This document shows positions 1 through 45,686 of a stretch of 45,686 nt of DNA, in pieces. The notes under the pieces are model-generated. The model did not search any database. It saw only the letters and a program-made list of their open reading frames with translations, and was not told where the DNA came from. Origin of the DNA: Opitutaceae bacterium (lineage in GTDB: Bacteria > Verrucomicrobiota > Verrucomicrobiia > Opitutales > Opitutaceae). Position numbers and translations under genes: made by a program. The DNA lies in NCBI GenBank assembly GCA_016794625.1, contig JAEUGY010000020.1, positions 1-45,686 of the forward strand, in the 5' to 3' direction. Positions within the stretch are counted from its first letter, which is position 1, and the number at the start of each line of letters is the position of its first letter.

Positions 1-1
1 G

Positions 2-211
2 GAAAAGTCATTGACGCACGAATCCTTCACCAACAAGTTGCTCGACTTTCCTCAATACACGCGTCCCGCCGAATTCCGAGGCATGTCCGTTCCTGAAGTG
101 CTCCTTTCAGGCAATCATGCTGAGATCGAAAAGTGGCGGCAGGCGCGCCAAGTGGAAAAAACCAGACTCGTCCGTCCCGATTTACTCGAATCAACGAAAG
201 CCCAGCTATGA
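2..211 (+). CDS. trmD: tRNA (guanine-37-N1)-methyltransferase, C-terminal fragment
   Basis: This is the 3' end of TrmD, the SAM-dependent methyltransferase that makes m1G37 in tRNAs with a G at position 36 and so prevents +1 frameshifting. The window starts inside the gene, so only about 69 codons are present and the frame is open to the left edge. The visible part carries the family's C-terminal signature: [15 protein letters not shown], then [17 protein letters not shown], then a basic tail ending RPDLL. The catalytic knot domain lies outside the window. The stop codon overlaps the start of rplS in an ATGA, as in the widespread rpsP-rimM-trmD-rplS operon. The identification is secure; the 5' part cannot be described. 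Confidence 0.95.
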
Positions 212-597
212 ACCCGATTATCAAGGAAATCACCGATGTTCAGGTGAAAAAAGACCGCCCGCCGTTCAAAGTCGGCGACGGTGTGCGTGTCCACACGAAG
301 GTCCGCGAGGGCGACAAAGAGCGCGTGCAGATCTTTTCGGGCGTGGTGATCGCGCTGAAGGGAAGCGGGATCCACGAGACGTTCACCGTTCGCCGTATCA
401 GCTACGGCGAGGGCGTGGAGCGCGTGTTTCCGGTCAATTCTCCCAATGTCGAGAAGATCGAGATTGAAAAGGAGTCCGAAATCATGCGCGCCCGCCTGTA
501 CTACTTGCGGGATCGTCAGGGCAAGGCGGCCATGGCCGTCAAGCGCAAGGCTTACGACGACAAGGCCGTGGCCGCGCCGGCTCCCGCCGCCAGCTGA
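208..597 (+). CDS. rplS: 50S ribosomal protein L19
   Basis: Ribosomal protein L19 is a structural component of the large subunit at the interface with the 30S subunit. The protein has 129 residues. The core from residue 1 to about 113 matches the L19 family (start [10 protein letters not shown], then [44 protein letters not shown] and [14 protein letters not shown]). A short Ala/Pro-rich tail of about 15 residues follows and makes it slightly longer than the usual 115. The start at 208 overlaps the trmD stop by ATGA, which indicates translational coupling. An upstream in-frame GTG at 133 would add 25 residues that do not belong to the family, so it was rejected. A strong intrinsic terminator follows. 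Confidence 0.97.
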
Positions 598-605
598 GTC
601 CGCCG

Positions 606-667
606 GGCCGGTTCTTCCGGCCGTTAACTTTCATCAAAGCGAGCCATCGTCGGCTCGCTTTTTTTTT
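606..667 (+). terminator. tandem hairpins, second an intrinsic terminator
   Basis: Two hairpins lie after rplS. The first is GGCCGG (606-611) and CCGGCC (617-622) around a 5-base loop, with no T-tract. The second is AGCGAGCC (638-645) and GGCTCGCT (652-659) around a 6-base loop, followed directly by eight T residues (660-667). The second is a textbook Rho-independent terminator for the trmD-rplS operon. Confidence 0.9.
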
Positions 668-729
668 GTGCCACGCGTTTGACTCTTGGACCCCGCGCTC
701 GTGTGGGGCCTCATTACGATTGTCCGTCC

Positions 730-2721
730 ATGACTCTGCAAACCCTCCTCCTCTCCAAAGCCGCCAATCAAGCCCGTGGTCTCGCCATGGACGCTGTGCA
801 CGCCTCGCAATCGGGGCACCTCGGTCTTCCGCTGGGTGCCGCCGAGATCGGAGCCGTCCTTTACGGCCATGCGCTGCAGCACAATCCGGAGCGGCCCCGC
901 TGGATCAACCGTGATCGGTTCGTACTCTCGGCCGGCCATGGCTCGATGTTTCTCTATGCCTGGCTGCATTTGAGTGGCTATGACCTTTCGCTCGATGAGG
1001 TGAAGAAATTCCGTCAGTTGCACAGCAAGACTCCGGGTCACCCGGAGTTTCGCGAGACCCCGGGCGTCGAGGCCACCACGGGTCCACTGGGGCAGGGCAT
1101 CGGCAACGCAGTCGGCATGGCGGTCGCAGGCAAGATGGCGGAGGCGCACTTCAACACGGCCGACCACGCGATTTTCGACTACCACGTGATCGCCCTGGCG
1201 GGTGATGGATGCATGCAGGAAGGCGTCGCCTTGGAAGCGGTCGCCTTCGCCGGACATCAGGGCCTCGATAACCTCATTTTGGTCTATGACGCCAATGACG
1301 TGACCCTCGACGCCATGGCCGACAAGACGCAGAGCGAAAATACCGCGCTGCGATTCAAGGCGCTGAACTGGGAGGTGCAGACCATCGACGGGCACGACCT
1401 CGCTGCGATCCTCAAGGCGATCACGCGGGCCAAGAAGACCAAGAGTGGAAAGCCCCAGCTGATTATCGCCAAGACCATCATCGGCAAGGGCATTGCCGAA
1501 GTGCAGGGCACAGCCAAGGGGCATGGCGAAGGTGGGGCCAAGTTCATCGACGCGGCGAAACCCGCGCTCGGTTTGCCGGCGGATCAACATTTCTTCGTCA
1601 GCGATGACGTGCGCGCTTACTTCGCCCAGCACAAAGAGCGGCTGGTGCGTCAGTGCAACAAGTGGCACAAGTCGTACAAGGCCTGGCGCGAAGCCAATCC
1701 GGCCAAGGCTGAATTGCTCGATGCGGCTGGCAAGGTGCCGGATGCCGCGACGTTGCTTTCCAAGATACCGTTGTTCCCGGCCGACTCCAAGCTGGCCACC
1801 CGCGCCGCGGGCAAGGCGGTCTTGCAGCCGCTGGCCGCCGCCATTCCGCTGCTCGTCGGCGGCAGTGCGGATCTCTACGGCTCGACCCTCAACTACATCG
1901 CTGACGCCGCTGACTTCGACCGTTCGTCGCGCGCGGGTCGCAACCTGCGTTTCGGAATCCGGGAACACGCGATGGCCGCGATCGCCAACGGCATGGCCTA
2001 TGACGGCCTCTTCCGTCCTTCGATCGCCACGTTCCTTGTTTTTGCGGACTACTCGCGTCCCTCGATGCGCCTGGCCGCCTTGGCGAAACTACCGGTGGTC
2101 TACATCTACACGCACGACTCGGTCGGCGTCGGTGAAGACGGACCCACCCACCAGCCGATCGAAACCGTGTCGTCGCTGCGGATCATTCCTGGCTTTGACG
2201 TGATCCGACCGGCCGATCCTGAGGAGACGGCGGGAGCGTTTGCCGCCGCCTTGGAACGGACCGACGGTCCCACGTTGCTGGCGCTCAGCCGGCAGGCCTT
2301 GCCCACCTTGAACGAAATCCCGGCGTCCGATCGCCGCGAAGGGGTGTTGAAGGGTGCCTATGTAGCCGTCCGGGAAACCTCTGCCCTCGAGTATGTGCTG
2401 CTCGCGAGCGGCTCCGAACTGCAATACGCGATCGCTGCGGCCAAACAACTCGGGGGCGGCGCACGGGTGGTTTCCATGCCGTGCTTCGAACGTTTCGCCC
2501 GTCAAAGCAAGGAATACCGCGACGCGGTCTTGCCTCCTTCCGCGCGCAAGCGGGTGTCGATCGAGGCCGGCGTCACCTCGGTGTGGGGCCGCTGGGTCGG
2601 ATTGGACGGCATCTCCCTGGGGATTGACCGATTCGGGATCAGTGCGCCGGGTGGAACGGTCTTCAAGGAATTGGGTATGACGACGGACGCTGTCGTCGCT
2701 GCCGCCAAATCCTTGGGATAA
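730..2721 (+). CDS. tkt: transketolase
   Basis: Transketolase is the thiamine-diphosphate enzyme of the non-oxidative pentose phosphate pathway. It moves two-carbon ketol units between sugar phosphates in the cytosol. The protein has 663 residues, the normal family length. Visible landmarks in order are SGHLGLPLG near the N-terminus, [14 protein letters not shown], the ThDP-binding [20 protein letters not shown], the pyrimidine-domain catalytic-Glu segment [16 protein letters not shown], and [17 protein letters not shown]. The first motif has Leu where many transketolases have Pro (SGHPG). The chosen ATG at 730 gives a normal N-terminus; an in-frame start at 679 would add 17 unrelated residues inside the leader. 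The gene stands alone between two intrinsic terminators. Confidence 0.96.
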
Positions 2722-2743
2722 GCCCGTTTCGACCTGAATTTTC

Positions 2744-2786
2744 AGGCGCGATCGACCGTCCAGCACGGTGAGCGCGCCTTTTTTTT
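2744..2786 (+). terminator. intrinsic terminator after transketolase
   Basis: The outer stem is AGGCGCG (2744-2750) with CGCGCCT (2773-2779). The inner stem is ACCGT (2755-2759) with ACGGT (2765-2769). An internal loop separates them and a run of eight T residues (2779-2786) follows. It sits 23 bases after the transketolase stop. Confidence 0.88.
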
Positions 2787-2925
2787 GGCCCTGCGCCGAC
2801 CTTTCGTGGGCGAGAGCAAAAAAAGTCATGGCGGGTGGTGGTCTCGCATTTACCTCCAATTCAGGATCTAAGGTGCAAGCTTGATCCCTCCGAGGATTGA
2901 ATTCGTGCGGGCGCTTGCCTTTTTG

Positions 2926-2954
2926 ATTAGGCGCCTAATTATCAGGAGCCTTAT
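2926..2954. promoter_or_regulatory. two tandem palindromic operators upstream of the MarR gene
   Basis: ATTAGGCGCCTAAT at 2926-2939 is a perfect 14-bp palindrome. ATCAGGAGCCTTAT at 2941-2954 matches it at 11 of 14 positions. The copies are 15 bp apart and end 17 bp before the MarR start. Perfect AT-flanked palindromes next to a marR gene are the usual autoregulatory operators of this family. A possible -35 (TTGCCT, 2915-2920) and an AT-rich -10 region around 2936-2942 would be covered by the sites. The promoter elements are tentative; the repeats are directly visible. Confidence 0.7.
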
Positions 2955-2971
2955 CTTAATCAACTGACCTC

Positions 2972-3559
2972 ATGCCGTTGCTGATGCTCAAAGACCTGCC
3001 GCGCTACGAGTGCCTCTTGGAGGGCGCCAAGCAGTTTCCTGACCTGGACCCGTCGGCGTCCGAGGTTTATTTGCATCTCCTTCGCACGGGTGACGAGGTT
3101 TTCCGGGCCTGCGATGCTCATCTGGCTGCGCACAACATTTCGCAGGGACGCTTCACGGTGCTCATGCTCCTGCTCGACAAAGCAACGGATTGCCCGCACG
3201 CCCGCACGCCGGCGGAGTTGGCCGAGATGGCAGGCGTCACGCGCGCGACCATGACGGGTCTGATCGATACGCTGGAGCGGGATGGATTCGTTCGTCGGGA
3301 GCCGGATCCGCACGATCGCCGGATGATGTCCGTCAACCTGACGCCGGCCGGGCAGCAGTTTCTCGCCCGTTTCCTGCCAGAACACTTCCGCCGCACGGCA
3401 GCCCTGATGTCGCTCCTCTCCGAAAGTGAGCGCAAAGCGCTGGTCCGGTTGTTGGCCAAGGTGCTGCAGGGCGCAGCCGCCCTGCCGGCGCCGGGCGACA
3501 GCATGAGCCCGGCGGTCAGCTCCGCCCCGGCGGCCCCGGCCGCGGCCTCCACCTCCTAA
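2972..3559 (+). CDS. MarR-family transcriptional regulator
   Basis: This is a predicted dimeric winged-helix repressor of the MarR family with 195 residues, longer than the usual 140-160. The winged helix spans roughly residues 50-125: an N-terminal helix with SQGRFTVLMLLL, the recognition region ARTPAELAEMAGVTRATMTGLIDTLERDG, then the wing FVRREPDPHDRRMMSVNLTPAG. Dimerisation helices follow. The last 30 or so residues are an Ala/Pro/Ser-rich tail of unknown role. It is the first gene of an RND efflux operon, 26 bases before the adaptor gene. It probably represses the operon and is released by a pump substrate, the standard arrangement for MarR-linked efflux. No clear Shine-Dalgarno precedes the ATG. 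The family assignment is firm; the ligand is unknown. Confidence 0.92.
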   Translation: MPLLMLKDLPRYECLLEGAKQFPDLDPSASEVYLHLLRTGDEVFRACDAHLAAHNISQGRFTVLMLLLDKATDCPHARTPAELAEMAGVTRATMTGLIDTLERDGFVRREPDPHDRRMMSVNLTPAGQQFLARFLPEHFRRTAALMSLLSESERKALVRLLAKVLQGAAALPAPGDSMSPAVSSAPAAPAAASTS

Positions 3560-3585
3560 GAGATTCACCCTTTCCCCACACTGCT

Positions 3586-4707
3586 ATGATCATGAAGTTC
3601 CTTGTCGCACTGGTCGGCTTCGCGCTGGTCGTTTTATCCTTGGGCGCCGTCAAGATGTCCCAGTTCAAAGCCATGGCGGCGCAGATGCACGCGCCGCCCG
3701 CCGCCGCGGTGACCACGATCAAGGCGGAACTCGCCTCGTGGCGCCCAACCATCAATGCCATCGGCACCCTCGCCCCGGTGGAAGGGGTGACGCTGGGGGC
3801 CGATGCCGACGGCACCGTCGTGCGCATCGCCGTGGAGAATGGCGCGGTGGTAAAGGAAGGGGACGCGCTGATCGAATTGGATACCTCCGTCGAGGCCGCC
3901 CAGCTCGCCGCCGCCGAAGCGCGTCTCGTGATTGCCCAGTTGGACCGCGACCGTGCGGTCAAGTTGCTCGCCAACGCCACGATCAGTCAGGCCGAGTTGG
4001 ATGCCGCGAACGCGCAGTTGAACCAGGCGGTCGCTGATAGCACGGCGTTGCGGGCGCTGATGGCGAAGAAAGTGGTGCGGGCTCCGTTCGCCGGTCGGGT
4101 GGGCATCCGCCTGGTCAATGTCGGACAGTTTGTGGCTCGCGGCGCCCCCTTGATGCCGATCCAGCGGCCCGACCCGATGTTCGTGAACTTCAATGTGCCG
4201 CAACGCCAGTTGCCGGAAATACAGGTTGGCCAGACCGTGCTCGTGAAGGTCGACGCCTATGGGGATCGTGTGTTCAAAGGCACGTTGAGCGCGATCAACC
4301 CGGCGGTGGATGCGGCCTCGCGCAACGTGTCCGTGCAGGCCACGATTGCCAACACGGACGAAACCCTTCGTTCCGGCATGTTCGCCCGGGTCGAAATCGA
4401 GAAACCGGTGGGCAAGCCGACCGTGGTGCTCCCGGCGACCTCCATCGCCTATGCCTCCTATGGCAACTCGGTTTACATCGTGGAAAAGATGAAAGGGGCC
4501 GACGGGGCCGAGTACCTGGGTGTGCGCCAGCAATTTGTGAAGCTGGGCGTGAGCCGGGGTGACCAGATCTCCGTGATTGAAGGCGTGAAGGAAGGGGAGG
4601 AAGTGGTCACCTCCGGTGTCTTCAAGCTCCGCAACGCGCTGCCTGTCCAGGTGAACAACACGGTCCAACCCGGCAACAATCCCGCGCCCAAACCGGCCAA
4701 CACCTGA
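3586..4707 (+). CDS. RND efflux periplasmic adaptor (membrane fusion protein)
   Basis: This is the HlyD/AcrA-type adaptor that links the inner-membrane RND pump with the outer-membrane channel in the periplasm. The protein has 373 residues, near the family average. It starts with a hydrophobic N-terminal segment (about residues 4-22) that anchors or exports it. A lipoyl/barrel-sandwich half follows (GTVVRIAVENGAVVKEGDALIELD), then a coiled-coil hairpin rich in Ala, Leu and Gln (about 105-160), the returning lipoyl half (VRAPFAGRVGIRLVNVGQFV) and beta-barrel and membrane-proximal domains (about 195-350). The RAPFAGRVG segment is diagnostic. It is second in the marR-adaptor-pump-channel operon. 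No lipobox Cys is visible, so it is probably held by an N-terminal membrane segment. Confidence 0.93.
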   Translation: MIMKFLVALVGFALVVLSLGAVKMSQFKAMAAQMHAPPAAAVTTIKAELASWRPTINAIGTLAPVEGVTLGADADGTVVRIAVENGAVVKEGDALIELDTSVEAAQLAAAEARLVIAQLDRDRAVKLLANATISQAELDAANAQLNQAVADSTALRALMAKKVVRAPFAGRVGIRLVNVGQFVARGAPLMPIQRPDPMFVNFNVPQRQLPEIQVGQTVLVKVDAYGDRVFKGTLSAINPAVDAASRNVSVQATIANTDETLRSGMFARVEIEKPVGKPTVVLPATSIAYASYGNSVYIVEKMKGADGAEYLGVRQQFVKLGVSRGDQISVIEGVKEGEEVVTSGVFKLRNALPVQVNNTVQPGNNPAPKPANT

Positions 4708-4788
4708 GTCGACGTCGTCCCGCGACCCAGCCCAGCCACGGTCCCGCGCCGCCCTTGCGTCGCGCCGTAGCCCAACCGGAGCGTACCC

Positions 4789-7700
4789 ATGAAATCTAGC
4801 TTTACCGACCTCTTTGTCCGCAAGCCCGTCATCGCGCTGGTGGTCAACATTGTCATCCTCGTGGTGGGTCTGGTTTCCTACCACCAGCTCAACATCCGTC
4901 AGTATCCGCGAAGCGACAGCGCCGTGGTCAATGTGACCACCGTCTATTTTGGAGCCAGCGCCGAAACGGTGCGTGGCTACATCACCACCCAGCTGGAGCG
5001 CGTCATCGCCAGTGCGGACGGCATCGATTACATCGAGTCCGAAAGCCGTTCCGGACTGAGCACGATCCGCGTGTACCTTCGGCTCAACTACGATACGAAC
5101 GCCGCGCTTGCCCAGATCAGTGCCAAGATCGACCAGGTGCGCAGCGAATTGCCGCCGGAGGCGGAGTCGCCCAGCATCAGCGTGGAGTCGAGCGACAACC
5201 AGTTCGCCTCGATGTACCTGAGTTTCTACTCCGACCAGCTGGAGCAGAATCAGATCACCGACTACCTCAACCGCGTCGTCCAGCCGCAGTTGTCCTCCAT
5301 CAAGGGGGTGCAGCGGGCCGACGTGCTCGGCGGCCGCATCTTTGCCATGCGCATCTGGCTCAAGCCGGAGGAGCTCGCCGCCCGGGGCATCAGCCCGTCG
5401 GAGGTGCGCCAGGCGCTCGCCAACAACAACGCGCTCGCCGCGGTGGGGGCGACCAAGGGTACGATGATGCAGATCAGTCTGGTGGCCAACACCGACCTGA
5501 AAAACATTCGTGAGTTTGAGCAACTCGTGGTGGCCGAGCGCAACGGAGCCATCGTCCGGCTCTCCGATGTGGCCGAGGTGGTCCTCGGGGCGGAAAGTTA
5601 CGACGACGAGGTGCGCTTTGGCGGGCAGAAGGCGACGTTTATGGGCATCTGGGTGCTGCCCACGGACTCCACGGTCGAGGTGATCAAGCGAGTGCGCGAC
5701 GCCATGCCGGGGATCGAAAGCCGGCTGCCCTCCGGGTTGAAGACCAAGATTGGATACGACGCGACGGGCTACATCGACGATGCCTTGAAGGAGATCGTGA
5801 CCACGCTGCTCGAGACGCTGCTGATCGTGGCCGTGGTGATCTTTTTCTTTCTCGGATCGCTGCGATCCGTGCTGATTCCGCTGGTGGCCATGCCGCTGTC
5901 GCTGATCGGCGCGATCTTCATCATGCTCGTGGCCGGTTTCACCATCAACCTGCTGACCCTGCTCGCGATCGTGCTGGCGGTGGGCATCGTGGTCGACGAC
6001 GCGATCGTCGTGGTCGAAAATGTCGAGCGACACATCCGCGAGGGGAGGACGCCGTTCGACGCGGCGATTCTCGGCGCGCGTGAATTGGTCGGGCCGGTCA
6101 TTTCCATGACCATCACGCTGGCCGCGGTCTACGCTCCGATCGGCTTCCAGGGTGGCCTCACCGGCGCCCTCTTCCGCGAGTTTGCCTTCACGCTCGCCGG
6201 CGCCGTCACGGTGTCGGGTTTTGTTGCACTGACGCTCTCACCGATGATGAGCGCCTACCTCCTGCATGGAAAGGAAGCGGAGGAGAAGGGATTGACCGGT
6301 CGCATCAACCGGGGGTTTGACGGCCTGCGCAATCTGTACGAGCGCGTGATCGGCTCGGTCCTCACGGGATGGAAGTCGGTGGTGGTGGTGCTTTCGATTC
6401 TGTTCACCTTGTTGCTGGCTCCGTTCTTCATGCTGGCCCAAAGCGAACTCGCTCCGAAGGAGGATCAGGGCGTGGTCTTCAGCATTCTGCTGCCTTCGCC
6501 CACCTCGACCACCGACCAGAATCTGATCTTTTCGGAGGAGGTGCAGAAGATGTTCGAGTCGTTCCCGGAATACTCGAACTCGTTCCAGATCACCGGTGCG
6601 AACTTCGGATTCGGTGGAGCCATCCTAAAGCCGTGGTCGGAGCGTTCGCGTACCTCGCTTGAGATTGAGCAGGCACTCATTCCTCTCGCGGCCCGGATCG
6701 CGGGATTGAACGTGATCATGACCACTCCGGAGCCGCTGCCGTCGGGTGGACAGTTCCCGATCGAGTTCGTCCTCCGTTCAACGGCGGACCACAGCCAGAT
6801 GGTGGAGTTCGCGAACCAGCTGGTGATCTATGCCAATTCCGAGGCGAACGATCCCAATGGCGCGCCGACCTTCTACTTCGCCGACAGCGACCTGAAGTTC
6901 GATCTGCCCCAGTTCGAAATCGACATCGACAAGGATCTGGTGGCGGCCATGAACCTCAGCCTGACGGATGTCGCGCGGGATCTGGGATCCCTCTTGGGCG
7001 GAGGTTATGTCAACCGGTTCGTGAATGACGGCCGAAGCTATCGCGTCATCCCGCAGGTCACCCGGGGAGACCGCCTCAATGCCGACCAGCTCCTCGACTA
7101 CCATATTCGAGGACCGCAGGGTGAACTCATCCCGCTTTCCACCATCGCCACGCTGCGCGAAACGGTGCAGCCGCGGACGCTCAATCGGTTTCAGCAGCTT
7201 AACTCCGTCAAGATCACCGGGGTCGGCCCCAGTATTGACGGAGCTCTCAAAAAGCTGGAGGCGAAGGCGGCCGAGATTCTGCCGCCGGAGTATTCCGTCG
7301 ACTACGGTGGTCAGTCCCGACAGCTGCGCAACGAAGGTGCCGCCTTGTGGAAGGCGGGTGTCCTGGCGCTGCTGCTGATCTTCCTCGTACTGGCGGCGCA
7401 GTTCAACAGCTTCCGCGATCCGTTCATCATCCTGCTCGGATCGGTGCCGCTGGCCCTGGTGGGCGCAATGCTGCCGATCTTCCTCTGGAAGACCACGCTG
7501 AACATCTACTCCCAGATCGGTCTCATCACCTTGGTCGGATTGATCGCCAAGAACGGCATTCTGATCGTCGAGTTTGCCAACACGCTTCAGGAACAAGGGG
7601 TTTCGAAGATCGATGCCGCCCGGCGGGCGGCTGCGACCCGTCTGCGGCCGGTTTTGATGACCTCGGCCGCGACGGTGTTCGGTCACTTGATGCTCATCTT

Positions 7701-7893
7701 TGTCACGGGTCCCGGAGCCGCCGCGCGTAATAGCATCGGTTGGGTCTTGGTGGTTGGCATGGCGGTTGGCACGTTCTTCACTCTGTTTGTCGTGCCGACC
7801 TTCTATCTGTTGATTGCCCGTGATCACTCGAAAGGCCGTTCCCTGGAGGCTTCCTCCTTGCTGGTGGGCGGCGACGAAGCGGTTTCCAAATAA
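4789..7893 (+). CDS. RND-family efflux pump, inner-membrane transporter (AcrB/MexF-like)
   Basis: This is a proton-driven resistance-nodulation-division pump of the HAE1 type with 1034 residues, the family's standard size. It exports hydrophobic or amphiphilic compounds through the adaptor and channel encoded beside it. TM1 is at about residues 14-32. The first large periplasmic loop runs to about 335 and the TM2-6 cluster to about 480. The proton-relay pair in TM4 is visible as D403 and D404 in VGIVVDDAIVVVENVER. The relay Lys of TM10 lies in LIAKNGILIVEFAN near the C-terminus. GGAG precedes the start by about 8 bases. The channel gene starts one base after the stop, so the two are co-translated. 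The substrate cannot be predicted. Metal-pump (CusA-type) signatures are not seen. Confidence 0.95.
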   Translation: MKSSFTDLFVRKPVIALVVNIVILVVGLVSYHQLNIRQYPRSDSAVVNVTTVYFGASAETVRGYITTQLERVIASADGIDYIESESRSGLSTIRVYLRLNYDTNAALAQISAKIDQVRSELPPEAESPSISVESSDNQFASMYLSFYSDQLEQNQITDYLNRVVQPQLSSIKGVQRADVLGGRIFAMRIWLKPEELAARGISPSEVRQALANNNALAAVGATKGTMMQISLVANTDLKNIREFEQLVVAERNGAIVRLSDVAEVVLGAESYDDEVRFGGQKATFMGIWVLPTDSTVEVIKRVRDAMPGIESRLPSGLKTKIGYDATGYIDDALKEIVTTLLETLLIVAVVIFFFLGSLRSVLIPLVAMPLSLIGAIFIMLVAGFTINLLTLLAIVLAVGIVVDDAIVVVENVERHIREGRTPFDAAILGARELVGPVISMTITLAAVYAPIGFQGGLTGALFREFAFTLAGAVTVSGFVALTLSPMMSAYLLHGKEAEEKGLTGRINRGFDGLRNLYERVIGSVLTGWKSVVVVLSILFTLLLAPFFMLAQSELAPKEDQGVVFSILLPSPTSTTDQNLIFSEEVQKMFESFPEYSNSFQITGANFGFGGAILKPWSERSRTSLEIEQALIPLAARIAGLNVIMTTPEPLPSGGQFPIEFVLRSTADHSQMVEFANQLVIYANSEANDPNGAPTFYFADSDLKFDLPQFEIDIDKDLVAAMNLSLTDVARDLGSLLGGGYVNRFVNDGRSYRVIPQVTRGDRLNADQLLDYHIRGPQGELIPLSTIATLRETVQPRTLNRFQQLNSVKITGVGPSIDGALKKLEAKAAEILPPEYSVDYGGQSRQLRNEGAALWKAGVLALLLIFLVLAAQFNSFRDPFIILLGSVPLALVGAMLPIFLWKTTLNIYSQIGLITLVGLIAKNGILIVEFANTLQEQGVSKIDAARRAAATRLRPVLMTSAATVFGHLMLIFVTGPGAAARNSIGWVLVVGMAVGTFFTLFVVPTFYLLIARDHSKGRSLEASSLLVGGDEAVSK

Positions 7894-7894
7894 C

Positions 7895-9235
7895 ATGATC
7901 TCCCGAATGACTCGCATCACCCTGGCTGGAGCACTGCTGCTGAGTGCGTCCCGCCTTCTGGCTCAGCCGGCGACGCCCCAAGCGGTGCCGGACTCGCTCG
8001 ATCTCAAGACGGCGGTGGCCTTTGCGTTGGAGAACAACTTCTCCATCCGGCAGGCGCGGGAACGCATCCGGCAGCAGGAGGGCGTCATGCTGGAGGTCAA
8101 GGCGCTGGGATTGCCGACCATCGGCGTCGGCGCCAGTTACCAGCGCAACGCCACCGAAATCTCCCAAACTTTCCCGGCGGACGACTCGCTCTGGCAGATT
8201 CAGATTCAGGCGAGGCAGGCCCTTTATGCCGGCGGCGCAATCAAGGCGGGTATCGCCGGGGCCGAGCGGGTGCGTGAGGCTGCGGTCTTGGAACTCCAGG
8301 GAATCATCAATGACTCCCTGCTACAGGTTCGGTCGCGTTTCTACGATGTCCTGCTCGCCCGAGAGAGCATCAAGGTGCGCGAGCAATCAGTCGCCCTGTT
8401 GCAGGAGCAGCTGAACAACGCGCGCAACCGGTTCGAGGCCGGAGCGTCCTCCAGCTTCGAAGTCCTGCGGGCCGAAGTCGCCCTCGCCAATGCGCAGCCT
8501 CCGCTCATCCAGGCCCGCAATGGCTATCGGATTGCCATCGAGGAACTGCGTCAGGCCTTGGGTTTCACCAACCGCGAGGGGGAAAACCTGCGAAAGACGC
8601 CCGAGTTCCTGGGCGAATTGACTTTTGAACCTGTGAGTTTTGACCTGCAGACGGCGCTGGACGCCGCCCGGGCGAATCGACCCGAATTGGCTCGTCTCGA
8701 CAAGTTGCAGGCGGCTCAGGAGGAAGGGGTGCGGAGAGCCCGCGCCGGCGCCCGCCCCGGGGTGGACTTGGTTGGGAGCTATCAGTGGCGTAAGGCAGGG
8801 GGGAGTGACTCATTCAGCGATGCCAGCGACGGCTGGCTGCTGGGGGTGCAGTCCCAGTGGAACATCTTTGACGGTCGGGCTACGGCCGGCCGGGTGGTGA
8901 AGGCTCGTTCCGCGCTGGCTCAGTCCCAGCTGGCTCGGAGCGAGGCCGAACTCGCGGTCGAAGTCGAGGTGCGCCGTTCGCTCTCCTCGCTCCAGGAGGC
9001 GGGAGAATTGGCCGAGGCCTCGCGCAAGGTCGTCGAGCAAGCCGCCGAGGCGCTTCGTCTGGCCACCGTCCGGCAGGCCGCCGGGACGGCCACGCAACTG
9101 GACGTGCTCACGAGCCAGGTGGACCTGACCCAGGCCCGCACGAACCAACTCACCGCGAATTACAATTACCTGGTCGCCATGGCCCGTCTGCGCAAAGCGA
9201 TGGGGCAGGCGGACCAGTTTGTTCCGGGCTCCTAG
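7895..9235 (+). CDS. outer-membrane efflux channel (TolC family)
   Basis: This is the predicted outer-membrane factor of the tripartite pump, 446 residues. The chosen ATG at 7895 gives a clear signal peptide (residues 1-24, basic start MISRMTR, hydrophobic core, cleavage near LLAQ-PAT). A longer in-frame start at 7814 lies inside the pump gene and lacks a signal. Two OEP repeats are visible. The first covers about residues 30-230, with long amphipathic helices rich in Ala, Gln and Arg (ALENNFSIRQARERIRQQE). The second covers about 240-440 and includes ARANRPELARL and the channel segment QSQWNIFDGRATAGRVVKAR. It is the last gene of the efflux operon. No lipoprotein Cys is evident. Confidence 0.93.
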   Translation: MISRMTRITLAGALLLSASRLLAQPATPQAVPDSLDLKTAVAFALENNFSIRQARERIRQQEGVMLEVKALGLPTIGVGASYQRNATEISQTFPADDSLWQIQIQARQALYAGGAIKAGIAGAERVREAAVLELQGIINDSLLQVRSRFYDVLLARESIKVREQSVALLQEQLNNARNRFEAGASSSFEVLRAEVALANAQPPLIQARNGYRIAIEELRQALGFTNREGENLRKTPEFLGELTFEPVSFDLQTALDAARANRPELARLDKLQAAQEEGVRRARAGARPGVDLVGSYQWRKAGGSDSFSDASDGWLLGVQSQWNIFDGRATAGRVVKARSALAQSQLARSEAELAVEVEVRRSLSSLQEAGELAEASRKVVEQAAEALRLATVRQAAGTATQLDVLTSQVDLTQARTNQLTANYNYLVAMARLRKAMGQADQFVPGS

Positions 9236-9240
9236 CCCGG
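9224..9240 (+). terminator. GC-rich hairpin spanning the channel gene stop codon
   Basis: CCGGGCT (9224-9230) and AGCCCGG (9234-9240) form a perfect 7-bp stem around a 3-base loop. The TAG stop codon (9233-9235) lies inside the structure. There is no T-tract, so it is not a canonical intrinsic terminator. It could still help end the efflux transcript or stabilise its 3' end. Confidence 0.35.
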
Positions 9241-9330
9241 GTCCCCGGAGTGTCCTCGCATCCGCCTGTTCTCAGGGTCGCGGCGATTTGGGGCAACTCC
9301 GGCCGGTTCGGCCTGTCCCTTCCGTAGCTC

Positions 9331-12300
9331 ATGAAACTCAAGCGCGTCCTCCTCTTTGGCTCGCTCGCGGTCTTGGTGCTGCTGGTGGCGTTGGTCGCGC
9401 TGGCGTTTAACTCGGGCGTGCAGACGTGGGCCGTCCGACGGGCCTTGAAGGGACAGCCGGATCTATCGGTTGAGGTCGGGCGAGTCTCCGTGGGGTTGCA
9501 GTCGGTGGTCTTGTCTCAGATCACGCTTCGGCAACCGGGACTGAAACTCACCCTCCCGGAGGTCACCTCTGAGCTCTCGGTGATCGACGCGGTCTCGCGC
9601 AAGGTTCGTGTGCGTCGGGTCAAGGCTCACGGCTGGACCCTCGATCTGACCGCTCCCGCTCCGCTCGCGGCCGGCGGCAGTCCTGAGCGCCGGGCCGTGG
9701 CGGGGTATTTCGCCGTCCTGTCCGGCGTCAACGGCAACGCCAGCGCCGCCCCCGCACCCAAGGCCGAGGCGTTCGCGGGGATTTTTGGGCTGCTCCGGCT
9801 GCCGGTGGAGCTCTCTCTGGAGGACGCGGATCTTGCCGGCGCCGTCATTTTTCCAACCGCTGCGGGCCAGCCGGCGGGGCGGGCGGTGGTGACCGTCACC
9901 GGTGGCAAGCTGGGTGCGGCACGCGAGGGACGCTTTCGCGTGGAGGCCAAGGCCGAGATGTCCGGTGCGGTCTCACAGCTGACGGCCACCAGCGACATCG
10001 GGTTGCGCATGGACGCGCCGGACTCGATTGATCGCGTCAGCGCGGTGACCGATCTGGTGGCCGTGGGATCGCGCTTTCCCGGGGGGGCCCGGCTGAAGGC
10101 GGCCCTGCTCGCCGAGCGAGGGGCTCAGGGCGTCGAAAATTACCGCGTGATGGTGGAGGCGGAACAAAAGGCGCTGCTCGATCTTCGGGCTCAACTCCCG
10201 GCCGGGGCGACCCAGCTGGGCGGCGCGATCGTGGTGTCGGTGCGGGACACCGATCTGGAGCCGTTTATCTTGGGACGCACGCTGCCTGCCTTTGCCGCCA
10301 CGGTGGACGCCAAGTTTGGGGTGACGACGAAGTTCGATGCGTTCAGTGCGCAGGGTGCGCTCGAAGTGGTGGCCAGTCGTCTCGAAGTGATCTCGCCGCA
10401 CCTAAAGCCAGTCGGAACGCTGTCCCTCGCATCCACCTTCGCCGTGGAACACACGCCCGATTTGCTGCGCGTCAACGCTCTGCAGGCGCGCGTCTCCGGT
10501 GCCGCCCCACTGGCTTCGATTGATGTGCGGCAGGCCTTCGGCTGGGTGCTCAAGACGGGTGAACTGAAAGTGGCGGATCCTGCGCGCGAATTGGTTTCGA
10601 TTTCGCTCGAAGGCGTGCCGCTCCCCTGGGCTCAGCCCTATCTGGAGGGAGTGGTGGTGGAAGGTGGAGACGCCCGCGGGAGTTTCCTCGTCCGGGCCGC
10701 GGGTGGAGGATACGCGATTCGCCCGCAGGTGCCTCTGACCCTTTCCCCCTTTTCTCTGTCGAAAGATGGCAAAGCGATCCTGCGCAACGTGGGGTTGACC
10801 GTGAGTGCCTCGGCCGATGTCACGCCGGACGCCTGGCAGGCGGAGGTAACGGAGTTGGTGGCACGCGAAGGTGCCACCACGCTGTGGTCGCTCAACGTCA
10901 AGGCCGGCCAAGCCGGAGGCGCCAAGCAGCCGCTCAAGGCCACGGGACGCCTTTCGGTGGATCTGCCCTCGGTGCTGACTCAACCGGTGGTGAACGGGGC
11001 CGCGGTGCTGTCGAGAGGAACCTTGCGCGGCGATTTTACCGCCAGTCTGGGCGCCACGCAGGAACTCGCCGCGCAACTGGTGGTATCGGATTTGGTTTCC
11101 GGCGTGGAGGAGCGTTTCCCCCGCGTCACCGTGGATCTCCGGGCGGACGTGCGAGCGGATGGCAGTTTTGTCGCCCGCGCGCCGATTCTGGTCGAGCGGG
11201 ACGATCGCAAGAGTGATGTGGTGGTGGGCGCATCGGGGCGGACCGAGAAGGAGGGCATCACCCTGGACGCGCAGGTGGCGAGCAACCGGATGTACCTGGA
11301 TGACGTCAAGATCCTGGGCGCACCGTTCGCCCTCGCCGGCTCCTCCGAACCCGCGACGCTGGGTTCGGCTCCCACCGCGCCGGACAAGGCTCCGGTCTGG
11401 AAGGGAGTCAGCGGGAAAATGTCACTCTCACTGGCCGAGGTGGTGTATTCACCCGACCTTACCATCCGTGATGTGACGGGCTCGGTGCGCATTGGACCGG
11501 CCGCGGTGACACTCGAAGCCCTCAAGGCGGTGCTGGGCACCGGGGGGCAGCTCGCGATGTCGGGAGGGCTGAAGTTTGATGCGTCAAACGTGGACGCCTA
11601 TCGACTGAAGGCGGACCTGGCCGTGGCGAATCTGGATTCCGGTTCAACGCTCAAGGCATTGAAGCCGAACAACGGACTTCCTCTGGTGGAGGGCACGTTC
11701 GACGTTAAGAGTTCGATTGATGCGACGTCGGGCAACTTGGGAACGCTGGCGGAAATGGCCCGGGGCGATGTCCGCATTTCCAGCAAGGGCGGCATCTTCC
11801 GTCCCTTGCCGGCGTCGTACCTGGAGACATTTGTCAACGCAAAGAACCAGCTGGCCAAACGCGGAGAACAGGCCGGGGCCCTGAGTGCCATTGCCGGAGT
11901 GATCGGCGCACGGCTGCCCAGCGCCCTGGGAGGCGCGGCCGGAAAAGCCCAGCAGCTCGTCGAGCGGATGAACGACCTGGAAGGAATTTTGCGGTTGATC
12001 GCTGAGGTTCGATTTGACCAGCTGACCCTGGACGTTGGCGGCGATAGTAAATTGGATACCGTTCTTCGCGACCTTACCGTCACCGCTCCGGAACTCCGCT
12101 TCGTCGGCACCGGTGGCTTGAAGTACCGTCCAAACGTTCCGCTGTGGAAACAAGCCTTGTCACTCAAGCTCACCGGCGCGGCGCGCGGTCGGGCGGCGGA
12201 AGTCATGAAGAAAGGGAATCTGCTCGGTGAATCGGTCGACAGCCTCGGCTACATCCCATTGTCGATGGATGTGAACATCGATGGAACAGCGGACAACCCG

Positions 12301-12429
12301 GACACCTCGAAACTCGTGGTCGCACTGGTCGACAAGGTGTTGGGTGTACAGCTGCAACCCGGCGATGTGGAGCGGATCCGCCAGGGTGACGTGCTGGTGC
12401 TTTTGAATGTGCTCGGTCAGCTGAAGTAG
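9331..12429 (+). CDS. AsmA-like large periplasmic protein anchored in the inner membrane
   Basis: This 1032-residue protein has one N-terminal membrane segment (about residues 5-26) and then a long chain dominated by alternating beta-strand patterns. The opening, a TM helix followed by a segment containing VEVGRVSVGLQSVVLSQITLRQPGLKLTLPEV, and the closing GTADNPDTSKLVV with a short Leu-rich tail resemble the AsmA/YhjG superfamily. Proteins of that group span the periplasm and are implicated in lipid transport or outer-membrane homeostasis. The family call rests on topology and N/C-terminal resemblance only. The gene lies 95 bases after the channel gene and may or may not be co-transcribed with it. 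Its 3' end overlaps the convergent rhombosortase gene by 13 bases. Confidence 0.65.
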   Translation: MKLKRVLLFGSLAVLVLLVALVALAFNSGVQTWAVRRALKGQPDLSVEVGRVSVGLQSVVLSQITLRQPGLKLTLPEVTSELSVIDAVSRKVRVRRVKAHGWTLDLTAPAPLAAGGSPERRAVAGYFAVLSGVNGNASAAPAPKAEAFAGIFGLLRLPVELSLEDADLAGAVIFPTAAGQPAGRAVVTVTGGKLGAAREGRFRVEAKAEMSGAVSQLTATSDIGLRMDAPDSIDRVSAVTDLVAVGSRFPGGARLKAALLAERGAQGVENYRVMVEAEQKALLDLRAQLPAGATQLGGAIVVSVRDTDLEPFILGRTLPAFAATVDAKFGVTTKFDAFSAQGALEVVASRLEVISPHLKPVGTLSLASTFAVEHTPDLLRVNALQARVSGAAPLASIDVRQAFGWVLKTGELKVADPARELVSISLEGVPLPWAQPYLEGVVVEGGDARGSFLVRAAGGGYAIRPQVPLTLSPFSLSKDGKAILRNVGLTVSASADVTPDAWQAEVTELVAREGATTLWSLNVKAGQAGGAKQPLKATGRLSVDLPSVLTQPVVNGAAVLSRGTLRGDFTASLGATQELAAQLVVSDLVSGVEERFPRVTVDLRADVRADGSFVARAPILVERDDRKSDVVVGASGRTEKEGITLDAQVASNRMYLDDVKILGAPFALAGSSEPATLGSAPTAPDKAPVWKGVSGKMSLSLAEVVYSPDLTIRDVTGSVRIGPAAVTLEALKAVLGTGGQLAMSGGLKFDASNVDAYRLKADLAVANLDSGSTLKALKPNNGLPLVEGTFDVKSSIDATSGNLGTLAEMARGDVRISSKGGIFRPLPASYLETFVNAKNQLAKRGEQAGALSAIAGVIGARLPSALGGAAGKAQQLVERMNDLEGILRLIAEVRFDQLTLDVGGDSKLDTVLRDLTVTAPELRFVGTGGLKYRPNVPLWKQALSLKLTGAARGRAAEVMKKGNLLGESVDSLGYIPLSMDVNIDGTADNPDTSKLVVALVDKVLGVQLQPGDVERIRQGDVLVLLNVLGQLK

Positions 12430-13097
12430 GCCATCCCGTCCGGGCCGTCCGGAGCGCGCGGGGTGCGACCGGGTTGGCGGGGCACGGGAGCAGGTCTGGT
12501 ACTGAGGGCAACCCCAAGCAGACCCACGACCGCCCCGACCAGATGGGCGAGCGGGACGGGTTGGAACCCCGCGTGCAGGGAGTCGACAAACAGCGTCGAC
12601 TGGTGCAGCTGCTCGAATAGGGACTTTCCGACAAAACCCAAGAGGGCGAGCAGACTGAGCGCCACGGTCGCGGGTCTCCGATCACGCGCCCCTTGCTGCA
12701 GAAGAGACGCGCACAGCCAGGCGTAAAGCGCCGAATCGATCCCGGACAGGCCCCGGTAGCGATCCAGTGTGGGTTGAAGCACCACCACTGCGACCGAGAT
12801 CGCCGCACCGCTCCACAGCCAAAGCTGGGTCAGGCTGCGCCTTCGGAGAGGCGCCACCCCGAGTGCACCCGATTCCATGGCCCCGCCGAGCACCAGCAAC
12901 ATGGCCACATCCCACGTTCCATGGGAGAGGCCGTAGTGCGTCAGGTGCCCGGTCCAGATCCGCCAGAGCTGGGCCTGTTGAAAGGCCGAGCGATCCAGCT
13001 CCAGTGCGGAGGCGGCCTCTGGAAAGGCGAGCAACGCGGAGGCGATGACCGCCAGTCCAAGGGTCAGCCAAGGCAGGCGACGCGGGGTGGTTTCCAT
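12417..13097 (-). CDS. rhombosortase (rhomboid-family intramembrane serine protease)
   Basis: Rhombosortases cleave the C-terminal GlyGly-CTERM tail of exported proteins in the inner membrane. This protein has 226 residues and about six hydrophobic segments. The first loop motif WRIWTGHLTHYGLSHGTWD (about 45-63) matches the rhombosortase version of the rhomboid L1/TM2 region. The catalytic Ser is S118 in YRGLSGIDSALYAW. The catalytic His is H185 in VPLAHLVGAVVG. The segment GFVGKSLFEQL (about 154-164) is also typical. An upstream in-frame start at 13181 would overlap the preceding gene by 34 bases and add a segment with no family match, so the ATG at 13097 was chosen. It lies 50 bases after a VIT/vWA gene whose product carries the expected tail. 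The C-terminus is a polar Pro/Arg-rich cytoplasmic extension. Confidence 0.85.
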   Translation of the reverse strand: METTPRRLPWLTLGLAVIASALLAFPEAASALELDRSAFQQAQLWRIWTGHLTHYGLSHGTWDVAMLLVLGGAMESGALGVAPLRRRSLTQLWLWSGAAISVAVVVLQPTLDRYRGLSGIDSALYAWLCASLLQQGARDRRPATVALSLLALLGFVGKSLFEQLHQSTLFVDSLHAGFQPVPLAHLVGAVVGLLGVALSTRPAPVPRQPGRTPRAPDGPDGMAYFS

Positions 13098-13147
13098 GGG
13101 CGGTGGGATGTTGGCAGTGGAACAAGCGGTGTGACTCGAGGGCGCGC

Positions 13148-15160
13148 TCAGCGTCGCCGACCGAGGGTGCGGCGTGAGCACAGCACCGCGGCGACCAGGA
13201 ATGCGATGAGCAGCGCGTTGACGAGGTCGGGACGGAGCGCCCCGCCTCCCGAGCCGCCACCGTGGTTGACGTGCGGCGCGGCGGCCGGAAAGGCCGGCTT
13301 CGCTGCATCCACACGGTAAGCCGTCGCCGGTTGCGTTGCCCGGGTCGCCTGCGCCTGGCGCTCCAGGGCGGTGCGCGCCTGATTGGACCGCTGCAGACCG
13401 CGACGCGCGAACGAGGCGTCATCCAGCAGCACCATCGAGGTGTGGTCGGTGACCAACTGGTAGGCCACGCCGAGCGCCTGGATGGCGTCCTTTGATTCAG
13501 AGGGCGGCAGGCTTCCGATCGACTCCTTCATTTCAATCTGCTCGATCTGGGCGAGGGCCCAGAGGCGCTCGATCTCCGGGTTGGTCGTGTCGACTTCCGG
13601 AAAGTCAAACGTCGTCGCATACGTCTTGTCCTCGCCGGTGAGTTTGGCCTTGAGCGTGACCGTCGCCTGGCCCGCTCCCTCGTAACGCCCGAAGAGGATC
13701 CACTGCTGCCCGCGATAGATTTTCTGCGGCAGTTCACCGGTGGTATCGAAAACTCGGACACCGGAGAAGCTGAATGAAGCGTCATGCAGCGATTCGTGCA
13801 CGACCTTGGACTTGGCCAGCATCAGCTGCCCGACAATGTCATCATCATTGCTGACCGCCGTAAAGGCGCCGCCGGTGGCATCGGCCAGGGTGCGCATGAG
13901 CGGCCAGTTCGCGCCATTGCCCATGAGGAAACCGAACACCCGCAGGTCCACCTGTTTCAACAGGCGATGAAAGGCCACGGGATCGACGAGTCCCTGGTTG
14001 GCCACGCCATCCGTGACGAGGATGAGGCTGGTGGCGCGGTCGGCATCGAGTCCCTGCAAGCCTTCGCGGATCCCTTCGTAGAGGTTGGTGCCGCCCGTGA
14101 CCGAGAGCGCCTTGACGGTGGCGATGGCCCGCTGGACCGATTCCGGAGCGGCGGGCGTCCACGGCACCAGCTCGCGCGCCGTCTGATTGAAGGTCACGAT
14201 GCGAAAGCGGTCCGAGGGTTTCATCTGGCCCAGGGCCTGGCTCACGCCCTGGGCGAGGGTGTGGATCTTGCCCTGCATGGAGCCGGAGGTATCCAAAACG
14301 AAGGCGAAATCGGCTCCCGTGGTGATGGGCTTCAAGTCGATGCCGGGTGTCACGACCATCATGAAGGTGCCCGGTTTCTTCGGATCCGCGCGATACGGAA
14401 TGACCTCCACGCGGCCGGGAAGGTTGTCGGCCAGCCGGTAGTAGAAGACAAAGTCGCGGTCGAGTCGCGCGCCGGTGCGATCCAAAGCCACCCGGACGTG
14501 GCCCGCATCGAGCGTCTGGATATTGGCGGCGGATTCGAACCCGGGTACACGGACGTCCGCCACCGGGGCGGCTGACTTCAGCTCCAGAGCGATCGAGAGA
14601 TTCCCTTCAACGACGGAGTTGGAAGTCCAGAAACTCCGGGCCACGTCGTCCGTGCCGCCGTCCTCCAGCGGATAGACATAACGTCCGACACCGAGGTCGA
14701 TTTCCAGCGGCTGGTAATAAACGAAGCGTAGTTTGATCTCACTCTGGGCCCGCACCGGGGCGATGCGAAACTCGTAGGTCTGGATGCCGTTCTTGGAGGC
14801 AAGTCCAGCGTCGTTGCCGGACTTCTTCTCCTCGGTGTAAATCGTCTCGGCCTCCTGCTTGGCCAACACCTCGCCTTGCAGTGTTTTCTCGCCGGTGGTC
14901 ACGGTCACCTCGGAAAGGCTGGCGCTCTTCGGGACCGGAAACGCATAGATCGCTTCCAGATCTTGGGCGTTGGGATTAAAGAAGGTTTGCAGCACCTCCG
15001 TTTGGGCAAAGCCGTTGTTCAGTGTCACGTGGACCTGATGATCGCGAATCGCGATGGGCTGCTGGGAAGAACCGAGCGGCGTGAGAGTGCCACCCGCCAT
15101 CAGCGGCCCGGACAGACCGGCCGCGCAGAGTGCCGAGAGAAAAAGAGAACGTAGTTTCAT
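13148..15160 (-). CDS. secreted VIT and von Willebrand A domain protein with GlyGly-CTERM-type tail
   Basis: This is a predicted exported protein of 670 residues. A signal peptide covers residues 1-22 (MKLRSLFLSALCAAGLSGPLMA). A VIT (inter-alpha-trypsin inhibitor) domain covers about 28-160, including the typical FFNPNAQDLEAIYAFPVP. A vWA domain covers about 280-450 with a complete MIDAS: DTSGS at 290-294, Thr in TGGTNLYEG near 358, and VTDG at 383-386. The last 41 residues are GGGSGGG (634-640), a hydrophobic helix, then a basic end RRTLGRRR. This is the layout of a GlyGly-CTERM sorting signal, and the next gene encodes the matching protease. AGGAGAG precedes the ATG by about 7 bases. Similar VIT/vWA proteins are known targets of marine proteobacterial sortases, but no LPXTG is present here. 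The ligand and final location are unknown. Confidence 0.88.
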   Translation of the reverse strand: MKLRSLFLSALCAAGLSGPLMAGGTLTPLGSSQQPIAIRDHQVHVTLNNGFAQTEVLQTFFNPNAQDLEAIYAFPVPKSASLSEVTVTTGEKTLQGEVLAKQEAETIYTEEKKSGNDAGLASKNGIQTYEFRIAPVRAQSEIKLRFVYYQPLEIDLGVGRYVYPLEDGGTDDVARSFWTSNSVVEGNLSIALELKSAAPVADVRVPGFESAANIQTLDAGHVRVALDRTGARLDRDFVFYYRLADNLPGRVEVIPYRADPKKPGTFMMVVTPGIDLKPITTGADFAFVLDTSGSMQGKIHTLAQGVSQALGQMKPSDRFRIVTFNQTARELVPWTPAAPESVQRAIATVKALSVTGGTNLYEGIREGLQGLDADRATSLILVTDGVANQGLVDPVAFHRLLKQVDLRVFGFLMGNGANWPLMRTLADATGGAFTAVSNDDDIVGQLMLAKSKVVHESLHDASFSFSGVRVFDTTGELPQKIYRGQQWILFGRYEGAGQATVTLKAKLTGEDKTYATTFDFPEVDTTNPEIERLWALAQIEQIEMKESIGSLPPSESKDAIQALGVAYQLVTDHTSMVLLDDASFARRGLQRSNQARTALERQAQATRATQPATAYRVDAAKPAFPAAAPHVNHGGGSGGGALRPDLVNALLIAFLVAAVLCSRRTLGRRR

Positions 15161-15297
15161 GACGATTCTCTCCTTTGCTTGGTCGATGCCAGTTTATCGC
15201 CGATTTTTTAAGCCGTTATCATATAGTATTTTAAGTGATGAAGGCTTTCGAAGGATCTTGGCACAGTTAACATTTACTGCTAGGCCTTGCACATAAA
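15161..15297. promoter_or_regulatory. AT-rich divergent promoter region with an imperfect palindrome
   Basis: This 137-base spacer separates the VIT/vWA gene (leftward) from the sigma-54 regulator (rightward) and is clearly richer in A and T than its surroundings. CAGTTAACATTTACTG at 15264-15279 is an imperfect palindrome of the form CAGTNAANNTTNACTG, about 20 bases before the regulator's start, and could be an operator. A TATGAT-like -10 lies on the minus strand near 15221, without a good -35. No convincing sigma-54 promoter was found (see rejected items). Confidence 0.4.
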
Positions 15298-16827
15298 ATG
15301 TCGAAAGTGCCTAGCTCTTTGTTGCCGGAGAAAGATCGAGGATTCGCCGAGGCGGTGGCGCGGGTGAATGCCGCCAACCCGTTCTTGCCTGAACGGATTG
15401 CCGCGGAACGGGAGGCGCTGGGGGACGAATTCCAGATGAAGGAAGCGGAGTGGAACACGAGGCCACCCTCGTCCCAGCCCAATCGAAATGTGGCCGCGAT
15501 CACGGCCCGGTGCGCGGGATTGATGGAACGGGTGCGGACGCTCCCTTCCGGACGGCGAGGCGGATCGGCGGCTGAGCGTGCGCTCTATGAGGAAGTGGCT
15601 GGATATTGGCTTTATCAGACGTATGCGGCGCGCTTTGACACGGTGATCCTCGCTTCGCTGGCCGGACAGGGGGATGAGGGACGCGTCAGCTTCTTTCCCG
15701 CCTTCAAGGCTGACGTCGAGCGGGTCCTGCAGGTCCCGGGCTGGGAGCCGGCCGAGAGTCAATCGGCGGCGCACCTGTTCTCCTGTGCGTTCCAGATCCG
15801 GCGGGCCTTTCACGCCATCTTTCGTTCCCTGGTCGGCGGATCCGCGCCCATGGCCCGGTTGCGCGCGGAGATCTGGCAGTCGATTTTCGGACATGATCTC
15901 GGGAGGTATCGGCGTGGTCTTTACGCTCGCATGGGAGACTTCTCGACGCTGATCACCGGTCCTTCCGGCACCGGCAAGGAGCTGGTGGCCCGTGCGCTGG
16001 CGTTCTCGCGCTACCTCGCGTTTGATTCCCGGCGGGGTAGTTTCGGGAGCGACTTCGCCCGCGGATTCTTCCCGCTCAACCTCGCTGCGCTGTCTCCCAC
16101 GCTCATCGAATCCGAGCTGTTTGGACACAAACGTGGCGCCTTCACCGGGGCCTTGAGCGACCGGGCAGGCTGGATGGAGGTCTGCCCGGCGACGGGTGCG
16201 GTGTTCCTCGACGAGATTGGCGACGTGGAAAACTCCATCCAGGTGAAGCTGCTGCGGGTGCTGCAGTCGCGCACGTTCCAGCCCCTGGGCAGCACGGAGT
16301 CGCGGCGGTTCGAGGGAAAGATCGTGGCCGCCACCCATCGAAACCTGCCGGAGGAGATTCTTGCGGGACGTTTCCGCGAGGATTTCTACTTCCGACTTTG
16401 CTCGGATCAACTGACGACGCCCTCCCTTCGGGCACAGCTCGATGATTCACCGGCTGATTTGCTGACGCACGTGACCCACATGACCGCCCGGCTGCTGGAA
16501 CCGGAGGAAGTCGAGCGCTTTTCTCGGCGCGCGGTCTCGTGGATCGAAAGCAATCTTGGAGGCAATTACCCTTGGCCTGGCAATGTACGCGAGTTGGAAC
16601 AATGCGTGCGGAGCCTCGTCCTCCGCGGCCACTACCGTCCGGCCGTCGGATTGAGCGGGGCGTCCGGCGAGGACTGGATTTCCGATCTGCGTGCGGGCCG
16701 CATGACCGCCGAAGACGTGCTCCGCCGCTATACCCGCCTCGTGCACGCACAGGCAGGGACCGTAGAGGAGACCGCCCGGCGCCTTGACCTCGATCGACGC
16801 ACGGTCAAGGCGCGTCTCGCGTCCTAA
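15298..16827 (+). CDS. sigma-54-dependent transcriptional activator (AAA+ enhancer-binding protein)
   Basis: Proteins of this class bind upstream of sigma-54 promoters and use ATP to open the promoter complex. The protein has 509 residues. The first 200 or so match no receiver, PAS, GAF or V4R domain that I recognise. The AAA+ core follows: Walker A GPSGTGK (221-227), an intact sigma-54 contact loop GAFTGA (280-285) within ESELFGHKRGAFTGA, Walker B VFLDEIGD (302-309), and sensor region DFYFRL near 362. The segment between Walker A and GAFTGA carries several extra residues compared with NtrC. A short C-terminal helix-turn-helix (VEETARRLDLDRRTVKARL, about 489-507) should bind DNA. It is divergent from the VIT/vWA-rhombosortase pair. 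Its stop overlaps the convergent phytase-like gene in a CTAA. Confidence 0.9.
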   Translation: MSKVPSSLLPEKDRGFAEAVARVNAANPFLPERIAAEREALGDEFQMKEAEWNTRPPSSQPNRNVAAITARCAGLMERVRTLPSGRRGGSAAERALYEEVAGYWLYQTYAARFDTVILASLAGQGDEGRVSFFPAFKADVERVLQVPGWEPAESQSAAHLFSCAFQIRRAFHAIFRSLVGGSAPMARLRAEIWQSIFGHDLGRYRRGLYARMGDFSTLITGPSGTGKELVARALAFSRYLAFDSRRGSFGSDFARGFFPLNLAALSPTLIESELFGHKRGAFTGALSDRAGWMEVCPATGAVFLDEIGDVENSIQVKLLRVLQSRTFQPLGSTESRRFEGKIVAATHRNLPEEILAGRFREDFYFRLCSDQLTTPSLRAQLDDSPADLLTHVTHMTARLLEPEEVERFSRRAVSWIESNLGGNYPWPGNVRELEQCVRSLVLRGHYRPAVGLSGASGEDWISDLRAGRMTAEDVLRRYTRLVHAQAGTVEETARRLDLDRRTVKARLAS

Positions 16828-18680
16828 GGAACGGGGAGCTCGTACACTTCGACGAGCGTGACTCCTCCGCCCGCCGTTGCGGCACCGTGAGCAGTGTACG
16901 CGCCTGGGTTTAGCGTGAGGACGACGGCTGCATCCTTGCTTCCGGCTGGAAGTGAAAACGCTCCCACGCGATTTGCGGCCGTGGCGGTGGCCGGATCGGA
17001 CCAATTGTCATTGGTGGCGACACGCACTCCGGAGCTGTTGAAGACCTCGAGTGTTGGATCGGCGGACGCGGAAGCGACACCGAAGGTGGCCAAGGTGGGG
17101 CCGACGGCCCGGATGAGCATGGGACGTGGACGTGCGCCTTCGACCACGAAACCAACGATGTGAGCATCGGTTCCGGTGCCGGCCCGGGCCCGGCTGGAGA
17201 GATTGAGCAGGCGCCCCGGCAACGTGATGCGATAGACCAGGATCATGGAGTCGTTTTCCACGGTCGCAGCGTAAGGGGCTCCGTCGTGAAATCCTTGGGT
17301 GGTCTGGAAATCGTTGTCGTTGCCGACGAACAGGAAAAAGTCCTGCGGTGCATAGGGATCGAGTGCGGGCACGAGGGCGAGGGCCTCCCACTTTTCCGAG
17401 AGATTGTTCGTGTCGTCCGTCGGGCCGTTCTTCAGGCCGAATTTTGCGAGATCTGAGCCGGTGTTGAGTGAGATGAATTCCGTGCGGGACGCCGGAGTGA
17501 TCGAACTGTCGAGAACGCCTGCCGGGGCGATGGGCTTTTCTGCCGTCTCGAACGCCGTGCCGACGAGATTGGTGGCCCGCTTCACATCATAGACCAGGAT
17601 GCTGCGGTAGAGGGATGTCGGATTTAGCCCGCGGCCGTTTCCGCTGTCACGCGCGAGGATGAGAAATTGCGTATCGTTGAGGGCCAGCAGCTCGCTTTGG
17701 GCGGCGACCAAGGTGGAGGCGCCCTGAACGAAGGTGGGAAGTTGAACAACGTAATGTCCCTTGAGCACCGGGGTCGCGCCCGTGACGTCGTAAGCGAGGA
17801 GGCGCGTATTGAACCGCGTTGCCGCCGTGCCGCCGGTTCCGCCGTCCTGACGGGTGGCGGACTGCAGCAAGGTGAAGAGCGTTTTGCCGTCGGGCGAGAG
17901 GCTGAGCCCCTCGAGCCCCTGGTTGTTTTGACGGCCCGTGACGGGATTGGCGGGCGTCGGTGCGGGTTGACCCACACCGGCATTGTTGGACGCGAACGAG
18001 TCGGCACCATTGCGCTTGCCGATCATCGCCTCCGGGGGGCGAAGGGCGGAGAGAAGCGTACCGTCCGCCGCGAACTTCCAGACATAGGGACCGTATTCGT
18101 CGCTGACCCAAAGCGTACCATCCGGGTTGGCGATGATCCCTTCCGCATCGAGAGCAATCCGGCCATTGAAAGCGGCCGGCAGGGGAGGGAATCCAGGGCG
18201 CGTTGCAACGGTGTTTGAGCCTGGATCGAGGGACGTCAGCGGAGTGCCGTTCGCCTCGGTGAATTTGATCGTGTCAACGACCGTGAGCGCCACCTGAGTT
18301 TGCACCGCACTGCCGGCTGGGGCCGGCCGGAAGACGACGTCGATCTTGTTGTAGCGCGGGGTATAATTGCTCGTCGCGTTGACGTTGTAGCCACGATCCG
18401 GCTGGGCGAGGAGCGTGCCGGCATAGGTCCCGTCGGGATTGCGACGCCAGGTTCCAGGCTGGAAAGTGAAGGCCGAAAAGGAGCCAAAGGTCTCACTAAA
18501 TTTGTCCTTCGCGGCGGCGGGTATACGGCCCACGCCAACCAAGCCATGGTTCACAAACGTGGAGCCTTCCAGGGTCGCCGTTGAAACGGGCTGGGCGGCG
18601 AGTGGCGAAAGGCAAACAACGGCTGCGCACGAGGCAAACAGGACGAAGGGAACGTGAGGGAGGCGGGCACGAGGAATCAT
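16824..18680 (-). CDS. secreted esterase-like phytase-domain protein with C-terminal Opitutaceae-type domain
   Basis: This is a predicted secreted protein of 618 residues. The ATG at 18680 is followed directly by a signal peptide (MIPRARLPHVPFVLFASCAAVVCLSPLAAQ). A longer in-frame start at 18809 would put 43 non-signal residues in front, so it was rejected. The main part (about residues 45-500) resembles the 'esterase-like activity of phytase' family: LDAEGIIANPDGTLWVSDEYGPYVWKF, NQGLEGLSLSPDGKTLFTLLQSA, and a late EKWEALALV. This fold is a beta-propeller thought to hydrolyse phosphate esters or other esters. The last 120 or so residues (LLNLSSRARAGTGTDAHIVGF, IRAVGPTL, NDNW) form a domain I know from many secreted Opitutaceae proteins, function unknown. 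The real substrate is unproven. It lies divergent from the polyamine importer. Confidence 0.8.
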   Translation of the reverse strand: MIPRARLPHVPFVLFASCAAVVCLSPLAAQPVSTATLEGSTFVNHGLVGVGRIPAAAKDKFSETFGSFSAFTFQPGTWRRNPDGTYAGTLLAQPDRGYNVNATSNYTPRYNKIDVVFRPAPAGSAVQTQVALTVVDTIKFTEANGTPLTSLDPGSNTVATRPGFPPLPAAFNGRIALDAEGIIANPDGTLWVSDEYGPYVWKFAADGTLLSALRPPEAMIGKRNGADSFASNNAGVGQPAPTPANPVTGRQNNQGLEGLSLSPDGKTLFTLLQSATRQDGGTGGTAATRFNTRLLAYDVTGATPVLKGHYVVQLPTFVQGASTLVAAQSELLALNDTQFLILARDSGNGRGLNPTSLYRSILVYDVKRATNLVGTAFETAEKPIAPAGVLDSSITPASRTEFISLNTGSDLAKFGLKNGPTDDTNNLSEKWEALALVPALDPYAPQDFFLFVGNDNDFQTTQGFHDGAPYAATVENDSMILVYRITLPGRLLNLSSRARAGTGTDAHIVGFVVEGARPRPMLIRAVGPTLATFGVASASADPTLEVFNSSGVRVATNDNWSDPATATAANRVGAFSLPAGSKDAAVVLTLNPGAYTAHGAATAGGGVTLVEVYELPVP

Positions 18681-18703
18681 CAGCAAGACATTACCGGGCC
18701 ATT

Positions 18704-18747
18704 GTGGCGCCTTTGTGACGATCCGGACACCGATGCGTGACGAAGGG
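18704..18747 (+). promoter_or_regulatory. 11-bp phased repeats between the phytase-like gene and potC
   Basis: Reading rightward, units start every 11 bases: GTGGCGCCTTT (18704), GTGACGATCCG (18715), GACACCGATGC (18726), GTGACGAAGGG (18737). Units two and four share GTGACGA exactly, two helical turns apart. Units one and three are degenerate. Phased 11-bp direct repeats are the form of OmpR/PhoB-family sites. The array ends 77 bases before potC and resembles the clearer array at 26674-26717. With two exact copies only, chance cannot be excluded. Confidence 0.4.
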
Positions 18748-18824
18748 AAATGGTTCGATCGTTCTTCGCCTGGCTTCCACGCTTGCGTCACTCGCAGGTT
18801 TGGGCGCATGAATAGCCTGCGTCC

Positions 18825-19649
18825 ATGCCCACGCCGGTGTCCTCGTCCTCCCGCTTCCAGTTGCCGTCGGGCCTCAAGCTGATGAATGCCGCGCTTGGCG
18901 GCTGGACCGTGCTCGTTTTCGCGTTTCTTTACCTGCCGATCGCGGTCCTGGTGATTTATTCGTTCAACACGTCGCGGCTGAACATCGTTTGGGAGGGCTT
19001 CACCTTCGATTGGTATGCCAGGGTCTGGCAGGACACGCGGTTGATGCGGGCGCTGCAGAACAGCCTGATTGTCGCGACGGTCACGACGACGGCGTCAGTG
19101 GTCATTGGCACGGTGGGGGCATGGCTGCTGCACCGCTATCGCTATCGATTTTCGCACGCCATCCAGACGTTGATCGCGGTCCCGATGATCATGCCGGAAA
19201 TTGTCATGGGCATCAGCCTCCTGATCTTTTTCACGACGCTCTCGGTCGAGCTCGGTTTCTTCACGGTGATCGTCGCCCATACCACGTTCTGTTTTCCATT
19301 CGTGCTCGTCGCGGTGCAGGCGCGGTTGCATGGGCTTGACCCCAGCCTGGAAGAGGCGGCCCTGGATCTCGGGGCGACGCCGATCCGTGCGTTTTGGCTG
19401 GTGATCGTGCCCTGCCTCAAACCGGCGATCCTCTCGGGTGGATTGATGGCGTTCACGCTTTCGATGGATGAATTGATTGTCACCTTCTTCACCTCCAGCG
19501 CGCAGTCCGCCACGTTGCCGCTGCTCGTGTTTGGCATGGCGAAAGTGGGTCTGAATCCCATGCTGAACGCCTTGTCCGCGCTGTTCATCCTCGCGACCGT
19601 GGCGTTTGTCTTGTTTACCGAGCACCTCCGTCGGATGAGCCGCCGTTAG
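18825..19649 (+). CDS. potC: polyamine ABC importer permease (PotC-like)
   Basis: This is an inner-membrane permease of a spermidine/putrescine importer, 274 residues, the usual PotC size, with six membrane segments. The start of the first segment (VLVFAFLYLPIAVLVIYSFNTS) is typical of PotC/PotI. The EAA loop that docks the ATPase is EEAALDLGATPIRAFWLVIVPCLKPAI (about residues 178-204), followed by the PotC-type SMDELIVTFFTS. It is the first gene of an importer operon in the order potC-potD-potB-potA, rearranged from the enterobacterial potABCD order. No strong Shine-Dalgarno is visible. The gap to potD is 13 bases. Confidence 0.9.
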   Translation: MPTPVSSSSRFQLPSGLKLMNAALGGWTVLVFAFLYLPIAVLVIYSFNTSRLNIVWEGFTFDWYARVWQDTRLMRALQNSLIVATVTTTASVVIGTVGAWLLHRYRYRFSHAIQTLIAVPMIMPEIVMGISLLIFFTTLSVELGFFTVIVAHTTFCFPFVLVAVQARLHGLDPSLEEAALDLGATPIRAFWLVIVPCLKPAILSGGLMAFTLSMDELIVTFFTSSAQSATLPLLVFGMAKVGLNPMLNALSALFILATVAFVLFTEHLRRMSRR

Positions 19650-19662
19650 CCCTATTTTCACC

Positions 19663-20697
19663 ATGAGCACACGCATCGTTCGATCCCTGGTTGGCGCGTT
19701 CCTGGCGCTGACGTTCAGTCTCGCGGCGTCTGCCGCTTCCAAGGAACTCAATCTGTTCGCCTGGTCCGAGTACGTGCCCCAGTCGGTGCTGGATGGCTTC
19801 ACCAAGAGCACCGGCATCAAGGTCAACTATGAAACCTTTGCATCCGGCGAGGAGATGCTGGCCAAGCTTCTCGCTGGCGGCACGGCGTATGACCTGATCC
19901 AGCCGCCCGATTACATCGCGGAGGCCCTGATCAAGAACAAGCTTCTGGTCCCGCTCGACTACAAGAAGCTGCCGCGCTTCAAGAACCTGCTCCCGGCGTT
20001 TCTCAAGATGCCGCACGACCCGGAACAGAAGTACACCATCCCGTACATGGCGAGCACGGTGGGGATTGTGGTGAATTCGGAGCGGGTGAAAGAGCCGGTC
20101 ACCGGGATCAAGGATTTGTTCTCGCCCAAGTACAAGGGACGGATCGTGACGGTGGACGACGGCCGCGAACTGGTGACCGCCGCGCTCTACGTGCTCGGCT
20201 ATCCTTTGAATGATATCAACGCCAAGAATCTGAAGGAAGCCCGTCCGTTGCTCGCCCAGTGGATCAAGCTGATCAAGCTGTTCGACTCGGACAGCCCGAA
20301 GACGGCGTTGCTCAACGGGGACGTCGATCTGGGTTACGTCTGGGGCGGGGAAGCGGCCCTGCTTTGGAACGAAAACAAGAAGTTCATCTACGTGCTCCCG
20401 AAAGAGGGAGCGCACCAGTTCGTCGATGTGCTCGCAGTGCCGAAAGGGGCCAAGAACTCGGACGCCGCCCATGCCTTCATCGACTATCTGCTTCGTCCCG
20501 AGGTAAGCAAAATCATCTCCGATGAATTCCCGTACACCAACCCCAATGGCGAGGCGCGCAAACTGCTCTCTCCGGAACAGCTGGCCAACCCGGCGAGCTA
20601 CCCGAAGGATACGAGAAAGCTGGATACGTTCCGGCACCTGGGTGACAGCGGCGCTATGATCGACGAATTGATCACCGATTTGAAGAACGCCAAATGA
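19663..20697 (+). CDS. potD: periplasmic polyamine-binding protein (PotD/PotF-like)
   Basis: This is the extracellular solute-binding protein of the importer, 344 residues, with a signal peptide (about 1-25, cleavage near SAASA-AS). It aligns by eye along its length with E. coli PotD: LFAWSEYVPQSVLDGFTKSTGIKV, SPKYKGRIVTVDDGREL, DVDLGYVWGGEA and the C-terminal RKLLSPEQ. Likely amine-contacting residues are W34, D166, E169, W227 and D255. The pocket is mixed: S35 and F253 are like the putrescine protein PotF, whereas E36 and D166 are like the spermidine protein PotD. The substrate could therefore be putrescine, spermidine or both. A GC-rich hairpin lies just after the stop, which may keep this segment of the mRNA more abundant than the permease segments. 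Confidence 0.9.
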   Translation: MSTRIVRSLVGAFLALTFSLAASAASKELNLFAWSEYVPQSVLDGFTKSTGIKVNYETFASGEEMLAKLLAGGTAYDLIQPPDYIAEALIKNKLLVPLDYKKLPRFKNLLPAFLKMPHDPEQKYTIPYMASTVGIVVNSERVKEPVTGIKDLFSPKYKGRIVTVDDGRELVTAALYVLGYPLNDINAKNLKEARPLLAQWIKLIKLFDSDSPKTALLNGDVDLGYVWGGEAALLWNENKKFIYVLPKEGAHQFVDVLAVPKGAKNSDAAHAFIDYLLRPEVSKIISDEFPYTNPNGEARKLLSPEQLANPASYPKDTRKLDTFRHLGDSGAMIDELITDLKNAK

Positions 20698-20700
20698 CAC

Positions 20701-20721
20701 GGGGGGCCGAGGTGGCCTCCC
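20701..20721 (+). other. GC-rich hairpin between potD and potB
   Basis: GGGGGGCC (20701-20708) pairs with GGCCTCCC (20714-20721) around the loop GAGGT, with one G-T wobble. No T-tract follows. It lies 3 bases after the potD stop and 65 bases before potB. Hairpins after binding-protein genes often protect the upstream mRNA and raise binding-protein levels; that role is inferred here. Confidence 0.45.
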
Positions 20722-20786
20722 TCCCGGTTTCGCGAGGACGGAACCGGGCCTTCGCGCCGCACGTCGCAGCTTTCTGACCGATCTGG

Positions 20787-21665
20787 ATGCAAGCGCTCGC
20801 CATCCCCGACGCCGAAAACCTGCACGCGCGGCGTCCGCGTCTTTGGGGCTGGGTGTTGCTGGCACCCCTGGTCGCCTGGCTGGTGGCCTTCGTTGTGGTG
20901 CCGATGGTCATTCTGTTCGGCTACAGCTTCTGCACGCGGGACGACCTCGGGCGGGTGGTGTTCAGTTTCACCCTGGAAAACTACGGTCGTGTCTTCGATC
21001 CGATCTACCTGCGAATCCTCGGGCGCTCCATTGGCTTCGCGGCCGTGACCACGGTGTTGTGCGTGGCCATTGGTTATCCGGTGGCCTGGTACATCGCCCG
21101 GCAGCCGGAACGGATCCGCGACAAGTTGCTCCTGCTGGTGATGATTCCGTTCTGGACGAGTTTCCTCATCCGCACCTATGCCTGGATCGCAATCCTGAAG
21201 AATGAGGGCCTGCTCAATGGCATGTTGCAGTACGTCGGGCTCATTTCAGCTCCGCTGCCATTGCTGTACACGCCCGCGGCGGTGCTCATCGGTTTGGTCT
21301 ATGCCTACCTGCCGTTCATGATCCTCCCGATCTACGGTAGTGCGGAAAAACTGGATAATGCCCTGGTGGAGGCGGCCCATGATCTCGGCGCGGGTCCGAT
21401 GCGCGCGTTTTCCGAAGTGATCATTCCCCTGACCTGGCCGGGGATCACCGCGGGCATGCTGCTCGTCTTTGTTCCGGCGATCGGCATGTTCGCCATCACG
21501 GACCTGATGGGCGGGGCGCAGGTGCCGATGATCGGAAATGTGATCCAGAACCAGTTTTTCCGCGCTCGAAACGCGCCCTTTGGCGCGGCTTTGGGCGTGG
21601 TCTTCACCCTGATGTTCGTGCTCGCCTACGCGTTGGTTCACCGACGCGCGAGTCGGACGCGTTGA
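20787..21665 (+). CDS. potB: polyamine ABC importer permease (PotB-like)
   Basis: This is the second permease of the importer, 292 residues, with about six membrane segments. The first is at about residues 21-45 (WVLLAPLVAWLVAFVVVPMVILFGYSF). The EAA loop is EAAHDLGAGPMRAFSEVIIPLTWPGI (about 194-219). The segment IPFWTSFLIRTYAWIAILKNEGLLN is characteristic of PotB/PotH. It forms the translocation pore with PotC. The stop codon TGA overlaps the first possible potA start, so the two genes are tightly coupled. The 89-base gap before this gene is the only sizeable gap inside the operon and contains the hairpin. Confidence 0.9.
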   Translation: MQALAIPDAENLHARRPRLWGWVLLAPLVAWLVAFVVVPMVILFGYSFCTRDDLGRVVFSFTLENYGRVFDPIYLRILGRSIGFAAVTTVLCVAIGYPVAWYIARQPERIRDKLLLLVMIPFWTSFLIRTYAWIAILKNEGLLNGMLQYVGLISAPLPLLYTPAAVLIGLVYAYLPFMILPIYGSAEKLDNALVEAAHDLGAGPMRAFSEVIIPLTWPGITAGMLLVFVPAIGMFAITDLMGGAQVPMIGNVIQNQFFRARNAPFGAALGVVFTLMFVLAYALVHRRASRTR

Positions 21666-21673
21666 CCCTTTCC

Positions 21674-22756
21674 ATGAGTGCGATGATCGAAGTGCGCGGC
21701 GTCACAAAACGATTTGGTGACTTCACGGCGGTGGACCGGGTCGACCTGCACGTGGCCGAGGGCGAGTTCCTGACGTTGTTGGGTCCCTCCGGCTGCGGAA
21801 AAACCACCTTGCTGCGCATGCTGTCGGGGTTCGAAACGCCGACGGAGGGCACGCTGGTCATCGGGGGGGAAGATGTCACGCATCTGGCTCCTTACCGCCG
21901 CAATGTGAATCAGGTCTTCCAGAGTTACGCGCTTTTCCCTCACATGACGGTGGAGGAGAACATTGGGTTTGGTTTGCGCATGCAGAAAGTGCCGGCCGAG
22001 GAGGCCGCGAGGCGCATCGCTGAGGTGATCGATCTGGTTGCGCTCAAGGGGTTCGAACAGCGCAAACCGCATCAGCTCTCCGGTGGTCAGCGGCAACGGG
22101 TCGCCCTGGCCCGGGCGATCGTGCCCCGACCGAAGGTTCTGTTGCTCGACGAACCGCTCTCCGCCTTGGACGCCAAACTGCGGCAGCAGATGCAGCTTGA
22201 ATTGAAGCGCCTGCAGAAGCACCTAGGCATGACGTTTGTGTTTGTCACACACGATCAGGAAGAGGCGCTGACCATGAGCGATCGCATCGCGGTCTTCAAT
22301 CGGGGCCGGATTGAGCAGATCGGCTCGGCGACGGAGATCTATCACAAACCGTGTACGGCCTTTGTCGCCGACTTCATCGGCGAGGCCAACCTCCTCGACG
22401 CGGAATTGGTGTCGCGCAACGGCACCACCGGACGCATCCGGGTGGAGGGCGGGCTCGAGCTTACGCTGGCGCTTTCGCAATGGCCTCAGGACCACAGCCG
22501 GGCGCTGGTGTCGATCCGACCGGAAAAAGTGTTGGTCTCAAAGTCGCGGATCGAGGCGGAAAATGTCTTTCAGGCGACCGTGCGCGAGGAGCTGTTCCAG
22601 GGTGTGCTCGACCGGCTGCATTTGGAGACAGGGGCGGGCACGCGCTTGACTGCGGTGGTGGCCAATGAGAGCGCCATCCTCGAGGCCATTCACGCGGGCG
22701 ACCAGGTGTGGTGCGGCCTGCACGTGGACGACCTGATCGTGGTGCGTCCGGCCTAG
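21674..22756 (+). CDS. potA: polyamine ABC importer ATPase (PotA-like)
   Basis: This is the nucleotide-binding subunit that powers the importer, about 360 residues. It has Walker A GPSGCGKTT, Q-loop QVFQSYALFPHMTVEENI, signature LSGGQRQRVALARAI, Walker B VLLLDEPLSALD and switch His in FVFVTHDQEEAL. A C-terminal TOBE-type regulatory domain (about residues 280-360, including VSIRPEKVLV) is present, as in PotA. I chose the ATG at 21674, which lies 8 bases after the potB stop. A TTG at 21662 and an ATG at 21683 are alternatives. The stop codon is shared with the convergent response regulator gene in a CTAG (22753-22756), so there is no terminator between them. Confidence 0.92.
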   Translation: MSAMIEVRGVTKRFGDFTAVDRVDLHVAEGEFLTLLGPSGCGKTTLLRMLSGFETPTEGTLVIGGEDVTHLAPYRRNVNQVFQSYALFPHMTVEENIGFGLRMQKVPAEEAARRIAEVIDLVALKGFEQRKPHQLSGGQRQRVALARAIVPRPKVLLLDEPLSALDAKLRQQMQLELKRLQKHLGMTFVFVTHDQEEALTMSDRIAVFNRGRIEQIGSATEIYHKPCTAFVADFIGEANLLDAELVSRNGTTGRIRVEGGLELTLALSQWPQDHSRALVSIRPEKVLVSKSRIEAENVFQATVREELFQGVLDRLHLETGAGTRLTAVVANESAILEAIHAGDQVWCGLHVDDLIVVRPA

Positions 22757-23496
22757 GAGGTGCCGGCGCGGGTCGATGCGTGCGGTCCGTCGTGCGATGG
22801 ATCGTACCGGTAGCCGACGCCGTGCACCGTTGCGATCGCGGACGGAGCGGGTTCGGGAGCATCCACCTTGCGGCGGAGTTGGGCGACGTGTTGGTCAAGC
22901 GTACGGGTGGTGCCAAAGTAGTTGATTCCCCACACGGCGTTGAGCAACGCGTCCCGGGTCAGCACGTGTCCGGGATGGGCGGCGAAGGTCTCCGCGAGTC
23001 GGAGCTCCCTTGCCGTCAGGGGGCTCGTCTTGCCCGCGACGGTGGCGGTGAAACGGCTTCGGTCGATGGTGGCGGCGCCGAAGGGCATCACCTCGGGCAG
23101 GGTCGGTGTGGCGACCTCGGTGGCGGACATACGGGCCCGGCGCAGGAGTGCCTCCACCCGGGCGAGCAATTCGTGCACGCCGAACGGTTTGGTCAGGTAG
23201 TCATCGGCGCCGAGTTTGAGTCCGACCACCTTGTCCACCTCCTCGGATTTGGCGGTGAGAAAGAGCACGGGCACGCGCGAACCCCGCGCCCGGAGTTCCC
23301 GGCAGACGTCGAAGCCGCTGACCTTCGGCATCATGATGTCGAGCAGCACCAGATCGAAGCTCTCCTGCGCGAGCAGGCGCTGCGCCTGGGCTCCGTCGGC
23401 GGCCGCGGTCACGGCATACCCTTCACTTTCGAGGGTGGCGATCAGGCCGAGGCGAATCGGCTTTTCGTCTTCGGCGATGAGGAGTTTTGCGATCAT
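22753..23496 (-). CDS. OmpR-family two-component response regulator
   Basis: This is a DNA-binding response regulator of 247 residues. The receiver domain covers about 1-120, with acidic pocket E9/D10, phosphoacceptor D53 in LVLLDIMMP, T82 in LFLTAKSEE and the conserved Lys in YLTKPFG. The winged-helix output domain covers about 135-232 (LTARELRLAETFAAHPGHVLTRDALLNAVWG, then LDQHVAQLRRKV and VHGVGYRY). Its ATG overlaps the kinase stop by 4 bases, so the kinase is its partner. Four phased 11-bp repeats upstream of this operon suggest that it controls its own transcription. It is the last gene of the vWA-kinase-regulator operon and converges with potA. Confidence 0.95.
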   Translation of the reverse strand: MIAKLLIAEDEKPIRLGLIATLESEGYAVTAAADGAQAQRLLAQESFDLVLLDIMMPKVSGFDVCRELRARGSRVPVLFLTAKSEEVDKVVGLKLGADDYLTKPFGVHELLARVEALLRRARMSATEVATPTLPEVMPFGAATIDRSRFTATVAGKTSPLTARELRLAETFAAHPGHVLTRDALLNAVWGINYFGTTRTLDQHVAQLRRKVDAPEPAPSAIATVHGVGYRYDPSHDGPHASTRAGTS

Positions 23497-25193
23497 GGGA
23501 GGTCGAGGACGAAGACGGACCCACCGTCCGGACGGGGTTCATGGCGCAGATCTCCCCCCAGGCCCCGCGCGAGCTGGCGCGCGATGCTCAGACCGAGGCC
23601 GGCCCCGGACTTGTCCGCGGTGAGGTTGTCATCCACCCGGTGGAACTTGTCGAAGATGCGTTCGCGGTGTTCCGGAGGAATGCCCGGACCGCGGTCGGCG
23701 ACGCGGAGACGGGCCCCCGGGTTGCGCACCTCGAGGGAAACGGTCAGCTCGCCTCCTTCGGCGGCATACTTGCAGGCGTTGTCGACGAGGTTGAGCACAA
23801 TCTGTTCGAGCGCGTCGCGGTCGACCACGGCAGGCAGCGGCTGGTCGGGCAGGTGGCGGATCAGCTGAAGTTGACATTCTGATACGCGAGGCGTGTGCAC
23901 ATCGAGTATCCGATTGATCTCCGCAGTCAGGTCGACGGGAACGGGATTGAAGTGTTTGCGTCCCTGTTCCAGGCGGCTGAAGTCGAGGGCGTTGTTGACG
24001 AGCCGGGTGAGACGCTCCGTCTCCTGTCCGATGACCCGGAGGTAGTCGTCGGCCTGACTGGCGTTTTTGACCCGCTTCTGGCTGAGCAGCTCGGCGTAGA
24101 GCCGGATGGTGGTGAGGGGGGTCTTGAACTCGTGCGAGACGTTCGCGACAAACGATGTTTTGCGCTCCGCTTCGGCGGCGCTTTCCCGGGCCTGACGGAG
24201 CAACAGACCGCCCCCGGCGAGGATGGCGGCCATGAAGGTGGACACCAGGAGTCCACCCAGAATCAGGAAACCGCGTCCGCCCGCACCGGGTCCGGTCGTC
24301 TCCGTGGCAACGCCCACCACTTCCCAGCCAGGCAGGAGCGGGCCGGCGATCGGGATCACCACGGTGTTTTCAATTTCGTCGGACTTGGATGCGGAGGTGG
24401 CGCGATAGCGTTTCTCCTGAAGAATGGCTCCGCTGCGGTCGCGGATGAGAAAGGCATCCGCAAGTTCTCCGTCGCGCGGCAGCAGGGACTCGAGTCGGAT
24501 GCGGATTTCCTCCAGATTTACCACCACGCCCACCAGGGTGCCCGGCGTTGTCGCGGGGGCCCGCCAACCGAGGAGATGGAGTCCCCGACCATCCCGCCAC
24601 GGCACCCAGCCGGAGGGTTCGACCACGGACATCTCGGCTGTGGCTTCTTGGCGTTTGCGAGCACTGGCGACGTCCTGGACTGCGCTGCGGGCGCTTTGGA
24701 CCACGGCGACGTTGGAGGTCACGTCACGACGGAGGCTGGCCTCGTCCGCGGTTTCAGCGGCCGGTGCGCGGGCGAGTTCGGTCTTCTGGTTTCGCGCGGC
24801 CAGCCACGCCTCCAGCGAGGCCCGGATGGGCGTGTTCGACGGGTCGTTTCGGGGTCGGATCAGTCGACGTTGCGCGTCGGTGCGGAAGGTGGTTTGGATG
24901 AGGGGATTGTTGCGTTCCCAGTCGTCGAGATAACGGTCCGGCGCCTCCATAGGCACGGCGCGCAGCGACTCACTCAGGCCATTCTGCACATCCCCCATGA
25001 AGAGCTCTATGTTCTCCACAATCAGGCGGGCCCGGGCTTCGATCGCGGTGCGTCGGGCGGCCGTGGCGGCGGCGGCTTGTGCATCGATCCGCGCCTGCTC
25101 CCGCTGGAGGAGCCAGAGGGCGCCTCCACCGGCCGCAAGGGTGGGAAGCAGCAGGAGGAGCCAGTAGAGGAGTACGCGGCGCGGTACAGGCAT
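23493..25193 (-). CDS. membrane sensor histidine kinase
   Basis: This is a transmembrane histidine kinase of 566 residues. TM1 is at about 7-29 and TM2 at about 308-332, with an unusually large periplasmic region of about 275 residues between them. That region includes a part resembling a divergent double-Cache/PAS-like fold (about 190-300), which is a tentative reading. The HisKA domain carries the phosphoacceptor H354 in SHEFKTPL. The ATPase domain has the N-box NLVDNACKYA, G1 DRGPGIPP, F-box IFDKFHRVD and G2 GAGLGLSIA. It phosphorylates the response regulator encoded 4 bases in overlap. The vWA gene lies 83 bases upstream in the same direction with a strong hairpin in between. The signal is unknown. 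Confidence 0.93.
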   Translation of the reverse strand: MPVPRRVLLYWLLLLLPTLAAGGGALWLLQREQARIDAQAAAATAARRTAIEARARLIVENIELFMGDVQNGLSESLRAVPMEAPDRYLDDWERNNPLIQTTFRTDAQRRLIRPRNDPSNTPIRASLEAWLAARNQKTELARAPAAETADEASLRRDVTSNVAVVQSARSAVQDVASARKRQEATAEMSVVEPSGWVPWRDGRGLHLLGWRAPATTPGTLVGVVVNLEEIRIRLESLLPRDGELADAFLIRDRSGAILQEKRYRATSASKSDEIENTVVIPIAGPLLPGWEVVGVATETTGPGAGGRGFLILGGLLVSTFMAAILAGGGLLLRQARESAAEAERKTSFVANVSHEFKTPLTTIRLYAELLSQKRVKNASQADDYLRVIGQETERLTRLVNNALDFSRLEQGRKHFNPVPVDLTAEINRILDVHTPRVSECQLQLIRHLPDQPLPAVVDRDALEQIVLNLVDNACKYAAEGGELTVSLEVRNPGARLRVADRGPGIPPEHRERIFDKFHRVDDNLTADKSGAGLGLSIARQLARGLGGDLRHEPRPDGGSVFVLDLP

Positions 25194-25220
25194 GGGGCGC
25201 GGACGAGAGCGGAACGGAGA

Positions 25221-25253
25221 ACGGCGTCGAGCGCAAACCCGCGCCGACGCCGT
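25221..25253 (-). other. strong hairpin between the vWA gene and the kinase gene
   Basis: ACGGCGTCG (25221-25229) pairs with CGACGCCGT (25245-25253). Inside it GCGC (25231-25234) pairs with GCGC (25241-25244) around the loop AAACCC. One base (25230) is bulged. This gives 13 perfect pairs. No T-tract follows on the minus strand, so it is more likely an mRNA processing or stability element, or a partial terminator, than an intrinsic terminator. Confidence 0.55.
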
Positions 25254-25276
25254 GGGTAGGAAAGCGAGAGCGTAAC

Positions 25277-26644
25277 TCAGTTGCGCACGGACTGTTGGGT
25301 GGTGGTCTGGGCGTTTTCGGCCCGATAGGTTTTGCGCGTCACATTGTCCAGGCCGTCACGCTCCAGGCGGTCGGCTTCGGCGGCATTTGCCGTGACGATT
25401 TCCCGGACCGCGCTGTTGTGGTAGGTTTTGGCCATGCGTTCCAAATCCTGGTTGCGGGCGCGCAAGCGGCGGGCGGCTTCATCCCGACGCTGGGCGTCGA
25501 CCAGCACCACCGCCTCGTCTTTGGTGACCGCGGTGAGGTTCTTCGCGTAGTCGGTCTGGACCGAGAGATTGGCCGAGGCCACGACCTTGCGCTCGTCGGA
25601 CGCAAAGCGCACGGTCTGACGGGCCTGAAGGCGGCCCGAACTTCCCGCGATGGGATCGTCGAAAGTGACCTCGGCAGCGGCGAGCTCTCGTTCCCGGCCA
25701 TCCACGCCGCCGTCGATTTCCACCTCGAGCAAGGCGAACTTCTCCTGACCGCCATAAAGCTGATTGAGCGTCACTTCCACGGTCTGACCGCGAACCTCGC
25801 CGTCCCGTCCCACCAGACCCACGGGACGCACCCCGTTTGGCAGGGTGACGGTGATCACCACGCGGCGGGCCACGATGCTGAGGACTTCACCGATCTCGCG
25901 ACTGAAGATGTCTGGCAGGTCGCGGCTTGAGGCCACAAAATAGGTGTTGCCATCGCTGCGTCGCGCAAGCCGGGTCATGAGGTCCTCATTGAAGTCGAGA
26001 CCGACGCCGACCGTGGTGACTGAAATCCCTTCCTGCACCAGTCGTCCGCCCAGTCGGGCGAGTTCTTCCGGCGAGCTCGGTCCCACATTGGCCAGCCCGT
26101 CCGACAGCAGTATCAGTCGGTGCAGGTAACGGGAGTCGTCGGTGTGGTGGCGCAGTTCCGCCGCCCCTTGGGTGACGCCCGCATGCAGCGCGGTGCCGCC
26201 AAACGAGCGAATGGAGCGGATGATGTCCTCCAACTCGGCCCCATCCCCGACCCGGCGCGCCGGTATCAGGGTCTCCGCCGTGTTGTTGTAGACCACCAGG
26301 GAAAACAGATCATCCGGCGCGAGCCGGCGCACCGCTTCCAGAGCGGCTGCCCGGGCCTTTTCGATTTTCTCGCCGGACATCGAACCGGAGCGATCGATGA
26401 CCAACGCCAGATTGACGGGAGCCCGGCGATCGGGTCGTTCCAACCGGCGACCTTCCAGCGAAACTTTGAGAATGGCTCGTTCTCGCTGGCCCGCAGGAAG
26501 GACCGAGCGGTCGAGATGCAGGCTGAGGCGGATGGGATCAGAGGTGGCGGAACTCGCCGCAACGTTGGCCACGGAGCCAACGGACAAGGTGACGAGGAGG
26601 CCGGTGAGGGCCGCCCGGAGGGTGGTTTTGGGAAATCGATTCAT
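25277..26644 (-). CDS. exported von Willebrand A domain protein
   Basis: This is a predicted periplasmic or surface protein of 455 residues. The signal peptide is about residues 1-31 (MNRFPKTTLRAALTGLLVTLSVGSVANVAA). The vWA domain (about 76-255) has a complete metal-binding MIDAS: DRSGS at 84-88, Thr in FGGTALHAG and LLSDG. A beta-rich region (about 260-380) and a charged, probably helical C-terminal region follow. It resembles the YfbK-type vWA proteins but lacks their known partner genes here. The ATG at 26644 was preferred over a GTG at 26659 because the signal peptide begins properly there. No C-terminal sorting signal is present. It is first in an operon with a kinase and regulator, so it may be a regulon member or a signal-modifying accessory protein. 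Confidence 0.85.
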   Translation of the reverse strand: MNRFPKTTLRAALTGLLVTLSVGSVANVAASSATSDPIRLSLHLDRSVLPAGQRERAILKVSLEGRRLERPDRRAPVNLALVIDRSGSMSGEKIEKARAAALEAVRRLAPDDLFSLVVYNNTAETLIPARRVGDGAELEDIIRSIRSFGGTALHAGVTQGAAELRHHTDDSRYLHRLILLSDGLANVGPSSPEELARLGGRLVQEGISVTTVGVGLDFNEDLMTRLARRSDGNTYFVASSRDLPDIFSREIGEVLSIVARRVVITVTLPNGVRPVGLVGRDGEVRGQTVEVTLNQLYGGQEKFALLEVEIDGGVDGRERELAAAEVTFDDPIAGSSGRLQARQTVRFASDERKVVASANLSVQTDYAKNLTAVTKDEAVVLVDAQRRDEAARRLRARNQDLERMAKTYHNSAVREIVTANAAEADRLERDGLDNVTRKTYRAENAQTTTQQSVRN

Positions 26645-26673
26645 CGCCCTCGATTTCACCAGAAAACCGACCC

Positions 26674-26717
26674 GGAGTTGTCACGGGTCGGTCAGCGCCT
26701 TGTCAGGGAATTGTCAG
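26674..26717 (-). promoter_or_regulatory. four tandem 11-bp repeats, likely OmpR-family regulator binding site
   Basis: Reading on the minus strand, the units are CTGACAATTCC (26717-26707), CTGACAAGGCG (26706-26696), CTGACCGACCC (26695-26685) and GTGACAACTCC (26684-26674). TGAC recurs exactly every 11 bases and TGACAA occurs in three of the four. Head-to-tail 11-bp units are how PhoB/OmpR-family regulators bind, one subunit per unit. The array ends 29 bases before the vWA gene, whose operon encodes an OmpR-family regulator, so autoregulation is the simplest reading. Confidence 0.72.
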
Positions 26718-26753
26718 GCCCGGTTTCGCCCGGTCCTGGGCGGAGCTGCTGTC

Positions 26754-28106
26754 TCAGACTTCCCAGCCTTTGGTCGTGCGTTCGCGAGCCAGCCACTTGG
26801 AGTTGCCGCCACTGACGAACCGGTTCTTGGCCGGATTCCACTTGGCGTTGGCGCCGTAGTGATAGGCGAAATTCATGAGATGGCAGGCGATCACGCTGCT
26901 TGCACCGATCGCCACATCACAGATGGGCCGTTGACGCGATTTGACCGCATTCACGAAGTCCTGGAAGTGACTCGAACTTTCGTAGAGCTTAACCTTGGCG
27001 TCGGCGAGGAACTCCCGCTGCGTCAGGATCACTTCCCGGTCGAGGGACGTCGTTTTGTCGACCTCCTTGTCCCAGAATTTGTGCACGGTCTTTTGGTCGA
27101 GAATGAACTCGAACTTGCCGCGATTGACATGGATCTCCCCTTCGGTGCCGTAAAAAGAAACCCCGCGTCCGCGGATGTGCGTGAGGACCGTACCGTCGGC
27201 GTAGATCAACTGCGCGCCGCGTTTCGCGGTTTCCCAGTTCTGGGGGGCGCGAATCTCGACCGGACCGCTTTCGTCCGCGTTGAGCGCCCACTGGGCGATG
27301 TCGATATGGTGGGCGCCCCAGTCGGTGATCATCCCGCCGCCGAACTCCCACGTGTTTCTCCAGTGGGGGAAGTGTTTGTGCACTCCGCGGGGGCTGAGGT
27401 AGGGGCTGTAGCCGACGAGCGGACCCGGACCACACCACAGCTTCCAATCCAGGCCGGGTTCCATCGCTTCCACCGGTTCGGCATAGGGTTTGGCCGGGTC
27501 GCCAAAGGAAACATTGATCGCACTGACTTTGCCGATGACCCCGTTGCGGACCAGCTCGGCCGCCACGCGGAATTCCTTGGACGAGCGCTGCTGGGAGCCG
27601 GTTTGGAATACGCGCTGGGTGGAGCGCACCGCTTTGACCAGCTCGACCGCTTCGCGCACACTGTAGGTCAGCGGTTTTTCGCAATAGACATCCTTGCCGG
27701 CTTTCACCGCCGCGATCGCAATGTAGGCATGCCAGTGGTCGGGCGTGGCGATCACCGCGATGTCGATATCCTTCCGGGCCAGGAGTTCGCGGAAGTCATT
27801 GTAGGCGTCGCACCCCTTGTACTCGGTCCCGGTCTTGGCCGCATAGAAGTCGTTCACCCGTTTCTTGGTGTACTCGCGGCGGGTGGTATCGACATCGCAG
27901 ACAGCCACGACTTGAACGTCATCCCGATTGAGGAAATTGCCGAGATGTCCGTTCATCTGGTGTCCCATTCCGATGCATCCGATGGTGAGTCGTTTGCTCG
28001 GAGCACTTGCTTGAGACCACACTCGTCCGGGGAGAATGAGGGGCGCGGCAATGAGCAAGGCAGACTGTTGAAGGAAGCGACGGCGGGAGGCGGGTGCGAG
28101 CGACAT
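26754..28106 (-). CDS. Tat-exported Gfo/Idh/MocA-family oxidoreductase
   Basis: This is an NAD(P)-dependent sugar oxidoreductase-like protein of 450 residues. It starts with a twin-arginine signal (SRRRFLQQSALLIAAPLIL, about residues 8-26), so it is folded with cofactor and then exported to the periplasm. The Rossmann motif is GCIGMGHQMNGH. The family's cofactor/catalytic motif CEKPLT and the downstream GGGMITDWGAHHIDIAQWAL (H/D signature) are present. The C-terminal alpha/beta domain ends with a basic segment. I chose the ATG at 28106 because the Tat signal starts there; an upstream in-frame start at 28157 adds 17 residues. A small hairpin ends just before the ATG. The substrate is unknown. 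Exported paralogues are abundant in Verrucomicrobiota and Planctomycetota. Confidence 0.9.
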   Translation of the reverse strand: MSLAPASRRRFLQQSALLIAAPLILPGRVWSQASAPSKRLTIGCIGMGHQMNGHLGNFLNRDDVQVVAVCDVDTTRREYTKKRVNDFYAAKTGTEYKGCDAYNDFRELLARKDIDIAVIATPDHWHAYIAIAAVKAGKDVYCEKPLTYSVREAVELVKAVRSTQRVFQTGSQQRSSKEFRVAAELVRNGVIGKVSAINVSFGDPAKPYAEPVEAMEPGLDWKLWCGPGPLVGYSPYLSPRGVHKHFPHWRNTWEFGGGMITDWGAHHIDIAQWALNADESGPVEIRAPQNWETAKRGAQLIYADGTVLTHIRGRGVSFYGTEGEIHVNRGKFEFILDQKTVHKFWDKEVDKTTSLDREVILTQREFLADAKVKLYESSSHFQDFVNAVKSRQRPICDVAIGASSVIACHLMNFAYHYGANAKWNPAKNRFVSGGNSKWLARERTTKGWEV

Positions 28107-28184
28107 AGAGGAGTCGTGGGGTGCCCGACTCTGGCGTGCTTTTAACGTCGGTGGCAAGACTCCGCACGTGGCGGAACGCGGATG

Positions 28185-31100
28185 TCAGCCGTGCGCCTCC
28201 TTGGCGCGCCTCTGCAGAGCCCGTTCCACTGCCCGGGCCAACGCTTCCCGGGTCGGGGGTTTGGGGAGGATCTCATAGAGTCCCAGCGCCTTGAGTCGTT
28301 CCTCCGTCCAATCGGCGGAATATCCGGTCGTGAGGATGATCGGCAGGCCCGGGCTGATCTTGAAGAGCTCCTGGGCGAGATCGATACCGGTCAATCCCGG
28401 CATGGTCAGGTCTGTCACCACGACGCGGAAACGATCCGGTTGGGCGCGTACGAGGTCCAGTGCCTCTTGCGCATCGGTGGTAGCGTAGGGGGTGTAGCCG
28501 AGTGACTCCAGCAGGCGTGACGCGAGCCTTACCAGGAAGGCCTCGTCGTCGACGAACAGAACAGCCTCGCCCTGTCCCCGGTTCACCTGCGAATCGATGG
28601 AGTCCGCATCGTGGCGACCGGCCTCATGGGCGGGAAAATAGAGTTCAAAGCAGGACCCTTGTCCTGGCTGACTGGTGACGCGGATGTGCCCTCCGTGGTT
28701 CTGCATGATCCCGTGGACGGCGGACAGGCCCAGACCGGTACCCTCGCCCCGGGGCTTGGTGGTGAAGAACGGTTCGAAGATGCGCTCGAGGGTTTGCGGC
28801 GTCATGCCGTGGCCGGTGTCGCGCACAGAGACACAGCAGTAGTCGCCCGGCGACATGCGATCGACGGGAGGCCGGGCATCGTCGGCGATCCGTGTGCGCT
28901 TCACCGTGATCTGCAGGCGTCCGGGCTTGTCCTTCATGGCGTGCCAGGCGTTGGTCGCCAGATTCATGACAATCTGGTGTACTTGGGTGGGATCGGCGAG
29001 CACCGCCGGTGCCTCCTGGTCGAGCTCAGTTGCGACGTCGATCGTCGTAGGAATGGTGGGACGCAGCAGCCGGAGCGCTTCGCTCACGACATAGTGAAGA
29101 AAGATGGGTCTGCGCTGGGCGTCTTCCTGGCGGCTGAACGCCATGATCTGGCGGATCAGGTCGGCGGCGCGCATGCCCCCGGACAGGGCCGCGTCGAGGT
29201 AGTCCTTGAGCTCGTCGTTGTCGCCGGCCGTGAGCCGGGCCAGTTCCAAGTATCCGTTGATGCCTGTCAGTATGTTGTTGAAATCGTGGGCGATGCCGCC
29301 GGCCAGGGTCCCGATCGCTTCGATCTTCTGCGCCTGCAGAAACTGCGCGGCGAGCCGTTTTCGCTCGGTGACATCGCGTCCGATGCCCACAACACTGGTC
29401 CGCCCGCCGGCACCTTGACGCGTCGACGAGAATTCCACCGTCGCTGTGCTGCCGTCCTTCTTTCTAATCTGGATTTCGAAGGGGTCCGTGCGCTCGCCCT
29501 GCAGGACGCGGAGGAATTGCGCGCCTGCGCGGTCGCGATCACTCGTGTCGACGAGAGGCCAGAACAGTTTTCCGATCCATTCGCCGCACGCGTATCCGGT
29601 GATGGTCTCAAAGGCCGGATTGAGTGAGGTGATCAGTCCGTCTTCCCGCAGTGTGAACACCGCATCTCGCACATCGTCGATCAGGCGTCGGTATCGCTCC
29701 TCGCTTTCCCGCAACGCGGCTTCGGCCTCGCGGCGCACGGTGATGTCTTCGGCGATCCCGGCGATGCGATAAACCCGGCCGTCTCCGTCGCGAATCGGAA
29801 AGGCGCGATCCCGGATCCAGCGGAGCGTGCCGTCCGTCCGCACGATCCGGTAGACTTCATCGTAGGTGCCCAGGACCTGTTTTTCTTCGGCCGCGGTGAG
29901 AACCCGACTACGGTCCTCCGGATGGATGGCGTCGATCCACGTGCGGGGATTGGCATGGAGACTGGTGCAGCTCCGAAGCCAGATTCGTTCGTAGGCGGGA
30001 CTGATGAAAAGCATCTCGCTCTTGGTCGGATCCGTGATCCAGAGGACTTCCTCGATGTTCTCGGCCAGCTGACGGAACCGGGTCTCGCTTTCGCGCAGTG
30101 CGTTCTCGGCGTGTTTGCGCTCCGTAATGTCAGAAACCACGACGATGACTCCGACAATGGCGCCTCTGGCATCCCGGAGCGGTGAGGCCTTGCTCGCGAT
30201 CCAACGTCCGGGCTGGTCGGGCTGTGGAAGCACAAATTGATCCTCAGAATGAGCGACTTCCCCCGCGAGCGCGCGGTGCAGACGCGCTTGGAGGGGCGCT
30301 GCACGCTCTGCGGGCAGCACGTCAGCTGGGGTCTTTCCTATCACGGCGGGCGCCGCAAGCTGCGTCATTTCCTCCATGCAAGGATTGAAAACGCGGTAGC
30401 GAAGATCCCGATCAAAGACGGCGACGCCCTCGCGGGCGCCAGCGATGATCTGGCGACTGAACTCGACCGATTCCTGCAGTTCGGCGAGGGCGCGGCTCAG
30501 ATCCTCGTGCTTTTTCTCCAGTTTCGCCACGAGTGCTTCGTTGTACTGTTTGATCACTCCCATCTCGTCGTCGACAACGGGAACGGTGCTCCGGGCGCTG
30601 CCCGCCTTGATGGCGTTGCGTATCGTGGCGACCACGACCGGCGCGGGCGACGGTTTGACCAGATAGTGGTCAGCTCCGACCTTGGCGGCCAGCGCTTTGT
30701 CGGCGGACGAGCTGTAGGTGCTCGTGTAAACGATGAACGGCAGCGACTTCAGGCGGTGGTTGCGCCGGATTTCCATGCAGAGGCGGAACCCGTCGATGTT
30801 CGGCATGAGCACATCCGAGATGACTGCGTCGACCGGTTCGCGTTCAAGAATGGCAAGCGCCTCGAGCCCGTCGGACGACTCACTGACCCGAAAGCCGTCG
30901 GCTTCAAGGATGTCGCGCAACAGCAGACGATTGGGGGCAAAGTCGTCGGCGATCAAGATATGCTCGGTGCTGGTCCGGGAGGAGGTCACCGGGACCGGGG
31001 AGAGGGCTGGGTTGACGTCGGCGCGGGAGGAAATGGGTCGCTTGAGCAAGCGCGCGATCGTCTGGATAAGAGCGGTCGCATCGATGGGCTTCGTCACGTA

Positions 31101-31406
31101 GGCGTCGCAACCGGCGGCAAACACGCGCTCGTCGTCACCCTTCATGGCCGAGGCCGTGACGGCGGCGATGGGAATGGAGCGCGTACGTGGATCCGCCTTT
31201 AGCTGCCGCGTGAACGCCAATCCATCCATGCCGGGCAGTCCAATGTCCATCAGGATGAGATCGGGATGCATCCGGTCCAGAACGGACTGAGCACTCGGCG
31301 CGTCGGACGCGGGCTCGACCATGTAGCCTTCCCAGGTCAGTACCTCGGTGATGAGCAGGAGATTGGTGGGATTGTCATCCACCACGAGAATTACCGGCGG
31401 GGTCAT
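28185..31406 (-). CDS. soluble hybrid histidine kinase with REC-REC-PAS-PAS-PAS-HK-REC architecture
   Basis: This is a cytoplasmic signalling protein of 1073 residues without membrane segments. The first receiver (about 5-120) has acceptor D54 and TKP. The second (about 148-265) has D198 and VKP. A coiled linker and three PAS domains follow (about 315-430, 440-560, 570-685). The kinase core has the NtrB-like H-box GGIAHDFNN with H707, and N/G boxes ending in GEGTGLGLSAVHGI. The C-terminal receiver (about 950-1065) carries VVVTDLTMPG and a final LPKPP. The two N-terminal receivers mean it can accept phosphate from other kinases before signalling. Its ATG overlaps the stop of the upstream membrane PAS kinase by 4 bases, so the two likely work together. 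No DNA-binding output gene lies beside them. Confidence 0.92.
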   Translation of the reverse strand: MTPPVILVVDDNPTNLLLITEVLTWEGYMVEPASDAPSAQSVLDRMHPDLILMDIGLPGMDGLAFTRQLKADPRTRSIPIAAVTASAMKGDDERVFAAGCDAYVTKPIDATALIQTIARLLKRPISSRADVNPALSPVPVTSSRTSTEHILIADDFAPNRLLLRDILEADGFRVSESSDGLEALAILEREPVDAVISDVLMPNIDGFRLCMEIRRNHRLKSLPFIVYTSTYSSSADKALAAKVGADHYLVKPSPAPVVVATIRNAIKAGSARSTVPVVDDEMGVIKQYNEALVAKLEKKHEDLSRALAELQESVEFSRQIIAGAREGVAVFDRDLRYRVFNPCMEEMTQLAAPAVIGKTPADVLPAERAAPLQARLHRALAGEVAHSEDQFVLPQPDQPGRWIASKASPLRDARGAIVGVIVVVSDITERKHAENALRESETRFRQLAENIEEVLWITDPTKSEMLFISPAYERIWLRSCTSLHANPRTWIDAIHPEDRSRVLTAAEEKQVLGTYDEVYRIVRTDGTLRWIRDRAFPIRDGDGRVYRIAGIAEDITVRREAEAALRESEERYRRLIDDVRDAVFTLREDGLITSLNPAFETITGYACGEWIGKLFWPLVDTSDRDRAGAQFLRVLQGERTDPFEIQIRKKDGSTATVEFSSTRQGAGGRTSVVGIGRDVTERKRLAAQFLQAQKIEAIGTLAGGIAHDFNNILTGINGYLELARLTAGDNDELKDYLDAALSGGMRAADLIRQIMAFSRQEDAQRRPIFLHYVVSEALRLLRPTIPTTIDVATELDQEAPAVLADPTQVHQIVMNLATNAWHAMKDKPGRLQITVKRTRIADDARPPVDRMSPGDYCCVSVRDTGHGMTPQTLERIFEPFFTTKPRGEGTGLGLSAVHGIMQNHGGHIRVTSQPGQGSCFELYFPAHEAGRHDADSIDSQVNRGQGEAVLFVDDEAFLVRLASRLLESLGYTPYATTDAQEALDLVRAQPDRFRVVVTDLTMPGLTGIDLAQELFKISPGLPIILTTGYSADWTEERLKALGLYEILPKPPTREALARAVERALQRRAKEAHG

Positions 31407-32821
31407 GGGGATGAGATCGGTAGTTCCACGATAAATGTGGTGCCTACTCCGACTTTGCTGGTGAAGGTGATGGTGCCGCCCTGGAACTCGACGATCTTGC
31501 GGGTCAGGGCCAGACCGAGTCCAGTACCTTGATACCGGCGATTGACCCCGGAGTCGAGTTGCTGGAACTCGACGAAGAGCTTTGGAAAATCTTCCGCCTT
31601 GATGCCAATGCCAGTGTCCCGCACCTCGAGATGAAGTCGTCCTTCGGCGTTGTGTGCGCCATGGATCTCGACATGACCTTGGGGCGGAGTGAACTTGATC
31701 GCGTTGGAGACGAGGTTGTAGAGCACCTGGACCAGGCGTCGCCGGTCCAGGGTGACCATCAGGGGATCAGGCGAGAGGTGGCGGCTGACGGTGAGGTGTT
31801 TCTGTTCCGACAGCATGCTGAGGGAGGCGCATACCTCATCGACCAACGTCTGAACGGGAAAACGCTCGGGAAAGAGTTCCACCTTGCCCGCCTCCACCTT
31901 GGAAAGGTCCAGCACATCATTGATGAGGTGGAGCAGGTGTCTGCCGCTCGCGAGGACTTCGCCGAGGTATTGGTTCTGTTTGGCTGTCAGTGGCCCCGGG
32001 CGTCCAGCCACGAGCAGTTCGGTGAAACCGATGATGCCATTGAGAGGGGTGCGCAGCTCGTGCGACATGGTGGCCAGAAACTCGCTTTTCAGTCGATCCG
32101 CCGACTCGGCGCGTTCCTTGGCTGCCTGAAGCTCCGCCGTTCTGCGCGCCACTTTGAGTTCGAGGTCGTCGTGCGCTTCCCGCAGCGCCTGTTCGGCTTC
32201 CTTGCGCTCGGTGATGTCGGCGCGGATGGCCACGTACTGTCGCGGTTTACCCTGCTCGTCGAGGAAGGGAACGATCGTCGTGGCCACCCAGTAGTAGGAT
32301 CCGGTCTTGGCTCGGTTTCGGATTTCCCCGTTCCAAACCCGTCCCCGGCCGATCGTTCCCCAAAGGTCGCGGATGAACGCCTTTGAGTGGTAACCCGAGT
32401 TGATGATGCGGTGGTCCTGCCCGATCAATTCCTCCCGGGTATAGTGGGAGATCGCACAGAACTTGTCGTTGACGAAGGTGATCCGGCCCTGTGGGTCGGT
32501 GATGGCGACAATCGCGTGTTCATCGAGTGCGGTTTTCAGGTCCTCCACCTCCTTCAAGGTCGCCCGGAGTGTATCAGACGTCTGGAGACTCTGCCCGCGC
32601 ATGCGGTCCATCTCGGCCCAACTGAAGACGCCTGCGGCCGCGAGGATCAGGACGGTACCGGTGGAAAAGAACAACAGCCCCCAGAGGTCGCCCGACCACG
32701 CCGGGTGTTGACCCAAGCTGAGCGAACCGGCGACCGACGCCAAACCCACGCAGCCAATCAACAGGGAGCGATTGCGCCCTGGACGTACAATGAAGGCCGG
32801 TCGTGGGGGTCGCGGCTGCAT
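31403..32821 (-). CDS. membrane PAS-domain histidine kinase
   Basis: This is a histidine kinase of 472 residues. Two membrane helices (about 18-37 and 46-68) leave almost no periplasmic loop, so sensing is probably internal. A PAS domain (about 95-205, with ITDPQGRITFVNDKFCAISHYTREELIG) ends in the PAC-type ADITERKEAEQAL. A coiled coil (about 208-245) leads to the HisKA domain with H254 in MSHELRTPLNGI. The ATPase domain has NLVSNAIKF, DTGIGI, and GTGLGLALT. It lacks its own receiver. The downstream hybrid kinase overlaps it by 4 bases and supplies three receivers. The divergent SDR gene starts 210 bases upstream; that spacer contains no clear repeats beyond CTTGAAATTCGAG (32970-32982), an imperfect palindrome. 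Confidence 0.92.
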   Translation of the reverse strand: MQPRPPRPAFIVRPGRNRSLLIGCVGLASVAGSLSLGQHPAWSGDLWGLLFFSTGTVLILAAAGVFSWAEMDRMRGQSLQTSDTLRATLKEVEDLKTALDEHAIVAITDPQGRITFVNDKFCAISHYTREELIGQDHRIINSGYHSKAFIRDLWGTIGRGRVWNGEIRNRAKTGSYYWVATTIVPFLDEQGKPRQYVAIRADITERKEAEQALREAHDDLELKVARRTAELQAAKERAESADRLKSEFLATMSHELRTPLNGIIGFTELLVAGRPGPLTAKQNQYLGEVLASGRHLLHLINDVLDLSKVEAGKVELFPERFPVQTLVDEVCASLSMLSEQKHLTVSRHLSPDPLMVTLDRRRLVQVLYNLVSNAIKFTPPQGHVEIHGAHNAEGRLHLEVRDTGIGIKAEDFPKLFVEFQQLDSGVNRRYQGTGLGLALTRKIVEFQGGTITFTSKVGVGTTFIVELPISSP

Positions 32822-33031
32822 CGTTGGGGGTCAGATTGGGTTCCTACCCCAGCGACAGTTTCGCGCTCCCGCAGTCATTGGGCAACTGCAATTATCTTGA
32901 GGATCCCTAGGCTCTGGGTCTGCTGATGACGTTCTCTCCTCGCGAGTTCGGCAAAACTGAGCGGTCGGTCTTGAAATTCGAGGGTCGTTTTCCGGGCCAG
33001 ACCTGTTTGTTTGGCCCTCACAACGCTGACT

Positions 33032-33904
33032 ATGAAGATTGTCGTCACGGGAGCGGCCGGGAGGTTGGGACGGGAAACCGTGAACGAGTTGATGCTGGCC
33101 GGGCACGAGGTTCGTGGTTTGGACGTGGCATCGGTCGATGCCGGGTCTCCAGTGCTCTGCCATCCGGTTAACCTGCTGGATGCCGAATCCACGGCGACCC
33201 ATGTGCAGGGTGCCGAGGCGGTCGTTCACCTGGGAAACCATACCACCTCGTACGGGTTGCCGGCGCGAAAAGTCTTCAACGAAAACGTGGCGATGAACTT
33301 CAACGTGCTGGAGGCGGCACGAGAGGCGGGGGCGCGCCGTGTTGTGTTTGCGAGTTCCGTGCAGGTCATCCGCGGAGAGCGTTGGGCGCGTGAGGGCAAA
33401 CCGAGCGGACTGTCGCGTCTACCGTTGGATGGAGACATGCCGGCGACACCCACGAATCCCTACGCCTTGTCAAAGGCGGTCGGGGAGTCCCAGCTTCGTT
33501 ATGCTGCGGAAAATTTTGGTCTGATCACGGTGGCTTTGAGATTTCCGGCCTTGATGTCGGATCTCTCCCGGCTCGCGCAGGACGAACCCCACGCCGATGC
33601 CCTGCTGGACGAGGCGTTCACCTGGCTGAGTTACTGGGATGCGGCCCGCTGCATCCGGCTTTGCCTTGAAATTCCGTTGATTGGATACCGGTGCTACTTT
33701 CCCGCGCATCCGCGGCCGTGGGTGCGTCAGCCGGTGGAACAGCTCCGCCGTCGCTACTTTCCCGATGTGCCGGTCAGTGTCCCGCTGCCGTTGGTTTCCT
33801 TCGTCGACGTCAGTCGGCTCGAGCGCGAGCTGGGATGGACGGCGCTCGACGACGGATTCGGCCACCGGGAGGCTTCACCGCCTCGCGGGGCTCGTCTCAG
33901 TTGA
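33032..33904 (+). CDS. NAD(P)-dependent epimerase/dehydratase-type SDR
   Basis: This is an extended short-chain dehydrogenase of 290 residues, somewhat shorter than most sugar-nucleotide epimerases. It begins directly with the nucleotide-binding motif VTGAAGRLGRETV (GxxGxxG). The active-site Ser is in FASSVQVIRG and the catalytic YxxxK is in NPYALSKAVGES. The ATG at 33032 was chosen over an upstream in-frame start at 33011 because the Rossmann strand begins there. Possible substrates are sugar-nucleotides or free uronic acids, as in uronate dehydrogenases of similar length. It is a single gene, divergent from the PAS kinase. Its 3' end overlaps the convergent hydroxyacid dehydrogenase gene by 8 bases. 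Confidence 0.85.
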   Translation: MKIVVTGAAGRLGRETVNELMLAGHEVRGLDVASVDAGSPVLCHPVNLLDAESTATHVQGAEAVVHLGNHTTSYGLPARKVFNENVAMNFNVLEAAREAGARRVVFASSVQVIRGERWAREGKPSGLSRLPLDGDMPATPTNPYALSKAVGESQLRYAAENFGLITVALRFPALMSDLSRLAQDEPHADALLDEAFTWLSYWDAARCIRLCLEIPLIGYRCYFPAHPRPWVRQPVEQLRRRYFPDVPVSVPLPLVSFVDVSRLERELGWTALDDGFGHREASPPRGARLS

Positions 33905-34874
33905 CGCGGTTCCACACCGGTTGACCGAGCACGGCGGCACGCGCGATGCGGGCGGAGGTCGTGCGCATTTCGATCATGCCTTCGGGACTGCAGAACGCGG
34001 CGTGACAGGTCACAATCAGATTGGGCGTCGCCGCCTCCTCCGCGGTGCGCAGGGGTTCGCCTTCGACGACATCCAGACCGGCCCCCGCGAGGCGTCCTTC
34101 CCGCAGTGCGGCGAACAGGGGAGCCTTTTGCACAATGTCTCCTCGCGCCGTGTTGATAAGGTACGACGTGGGTTGGAGCAGCGAAAGCTCGCGCGCGCCG
34201 ATGAGACCCCGGGTTTCGGGAGAGGACGGACAATGGATCGACAGCACGTCACTTTGCCGCAGCAGGTCGTCGAGGGCGAAGGACCGTTCGATTCCCACGG
34301 CCTTGTGCACGCCGTGGGAAAGGTGGGGATCGTAGAAAACCACTCGGAACCCCAGGGCTTTCGCGCGCAGGGCGGTCGCGATTCCGATGCGGCCCAATCC
34401 GACGAGCCCGAACGTCAGCGTCCGCAGGCGGCGCATCTTGGCTGCCACCTCGATTTTCCAACCGAGACGTTTGGCCTCGGCGTCGAGCGCAAAGAGCTGA
34501 CGGCAGAGCGCGAGCGTGAGTGCGAGGGTGTGGTCGGCGACCTCTTCGGTGCCGTAGTCGGGCACGTTGCAGACGGGAATGCCCCGGCGCGCTGCCGCCT
34601 GGAGATCAACGCTATCGTACCCGACTCCGTTGCGAATCAGCGCCCGACACCGAGTGAGCGACGCGATCACCGCTTCCGTGCAGGGGATGTTGTGCCAGAG
34701 AATAAGCGCATCGGCCCCCAGCACCTCCGAGGGCAGAGGGGCATCGAAATCGAGACGAAACGTTTTCACGTCCGCGGCTCCGGCCAGCTCGGCCGTCTCA
34801 ATTCGTGCGGCGTCTTCGCTGAAGGTGAACTCGCGGGGACACAGGATGGCAACGAGGGCAGGGCGGAGGGACAT
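33897..34874 (-). CDS. D-2-hydroxyacid dehydrogenase (C-terminal-binding-protein-like)
   Basis: This is an NAD-dependent D-isomer-specific 2-hydroxyacid dehydrogenase of about 325 residues, which would interconvert a 2-keto acid and a D-2-hydroxy acid. The substrate-binding segment is IRNGVGYDSVDL with VCNVPDYGTEEVADHTLAL. The Rossmann motif is GLVGLGRIG. The catalytic Arg is in INTARGDIV, the Glu in DVVEGEPL and the His in VTCHAAFCSPE. The pattern YGTEEVADHTL and the HAAFxS ending point to the CtBP-like subgroup. I chose the ATG at 34874; an upstream ATG at 34910 is possible. It is the last gene of the six-gene operon. It fits a sugar-acid oxidation role, but its substrate is not determined. 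Confidence 0.88.
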   Translation of the reverse strand: MSLRPALVAILCPREFTFSEDAARIETAELAGAADVKTFRLDFDAPLPSEVLGADALILWHNIPCTEAVIASLTRCRALIRNGVGYDSVDLQAAARRGIPVCNVPDYGTEEVADHTLALTLALCRQLFALDAEAKRLGWKIEVAAKMRRLRTLTFGLVGLGRIGIATALRAKALGFRVVFYDPHLSHGVHKAVGIERSFALDDLLRQSDVLSIHCPSSPETRGLIGARELSLLQPTSYLINTARGDIVQKAPLFAALREGRLAGAGLDVVEGEPLRTAEEAATPNLIVTCHAAFCSPEGMIEMRTTSARIARAAVLGQPVWNRVN

Positions 34875-34969
34875 CGTCTCCACCAAGCCAGCCAGAGGGA
34901 TCCCGCGCAAGCCCTGGCCCGTCCATCCCTTGCCCCCTACGCCGTCGGTCGGTCAACCGGTCGGAGGAC

Positions 34970-35818
34970 TCACCGTCCCCGGCCGAAGCGATAACGCACA
35001 TTCCAGCGATGGGACTGCCCTGGCGGCAGGACGGCCGCGAGGTAGGGTTCGATCGAGAAGGTCAGTCCATTGGCCCAGATCGGGCATTCTGAGGGGGTAT
35101 AGCTGGTCTCAAACTCGACTCCCTCCAATCGCGGGTGGTCGATCTGGGCCCGCAGCACGCCCGTGGTGGGAGGAGTCATCAGTTCCATGTGGCCGTCGCG
35201 GGGTCCGGCAAACCGGCGTTTCAGGGTGATGACGTTGTCCTTCCAGTGGAAACCAGGATTTTCGGCCATGGAAAAGCCGGGTGACATCTCCGCCCGCACC
35301 AAGCCGTCGGTCAGGGCGAAAAAGGGGTGTGGGAACCACTCCAGGTGCAGGGGTTCGGTTCCATGATTGGTGAGAAGGCTGGTCGAGGTCACCGTGCGAT
35401 CGGTCAGCTCGATCCGGCGCATCAGTTCGTAGTCATAGCCGAAGGCCTGCTGGCTGGTGCGGTAGGTGAGCCGATCCGGTTGTCGAGTCAGGGTCCATCG
35501 GCACGGCTCCGCCATCTCCGCCTCGCCCGTCGCGGACGCGCGCAGGGAGCCTCCTCCCAGATGGACGCCTTCGCGTCCGTTCCACGTCAAGGCCCGCTCG
35601 TCCCGGGTGCGAAAACGGAAGGATTCCGGCAGGCCCTGGCCGTTGAAGGGCGTGGGCTTGGGTTCCGGCCATTCGGGACCGGTAAGCAGGGGCCCCTGGC
35701 GGACATCATGGACCTGCCAGATGTATCCGCCCCAGCAATAACGGGTCCCGAGACGCGACTGGTCCGAGTCGGGGTCGAGCAGGTCGAGGGTGAGTTCCCG
35801 ATTGGAGAGCTGGATCAT
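34970..35818 (-). CDS. aldose-1-epimerase-like (galactose mutarotase fold) protein
   Basis: This is a predicted carbohydrate mutarotase or hexose-binding protein of 282 residues with the beta-sandwich pattern of the aldose-1-epimerase superfamily. Supporting segments are an early ELTLDLLDPDSDQSRLGTRYCWGGYIWQ, then LTNHGTEPLHLEWFPHPFF and later FSIEPYLAAVLPPGQSHRWNVRYRFG. The catalytic His/Glu pair of classical mutarotases could not be assigned with confidence, so the activity is open. The reading frame continues 74 codons upstream, but that part overlaps the preceding gene and looks non-coding; the ATG at 35818 was chosen. It lies in the operon between a small secreted protein and the hydroxyacid dehydrogenase, which suggests handling of the imported sugar's anomers. 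Confidence 0.72.
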   Translation of the reverse strand: MIQLSNRELTLDLLDPDSDQSRLGTRYCWGGYIWQVHDVRQGPLLTGPEWPEPKPTPFNGQGLPESFRFRTRDERALTWNGREGVHLGGGSLRASATGEAEMAEPCRWTLTRQPDRLTYRTSQQAFGYDYELMRRIELTDRTVTSTSLLTNHGTEPLHLEWFPHPFFALTDGLVRAEMSPGFSMAENPGFHWKDNVITLKRRFAGPRDGHMELMTPPTTGVLRAQIDHPRLEGVEFETSYTPSECPIWANGLTFSIEPYLAAVLPPGQSHRWNVRYRFGRGR

Positions 35819-35865
35819 GTCCGGGTGTTCAGGTGACCGTGAAGAGGTGCGGGCGGATGGCCGAC

Positions 35866-36387
35866 TCAGCGCAGGCGGATGACGCGCAGCGTGGTGTTCC
35901 GTCCTTCGACCATGAGCTGAAACCGACCGGCCGGTCGGGCGGTGATTTCGACATTCTTGCCCACGAGTTCGTAGGGAATCGGCTCCAAGCCTTCCCACAG
36001 CTGTCCGTTGTCGAGCTTGAAGCGATTCGCCGTTTCCCACGCCACCACTTTGCCCCGCAGGGGAGGCAGCTCACGCCAGTCGACGTCGCTGAGAATGGGC
36101 AGGCCAAATCGTTCAAGCAGGGATCGCTCACGGGAGACCACCTTGGCGGTGGCCACTTCCTGACGCACGGATTCGAGCTCGGCACGCAGCTCGGTCGTGG
36201 CTCCGCGGTGGTGTCGGATCAGCGCAGCGTCAATCACCCCGATCTCATCGGGTGTCAGGCGGTCGAGCCCTGCGCGTTTCCATTCCGTCTCGGACAAGAT
36301 GGACTTCAGGCTGGGAGCGGAGGCCTGGGCCAGCAGCAAGGCGGGCGCACATAGCAGCACGAGGGAGGGTATCCGGAGGAGCTTCAT
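35866..36387 (-). CDS. small exported protein of unknown function
   Basis: I do not recognise a named family. The protein has 173 residues with a signal peptide (about 1-21, MKLLRIPSLVLLCAPALLLAQ). A helical charged region (about 28-90, with LTPDEIGVIDAALIRHHRGATTELRAELESVRQEV) follows, then a small beta-rich end (about 110-173, with ANRFKLDNGQLWEGLEPIPYELVGKNVEI). The second part looks like a compact beta-barrel or SH3-like unit that would sit in the periplasm. The gene lies 11 bases after the ABC exporter gene and 47 bases before the epimerase-like gene, inside the operon. No catalytic motif is evident. Confidence 0.7.
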   Translation of the reverse strand: MKLLRIPSLVLLCAPALLLAQASAPSLKSILSETEWKRAGLDRLTPDEIGVIDAALIRHHRGATTELRAELESVRQEVATAKVVSRERSLLERFGLPILSDVDWRELPPLRGKVVAWETANRFKLDNGQLWEGLEPIPYELVGKNVEITARPAGRFQLMVEGRNTTLRVIRLR

Positions 36388-36398
36388 TGGGACTAGGG

Positions 36399-38159
36399 TT
36401 AAGGGGATCCGTCGATCAGGTCAGCATCCGACTTTTGGGCCGCCACCAGGCGGGCGAAGTGGCCATTCCGGGCGAGCAGACTGCGGAAGTCACCTTCCTC
36501 GACCAGCCGGCCTTCATGGAGGACAAGGATGCGACGGGCATTGCGAATGGTGCTGAGGCGGTGGGCGATGGTGATCACGGTCCGGCCGGCCGAAAGGCGG
36601 TCGAGGGCCTCCTGGATCAATCGCTCACTCTCATAATCGAGCGCCGAGGTGGCTTCGTCGAGGATGAGAACCGGTGGATTACGCAAAATGGCGCGGGCAA
36701 TGGCCAGTCTTTGGCGCTGGCCGCCGGAAAGGGTGGTGCCGCGTTCTCCGACTTGGGTGTCGTAACCCTGCGGCAGTCGGAGGATGAACTCCTCCGCATT
36801 GGCTTGTCGCGCCGCCTCGCGAATTTCTTCGTCGGTGGCCTCGGCCCGGGCGAACCGCAGGTTTTCCCGGATTGAGCCGGACAACAGCAGACTGTCCTGC
36901 AGGACGACGGCCAGCTGTCGCCGGATCCATCGCATGTCCCACTCCGACTGCGGCACACCGTCGATGCAGATGCGACCCTCCCCCGGCGCATAGAGACCGA
37001 GAAGGAGGTTGGCCAGGGTGCTCTTTCCGGAGCCGGACGGGCCGACAAAGGCGACGTGTTCGCCGGGGCGGATGTGCAGGTTGAACGGATGCAGCACCCG
37101 GCGTTCCGGCGCTGTCGGGTACGCGAACGCGACCTGTTCAAAGCGGAGGTCGCCTTCGATGCGCTGGGTCCGGCGAGTGCCATGCCACTCCTCGACATAG
37201 GCGGAATCCACGAGTTCCTTGATACTTAGGTAGCTCTCGCGTCCGGTGAAATACTGCTCACTCAATCCCACGAACGCCTGGATTGGACCGAGCACGATGG
37301 GCAGGCCGGCGACAAACGCGAACAGCGTGCCGTAGGAGAGCAGTCCATGGATGGCAAGTAACGCGCCCCCGGCCATCACGACCAGCGAGATGACCTGGGT
37401 GCTGACATACCAGAACGTGCCGAAAACGGCGTTGACGTAGCTTTGGTGAACCCGGCTGCGGGCGAAGTCCATGCTCGTGCGGTCGAGATCGGCCTCGGCC
37501 TGCTTCTCCTCGCCGAAGCTGCGGACGAGGCGAAGCGCGGAGATGTATTCGCCGGCCGCCCCGGTCAGTTTCTCCTGGGCGAGGCGGGCGTCGTGGTTGG
37601 TCGACTGGATGCGGGCGAAAAAGTGGTATTTGGCCACTCCGTACGCCGGCAGCACGAGCACAAGGACGAGCGCCAGTTGCCAGTTGAGCACCGCAAGGAT
37701 CAAAAAGATGCTGGCGCCGTAGAGGATGTTGGGGAGGAACTGATTGAGTATGTTATAGAGCAGCGCTTCGACTTTCTGGGTGTCGAAGGCGTACTTCGAG
37801 AGCAGGCGTCCGGTCTTGTGCTGGTCGAGGTAGCCGAAACTGAGGAATTGGAGTTTGAAGAAGATGCGGCTGCGCAGTTCGACCATCATCCGGGCCATCG
37901 CCTTCGCGATCTCGTTCGATCCCCAGACGGAGAACACGTAATGCACTCCAAGCAAAAGAACGAAAATTCCGGCCAGGGTGGCAATCGCGACGCTGTCCCG
38001 GGCCGGCACGGCCACGTCGATCATGCGCTGGAAGAGCCAGGGGCAGGGTGCGACCGCCAGCGAGCGAAGCAACGCCAGCCCGAGGCCGCCCCAGAGGCGG
38101 CCACGGCTGGCCCAGAGATATCCGGTCAGAGTGCGGGACGCGAGCGCCTCGCCGTTCAT
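36399..38159 (-). CDS. ABC exporter with fused membrane and ATPase domains (MsbA/multidrug type)
   Basis: This is a half-transporter of 586 residues that should act as a homodimer in the inner membrane. The N-terminal six-helix domain covers about 20-310, with coupling-helix region RMMVELRSRIFFKLQFLSFGYLDQHKTGRLLSKYAFD. The ATPase domain (about 335-575) has Walker A GPSGSGKST, Q-loop VVLQDSLLLSGSIRENL, signature TLSGGQRQRLAIARA, Walker B VLILDEATSALD and the switch His in IAHRLSTI. All key residues are present. The substrate could be lipid, peptide or drug and cannot be inferred from sequence. Its place between a sugar dehydrogenase and a small secreted protein is unusual for a catabolic operon. 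Confidence 0.92.
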   Translation of the reverse strand: MNGEALASRTLTGYLWASRGRLWGGLGLALLRSLAVAPCPWLFQRMIDVAVPARDSVAIATLAGIFVLLLGVHYVFSVWGSNEIAKAMARMMVELRSRIFFKLQFLSFGYLDQHKTGRLLSKYAFDTQKVEALLYNILNQFLPNILYGASIFLILAVLNWQLALVLVLVLPAYGVAKYHFFARIQSTNHDARLAQEKLTGAAGEYISALRLVRSFGEEKQAEADLDRTSMDFARSRVHQSYVNAVFGTFWYVSTQVISLVVMAGGALLAIHGLLSYGTLFAFVAGLPIVLGPIQAFVGLSEQYFTGRESYLSIKELVDSAYVEEWHGTRRTQRIEGDLRFEQVAFAYPTAPERRVLHPFNLHIRPGEHVAFVGPSGSGKSTLANLLLGLYAPGEGRICIDGVPQSEWDMRWIRRQLAVVLQDSLLLSGSIRENLRFARAEATDEEIREAARQANAEEFILRLPQGYDTQVGERGTTLSGGQRQRLAIARAILRNPPVLILDEATSALDYESERLIQEALDRLSAGRTVITIAHRLSTIRNARRILVLHEGRLVEEGDFRSLLARNGHFARLVAAQKSDADLIDGSP

Positions 38160-38168
38160 GGTGCCCGA

Positions 38169-39284
38169 TCAGGCCCCCAGGGACGGGGCCATGCCCTTGG
38201 TCCGGACCGGGGCGCGGTGTCCGTGGAGGGCGACGTAAAACGAGTCGCCTGGCAGGATCGAACCCCGCTTTACGATCTCTCCGGTAAACGCGGATTTATA
38301 GATGGCGGTGAGCAGTTCCAGCGTCTTGCGCGCCTCTTCACCCGAGGTGAGCGGTCGGCGTCCGGCATCGCGATCCGCGACCAGCGCGCACAGCTGGGCG
38401 CCGTGCGTCGATCCGACATCCGCCGGAAAGCTCTGCCAGGCCTGCACGAGTGCGTCATCATTGGCGGATGGCACGGGCGTGAGTTTCCAGTTCTCGCGGG
38501 TATAGCTGTAGAGATGGGTCAGCTCCAGGGTCGCCTTCTGGTAATCGAAGCGCAGGTAGGTTTCCTGCCGCGGACTGAGCACGCTGTTGACGATCGATCC
38601 GACGGCGCCGTTGGCGAAGGAGACGATCGCCATCGAGACGTCCTCGACTTCGATGGCGCGGTCGAGGGTGGCGGCCACAGCCCTGACTTCCCGCCAGTCG
38701 CCCATGAGATGCAGAAAATGGTCCATCGCATGGATACCGTGTCCCATGGTCGGCCCGCCCAGCTCCGTATCCCAGCGTCCGCGCCAGGGTACCGCATAGT
38801 ACGCGGTGTCGCGGTACCATAGCGTATTGCACACCCCGACCAGCGGCCGGCCCAGCAGGCCCTGCTCGGCGAGTCGCTGGATATGGGCGGTCGAGCTGGC
38901 GAAGCGCATTTGGAAAATGCACGCGGTGTAGCAGCCGGTGCGTTTCTCCGCCTCCTGAATCAGGTCAAGTTCCGCGAGGGATCCGCAGAGCGGCTTTTCA
39001 CACAGGACCCACGCGCCCGCTTCCATCGCCGCGACGCTCATGGGGCAGTGCTGGGAAGGCGGCGTGGCCACGAGGACAAAGTCCGGGCGCACGTCCCGCA
39101 ACATCTGGTGGTAGTCGGTGAAATGCCGGGGAATGTGGTGCTTGACGGCGAAATCGGCGACGCGGGCGCCGTCGATGTCGACGGCCGCCTCCAGAGTCAC
39201 CCGACCTTGGGTCGCTTCGACCGCACGCACGTGCGCCTCGCTGATGGAGCCGGTGCCGACGAGGGCGGCGCGGTAGGTTTTCAT
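38169..39284 (-). CDS. cytoplasmic Gfo/Idh/MocA-family sugar dehydrogenase
   Basis: This is an NAD(P)-dependent oxidoreductase of 371 residues without a signal peptide, so cytoplasmic, unlike the Tat-exported relative at 26754-28106. The Rossmann motif is ALVGTGSISEAHV. The family motif is CEKPLCG. The active-site-like segment is GGPTMGHGIHAMDHFLHLMG, with the conserved H/D pattern. The C-terminal domain is of standard length. It starts inside the symporter stop (ATGA-type 4-base overlap), so it is translationally coupled to the sugar symporter. A role in the first oxidation of the imported sugar or polyol is inferred from that position. The substrate is unknown. Confidence 0.9.
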   Translation of the reverse strand: MKTYRAALVGTGSISEAHVRAVEATQGRVTLEAAVDIDGARVADFAVKHHIPRHFTDYHQMLRDVRPDFVLVATPPSQHCPMSVAAMEAGAWVLCEKPLCGSLAELDLIQEAEKRTGCYTACIFQMRFASSTAHIQRLAEQGLLGRPLVGVCNTLWYRDTAYYAVPWRGRWDTELGGPTMGHGIHAMDHFLHLMGDWREVRAVAATLDRAIEVEDVSMAIVSFANGAVGSIVNSVLSPRQETYLRFDYQKATLELTHLYSYTRENWKLTPVPSANDDALVQAWQSFPADVGSTHGAQLCALVADRDAGRRPLTSGEEARKTLELLTAIYKSAFTGEIVKRGSILPGDSFYVALHGHRAPVRTKGMAPSLGA

Positions 39285-41374
39285 GCGTTGTTTTGGGTGT
39301 TGGGCTTACGGTCGTAGACGGTCAGGCCTTGCAGCGATTGCTGCGGTGGCGGAAAGAGGAAGCTGCCAAGGTATCCGACAATGATGCAACTGAAGATGGC
39401 GATGGTCTGATAGAACACGGAGTTGACTAGGCCCATGCGCCAGGAGGTGAAGGTGATGACGATGCTGGCGACCACTCCGATGATCGCCCCCTGCCAGTTC
39501 GCGCGCCGGGTGAACATGCCCAGTCCATAGCAACCCGCAAAGCCGCCTCCGAGCAGGCTCCACAGCTCCCAGGACTTATCGAGCGCGGACTTGATGTCGA
39601 AGCTGGCCAGCAGCAGGGCCGTGCCCACACCGATGATTCCGGCCAGGACGGTCATCCACTCCGCCAGCCGCACGCTGCGCTCCGGCGTGGCCCCTTTGAA
39701 GAACCGTTCGTAGAAGTCCACCGAAACGAGGGTGGCCACACTGTTCATGCAGCTGGACAGGGTCGACATCGAGGCGGCAAAGATGCCCGCAATGATCAGC
39801 CCGGTGACACCCACGGGGAGCTCGGCCGCAATGAAGAGCGGGAAGGTGGCGTCCACGGGCAGCAGCGGATTCATGCGGCCGGGGTTCTGCTGGTAAAAGA
39901 CATAGAGTGCGGTGCCGATGGCGAAAAACGTAATGCTGCCCGGCACGACGATGGCCGCCAGAGTCCACGCCGACCAGCCCGCCTCCTTGGCGTTCTTGGT
40001 CGAAAGAATCCGTTGCATCATCACCTGATCCTTCGGGTAGGTGATCACATCAACGAGCCCGAAGACGAGGAAGCCCCAGACCGTCGGTTGCTTCAGGTCG
40101 AATTGCCAGTCGAGCAGGTGCATCTTGTTGTCCGCATTCGCGGCCAGCATGAATTCAGGGATGCCCCCCTCGACCTGCCAGATGACATAGCCAATCGCAA
40201 AAAAAGCGCCGCCGAGCATCACGAACACCTGGAGCACATCGGTCCAGATAACCGCACGCATGCCGCCCAGCAGAGTGTAGGCGATGGTGACCACTCCCAT
40301 CAGCAGGATGCTCCACGTCACGCTCACCCCGGTGACGGCGGCGAGGGCGAGCGCCGGCAGAAACAACACCACGCTCATGCGGCCTCCCAGCTGCAGGATG
40401 ATGTTGAGCGCGCTGCTCAAGGTGCGGATCGAAGGGTGAAACCGCATCTCCAAGTAGTGGTAAACCGACATCACGTTCGTCTGTCGGATGAGCGGCACAA
40501 TGATGATGGCCACGAGCGCGGCGGTGAGCAGGCCGACCACGTTTTGAGTCAGGAGCTGCCAGTTGGTGGCGAACGATTTGGCCGGGATGGCGATGAAGGA
40601 AATCGCGCTGGTTCCGGTCGCATAAAGACTGATACCAGCCGCCCACCACGGGATGCTACGCCCGCCGAGGAAGTAGTCGGCGTTGCTTGACTTCTTTTCC
40701 CTCAGGTAAAAATACAGGCCCACCCCGGCGGAAAGGGCCAGGTAGACAATGATCACAATCCAATCGAGGGGCTTGAGCAGGCGTTTGTCTGAACGGATGG
40801 ACACCGCGTGAAACGTCTCACCTGCCGCAGAGGCACCCTGTAAAACGAACCCTTTTTCCGACGGGTGCACGCGACTGACCGCTGCACCCGCAGCCACGGT
40901 TCCCAGCACGGCCCAGCGGTCGGTCAGGGTTTGATACGAGTGGAGCTCGACCTGATCCTGAGCGTTCTTCACGACCGCGAGCAGATGGGCCTGACCCGAG
41001 GCCTTGATGGCTCCGGGGAGGGGAGCCTGCAGGGGCGCCTGGCGCTCAACCCAGCCATCGCGCGCGCGATGGCGCCAGAGGCGGGCCTGGCGCTGTTCAT
41101 CGACGGTCACAACAAAGACGGCATTGTCCTGCGCCGCGGCGGCAATTGGTGTCTGCGCAGCGGGCAGACCTGGAAGCCGGGTTTGGCTGATGCGTGCGTC
41201 GGGAAAATACGTCTGCCCTTCGATCACCACCGGGGCGACCTCCGTCAGGACTGGGGCCTGCGACAGCGGCTCGGTCACCACGGTCATCAGACCGCCCGCG
41301 CCCAGGGCCGGCAGCGTGGCAATGAATCCAAAAAGCACCGCCAACGCGTGGCGACGGAAGTGCAGGTGTATCAT
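39281..41374 (-). CDS. sodium/solute symporter (SSS family) with N-terminal extracytoplasmic domain
   Basis: This is a predicted Na+-coupled sugar or sugar-acid transporter of 697 residues, about 180 longer than a plain SSS protein. Residues 1-25 are a signal-like segment. Residues 26-200 form a soluble domain with repeating strand patterns and kelch-like blocks (QARLWRHRARDGWVERQAPLQAPLPG, VELHSYQTLTDRWAVLGTV). The SSS core starts at about 203 (PLDWIVIIVYLALSAGVGLYFY) and includes NADYFLGGRSIPWWAAGISLYATGTSA, the sodium-binding region and LGGMRAVIWTDVLQ. Kelch-SSS fusions occur in sialic-acid and related sugar uptake of Bacteroidota and Planctomycetota. Here it heads a six-gene operon, and the first downstream gene overlaps it by 4 bases. 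Confidence 0.88.
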   Translation of the reverse strand: MIHLHFRRHALAVLFGFIATLPALGAGGLMTVVTEPLSQAPVLTEVAPVVIEGQTYFPDARISQTRLPGLPAAQTPIAAAAQDNAVFVVTVDEQRQARLWRHRARDGWVERQAPLQAPLPGAIKASGQAHLLAVVKNAQDQVELHSYQTLTDRWAVLGTVAAGAAVSRVHPSEKGFVLQGASAAGETFHAVSIRSDKRLLKPLDWIVIIVYLALSAGVGLYFYLREKKSSNADYFLGGRSIPWWAAGISLYATGTSAISFIAIPAKSFATNWQLLTQNVVGLLTAALVAIIIVPLIRQTNVMSVYHYLEMRFHPSIRTLSSALNIILQLGGRMSVVLFLPALALAAVTGVSVTWSILLMGVVTIAYTLLGGMRAVIWTDVLQVFVMLGGAFFAIGYVIWQVEGGIPEFMLAANADNKMHLLDWQFDLKQPTVWGFLVFGLVDVITYPKDQVMMQRILSTKNAKEAGWSAWTLAAIVVPGSITFFAIGTALYVFYQQNPGRMNPLLPVDATFPLFIAAELPVGVTGLIIAGIFAASMSTLSSCMNSVATLVSVDFYERFFKGATPERSVRLAEWMTVLAGIIGVGTALLLASFDIKSALDKSWELWSLLGGGFAGCYGLGMFTRRANWQGAIIGVVASIVITFTSWRMGLVNSVFYQTIAIFSCIIVGYLGSFLFPPPQQSLQGLTVYDRKPNTQNNA

Positions 41375-41699
41375 GGTGGGGTCGGGAGGTTGGCCAGCGT
41401 CGGCCGGGGTACGCAGGCAGTATGGTGATTACACTGAAATAATCATTCTGAAAATAAATGAAAATTTCCCCATTTGTCCTCCTAGCTTCTCCCGTTCCAG
41501 CGTCGGATGGCGGGATGGATGAGCTGTTTCCCGCCGGGTTCGGGGGCCGGGGAGCAGGGTGTCCCCAATGAAGCGCCTAAGACGCAGCGACTTTGCGAAA
41601 AAGCAGCTGCGTCTCCGTGATCCGGCCCGAAGATCCGGCCCGAGGAGCAATCCATCACGCCCATCCCAGAACCGACCGTCACTGGGATCGTATGATTAT
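41375..41699. promoter_or_regulatory. 325-base intergenic region with promoter, inverted repeat, hairpin and tandem repeat
   Basis: No gene was found here. An AT-rich stretch (about 41420-41480) upstream of the symporter probably holds its promoter. It contains the inverted repeat TGATTA (41426-41431) and TAATCA (41440-41445) with an 8-base spacer, a candidate operator 52 bases before the ATG. AGACGCAGC (41580-41588) pairs with GCTGCGTCT (41606-41614), with an inner CTTT/AAAG stem, as a 3' structure after the ferritin-like gene. GATCCGGCCCGA occurs twice in tandem at 41619 and 41632. The elements are visible; their roles are inferred. Confidence 0.5.
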
Positions 41700-43052
41700 T
41701 CAGTTGGCGCGCGGCGTGGCCTGGCCATCGGTACGTGTTGCCCACGCCAGGATTTTATCGCCGGTTAGCCGGCGTTCCGGCGGCAGGCTGTGTGGCGTCC
41801 GATTGCCGTGCACTTTGGCCATCTCCGCAAACCGCTCCTGGGTGGCTCGAACGAAGGTTTCGACCGGGCGGGTGTCACCGCAGAGTGCCATGATTTCAGG
41901 CAACCAGCGATGACCGTATCGCACGTGGTTTTGTTCGTCGTTGCGATCGAATGCGAGCAGCGTGTCCGCCTCGAAGTCATTCAGTTCTCGGATACGGTCC
42001 ATGACCGTGGCCTTGGTGGGAAAACTGCCTGCCTCGAATTCCATGGTCATCATGGCGTAGCGCTCATGCGGCGGCATTTGCACGAGGATGTTGTAGAGAT
42101 CGAGCGAGTGTTCGACCGTCATGAGGTCGATGCCCAGCTTGGGCAGCTGCCGATAGCCGAAGGCGCTGTGACGCGATTCATCCCAGAGGTGGCGCGCGAG
42201 GTCGTGATGGAGATCGAACGGAGCGTCCGGGGTATCGACAAACACCGTGGCGAGGTAGTCGACCGCATCCATCTCCATCATCAGCCAGACGTAGACCATG
42301 ATCCGGATGACGCGCGCATCGGTCGCGGGGTCCACCAGCCAAGGGCGCACAATCGGGGTTTCCGCCGGATCGTAGCTGAACACGCTGGAGCAGGTCGGAT
42401 AGCGCCCGCGGTTGCAGGTGGCCGGGTGAGTGTAGGCGCGCACATCGCACTGCCAGGTGAAGCCGGCGGGCAAGGGGACGCGGGTGCGCTCGCCGAGCAG
42501 TCCGCCGAGGGCGTCGAGCGCGGTCTGAAGATGGTCGCACCACGCCGCGATCTCCGGGTGGTCCGTGAGGTGGGCTGCTATTTCCCGGGCGTGACGCTCT
42601 TCGTCGCCGATGAACTCCTCGACCAACCGCAGCGATGGCCAGTCGGCCAGGTGGTGGGTGGCCTGCAAGTAGTGACGGTACGCCGCCAGCAGCGCGGGCT
42701 TGATCACCCGATAGAAGCCGGCGAGGGCGGTGGCCCCGTCCGCCGGCATGATCGCTTCGTTGAAGAGGCGCCGGATCTCGTCGCGCACGCCCTCACCCGA
42801 ACCAAAGCCGCTCATTTCCCGGCCCCGTTCGCGCAGGAAGCGCGCATGGCCGGAGGATTCCCAGACGTGCTGACAAAGCAGATACTTGAGCTCGGGTTCT
42901 CCGACCCGGTAGATCAGTGTCGTGGCGGTGCGTACGAAGTCGCGTTCGACTTCGAACAGCAGGCGCTGCAGCCGGGCCATTTCCTGGACCGCGGCCATGC
43001 GTCCGCCGGACGCAGCCGCGGCCGGCGGGGTGGGTTTCGAGGTGGCGACCAT
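41700..43052 (-). CDS. two-half ferritin-like di-iron protein, C-terminal half DUF455/MiaE-like
   Basis: This 450-residue helical protein contains two ferritin-like halves. The second (about 245-395) has a full di-iron pattern: E260, E292xxH295 (HLWDESRHS), E338 and E373xxH376 (NDEQNHVRYGHRWL). Its ending resembles the DUF455 (COG2833) family, which is related to MiaE hydroxylases. The first half (about 25-165) has E36, E65/H69, E146 and E151xxH154 (GDEERHA), a less regular but plausible second site. Such proteins bind two irons and activate oxygen. Between the halves lie four Cys-containing stretches around residues 202-221. It starts 9 bases after the PhyH-type oxygenase stop, so the two are co-transcribed. 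The substrate is unknown and the di-iron assignment is from sequence pattern only. Confidence 0.68.
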   Translation of the reverse strand: MVATSKPTPPAAAASGGRMAAVQEMARLQRLLFEVERDFVRTATTLIYRVGEPELKYLLCQHVWESSGHARFLRERGREMSGFGSGEGVRDEIRRLFNEAIMPADGATALAGFYRVIKPALLAAYRHYLQATHHLADWPSLRLVEEFIGDEERHAREIAAHLTDHPEIAAWCDHLQTALDALGGLLGERTRVPLPAGFTWQCDVRAYTHPATCNRGRYPTCSSVFSYDPAETPIVRPWLVDPATDARVIRIMVYVWLMMEMDAVDYLATVFVDTPDAPFDLHHDLARHLWDESRHSAFGYRQLPKLGIDLMTVEHSLDLYNILVQMPPHERYAMMTMEFEAGSFPTKATVMDRIRELNDFEADTLLAFDRNDEQNHVRYGHRWLPEIMALCGDTRPVETFVRATQERFAEMAKVHGNRTPHSLPPERRLTGDKILAWATRTDGQATPRAN

Positions 43053-43061
43053 GGCTTCGGT

Positions 43062-43988
43062 TCAGCAAATGCGCCCGCGTTTGCCCGACGTGCTGTGGCC
43101 CGGGGGATTGATCCCGACCCAGCGTTCGTCGATGGGCTCGCTGGCGCGCTGATAGCGGGAGTCGCTGGAGATGCGCAGGCGGTTCTCGCTCCGGTTGTCG
43201 AGCGAGGCGTGCACGAGGAACATGCCGAAGGTCAGGAAGTCGCCGGCCTTGAATTCGGTCGTGAGCCAGCGTCCGCCAAACTTGTTGCGCACCATCGGCG
43301 GGTTGTGTGAGAGCGTGCCAGTGAACGACCAGGCACCCTTCTTGGCGGCCTCCGCCTCCTTCTGTTTGTTTTCGCAGAAGGCATCGACATCGCGATAGAC
43401 GTAGTTCTCCAGCAGATCCATGCGTTTGTGCGATCCCTCGAGGACCATCAAGCCGCCGAGCGTGAACGAGATGTCGCCGTAGGGCAGCCAGCAGGTCATG
43501 TGGCGATGCGTGCCGCGGCCCATGTAGGGAAGGTCGCAGTGGGGATTGGTACCCTTTCCGGGCCCGATCGCCCGCAGCCAGGTGTAGTCGTAGTGGCGAA
43601 TCGGCTCGCCGAAGAAACGGGTGTAGAAATCGACCAGGCGGCCGGAATACAGCAACTGCTGCACGGCTTCGTTGTTGTTGGTGATCTCCGGTTTGAAGAC
43701 ATACCCGGAGTTGGGTTTGCAGATGCCTTCGACATGGGGATGTGCCAGATCGAGGACCCCGGCGTCGGCCAGCCGGGAGGTCAGGCTCTCCCGGGCACGG
43801 AGGACTTCCGCGCGGTCGAGGTACCCCTTCATGTAGAGGTAACCGTCTTCATCAAACCGGCGACGCAGCTCCTCGACGTCATCGGCGACGCCGCAGGAAT
43901 CGCGGAGGAGGCCGACTTTGTCCTCGGACATGTCCAAGTCATGTCCATAGGAATGCAATTGGGGGAGATCGAGTGTGGGACTCATCAT
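43062..43988 (-). CDS. phytanoyl-CoA dioxygenase (PhyH)-family Fe(II)/2-oxoglutarate oxygenase
   Basis: This is a predicted Fe(II) and 2-oxoglutarate-dependent oxygenase of 308 residues. The iron triad is H150 and D152 in NPHCDLPYM and H260 in LVHASLDN. R270 in RSENRLRISSDSRYQ is the likely 2-oxoglutarate anchor. GGLMVLEGSHKRMDLL is typical of PhyH proteins. The family hydroxylates small molecules, including lipids, ectoine and alkaloids; the substrate here is not recognisable. It is first in an operon with a ferritin-like di-iron protein and is divergent from an AraC regulator 64 bases away, which suggests inducible oxidative catabolism of one compound. Confidence 0.9.
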   Translation of the reverse strand: MMSPTLDLPQLHSYGHDLDMSEDKVGLLRDSCGVADDVEELRRRFDEDGYLYMKGYLDRAEVLRARESLTSRLADAGVLDLAHPHVEGICKPNSGYVFKPEITNNNEAVQQLLYSGRLVDFYTRFFGEPIRHYDYTWLRAIGPGKGTNPHCDLPYMGRGTHRHMTCWLPYGDISFTLGGLMVLEGSHKRMDLLENYVYRDVDAFCENKQKEAEAAKKGAWSFTGTLSHNPPMVRNKFGGRWLTTEFKAGDFLTFGMFLVHASLDNRSENRLRISSDSRYQRASEPIDERWVGINPPGHSTSGKRGRIC

Positions 43989-44052
43989 GGCTCCACCCTA
44001 CACGCGAACGCAGTCACATAAAATGGTTGAAGTGGGAGAACTGATGTAAATT

Positions 44053-44913
44053 TTGGCAGTTGTGCCCTCGCTCCCGCTCACGCGTGCCCAACCCTGGCTG
44101 GAAAGCCCTCTGCGCACACTGGCTGGGGACATTGAGCTGGCGGGCTTGTTGCAGAATGTGACCGGAATCGATCCGGCCCGCATGCGTGTTTTGAGACGAT
44201 TCACGATCGTGCTCATGGTGGAGGGGCAGGGCTATTATCAGGATGCGCGGGGCACGCGGCTGGAGGTCGCTCCGGGGGATGTCATGCTCGTCTTTCCTGA
44301 GATTGCCCACGCCTATGGGCCGCTGGCCGGGCAGCCTTGGACGCAGGTGTATTTCGTTTTTTCGGGACCTCAGTTCGAGCTCTGGCGCACCCAGGGTTTG
44401 CTGTCGCCGGAGCGTCCGGTCTGGCGTTTGGGCGCGCCGGACTATTGGCGGCAGCGTCTGGCCGAAGTCATCAAGGCCGAGTCCTCACACCGCGCGGGGG
44501 GGGCGCTGCGGGCGTTCGGGCGATTCCTGCAGGTGCTCACCGACATGCTGGCCACCGACGCGGAGGCCACGGGGCCGGCTCGGCACGAAGCCTGGCTGGA
44601 AAAGAGCTTCCGGCTGCTGGGCGACCGGGGTGCCGCGGGCTGGCCGGCGCCGCAGGCCGTGGCGCGCGAGGTGGGGTTGAACTACGAGAACTTCCGCAAG
44701 CGCTTCGCCCAGCTGACGGGGGAGTCACCGGGTCGCTACCAAAAACGACGCCGGCTGGATTGGGCGTGCGCCGCGATCTACCATGGCGAACAGTCCCTCA
44801 AGCAGATCGCGGACGAACTCGGGTTCTGCGATGTCTTTCACTTTTCCAAGGCGTTCAAGCAGGAGGTCGGCTTGACGCCCAGCGACTACCGGCGACGGGT
44901 GCACGGTTCCTGA
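44053..44913 (+). CDS. AraC-family transcriptional regulator
   Basis: This is a predicted effector-responsive activator of about 286 residues. The N-terminal half has a cupin-like sensing domain (VEGQGYYQDARGTRLEVAPGDVMLVFPEIAHAYGP, about residues 55-90). The C-terminal part (about 185-283) has the two AraC helix-turn-helix motifs. The first includes AVAREVGLNYENFRKRFAQLTGESPGRYQKRRRL; the second includes SLKQIADELGFCDVFHFSKAFKQEVGLTPSDYRRR. The start is uncertain: TTG at 44053 and GTG at 44062 are both in frame and no ATG is close. It is divergent from the PhyH gene across 64 bases, so it most likely controls that operon. A strong hairpin overlaps its 3' end. Confidence 0.9.
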   Translation: MAVVPSLPLTRAQPWLESPLRTLAGDIELAGLLQNVTGIDPARMRVLRRFTIVLMVEGQGYYQDARGTRLEVAPGDVMLVFPEIAHAYGPLAGQPWTQVYFVFSGPQFELWRTQGLLSPERPVWRLGAPDYWRQRLAEVIKAESSHRAGGALRAFGRFLQVLTDMLATDAEATGPARHEAWLEKSFRLLGDRGAAGWPAPQAVAREVGLNYENFRKRFAQLTGESPGRYQKRRRLDWACAAIYHGEQSLKQIADELGFCDVFHFSKAFKQEVGLTPSDYRRRVHGS

Positions 44914-44925
44914 CCGGCACCCGTC
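44894..44925 (+). terminator. strong hairpin across the AraC gene stop codon
   Basis: GACGGGTGC (44894-44902) pairs with GCACCCGTC (44917-44925). Inside it CGGT (44904-44907) pairs with ACCG (44913-44916) around a 5-base loop, and one A (44903) is bulged. The TGA stop codon (44911-44913) lies in the loop and inner stem. No T-tract follows. It may act as a terminator between this gene and the convergent gene 29 bases away. Confidence 0.45.
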
Positions 44926-44942
44926 TCACTGGGCCTGACGGC

Positions 44943-45686
44943 TCAGGTCGAGGCTTCGGCACTCCAGCCGGCTGGCCAGACGGTGCCGGGAATCGGCCGC
45001 CAGTAGATGTTTTTGTCGATGCGGGGCGGGTGGTGACGGTACTGTTCCGTCAGGCGGAGCTTGGTCTTGAGGTGGTCGACCAGGTTTTCGCCGTAGAAGA
45101 AGGTGGTCTCGGCCACGCCGGACACCACGAGGACTTCAGACGGCGTGCTTTCCAGCAGAGCGATCAGTCCCTTGATGTTCTCCAGTTCGAGATCGATTGC
45201 ACCTTGCAGTTTGCGCTCGCAGGCCGCGCGCACGGCCGGGTCCTTGGCTTCGAGGTAGCCGTAGACACATTCGCACCAGGCGCAGACGCTGCGCAGGCTC
45301 GTGACCCAGTGCAGGTAGGCACGGACCCGGTCCCGGAGGTCGGTGAAGACGACGGCGGGTTGGCCGGCGAGGGAGGATAGGGTCTGGTTGAGGTGGGCGA
45401 TGAGCACCTTGAGCGGGGCGATGACGTTTGCGTCCATGTCCGCCGCCATCTTTGCGCCGGACTCGCGGGTGATCAGGTCGAAGAGCACATCCTTGCCGAG
45501 ATCATTGAGTCCCGGGTTGTTCTGCTGGAAGCAGCCGTGGCGCTCATAGTAATCCCGTTCCGCGGCCGGCACGGCCTCGATGTCCGGGACAAAGGGCCGG
45601 TCCCAGGTGCGTTGCCAGCAGTAGCCGAAGACGCAGTAAAGGCCGACGAGCGGCTGTCCGCCGAGGGCCTGCTCGAAGGCGGTCCA
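44943..45686 (-). CDS. unidentified protein, N-terminal part beyond the window edge
   Basis: I do not recognise a family. About 247 residues are visible and the frame stays open to the window edge, so the gene starts outside. The visible part begins WTAFEQALGGQPLVGLYCVFGYCWQRTWDRPFVPD and is soluble, with several long helices and many Trp and aromatic residues (SLRSVCAWCECVYGYLEAKDP, TTFFYGENLVDHLKTKLRL, KNIYWRP). A shorter reading starting with a GTG at 45572 is unlikely because the 38 codons before it continue the same style of sequence. Residues like those in alpha-barrel or sugar-processing enzymes are present, but no motif decides it. It converges with the AraC gene. Confidence 0.6.
   Translation of the reverse strand, partial: WTAFEQALGGQPLVGLYCVFGYCWQRTWDRPFVPDIEAVPAAERDYYERHGCFQQNNPGLNDLGKDVLFDLITRESGAKMAADMDANVIAPLKVLIAHLNQTLSSLAGQPAVVFTDLRDRVRAYLHWVTSLRSVCAWCECVYGYLEAKDPAVRAACERKLQGAIDLELENIKGLIALLESTPSEVLVVSGVAETTFFYGENLVDHLKTKLRLTEQYRHHPPRIDKNIYWRPIPGTVWPAGWSAEAST

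Follow-up and report, generated by a model that had tools for sequence, protein, structure and literature searches.

A variant rhombosortase and the VIT/vWA protein next to it: a probable dedicated sorting cassette in an Opitutaceae bacterium

What does a small rhomboid-type membrane protease do directly behind the gene of a VIT/vWA protein that ends in a glycine-rich tail? The question is raised by a 45,686-nucleotide stretch of DNA from an Opitutaceae bacterium (contig JAEUGY010000020.1; hereafter, the window), where both genes lie on the minus strand at the positions given in the preliminary description (Table 1). That description read the small protein as a rhombosortase dedicated to its neighbour and supposed that a sortase target had here switched to a rhomboid protease. 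Our analysis argues for a dedicated sorting cassette of VIT/vWA protein, rhombosortase and sigma-54-dependent activator, which probably attaches its substrate to the cell envelope or surface.

Table 1. Features of the cassette, with positions in the window
Feature	Position	Strand	Remarks
Rhombosortase gene	12417-13097	-	Start at ATG 13097 gives 226 aa; the open frame begins at GTG 13181
VIT + vWA protein gene	13148-15160	-	670 aa, MIDAS motif; presumed single substrate
Tail of the VIT/vWA protein	13151-13276	-	GGGSGGGAL glycine motif, then a hydrophobic stretch and a basic end (RRR)
Candidate sigma-54 -24/-12 element TGGCATCGACCAAGCA	15176-15191	-	31 nt upstream of the VIT/vWA start
Sigma-54-dependent activator gene	15298-16827	+	PF00158 151.5 bits; AAA+ with GAFTGA, N-terminal part unassigned; divergent, recurrent neighbour of the pair

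The small membrane protein scores 102.3 bits against the rhombosortase model TIGR03902 (cut-off 84), which bears out the earlier assignment, and in the genome-wide search it is the only one of three matches over the cut-off (103 bits). Its ATG stands 50 nt past the stop codon of the VIT/vWA gene, and counting from it reproduces the S118 and H185 given before. The protein contains the catalytic Ser in GLSGIDS and the His in AHLVGAVVG (pattern AHxxGxxxG), as well as WRIWT (pattern WRxxS/T) and KxxxE; Ser111 and His178 of the rhombosortase domain are invariant across 15 aligned domains. The predicted structure (pLDDT 93) resembles solved GlpG (best E 2.2e-5, TM 0.62/0.66). The SGxxH histidine, four residues past the catalytic Ser and ascribed to 'virtually all rhombosortases' (PMC3237569), is missing, and SGIDS has a Ser in its place. 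Judged by the full-length TIGR03902 model, the enzyme is predicted to be a variant rhombosortase and not a canonical SGxxH member. Viral contigs, tried as a source of rhombosortase relatives, gave none; plasmids gave one weak partial match to the rhombosortase and 49 matching records for the VIT/vWA protein, the 15 listed having 22-26% identity and several being annotated as marine sortase targets.

The presumed substrate has a signal peptide, predicted by inspection, a VIT domain (PF08487, 93.3 bits) and a vWA domain (three VWA models at 50.7-54.1 bits). The MIDAS is complete, with D290, S292, S294, T358 and D384 invariant in an alignment of 15 VIT/vWA proteins, and the closest solved relatives by sequence are the inter-alpha-trypsin inhibitor heavy chains H4 (E 2.7e-38) and H1 (E 6.9e-30). 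In the structure predicted for the protein (mean pLDDT 79.5), residues 645-668 form a helix, and the linker leading to it is modelled with low confidence. Marine sortase targets share with this locus the VIT/vWA substrate and the one-to-one cassette (PMC3237569), but they combine an LPXTG tail with an adjacent sortase, whereas here a glycine-rich tail adjoins a rhomboid. The target model TIGR03788 reaches 207.2 bits over the shared regions, far below its cut-off of 551.65, and no LPXTG was found in the tail.

The tail, HGGGSGGGALRPDLVNALLIAFLVAAVLCSRRTLGRRR, is tripartite, as had been described: its hydrophobic part has a hydropathy of 2.84, preceded by seven Gly/Ser and followed by a net charge of +5, and Cys is absent from the glycine motif, a layout that is that of GlyGly-CTERM. 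The GlyGly-CTERM model itself, TIGR03501, did not recognize it, and the check proposed in the preliminary description thus gave a negative result. The genome search gave no match at this tail and three sub-threshold places elsewhere, all carrying VPDSG/VPDLG-type tails, and the model was rejected as a genome-wide target finder. When 16 tails of this type were compared with family models, TIGR03501 was absent from the 15 families matched, and six of the tails matched MprA_tail (TIGR03867, best E 7.4e-5). We presume that the tail works in a GlyGly-CTERM-like manner, yet it is no member by TIGR03501.

A profile built for such tails, run against all six frames of the 6.4 Mb genome, gave a single strong match, the VIT/vWA tail itself (E 4e-17, the next at 0.12, with 150 of the 278 first-look candidates scored), and the pair therefore looks dedicated, in line with the earlier proposal. 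It is very improbable that the enzyme is a general rhombosortase serving several substrates whose tails the models miss. The tails in question are short and have diverged, scoring took in 150 of the 278 candidates, and related C-type (many-target) enzymes go with as many as 16 matching tails in one genome; against this, the genome holds one strong A-type tail and, at E 0.01, no C-type tail (87 of 87 candidates scored), and the enzyme lies directly behind its target, the arrangement reported as typical of single-target genomes (PMC3237569).

The association extends well beyond this genome. In 71 named loci the pair is present in 63, or in 63 of the 64 where upstream sequence is available; these loci were found by a pattern that fixes SG[LI]DS and therefore cannot show conservation of that motif, which the model-based sets can. 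The rhombosortase frame lies at most about 420 nt from the locus end in seven of the eight unpaired loci, and the eighth, L134, is a real orphan, as is the rhombosortase of G594. Among relatives with the VIT/vWA protein, 17 of 19 have the pair, the exceptions being a contig-edge fragment (G034) and a weak match (G065). Across the Verrucomicrobiota sample a rhombosortase adjoins this VIT/vWA subfamily in 29 of the 31 genomes having the protein, the remaining two being cut by contig ends; the pair is also found in Planctomycetota and other phyla and at 25 of 28 Pirellulales loci examined, and in one sampled genome an A-type pair is the only match. The conserved co-occurrence anticipated earlier is thus confirmed, whereas the supposed switch of a sortase target to a rhomboid protease is unsupported: because it is so widespread, the pair looks like an old cassette rather than a local swap. 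The distance matrices of the two proteins are only modestly correlated (Mantel r 0.29, 98 pairs, 0 of 2000 permutations as high).

Enzyme type and tail type change together. With GPVG tails, His follows the active Ser at the SGxxH position in 8 of 8 distinct pairs, while with GGG[A/P] tails this position is occupied by S, T, C, L or A, and never by His, in 108 of 108; sequence duplicates and L052, whose motif is unreadable, were left out of the count, and the tail classes are loose patterns. Our expectation that no rhombosortase would accompany VIT/vWA proteins lacking an A-type enzyme proved wrong, since seven such proteins adjoin a divergent SGxxH rhombosortase (four over the TIGR03902 cut-off, three below) and carry GPVG tails. 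The association of the His with the tail is one or two evolutionary events; the rhombosortase tree, which contains no canonical gammaproteobacterial member, is unrooted and gives no order of events. In at least two genomes such a private pair coexists with a many-target rhombosortase whose tails are of another kind: in G011 and G013 the C-type enzyme has 16 and 10 matching tails, respectively. These observations bear on the view that the tail serves purely as a C-terminal anchor in the membrane, the neighbouring protease having another target. The lack of a TIGR03501 match would suit it, but three things make it hardly credible: the near-obligate adjacency over several phyla, tails whose type varies with that of the enzyme, and the conservation of a glycine motif for which a plain anchor would have no use. 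The neighbouring membrane protease probably processes the VIT/vWA tail.

A gene for a sigma-54 activator, oriented divergently, joins the pair in many lineages to make a module of three genes. Of the 108 pairs whose VIT/vWA 5' end is present, 67 have an activator match, divergent in every case, and in 41 the search gave none; the loci are partly redundant, and among the 67 matches two (L039, L082) score less than 50 bits and one (L084) lies at a distance of 2.1 kb. By a strict count, 34 of the 56 named loci with room have a divergent activator. As a control, it is found with 13 of 17 pairs in relatives vs 1 of 21 B- or C-type rhombosortase loci, the single case (L050) being of B type. A GAFTGA-type motif is present in 65 of the 68 distinct activator frames scored over 250 bits. 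Among gene clusters beside the pair, that of the activator recurs at 39 of 63 loci; a second, at 31 loci, is its antisense shadow, all 40 of its frames lying opposite activator frames that cover them.

The candidate -24/-12 element of the window is weak on its own (score 8/11, p 0.09), and its closeness to the ATG means that the leader would be very short; similar, similarly placed elements precede the VIT/vWA gene in Opitutaceae relatives. Some relatives (e.g., L036 and L037) lack a good motif. A two-sequence promoter alignment was uninformative. Across loci, a motif scoring at least 8 is found in 44 of 65 with an activator match (opposite strand 5 of 65, shuffles expect 4.8) and in 9 of 33 without (opposite strand 1 of 33, shuffles expect 2.5), a match here being one anywhere in the fetched stretch and start codons being picked by rule of thumb. 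The activator beside the pair is likely to be the matching gene switch. Control by a sigma-54 activator, with -24/-12 sites ahead of the substrate genes, has also been described for another C-terminal sorting system, PEP-CTERM/exosortase with PrsK/PrsR (Haft 2006, PMC1569441), although there a two-component regulator serves many substrates and here the activator, whose N-terminal part is unassigned, is divergent from a single pair.

The idea of a dedicated pair is known since Haft and Varghese 2011 (PMC3237569), whose Table 3 lists rhombosortases adjoining their only target, as here, in Opitutus terrae and Rhodopirellula baltica among others, and whose Fig. 3C legend gives VIT/vWA proteins with GlyGly, PEP or LPXTG tails. 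In the part of that paper available to us we found no mention of a sigma-54 activator or of a match between tail type and active site, and these look like additions to the known pairs. In the B type, the single target upstream of the rhombosortase is instead the rhombotarget lipoprotein TIGR04179, with a PGYTGGG-like tail and an enzyme motif that is mostly SGxAxG; one sampled genome has its rhombosortase paired with this lipoprotein and not with a VIT/vWA protein.

What becomes of the protein after cleavage is the next question. Rhomboid proteases are hydrolases, and the dedicated enzyme might simply shed the VIT/vWA protein as a soluble product with no lipid or polymer attached. Cleavage of VesB by GlpG in Vibrio does yield a fully soluble protein (PMC11389362), and beside the pair no gene cluster other than the activator and its shadow exceeds 5 of 63 loci, with no recurring attachment enzyme. 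Nevertheless, we find shedding unlikely, as VesB processed by the rhombosortase acquires a C-terminal glycerophosphoethanolamine-containing moiety and a surface location (PMC6219818), and relatives of the substrate elsewhere bear LPXTG or PEP-CTERM tails (PMC3237569). The RssP/VesB system of Vibrio cholerae shares with our locus a rhomboid-family enzyme and a glycine-rich tripartite tail, but has six GlyGly-CTERM proteins per genome (PMC13393428) and an SGGS tail, unlike the one VIT/vWA target, GGGAL tail and SGIDS enzyme found here. VesB with Ala right after the cut has almost no activity (printed as '>1' %; PMC11389362, Table 1), and therefore either the cut register or the enzyme specificity must differ here. 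Tail and rhombosortase suffice for membrane association, a second signal being needed to cross the outer membrane (PMC13393428); the best GspD match in the genome (301.2 bits) is below the cut-off of 351.35, which leaves a Vibrio-like type II route unproven.

All together, we consider it likely that the three genes form a dedicated cassette for attachment to the envelope or surface. The activator would switch on the divergent VIT/vWA-rhombosortase genes, presumably transcribed as an operon. The signal peptide would export the precursor and the C-terminal helix would hold it in the inner membrane, where the private rhombosortase may cut at the glycine motif; the SGG|S site of VesB suggests, by analogy, a cut at about GGG|A-L or GGA|L. 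A lipid or polymer of the envelope would then be attached to the new C-terminus, in the manner of the VesB moiety, and the protein would thereby stay in the envelope or at the surface, with a possible adhesive role.

With a single enzyme and a single substrate, the pair represents a rhombosortase system in minimal form beyond the Vibrio/Shewanella setting, and the sigma-54 link suggests how it is switched on. Annotation that depends on the current GlyGly-CTERM model, which misses the tail, will overlook such substrates. The two genomes with coexisting enzymes, G011 and G013, are a natural test of rhombosortase specificity. A further, tentative and rather doubtful extension is that the module is a self-contained attachment unit under sigma-54 control, in which the private protease itself links this bacterial relative of the inter-alpha-trypsin inhibitor heavy chains, through its new C-terminus, to a lipid or polymer of the envelope, and a code of enzyme motif and tail prevents crosstalk between private and shared rhombosortase systems in one cell. 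In animals, the inter-alpha-trypsin heavy chains are linked through their C-terminus to a polysaccharide; if the extension is true, the bacterial unit would parallel that linkage.

The gene downstream of the VIT/vWA gene encodes a rhombosortase, as the preliminary description had proposed: the small membrane protein scores 102.3 bits against a cut-off of 84 with the NCBIfam equivalog model (TIGR03902), its predicted structure (pLDDT 93) comes closest, among solved structures, to that of E. coli GlpG (E 2.2e-5, TM 0.62/0.66), and, given the ATG start, the numbering of S118 and H185 is correct. It is the only place over the cut-off in its own genome (6.4 Mb, 95% complete). According to the available text of PMC3237569, the hallmark of rhombosortases is a His four residues after the catalytic Ser; because this position is occupied by Ser in the window enzyme, which reads SGIDS, we treat it as a variant rhombosortase.

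Features of the window around the VIT/vWA-rhombosortase pair
Feature	Position	Strand	Remarks
RND efflux set	3586-9235		membrane fusion protein, AcrB-type pump, outer membrane efflux protein
1032-aa protein	9331-12429		runs towards the rhombosortase gene, the ends of the two overlapping by 13 nt; no Pfam match at E 0.1
Rhomboid-family protein	from ATG 13097, open frame 12417-13181	-	226 aa; 50 nt after the VIT/vWA gene
VIT/vWA protein	13148-15160	-	670 aa; matches PF08487 and several VWA models
Sigma-54-dependent activator	15298-16827	+	divergent from the pair

The VIT/vWA protein keeps its MIDAS residues (alignment of 15), and its closest solved relatives are the inter-alpha-trypsin inhibitor heavy chains. 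Its C-terminus runs from GGGSGGGAL through a hydrophobic stretch to arginines, modeled as a low-confidence linker followed by a helix at 645-668 (mean pLDDT 79.5). Since the GlyGly-CTERM model TIGR03501 gives no match to this tail, and does not appear either among the families that a set of 16 tails of the window type hits, the tail is treated as a signal working like GlyGly-CTERM, but not as a member by that model. A genome-wide count of GlyGly-CTERM tails, as suggested earlier, would miss the window tail when made with TIGR03501. A profile of the 16 tails, applied to 150 of the 278 first-look candidates, finds one strong place only in the own genome (4e-17, with the runner-up at 0.12). The many-target tails of sister genomes were looked for as well, and at E 0.01 none of the candidates, all 87 of them scored, matched; one target for the window rhombosortase is the best reading. 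The sub-threshold TIGR03501 places in the same genome (L004, L005 and L006, on C76, C108 and C99) are VPDSG/VPDLG-type tails, which suggests a separate sorting system, presumably of the exosortase type.

The pair is kept in relatives. The VIT/vWA profile has matches in 19 of 76 related genomes, with the rhombosortase adjoining in 17; of the two exceptions, one is a fragment at the edge of a contig (G034) and the other matches only weakly (G065). In a set of 387 Verrucomicrobiota genomes, the VIT/vWA protein occurs in 31 (at E 1e-100 or better), and in 29 of them a rhombosortase is adjacent, of type A in 22 and type D in seven (types defined below); in the last two (G034, G234) the VIT/vWA gene lies at a contig end. 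An active-site pattern scan of the genome collection yielded 71 loci. In 63 of them the enzyme gene is preceded by a VIT/vWA gene read in the same direction, the gap between the frames not exceeding about 0.85 kb; in seven of the remaining eight no more than about 420 nt separate the rhombosortase frame from the end of the locus, and the eighth, from a Phycisphaeraceae MAG (L134), is a true orphan. In Pirellulales the enzyme is present in 43 of 396 genomes, and the 28 loci examined comprise 25 with the VIT/vWA gene, two stopped by a contig edge and one without it. Beside this last, an orphan A-type enzyme of genome G594 (L291), a short frame with a tail-like hydrophobic-basic end adjoins an activator-like frame (L321, 3339-6265); the locus is probably a decayed cassette, with remains of a lost VIT/vWA gene. 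Such a distribution does not support the proposal that a VIT/vWA target had switched from the marine sortase to a rhomboid protease.

Four enzyme-tail types can be read from the genes upstream of the enzymes.

Enzyme and tail types
Type	Enzyme motif	Target	Tail
A	mostly SG[ILV]D	VIT/vWA	GGG[A/P]
B	mostly SGxAxG	lipoprotein	PGYTGGG-like
C	S[A/G]x[N/D]	assorted	GGGGAPSxWF-like
D	SGxAH or SGLDH	VIT/vWA	GPVG

Seven D enzymes score 63-94 bits on TIGR03902, four of them over the cut-off. In 118 distinct VIT/vWA pairs, His four residues after the catalytic Ser goes with a GPVG tail in 8/8 and its absence with GGG[A/P] in 108/108; the tails of the other two, extended in L048 and broken in L137, could not be assigned to a class, and a further locus, L052, was dropped as unreadable. 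The residue just before the His position is, in the 110 pairs without GPVG, Asp (106), Asn (2) or Gly (2). When 122 domains are placed on an unrooted tree, C and D each form a single, strongly supported group (100/99), support for B is weak (83/41) and type A makes up the backbone, for which reason the matching would reflect one or two evolutionary events, not many; named loci close to the window enzyme include Opitutaceae, which suggests a relative of that family (Verrucomicrobiota) as the host. Several genomes use type C for many targets, with tail matches numbering 16 in G011, 10 in G013 and 9 each in G035 and G048, but G018 has only 2 and G045 only 1, and G000, G001, G012 and G028 have none; G011 and G013 each combine a private pair of type A with an enzyme of type C. 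L058 (G023, 4959-7542) carries tandem rhombosortase genes, one grouping with B and the other with C; the protein encoded ahead of them bears a C-type tail and weakly resembles a metalloprotease; in L069 (G035) a C-type enzyme directly follows two consecutive large frames with near-identical C-type tails; and in L048 (G016, 5660-8089; enzyme motif LSAIDT) the GGGAIEP tail of the VIT/vWA protein is followed by about 100 residues including a second hydrophobic stretch. L315 (G919), from a sample of a Desulfobulbaceae MAG's phylum, has a B-like enzyme (SGLVVG) preceded by a frame that resembles a lipoprotein and ends in a GGGSVD tail, and type B therefore seems not to be confined to Opitutaceae.

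Clustering of the neighbors of 63 named pairs gave one recurring gene, the sigma-54 activator (39 loci); a second cluster (31 loci) is its antisense shadow (40/40 frames), and no further cluster exceeds 5 of the 63. When the match must exceed 250 bits, be divergent and lie no more than 400 nt away, and the locus must offer 1.2 kb or more of upstream sequence, the activator is found at 34 of 56 named loci. With all sets pooled and redundant loci kept, it is matched beside 67 of 108 pairs, divergent in every case, counting two under 50 bits and one 2.1 kb away. In relatives, as a control, it stands beside 13 of 17 A pairs versus 1 of 21 B/C loci; that one, L050 (G068), is a B-type locus with a lipoprotein-like target, and its match reaches 501 bits. 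Activator frames carry a GAFTGA-type motif (65/68) and an NPF motif near the N-terminus (62/68). Upstream of the VIT/vWA start, -24/-12 elements (score at least 8/11) occur at 44 of 65 loci with an activator match (opposite strand 5, expected 4.8) and at 9 of 33 loci without one (opposite strand 1, expected 2.5). The window's own candidate is weak taken alone (p 0.09); 14 Opitutaceae loci, the window among them, share TGGCA[T/C] ... GC[A/T] 24-60 nt from the start, an element absent from L036 and L037 in this comparison.

All together, we consider a dedicated sorting cassette, in which a sigma-54-switched, private rhombosortase cuts the VIT/vWA tail and the C-terminus is then attached to the envelope, the probable explanation, held short of firmer confidence because the attachment step is the least supported. 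By analogy with VesB, as described in the available parts of PMC6219818, PMC11389362 and PMC13393428, the enzyme would cut in the glycine motif, exposing a small residue. For the Vibrio enzyme, Ala is tolerated at the cut itself but hardly after it (PMC11389362, Table 1), whereas Ala is invariant in the 16 aligned tails here; either the specificity or the cut register differs. The secretin-like proteins of the own genome stay below the GspD cut-off (best 301.2 versus 351.35 bits).

A genome that we take to be R. baltica SH1 carries a VIT/vWA pair of the window type, and in the one presumed to be O. terrae we find the rhombotarget lipoprotein TIGR04179, not VIT/vWA. On the former ground, the pair is very probably already in the table of Haft and Varghese (2011, PMC3237569), whose available text lists Opitutus terrae and Rhodopirellula baltica among single-target genomes, notes that rhombosortase and target tend to adjoin in such genomes, and shows VIT/vWA proteins with GlyGly, PEP or LPXTG tails. 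The dedicated pair of the preliminary description was thus rightly observed and partly rightly interpreted, its central idea being largely published. Among the papers available to the search, none joined rhombosortase with sigma-54; sigma-54 control was described in 2006 for PEP-CTERM, a different sorting system (PMC1569441, as far as its available text goes). The published picture is extended here by a module of three genes with its sigma-54 activator, by the correspondence between types of enzyme and types of tail, and by the spread of the cassette.
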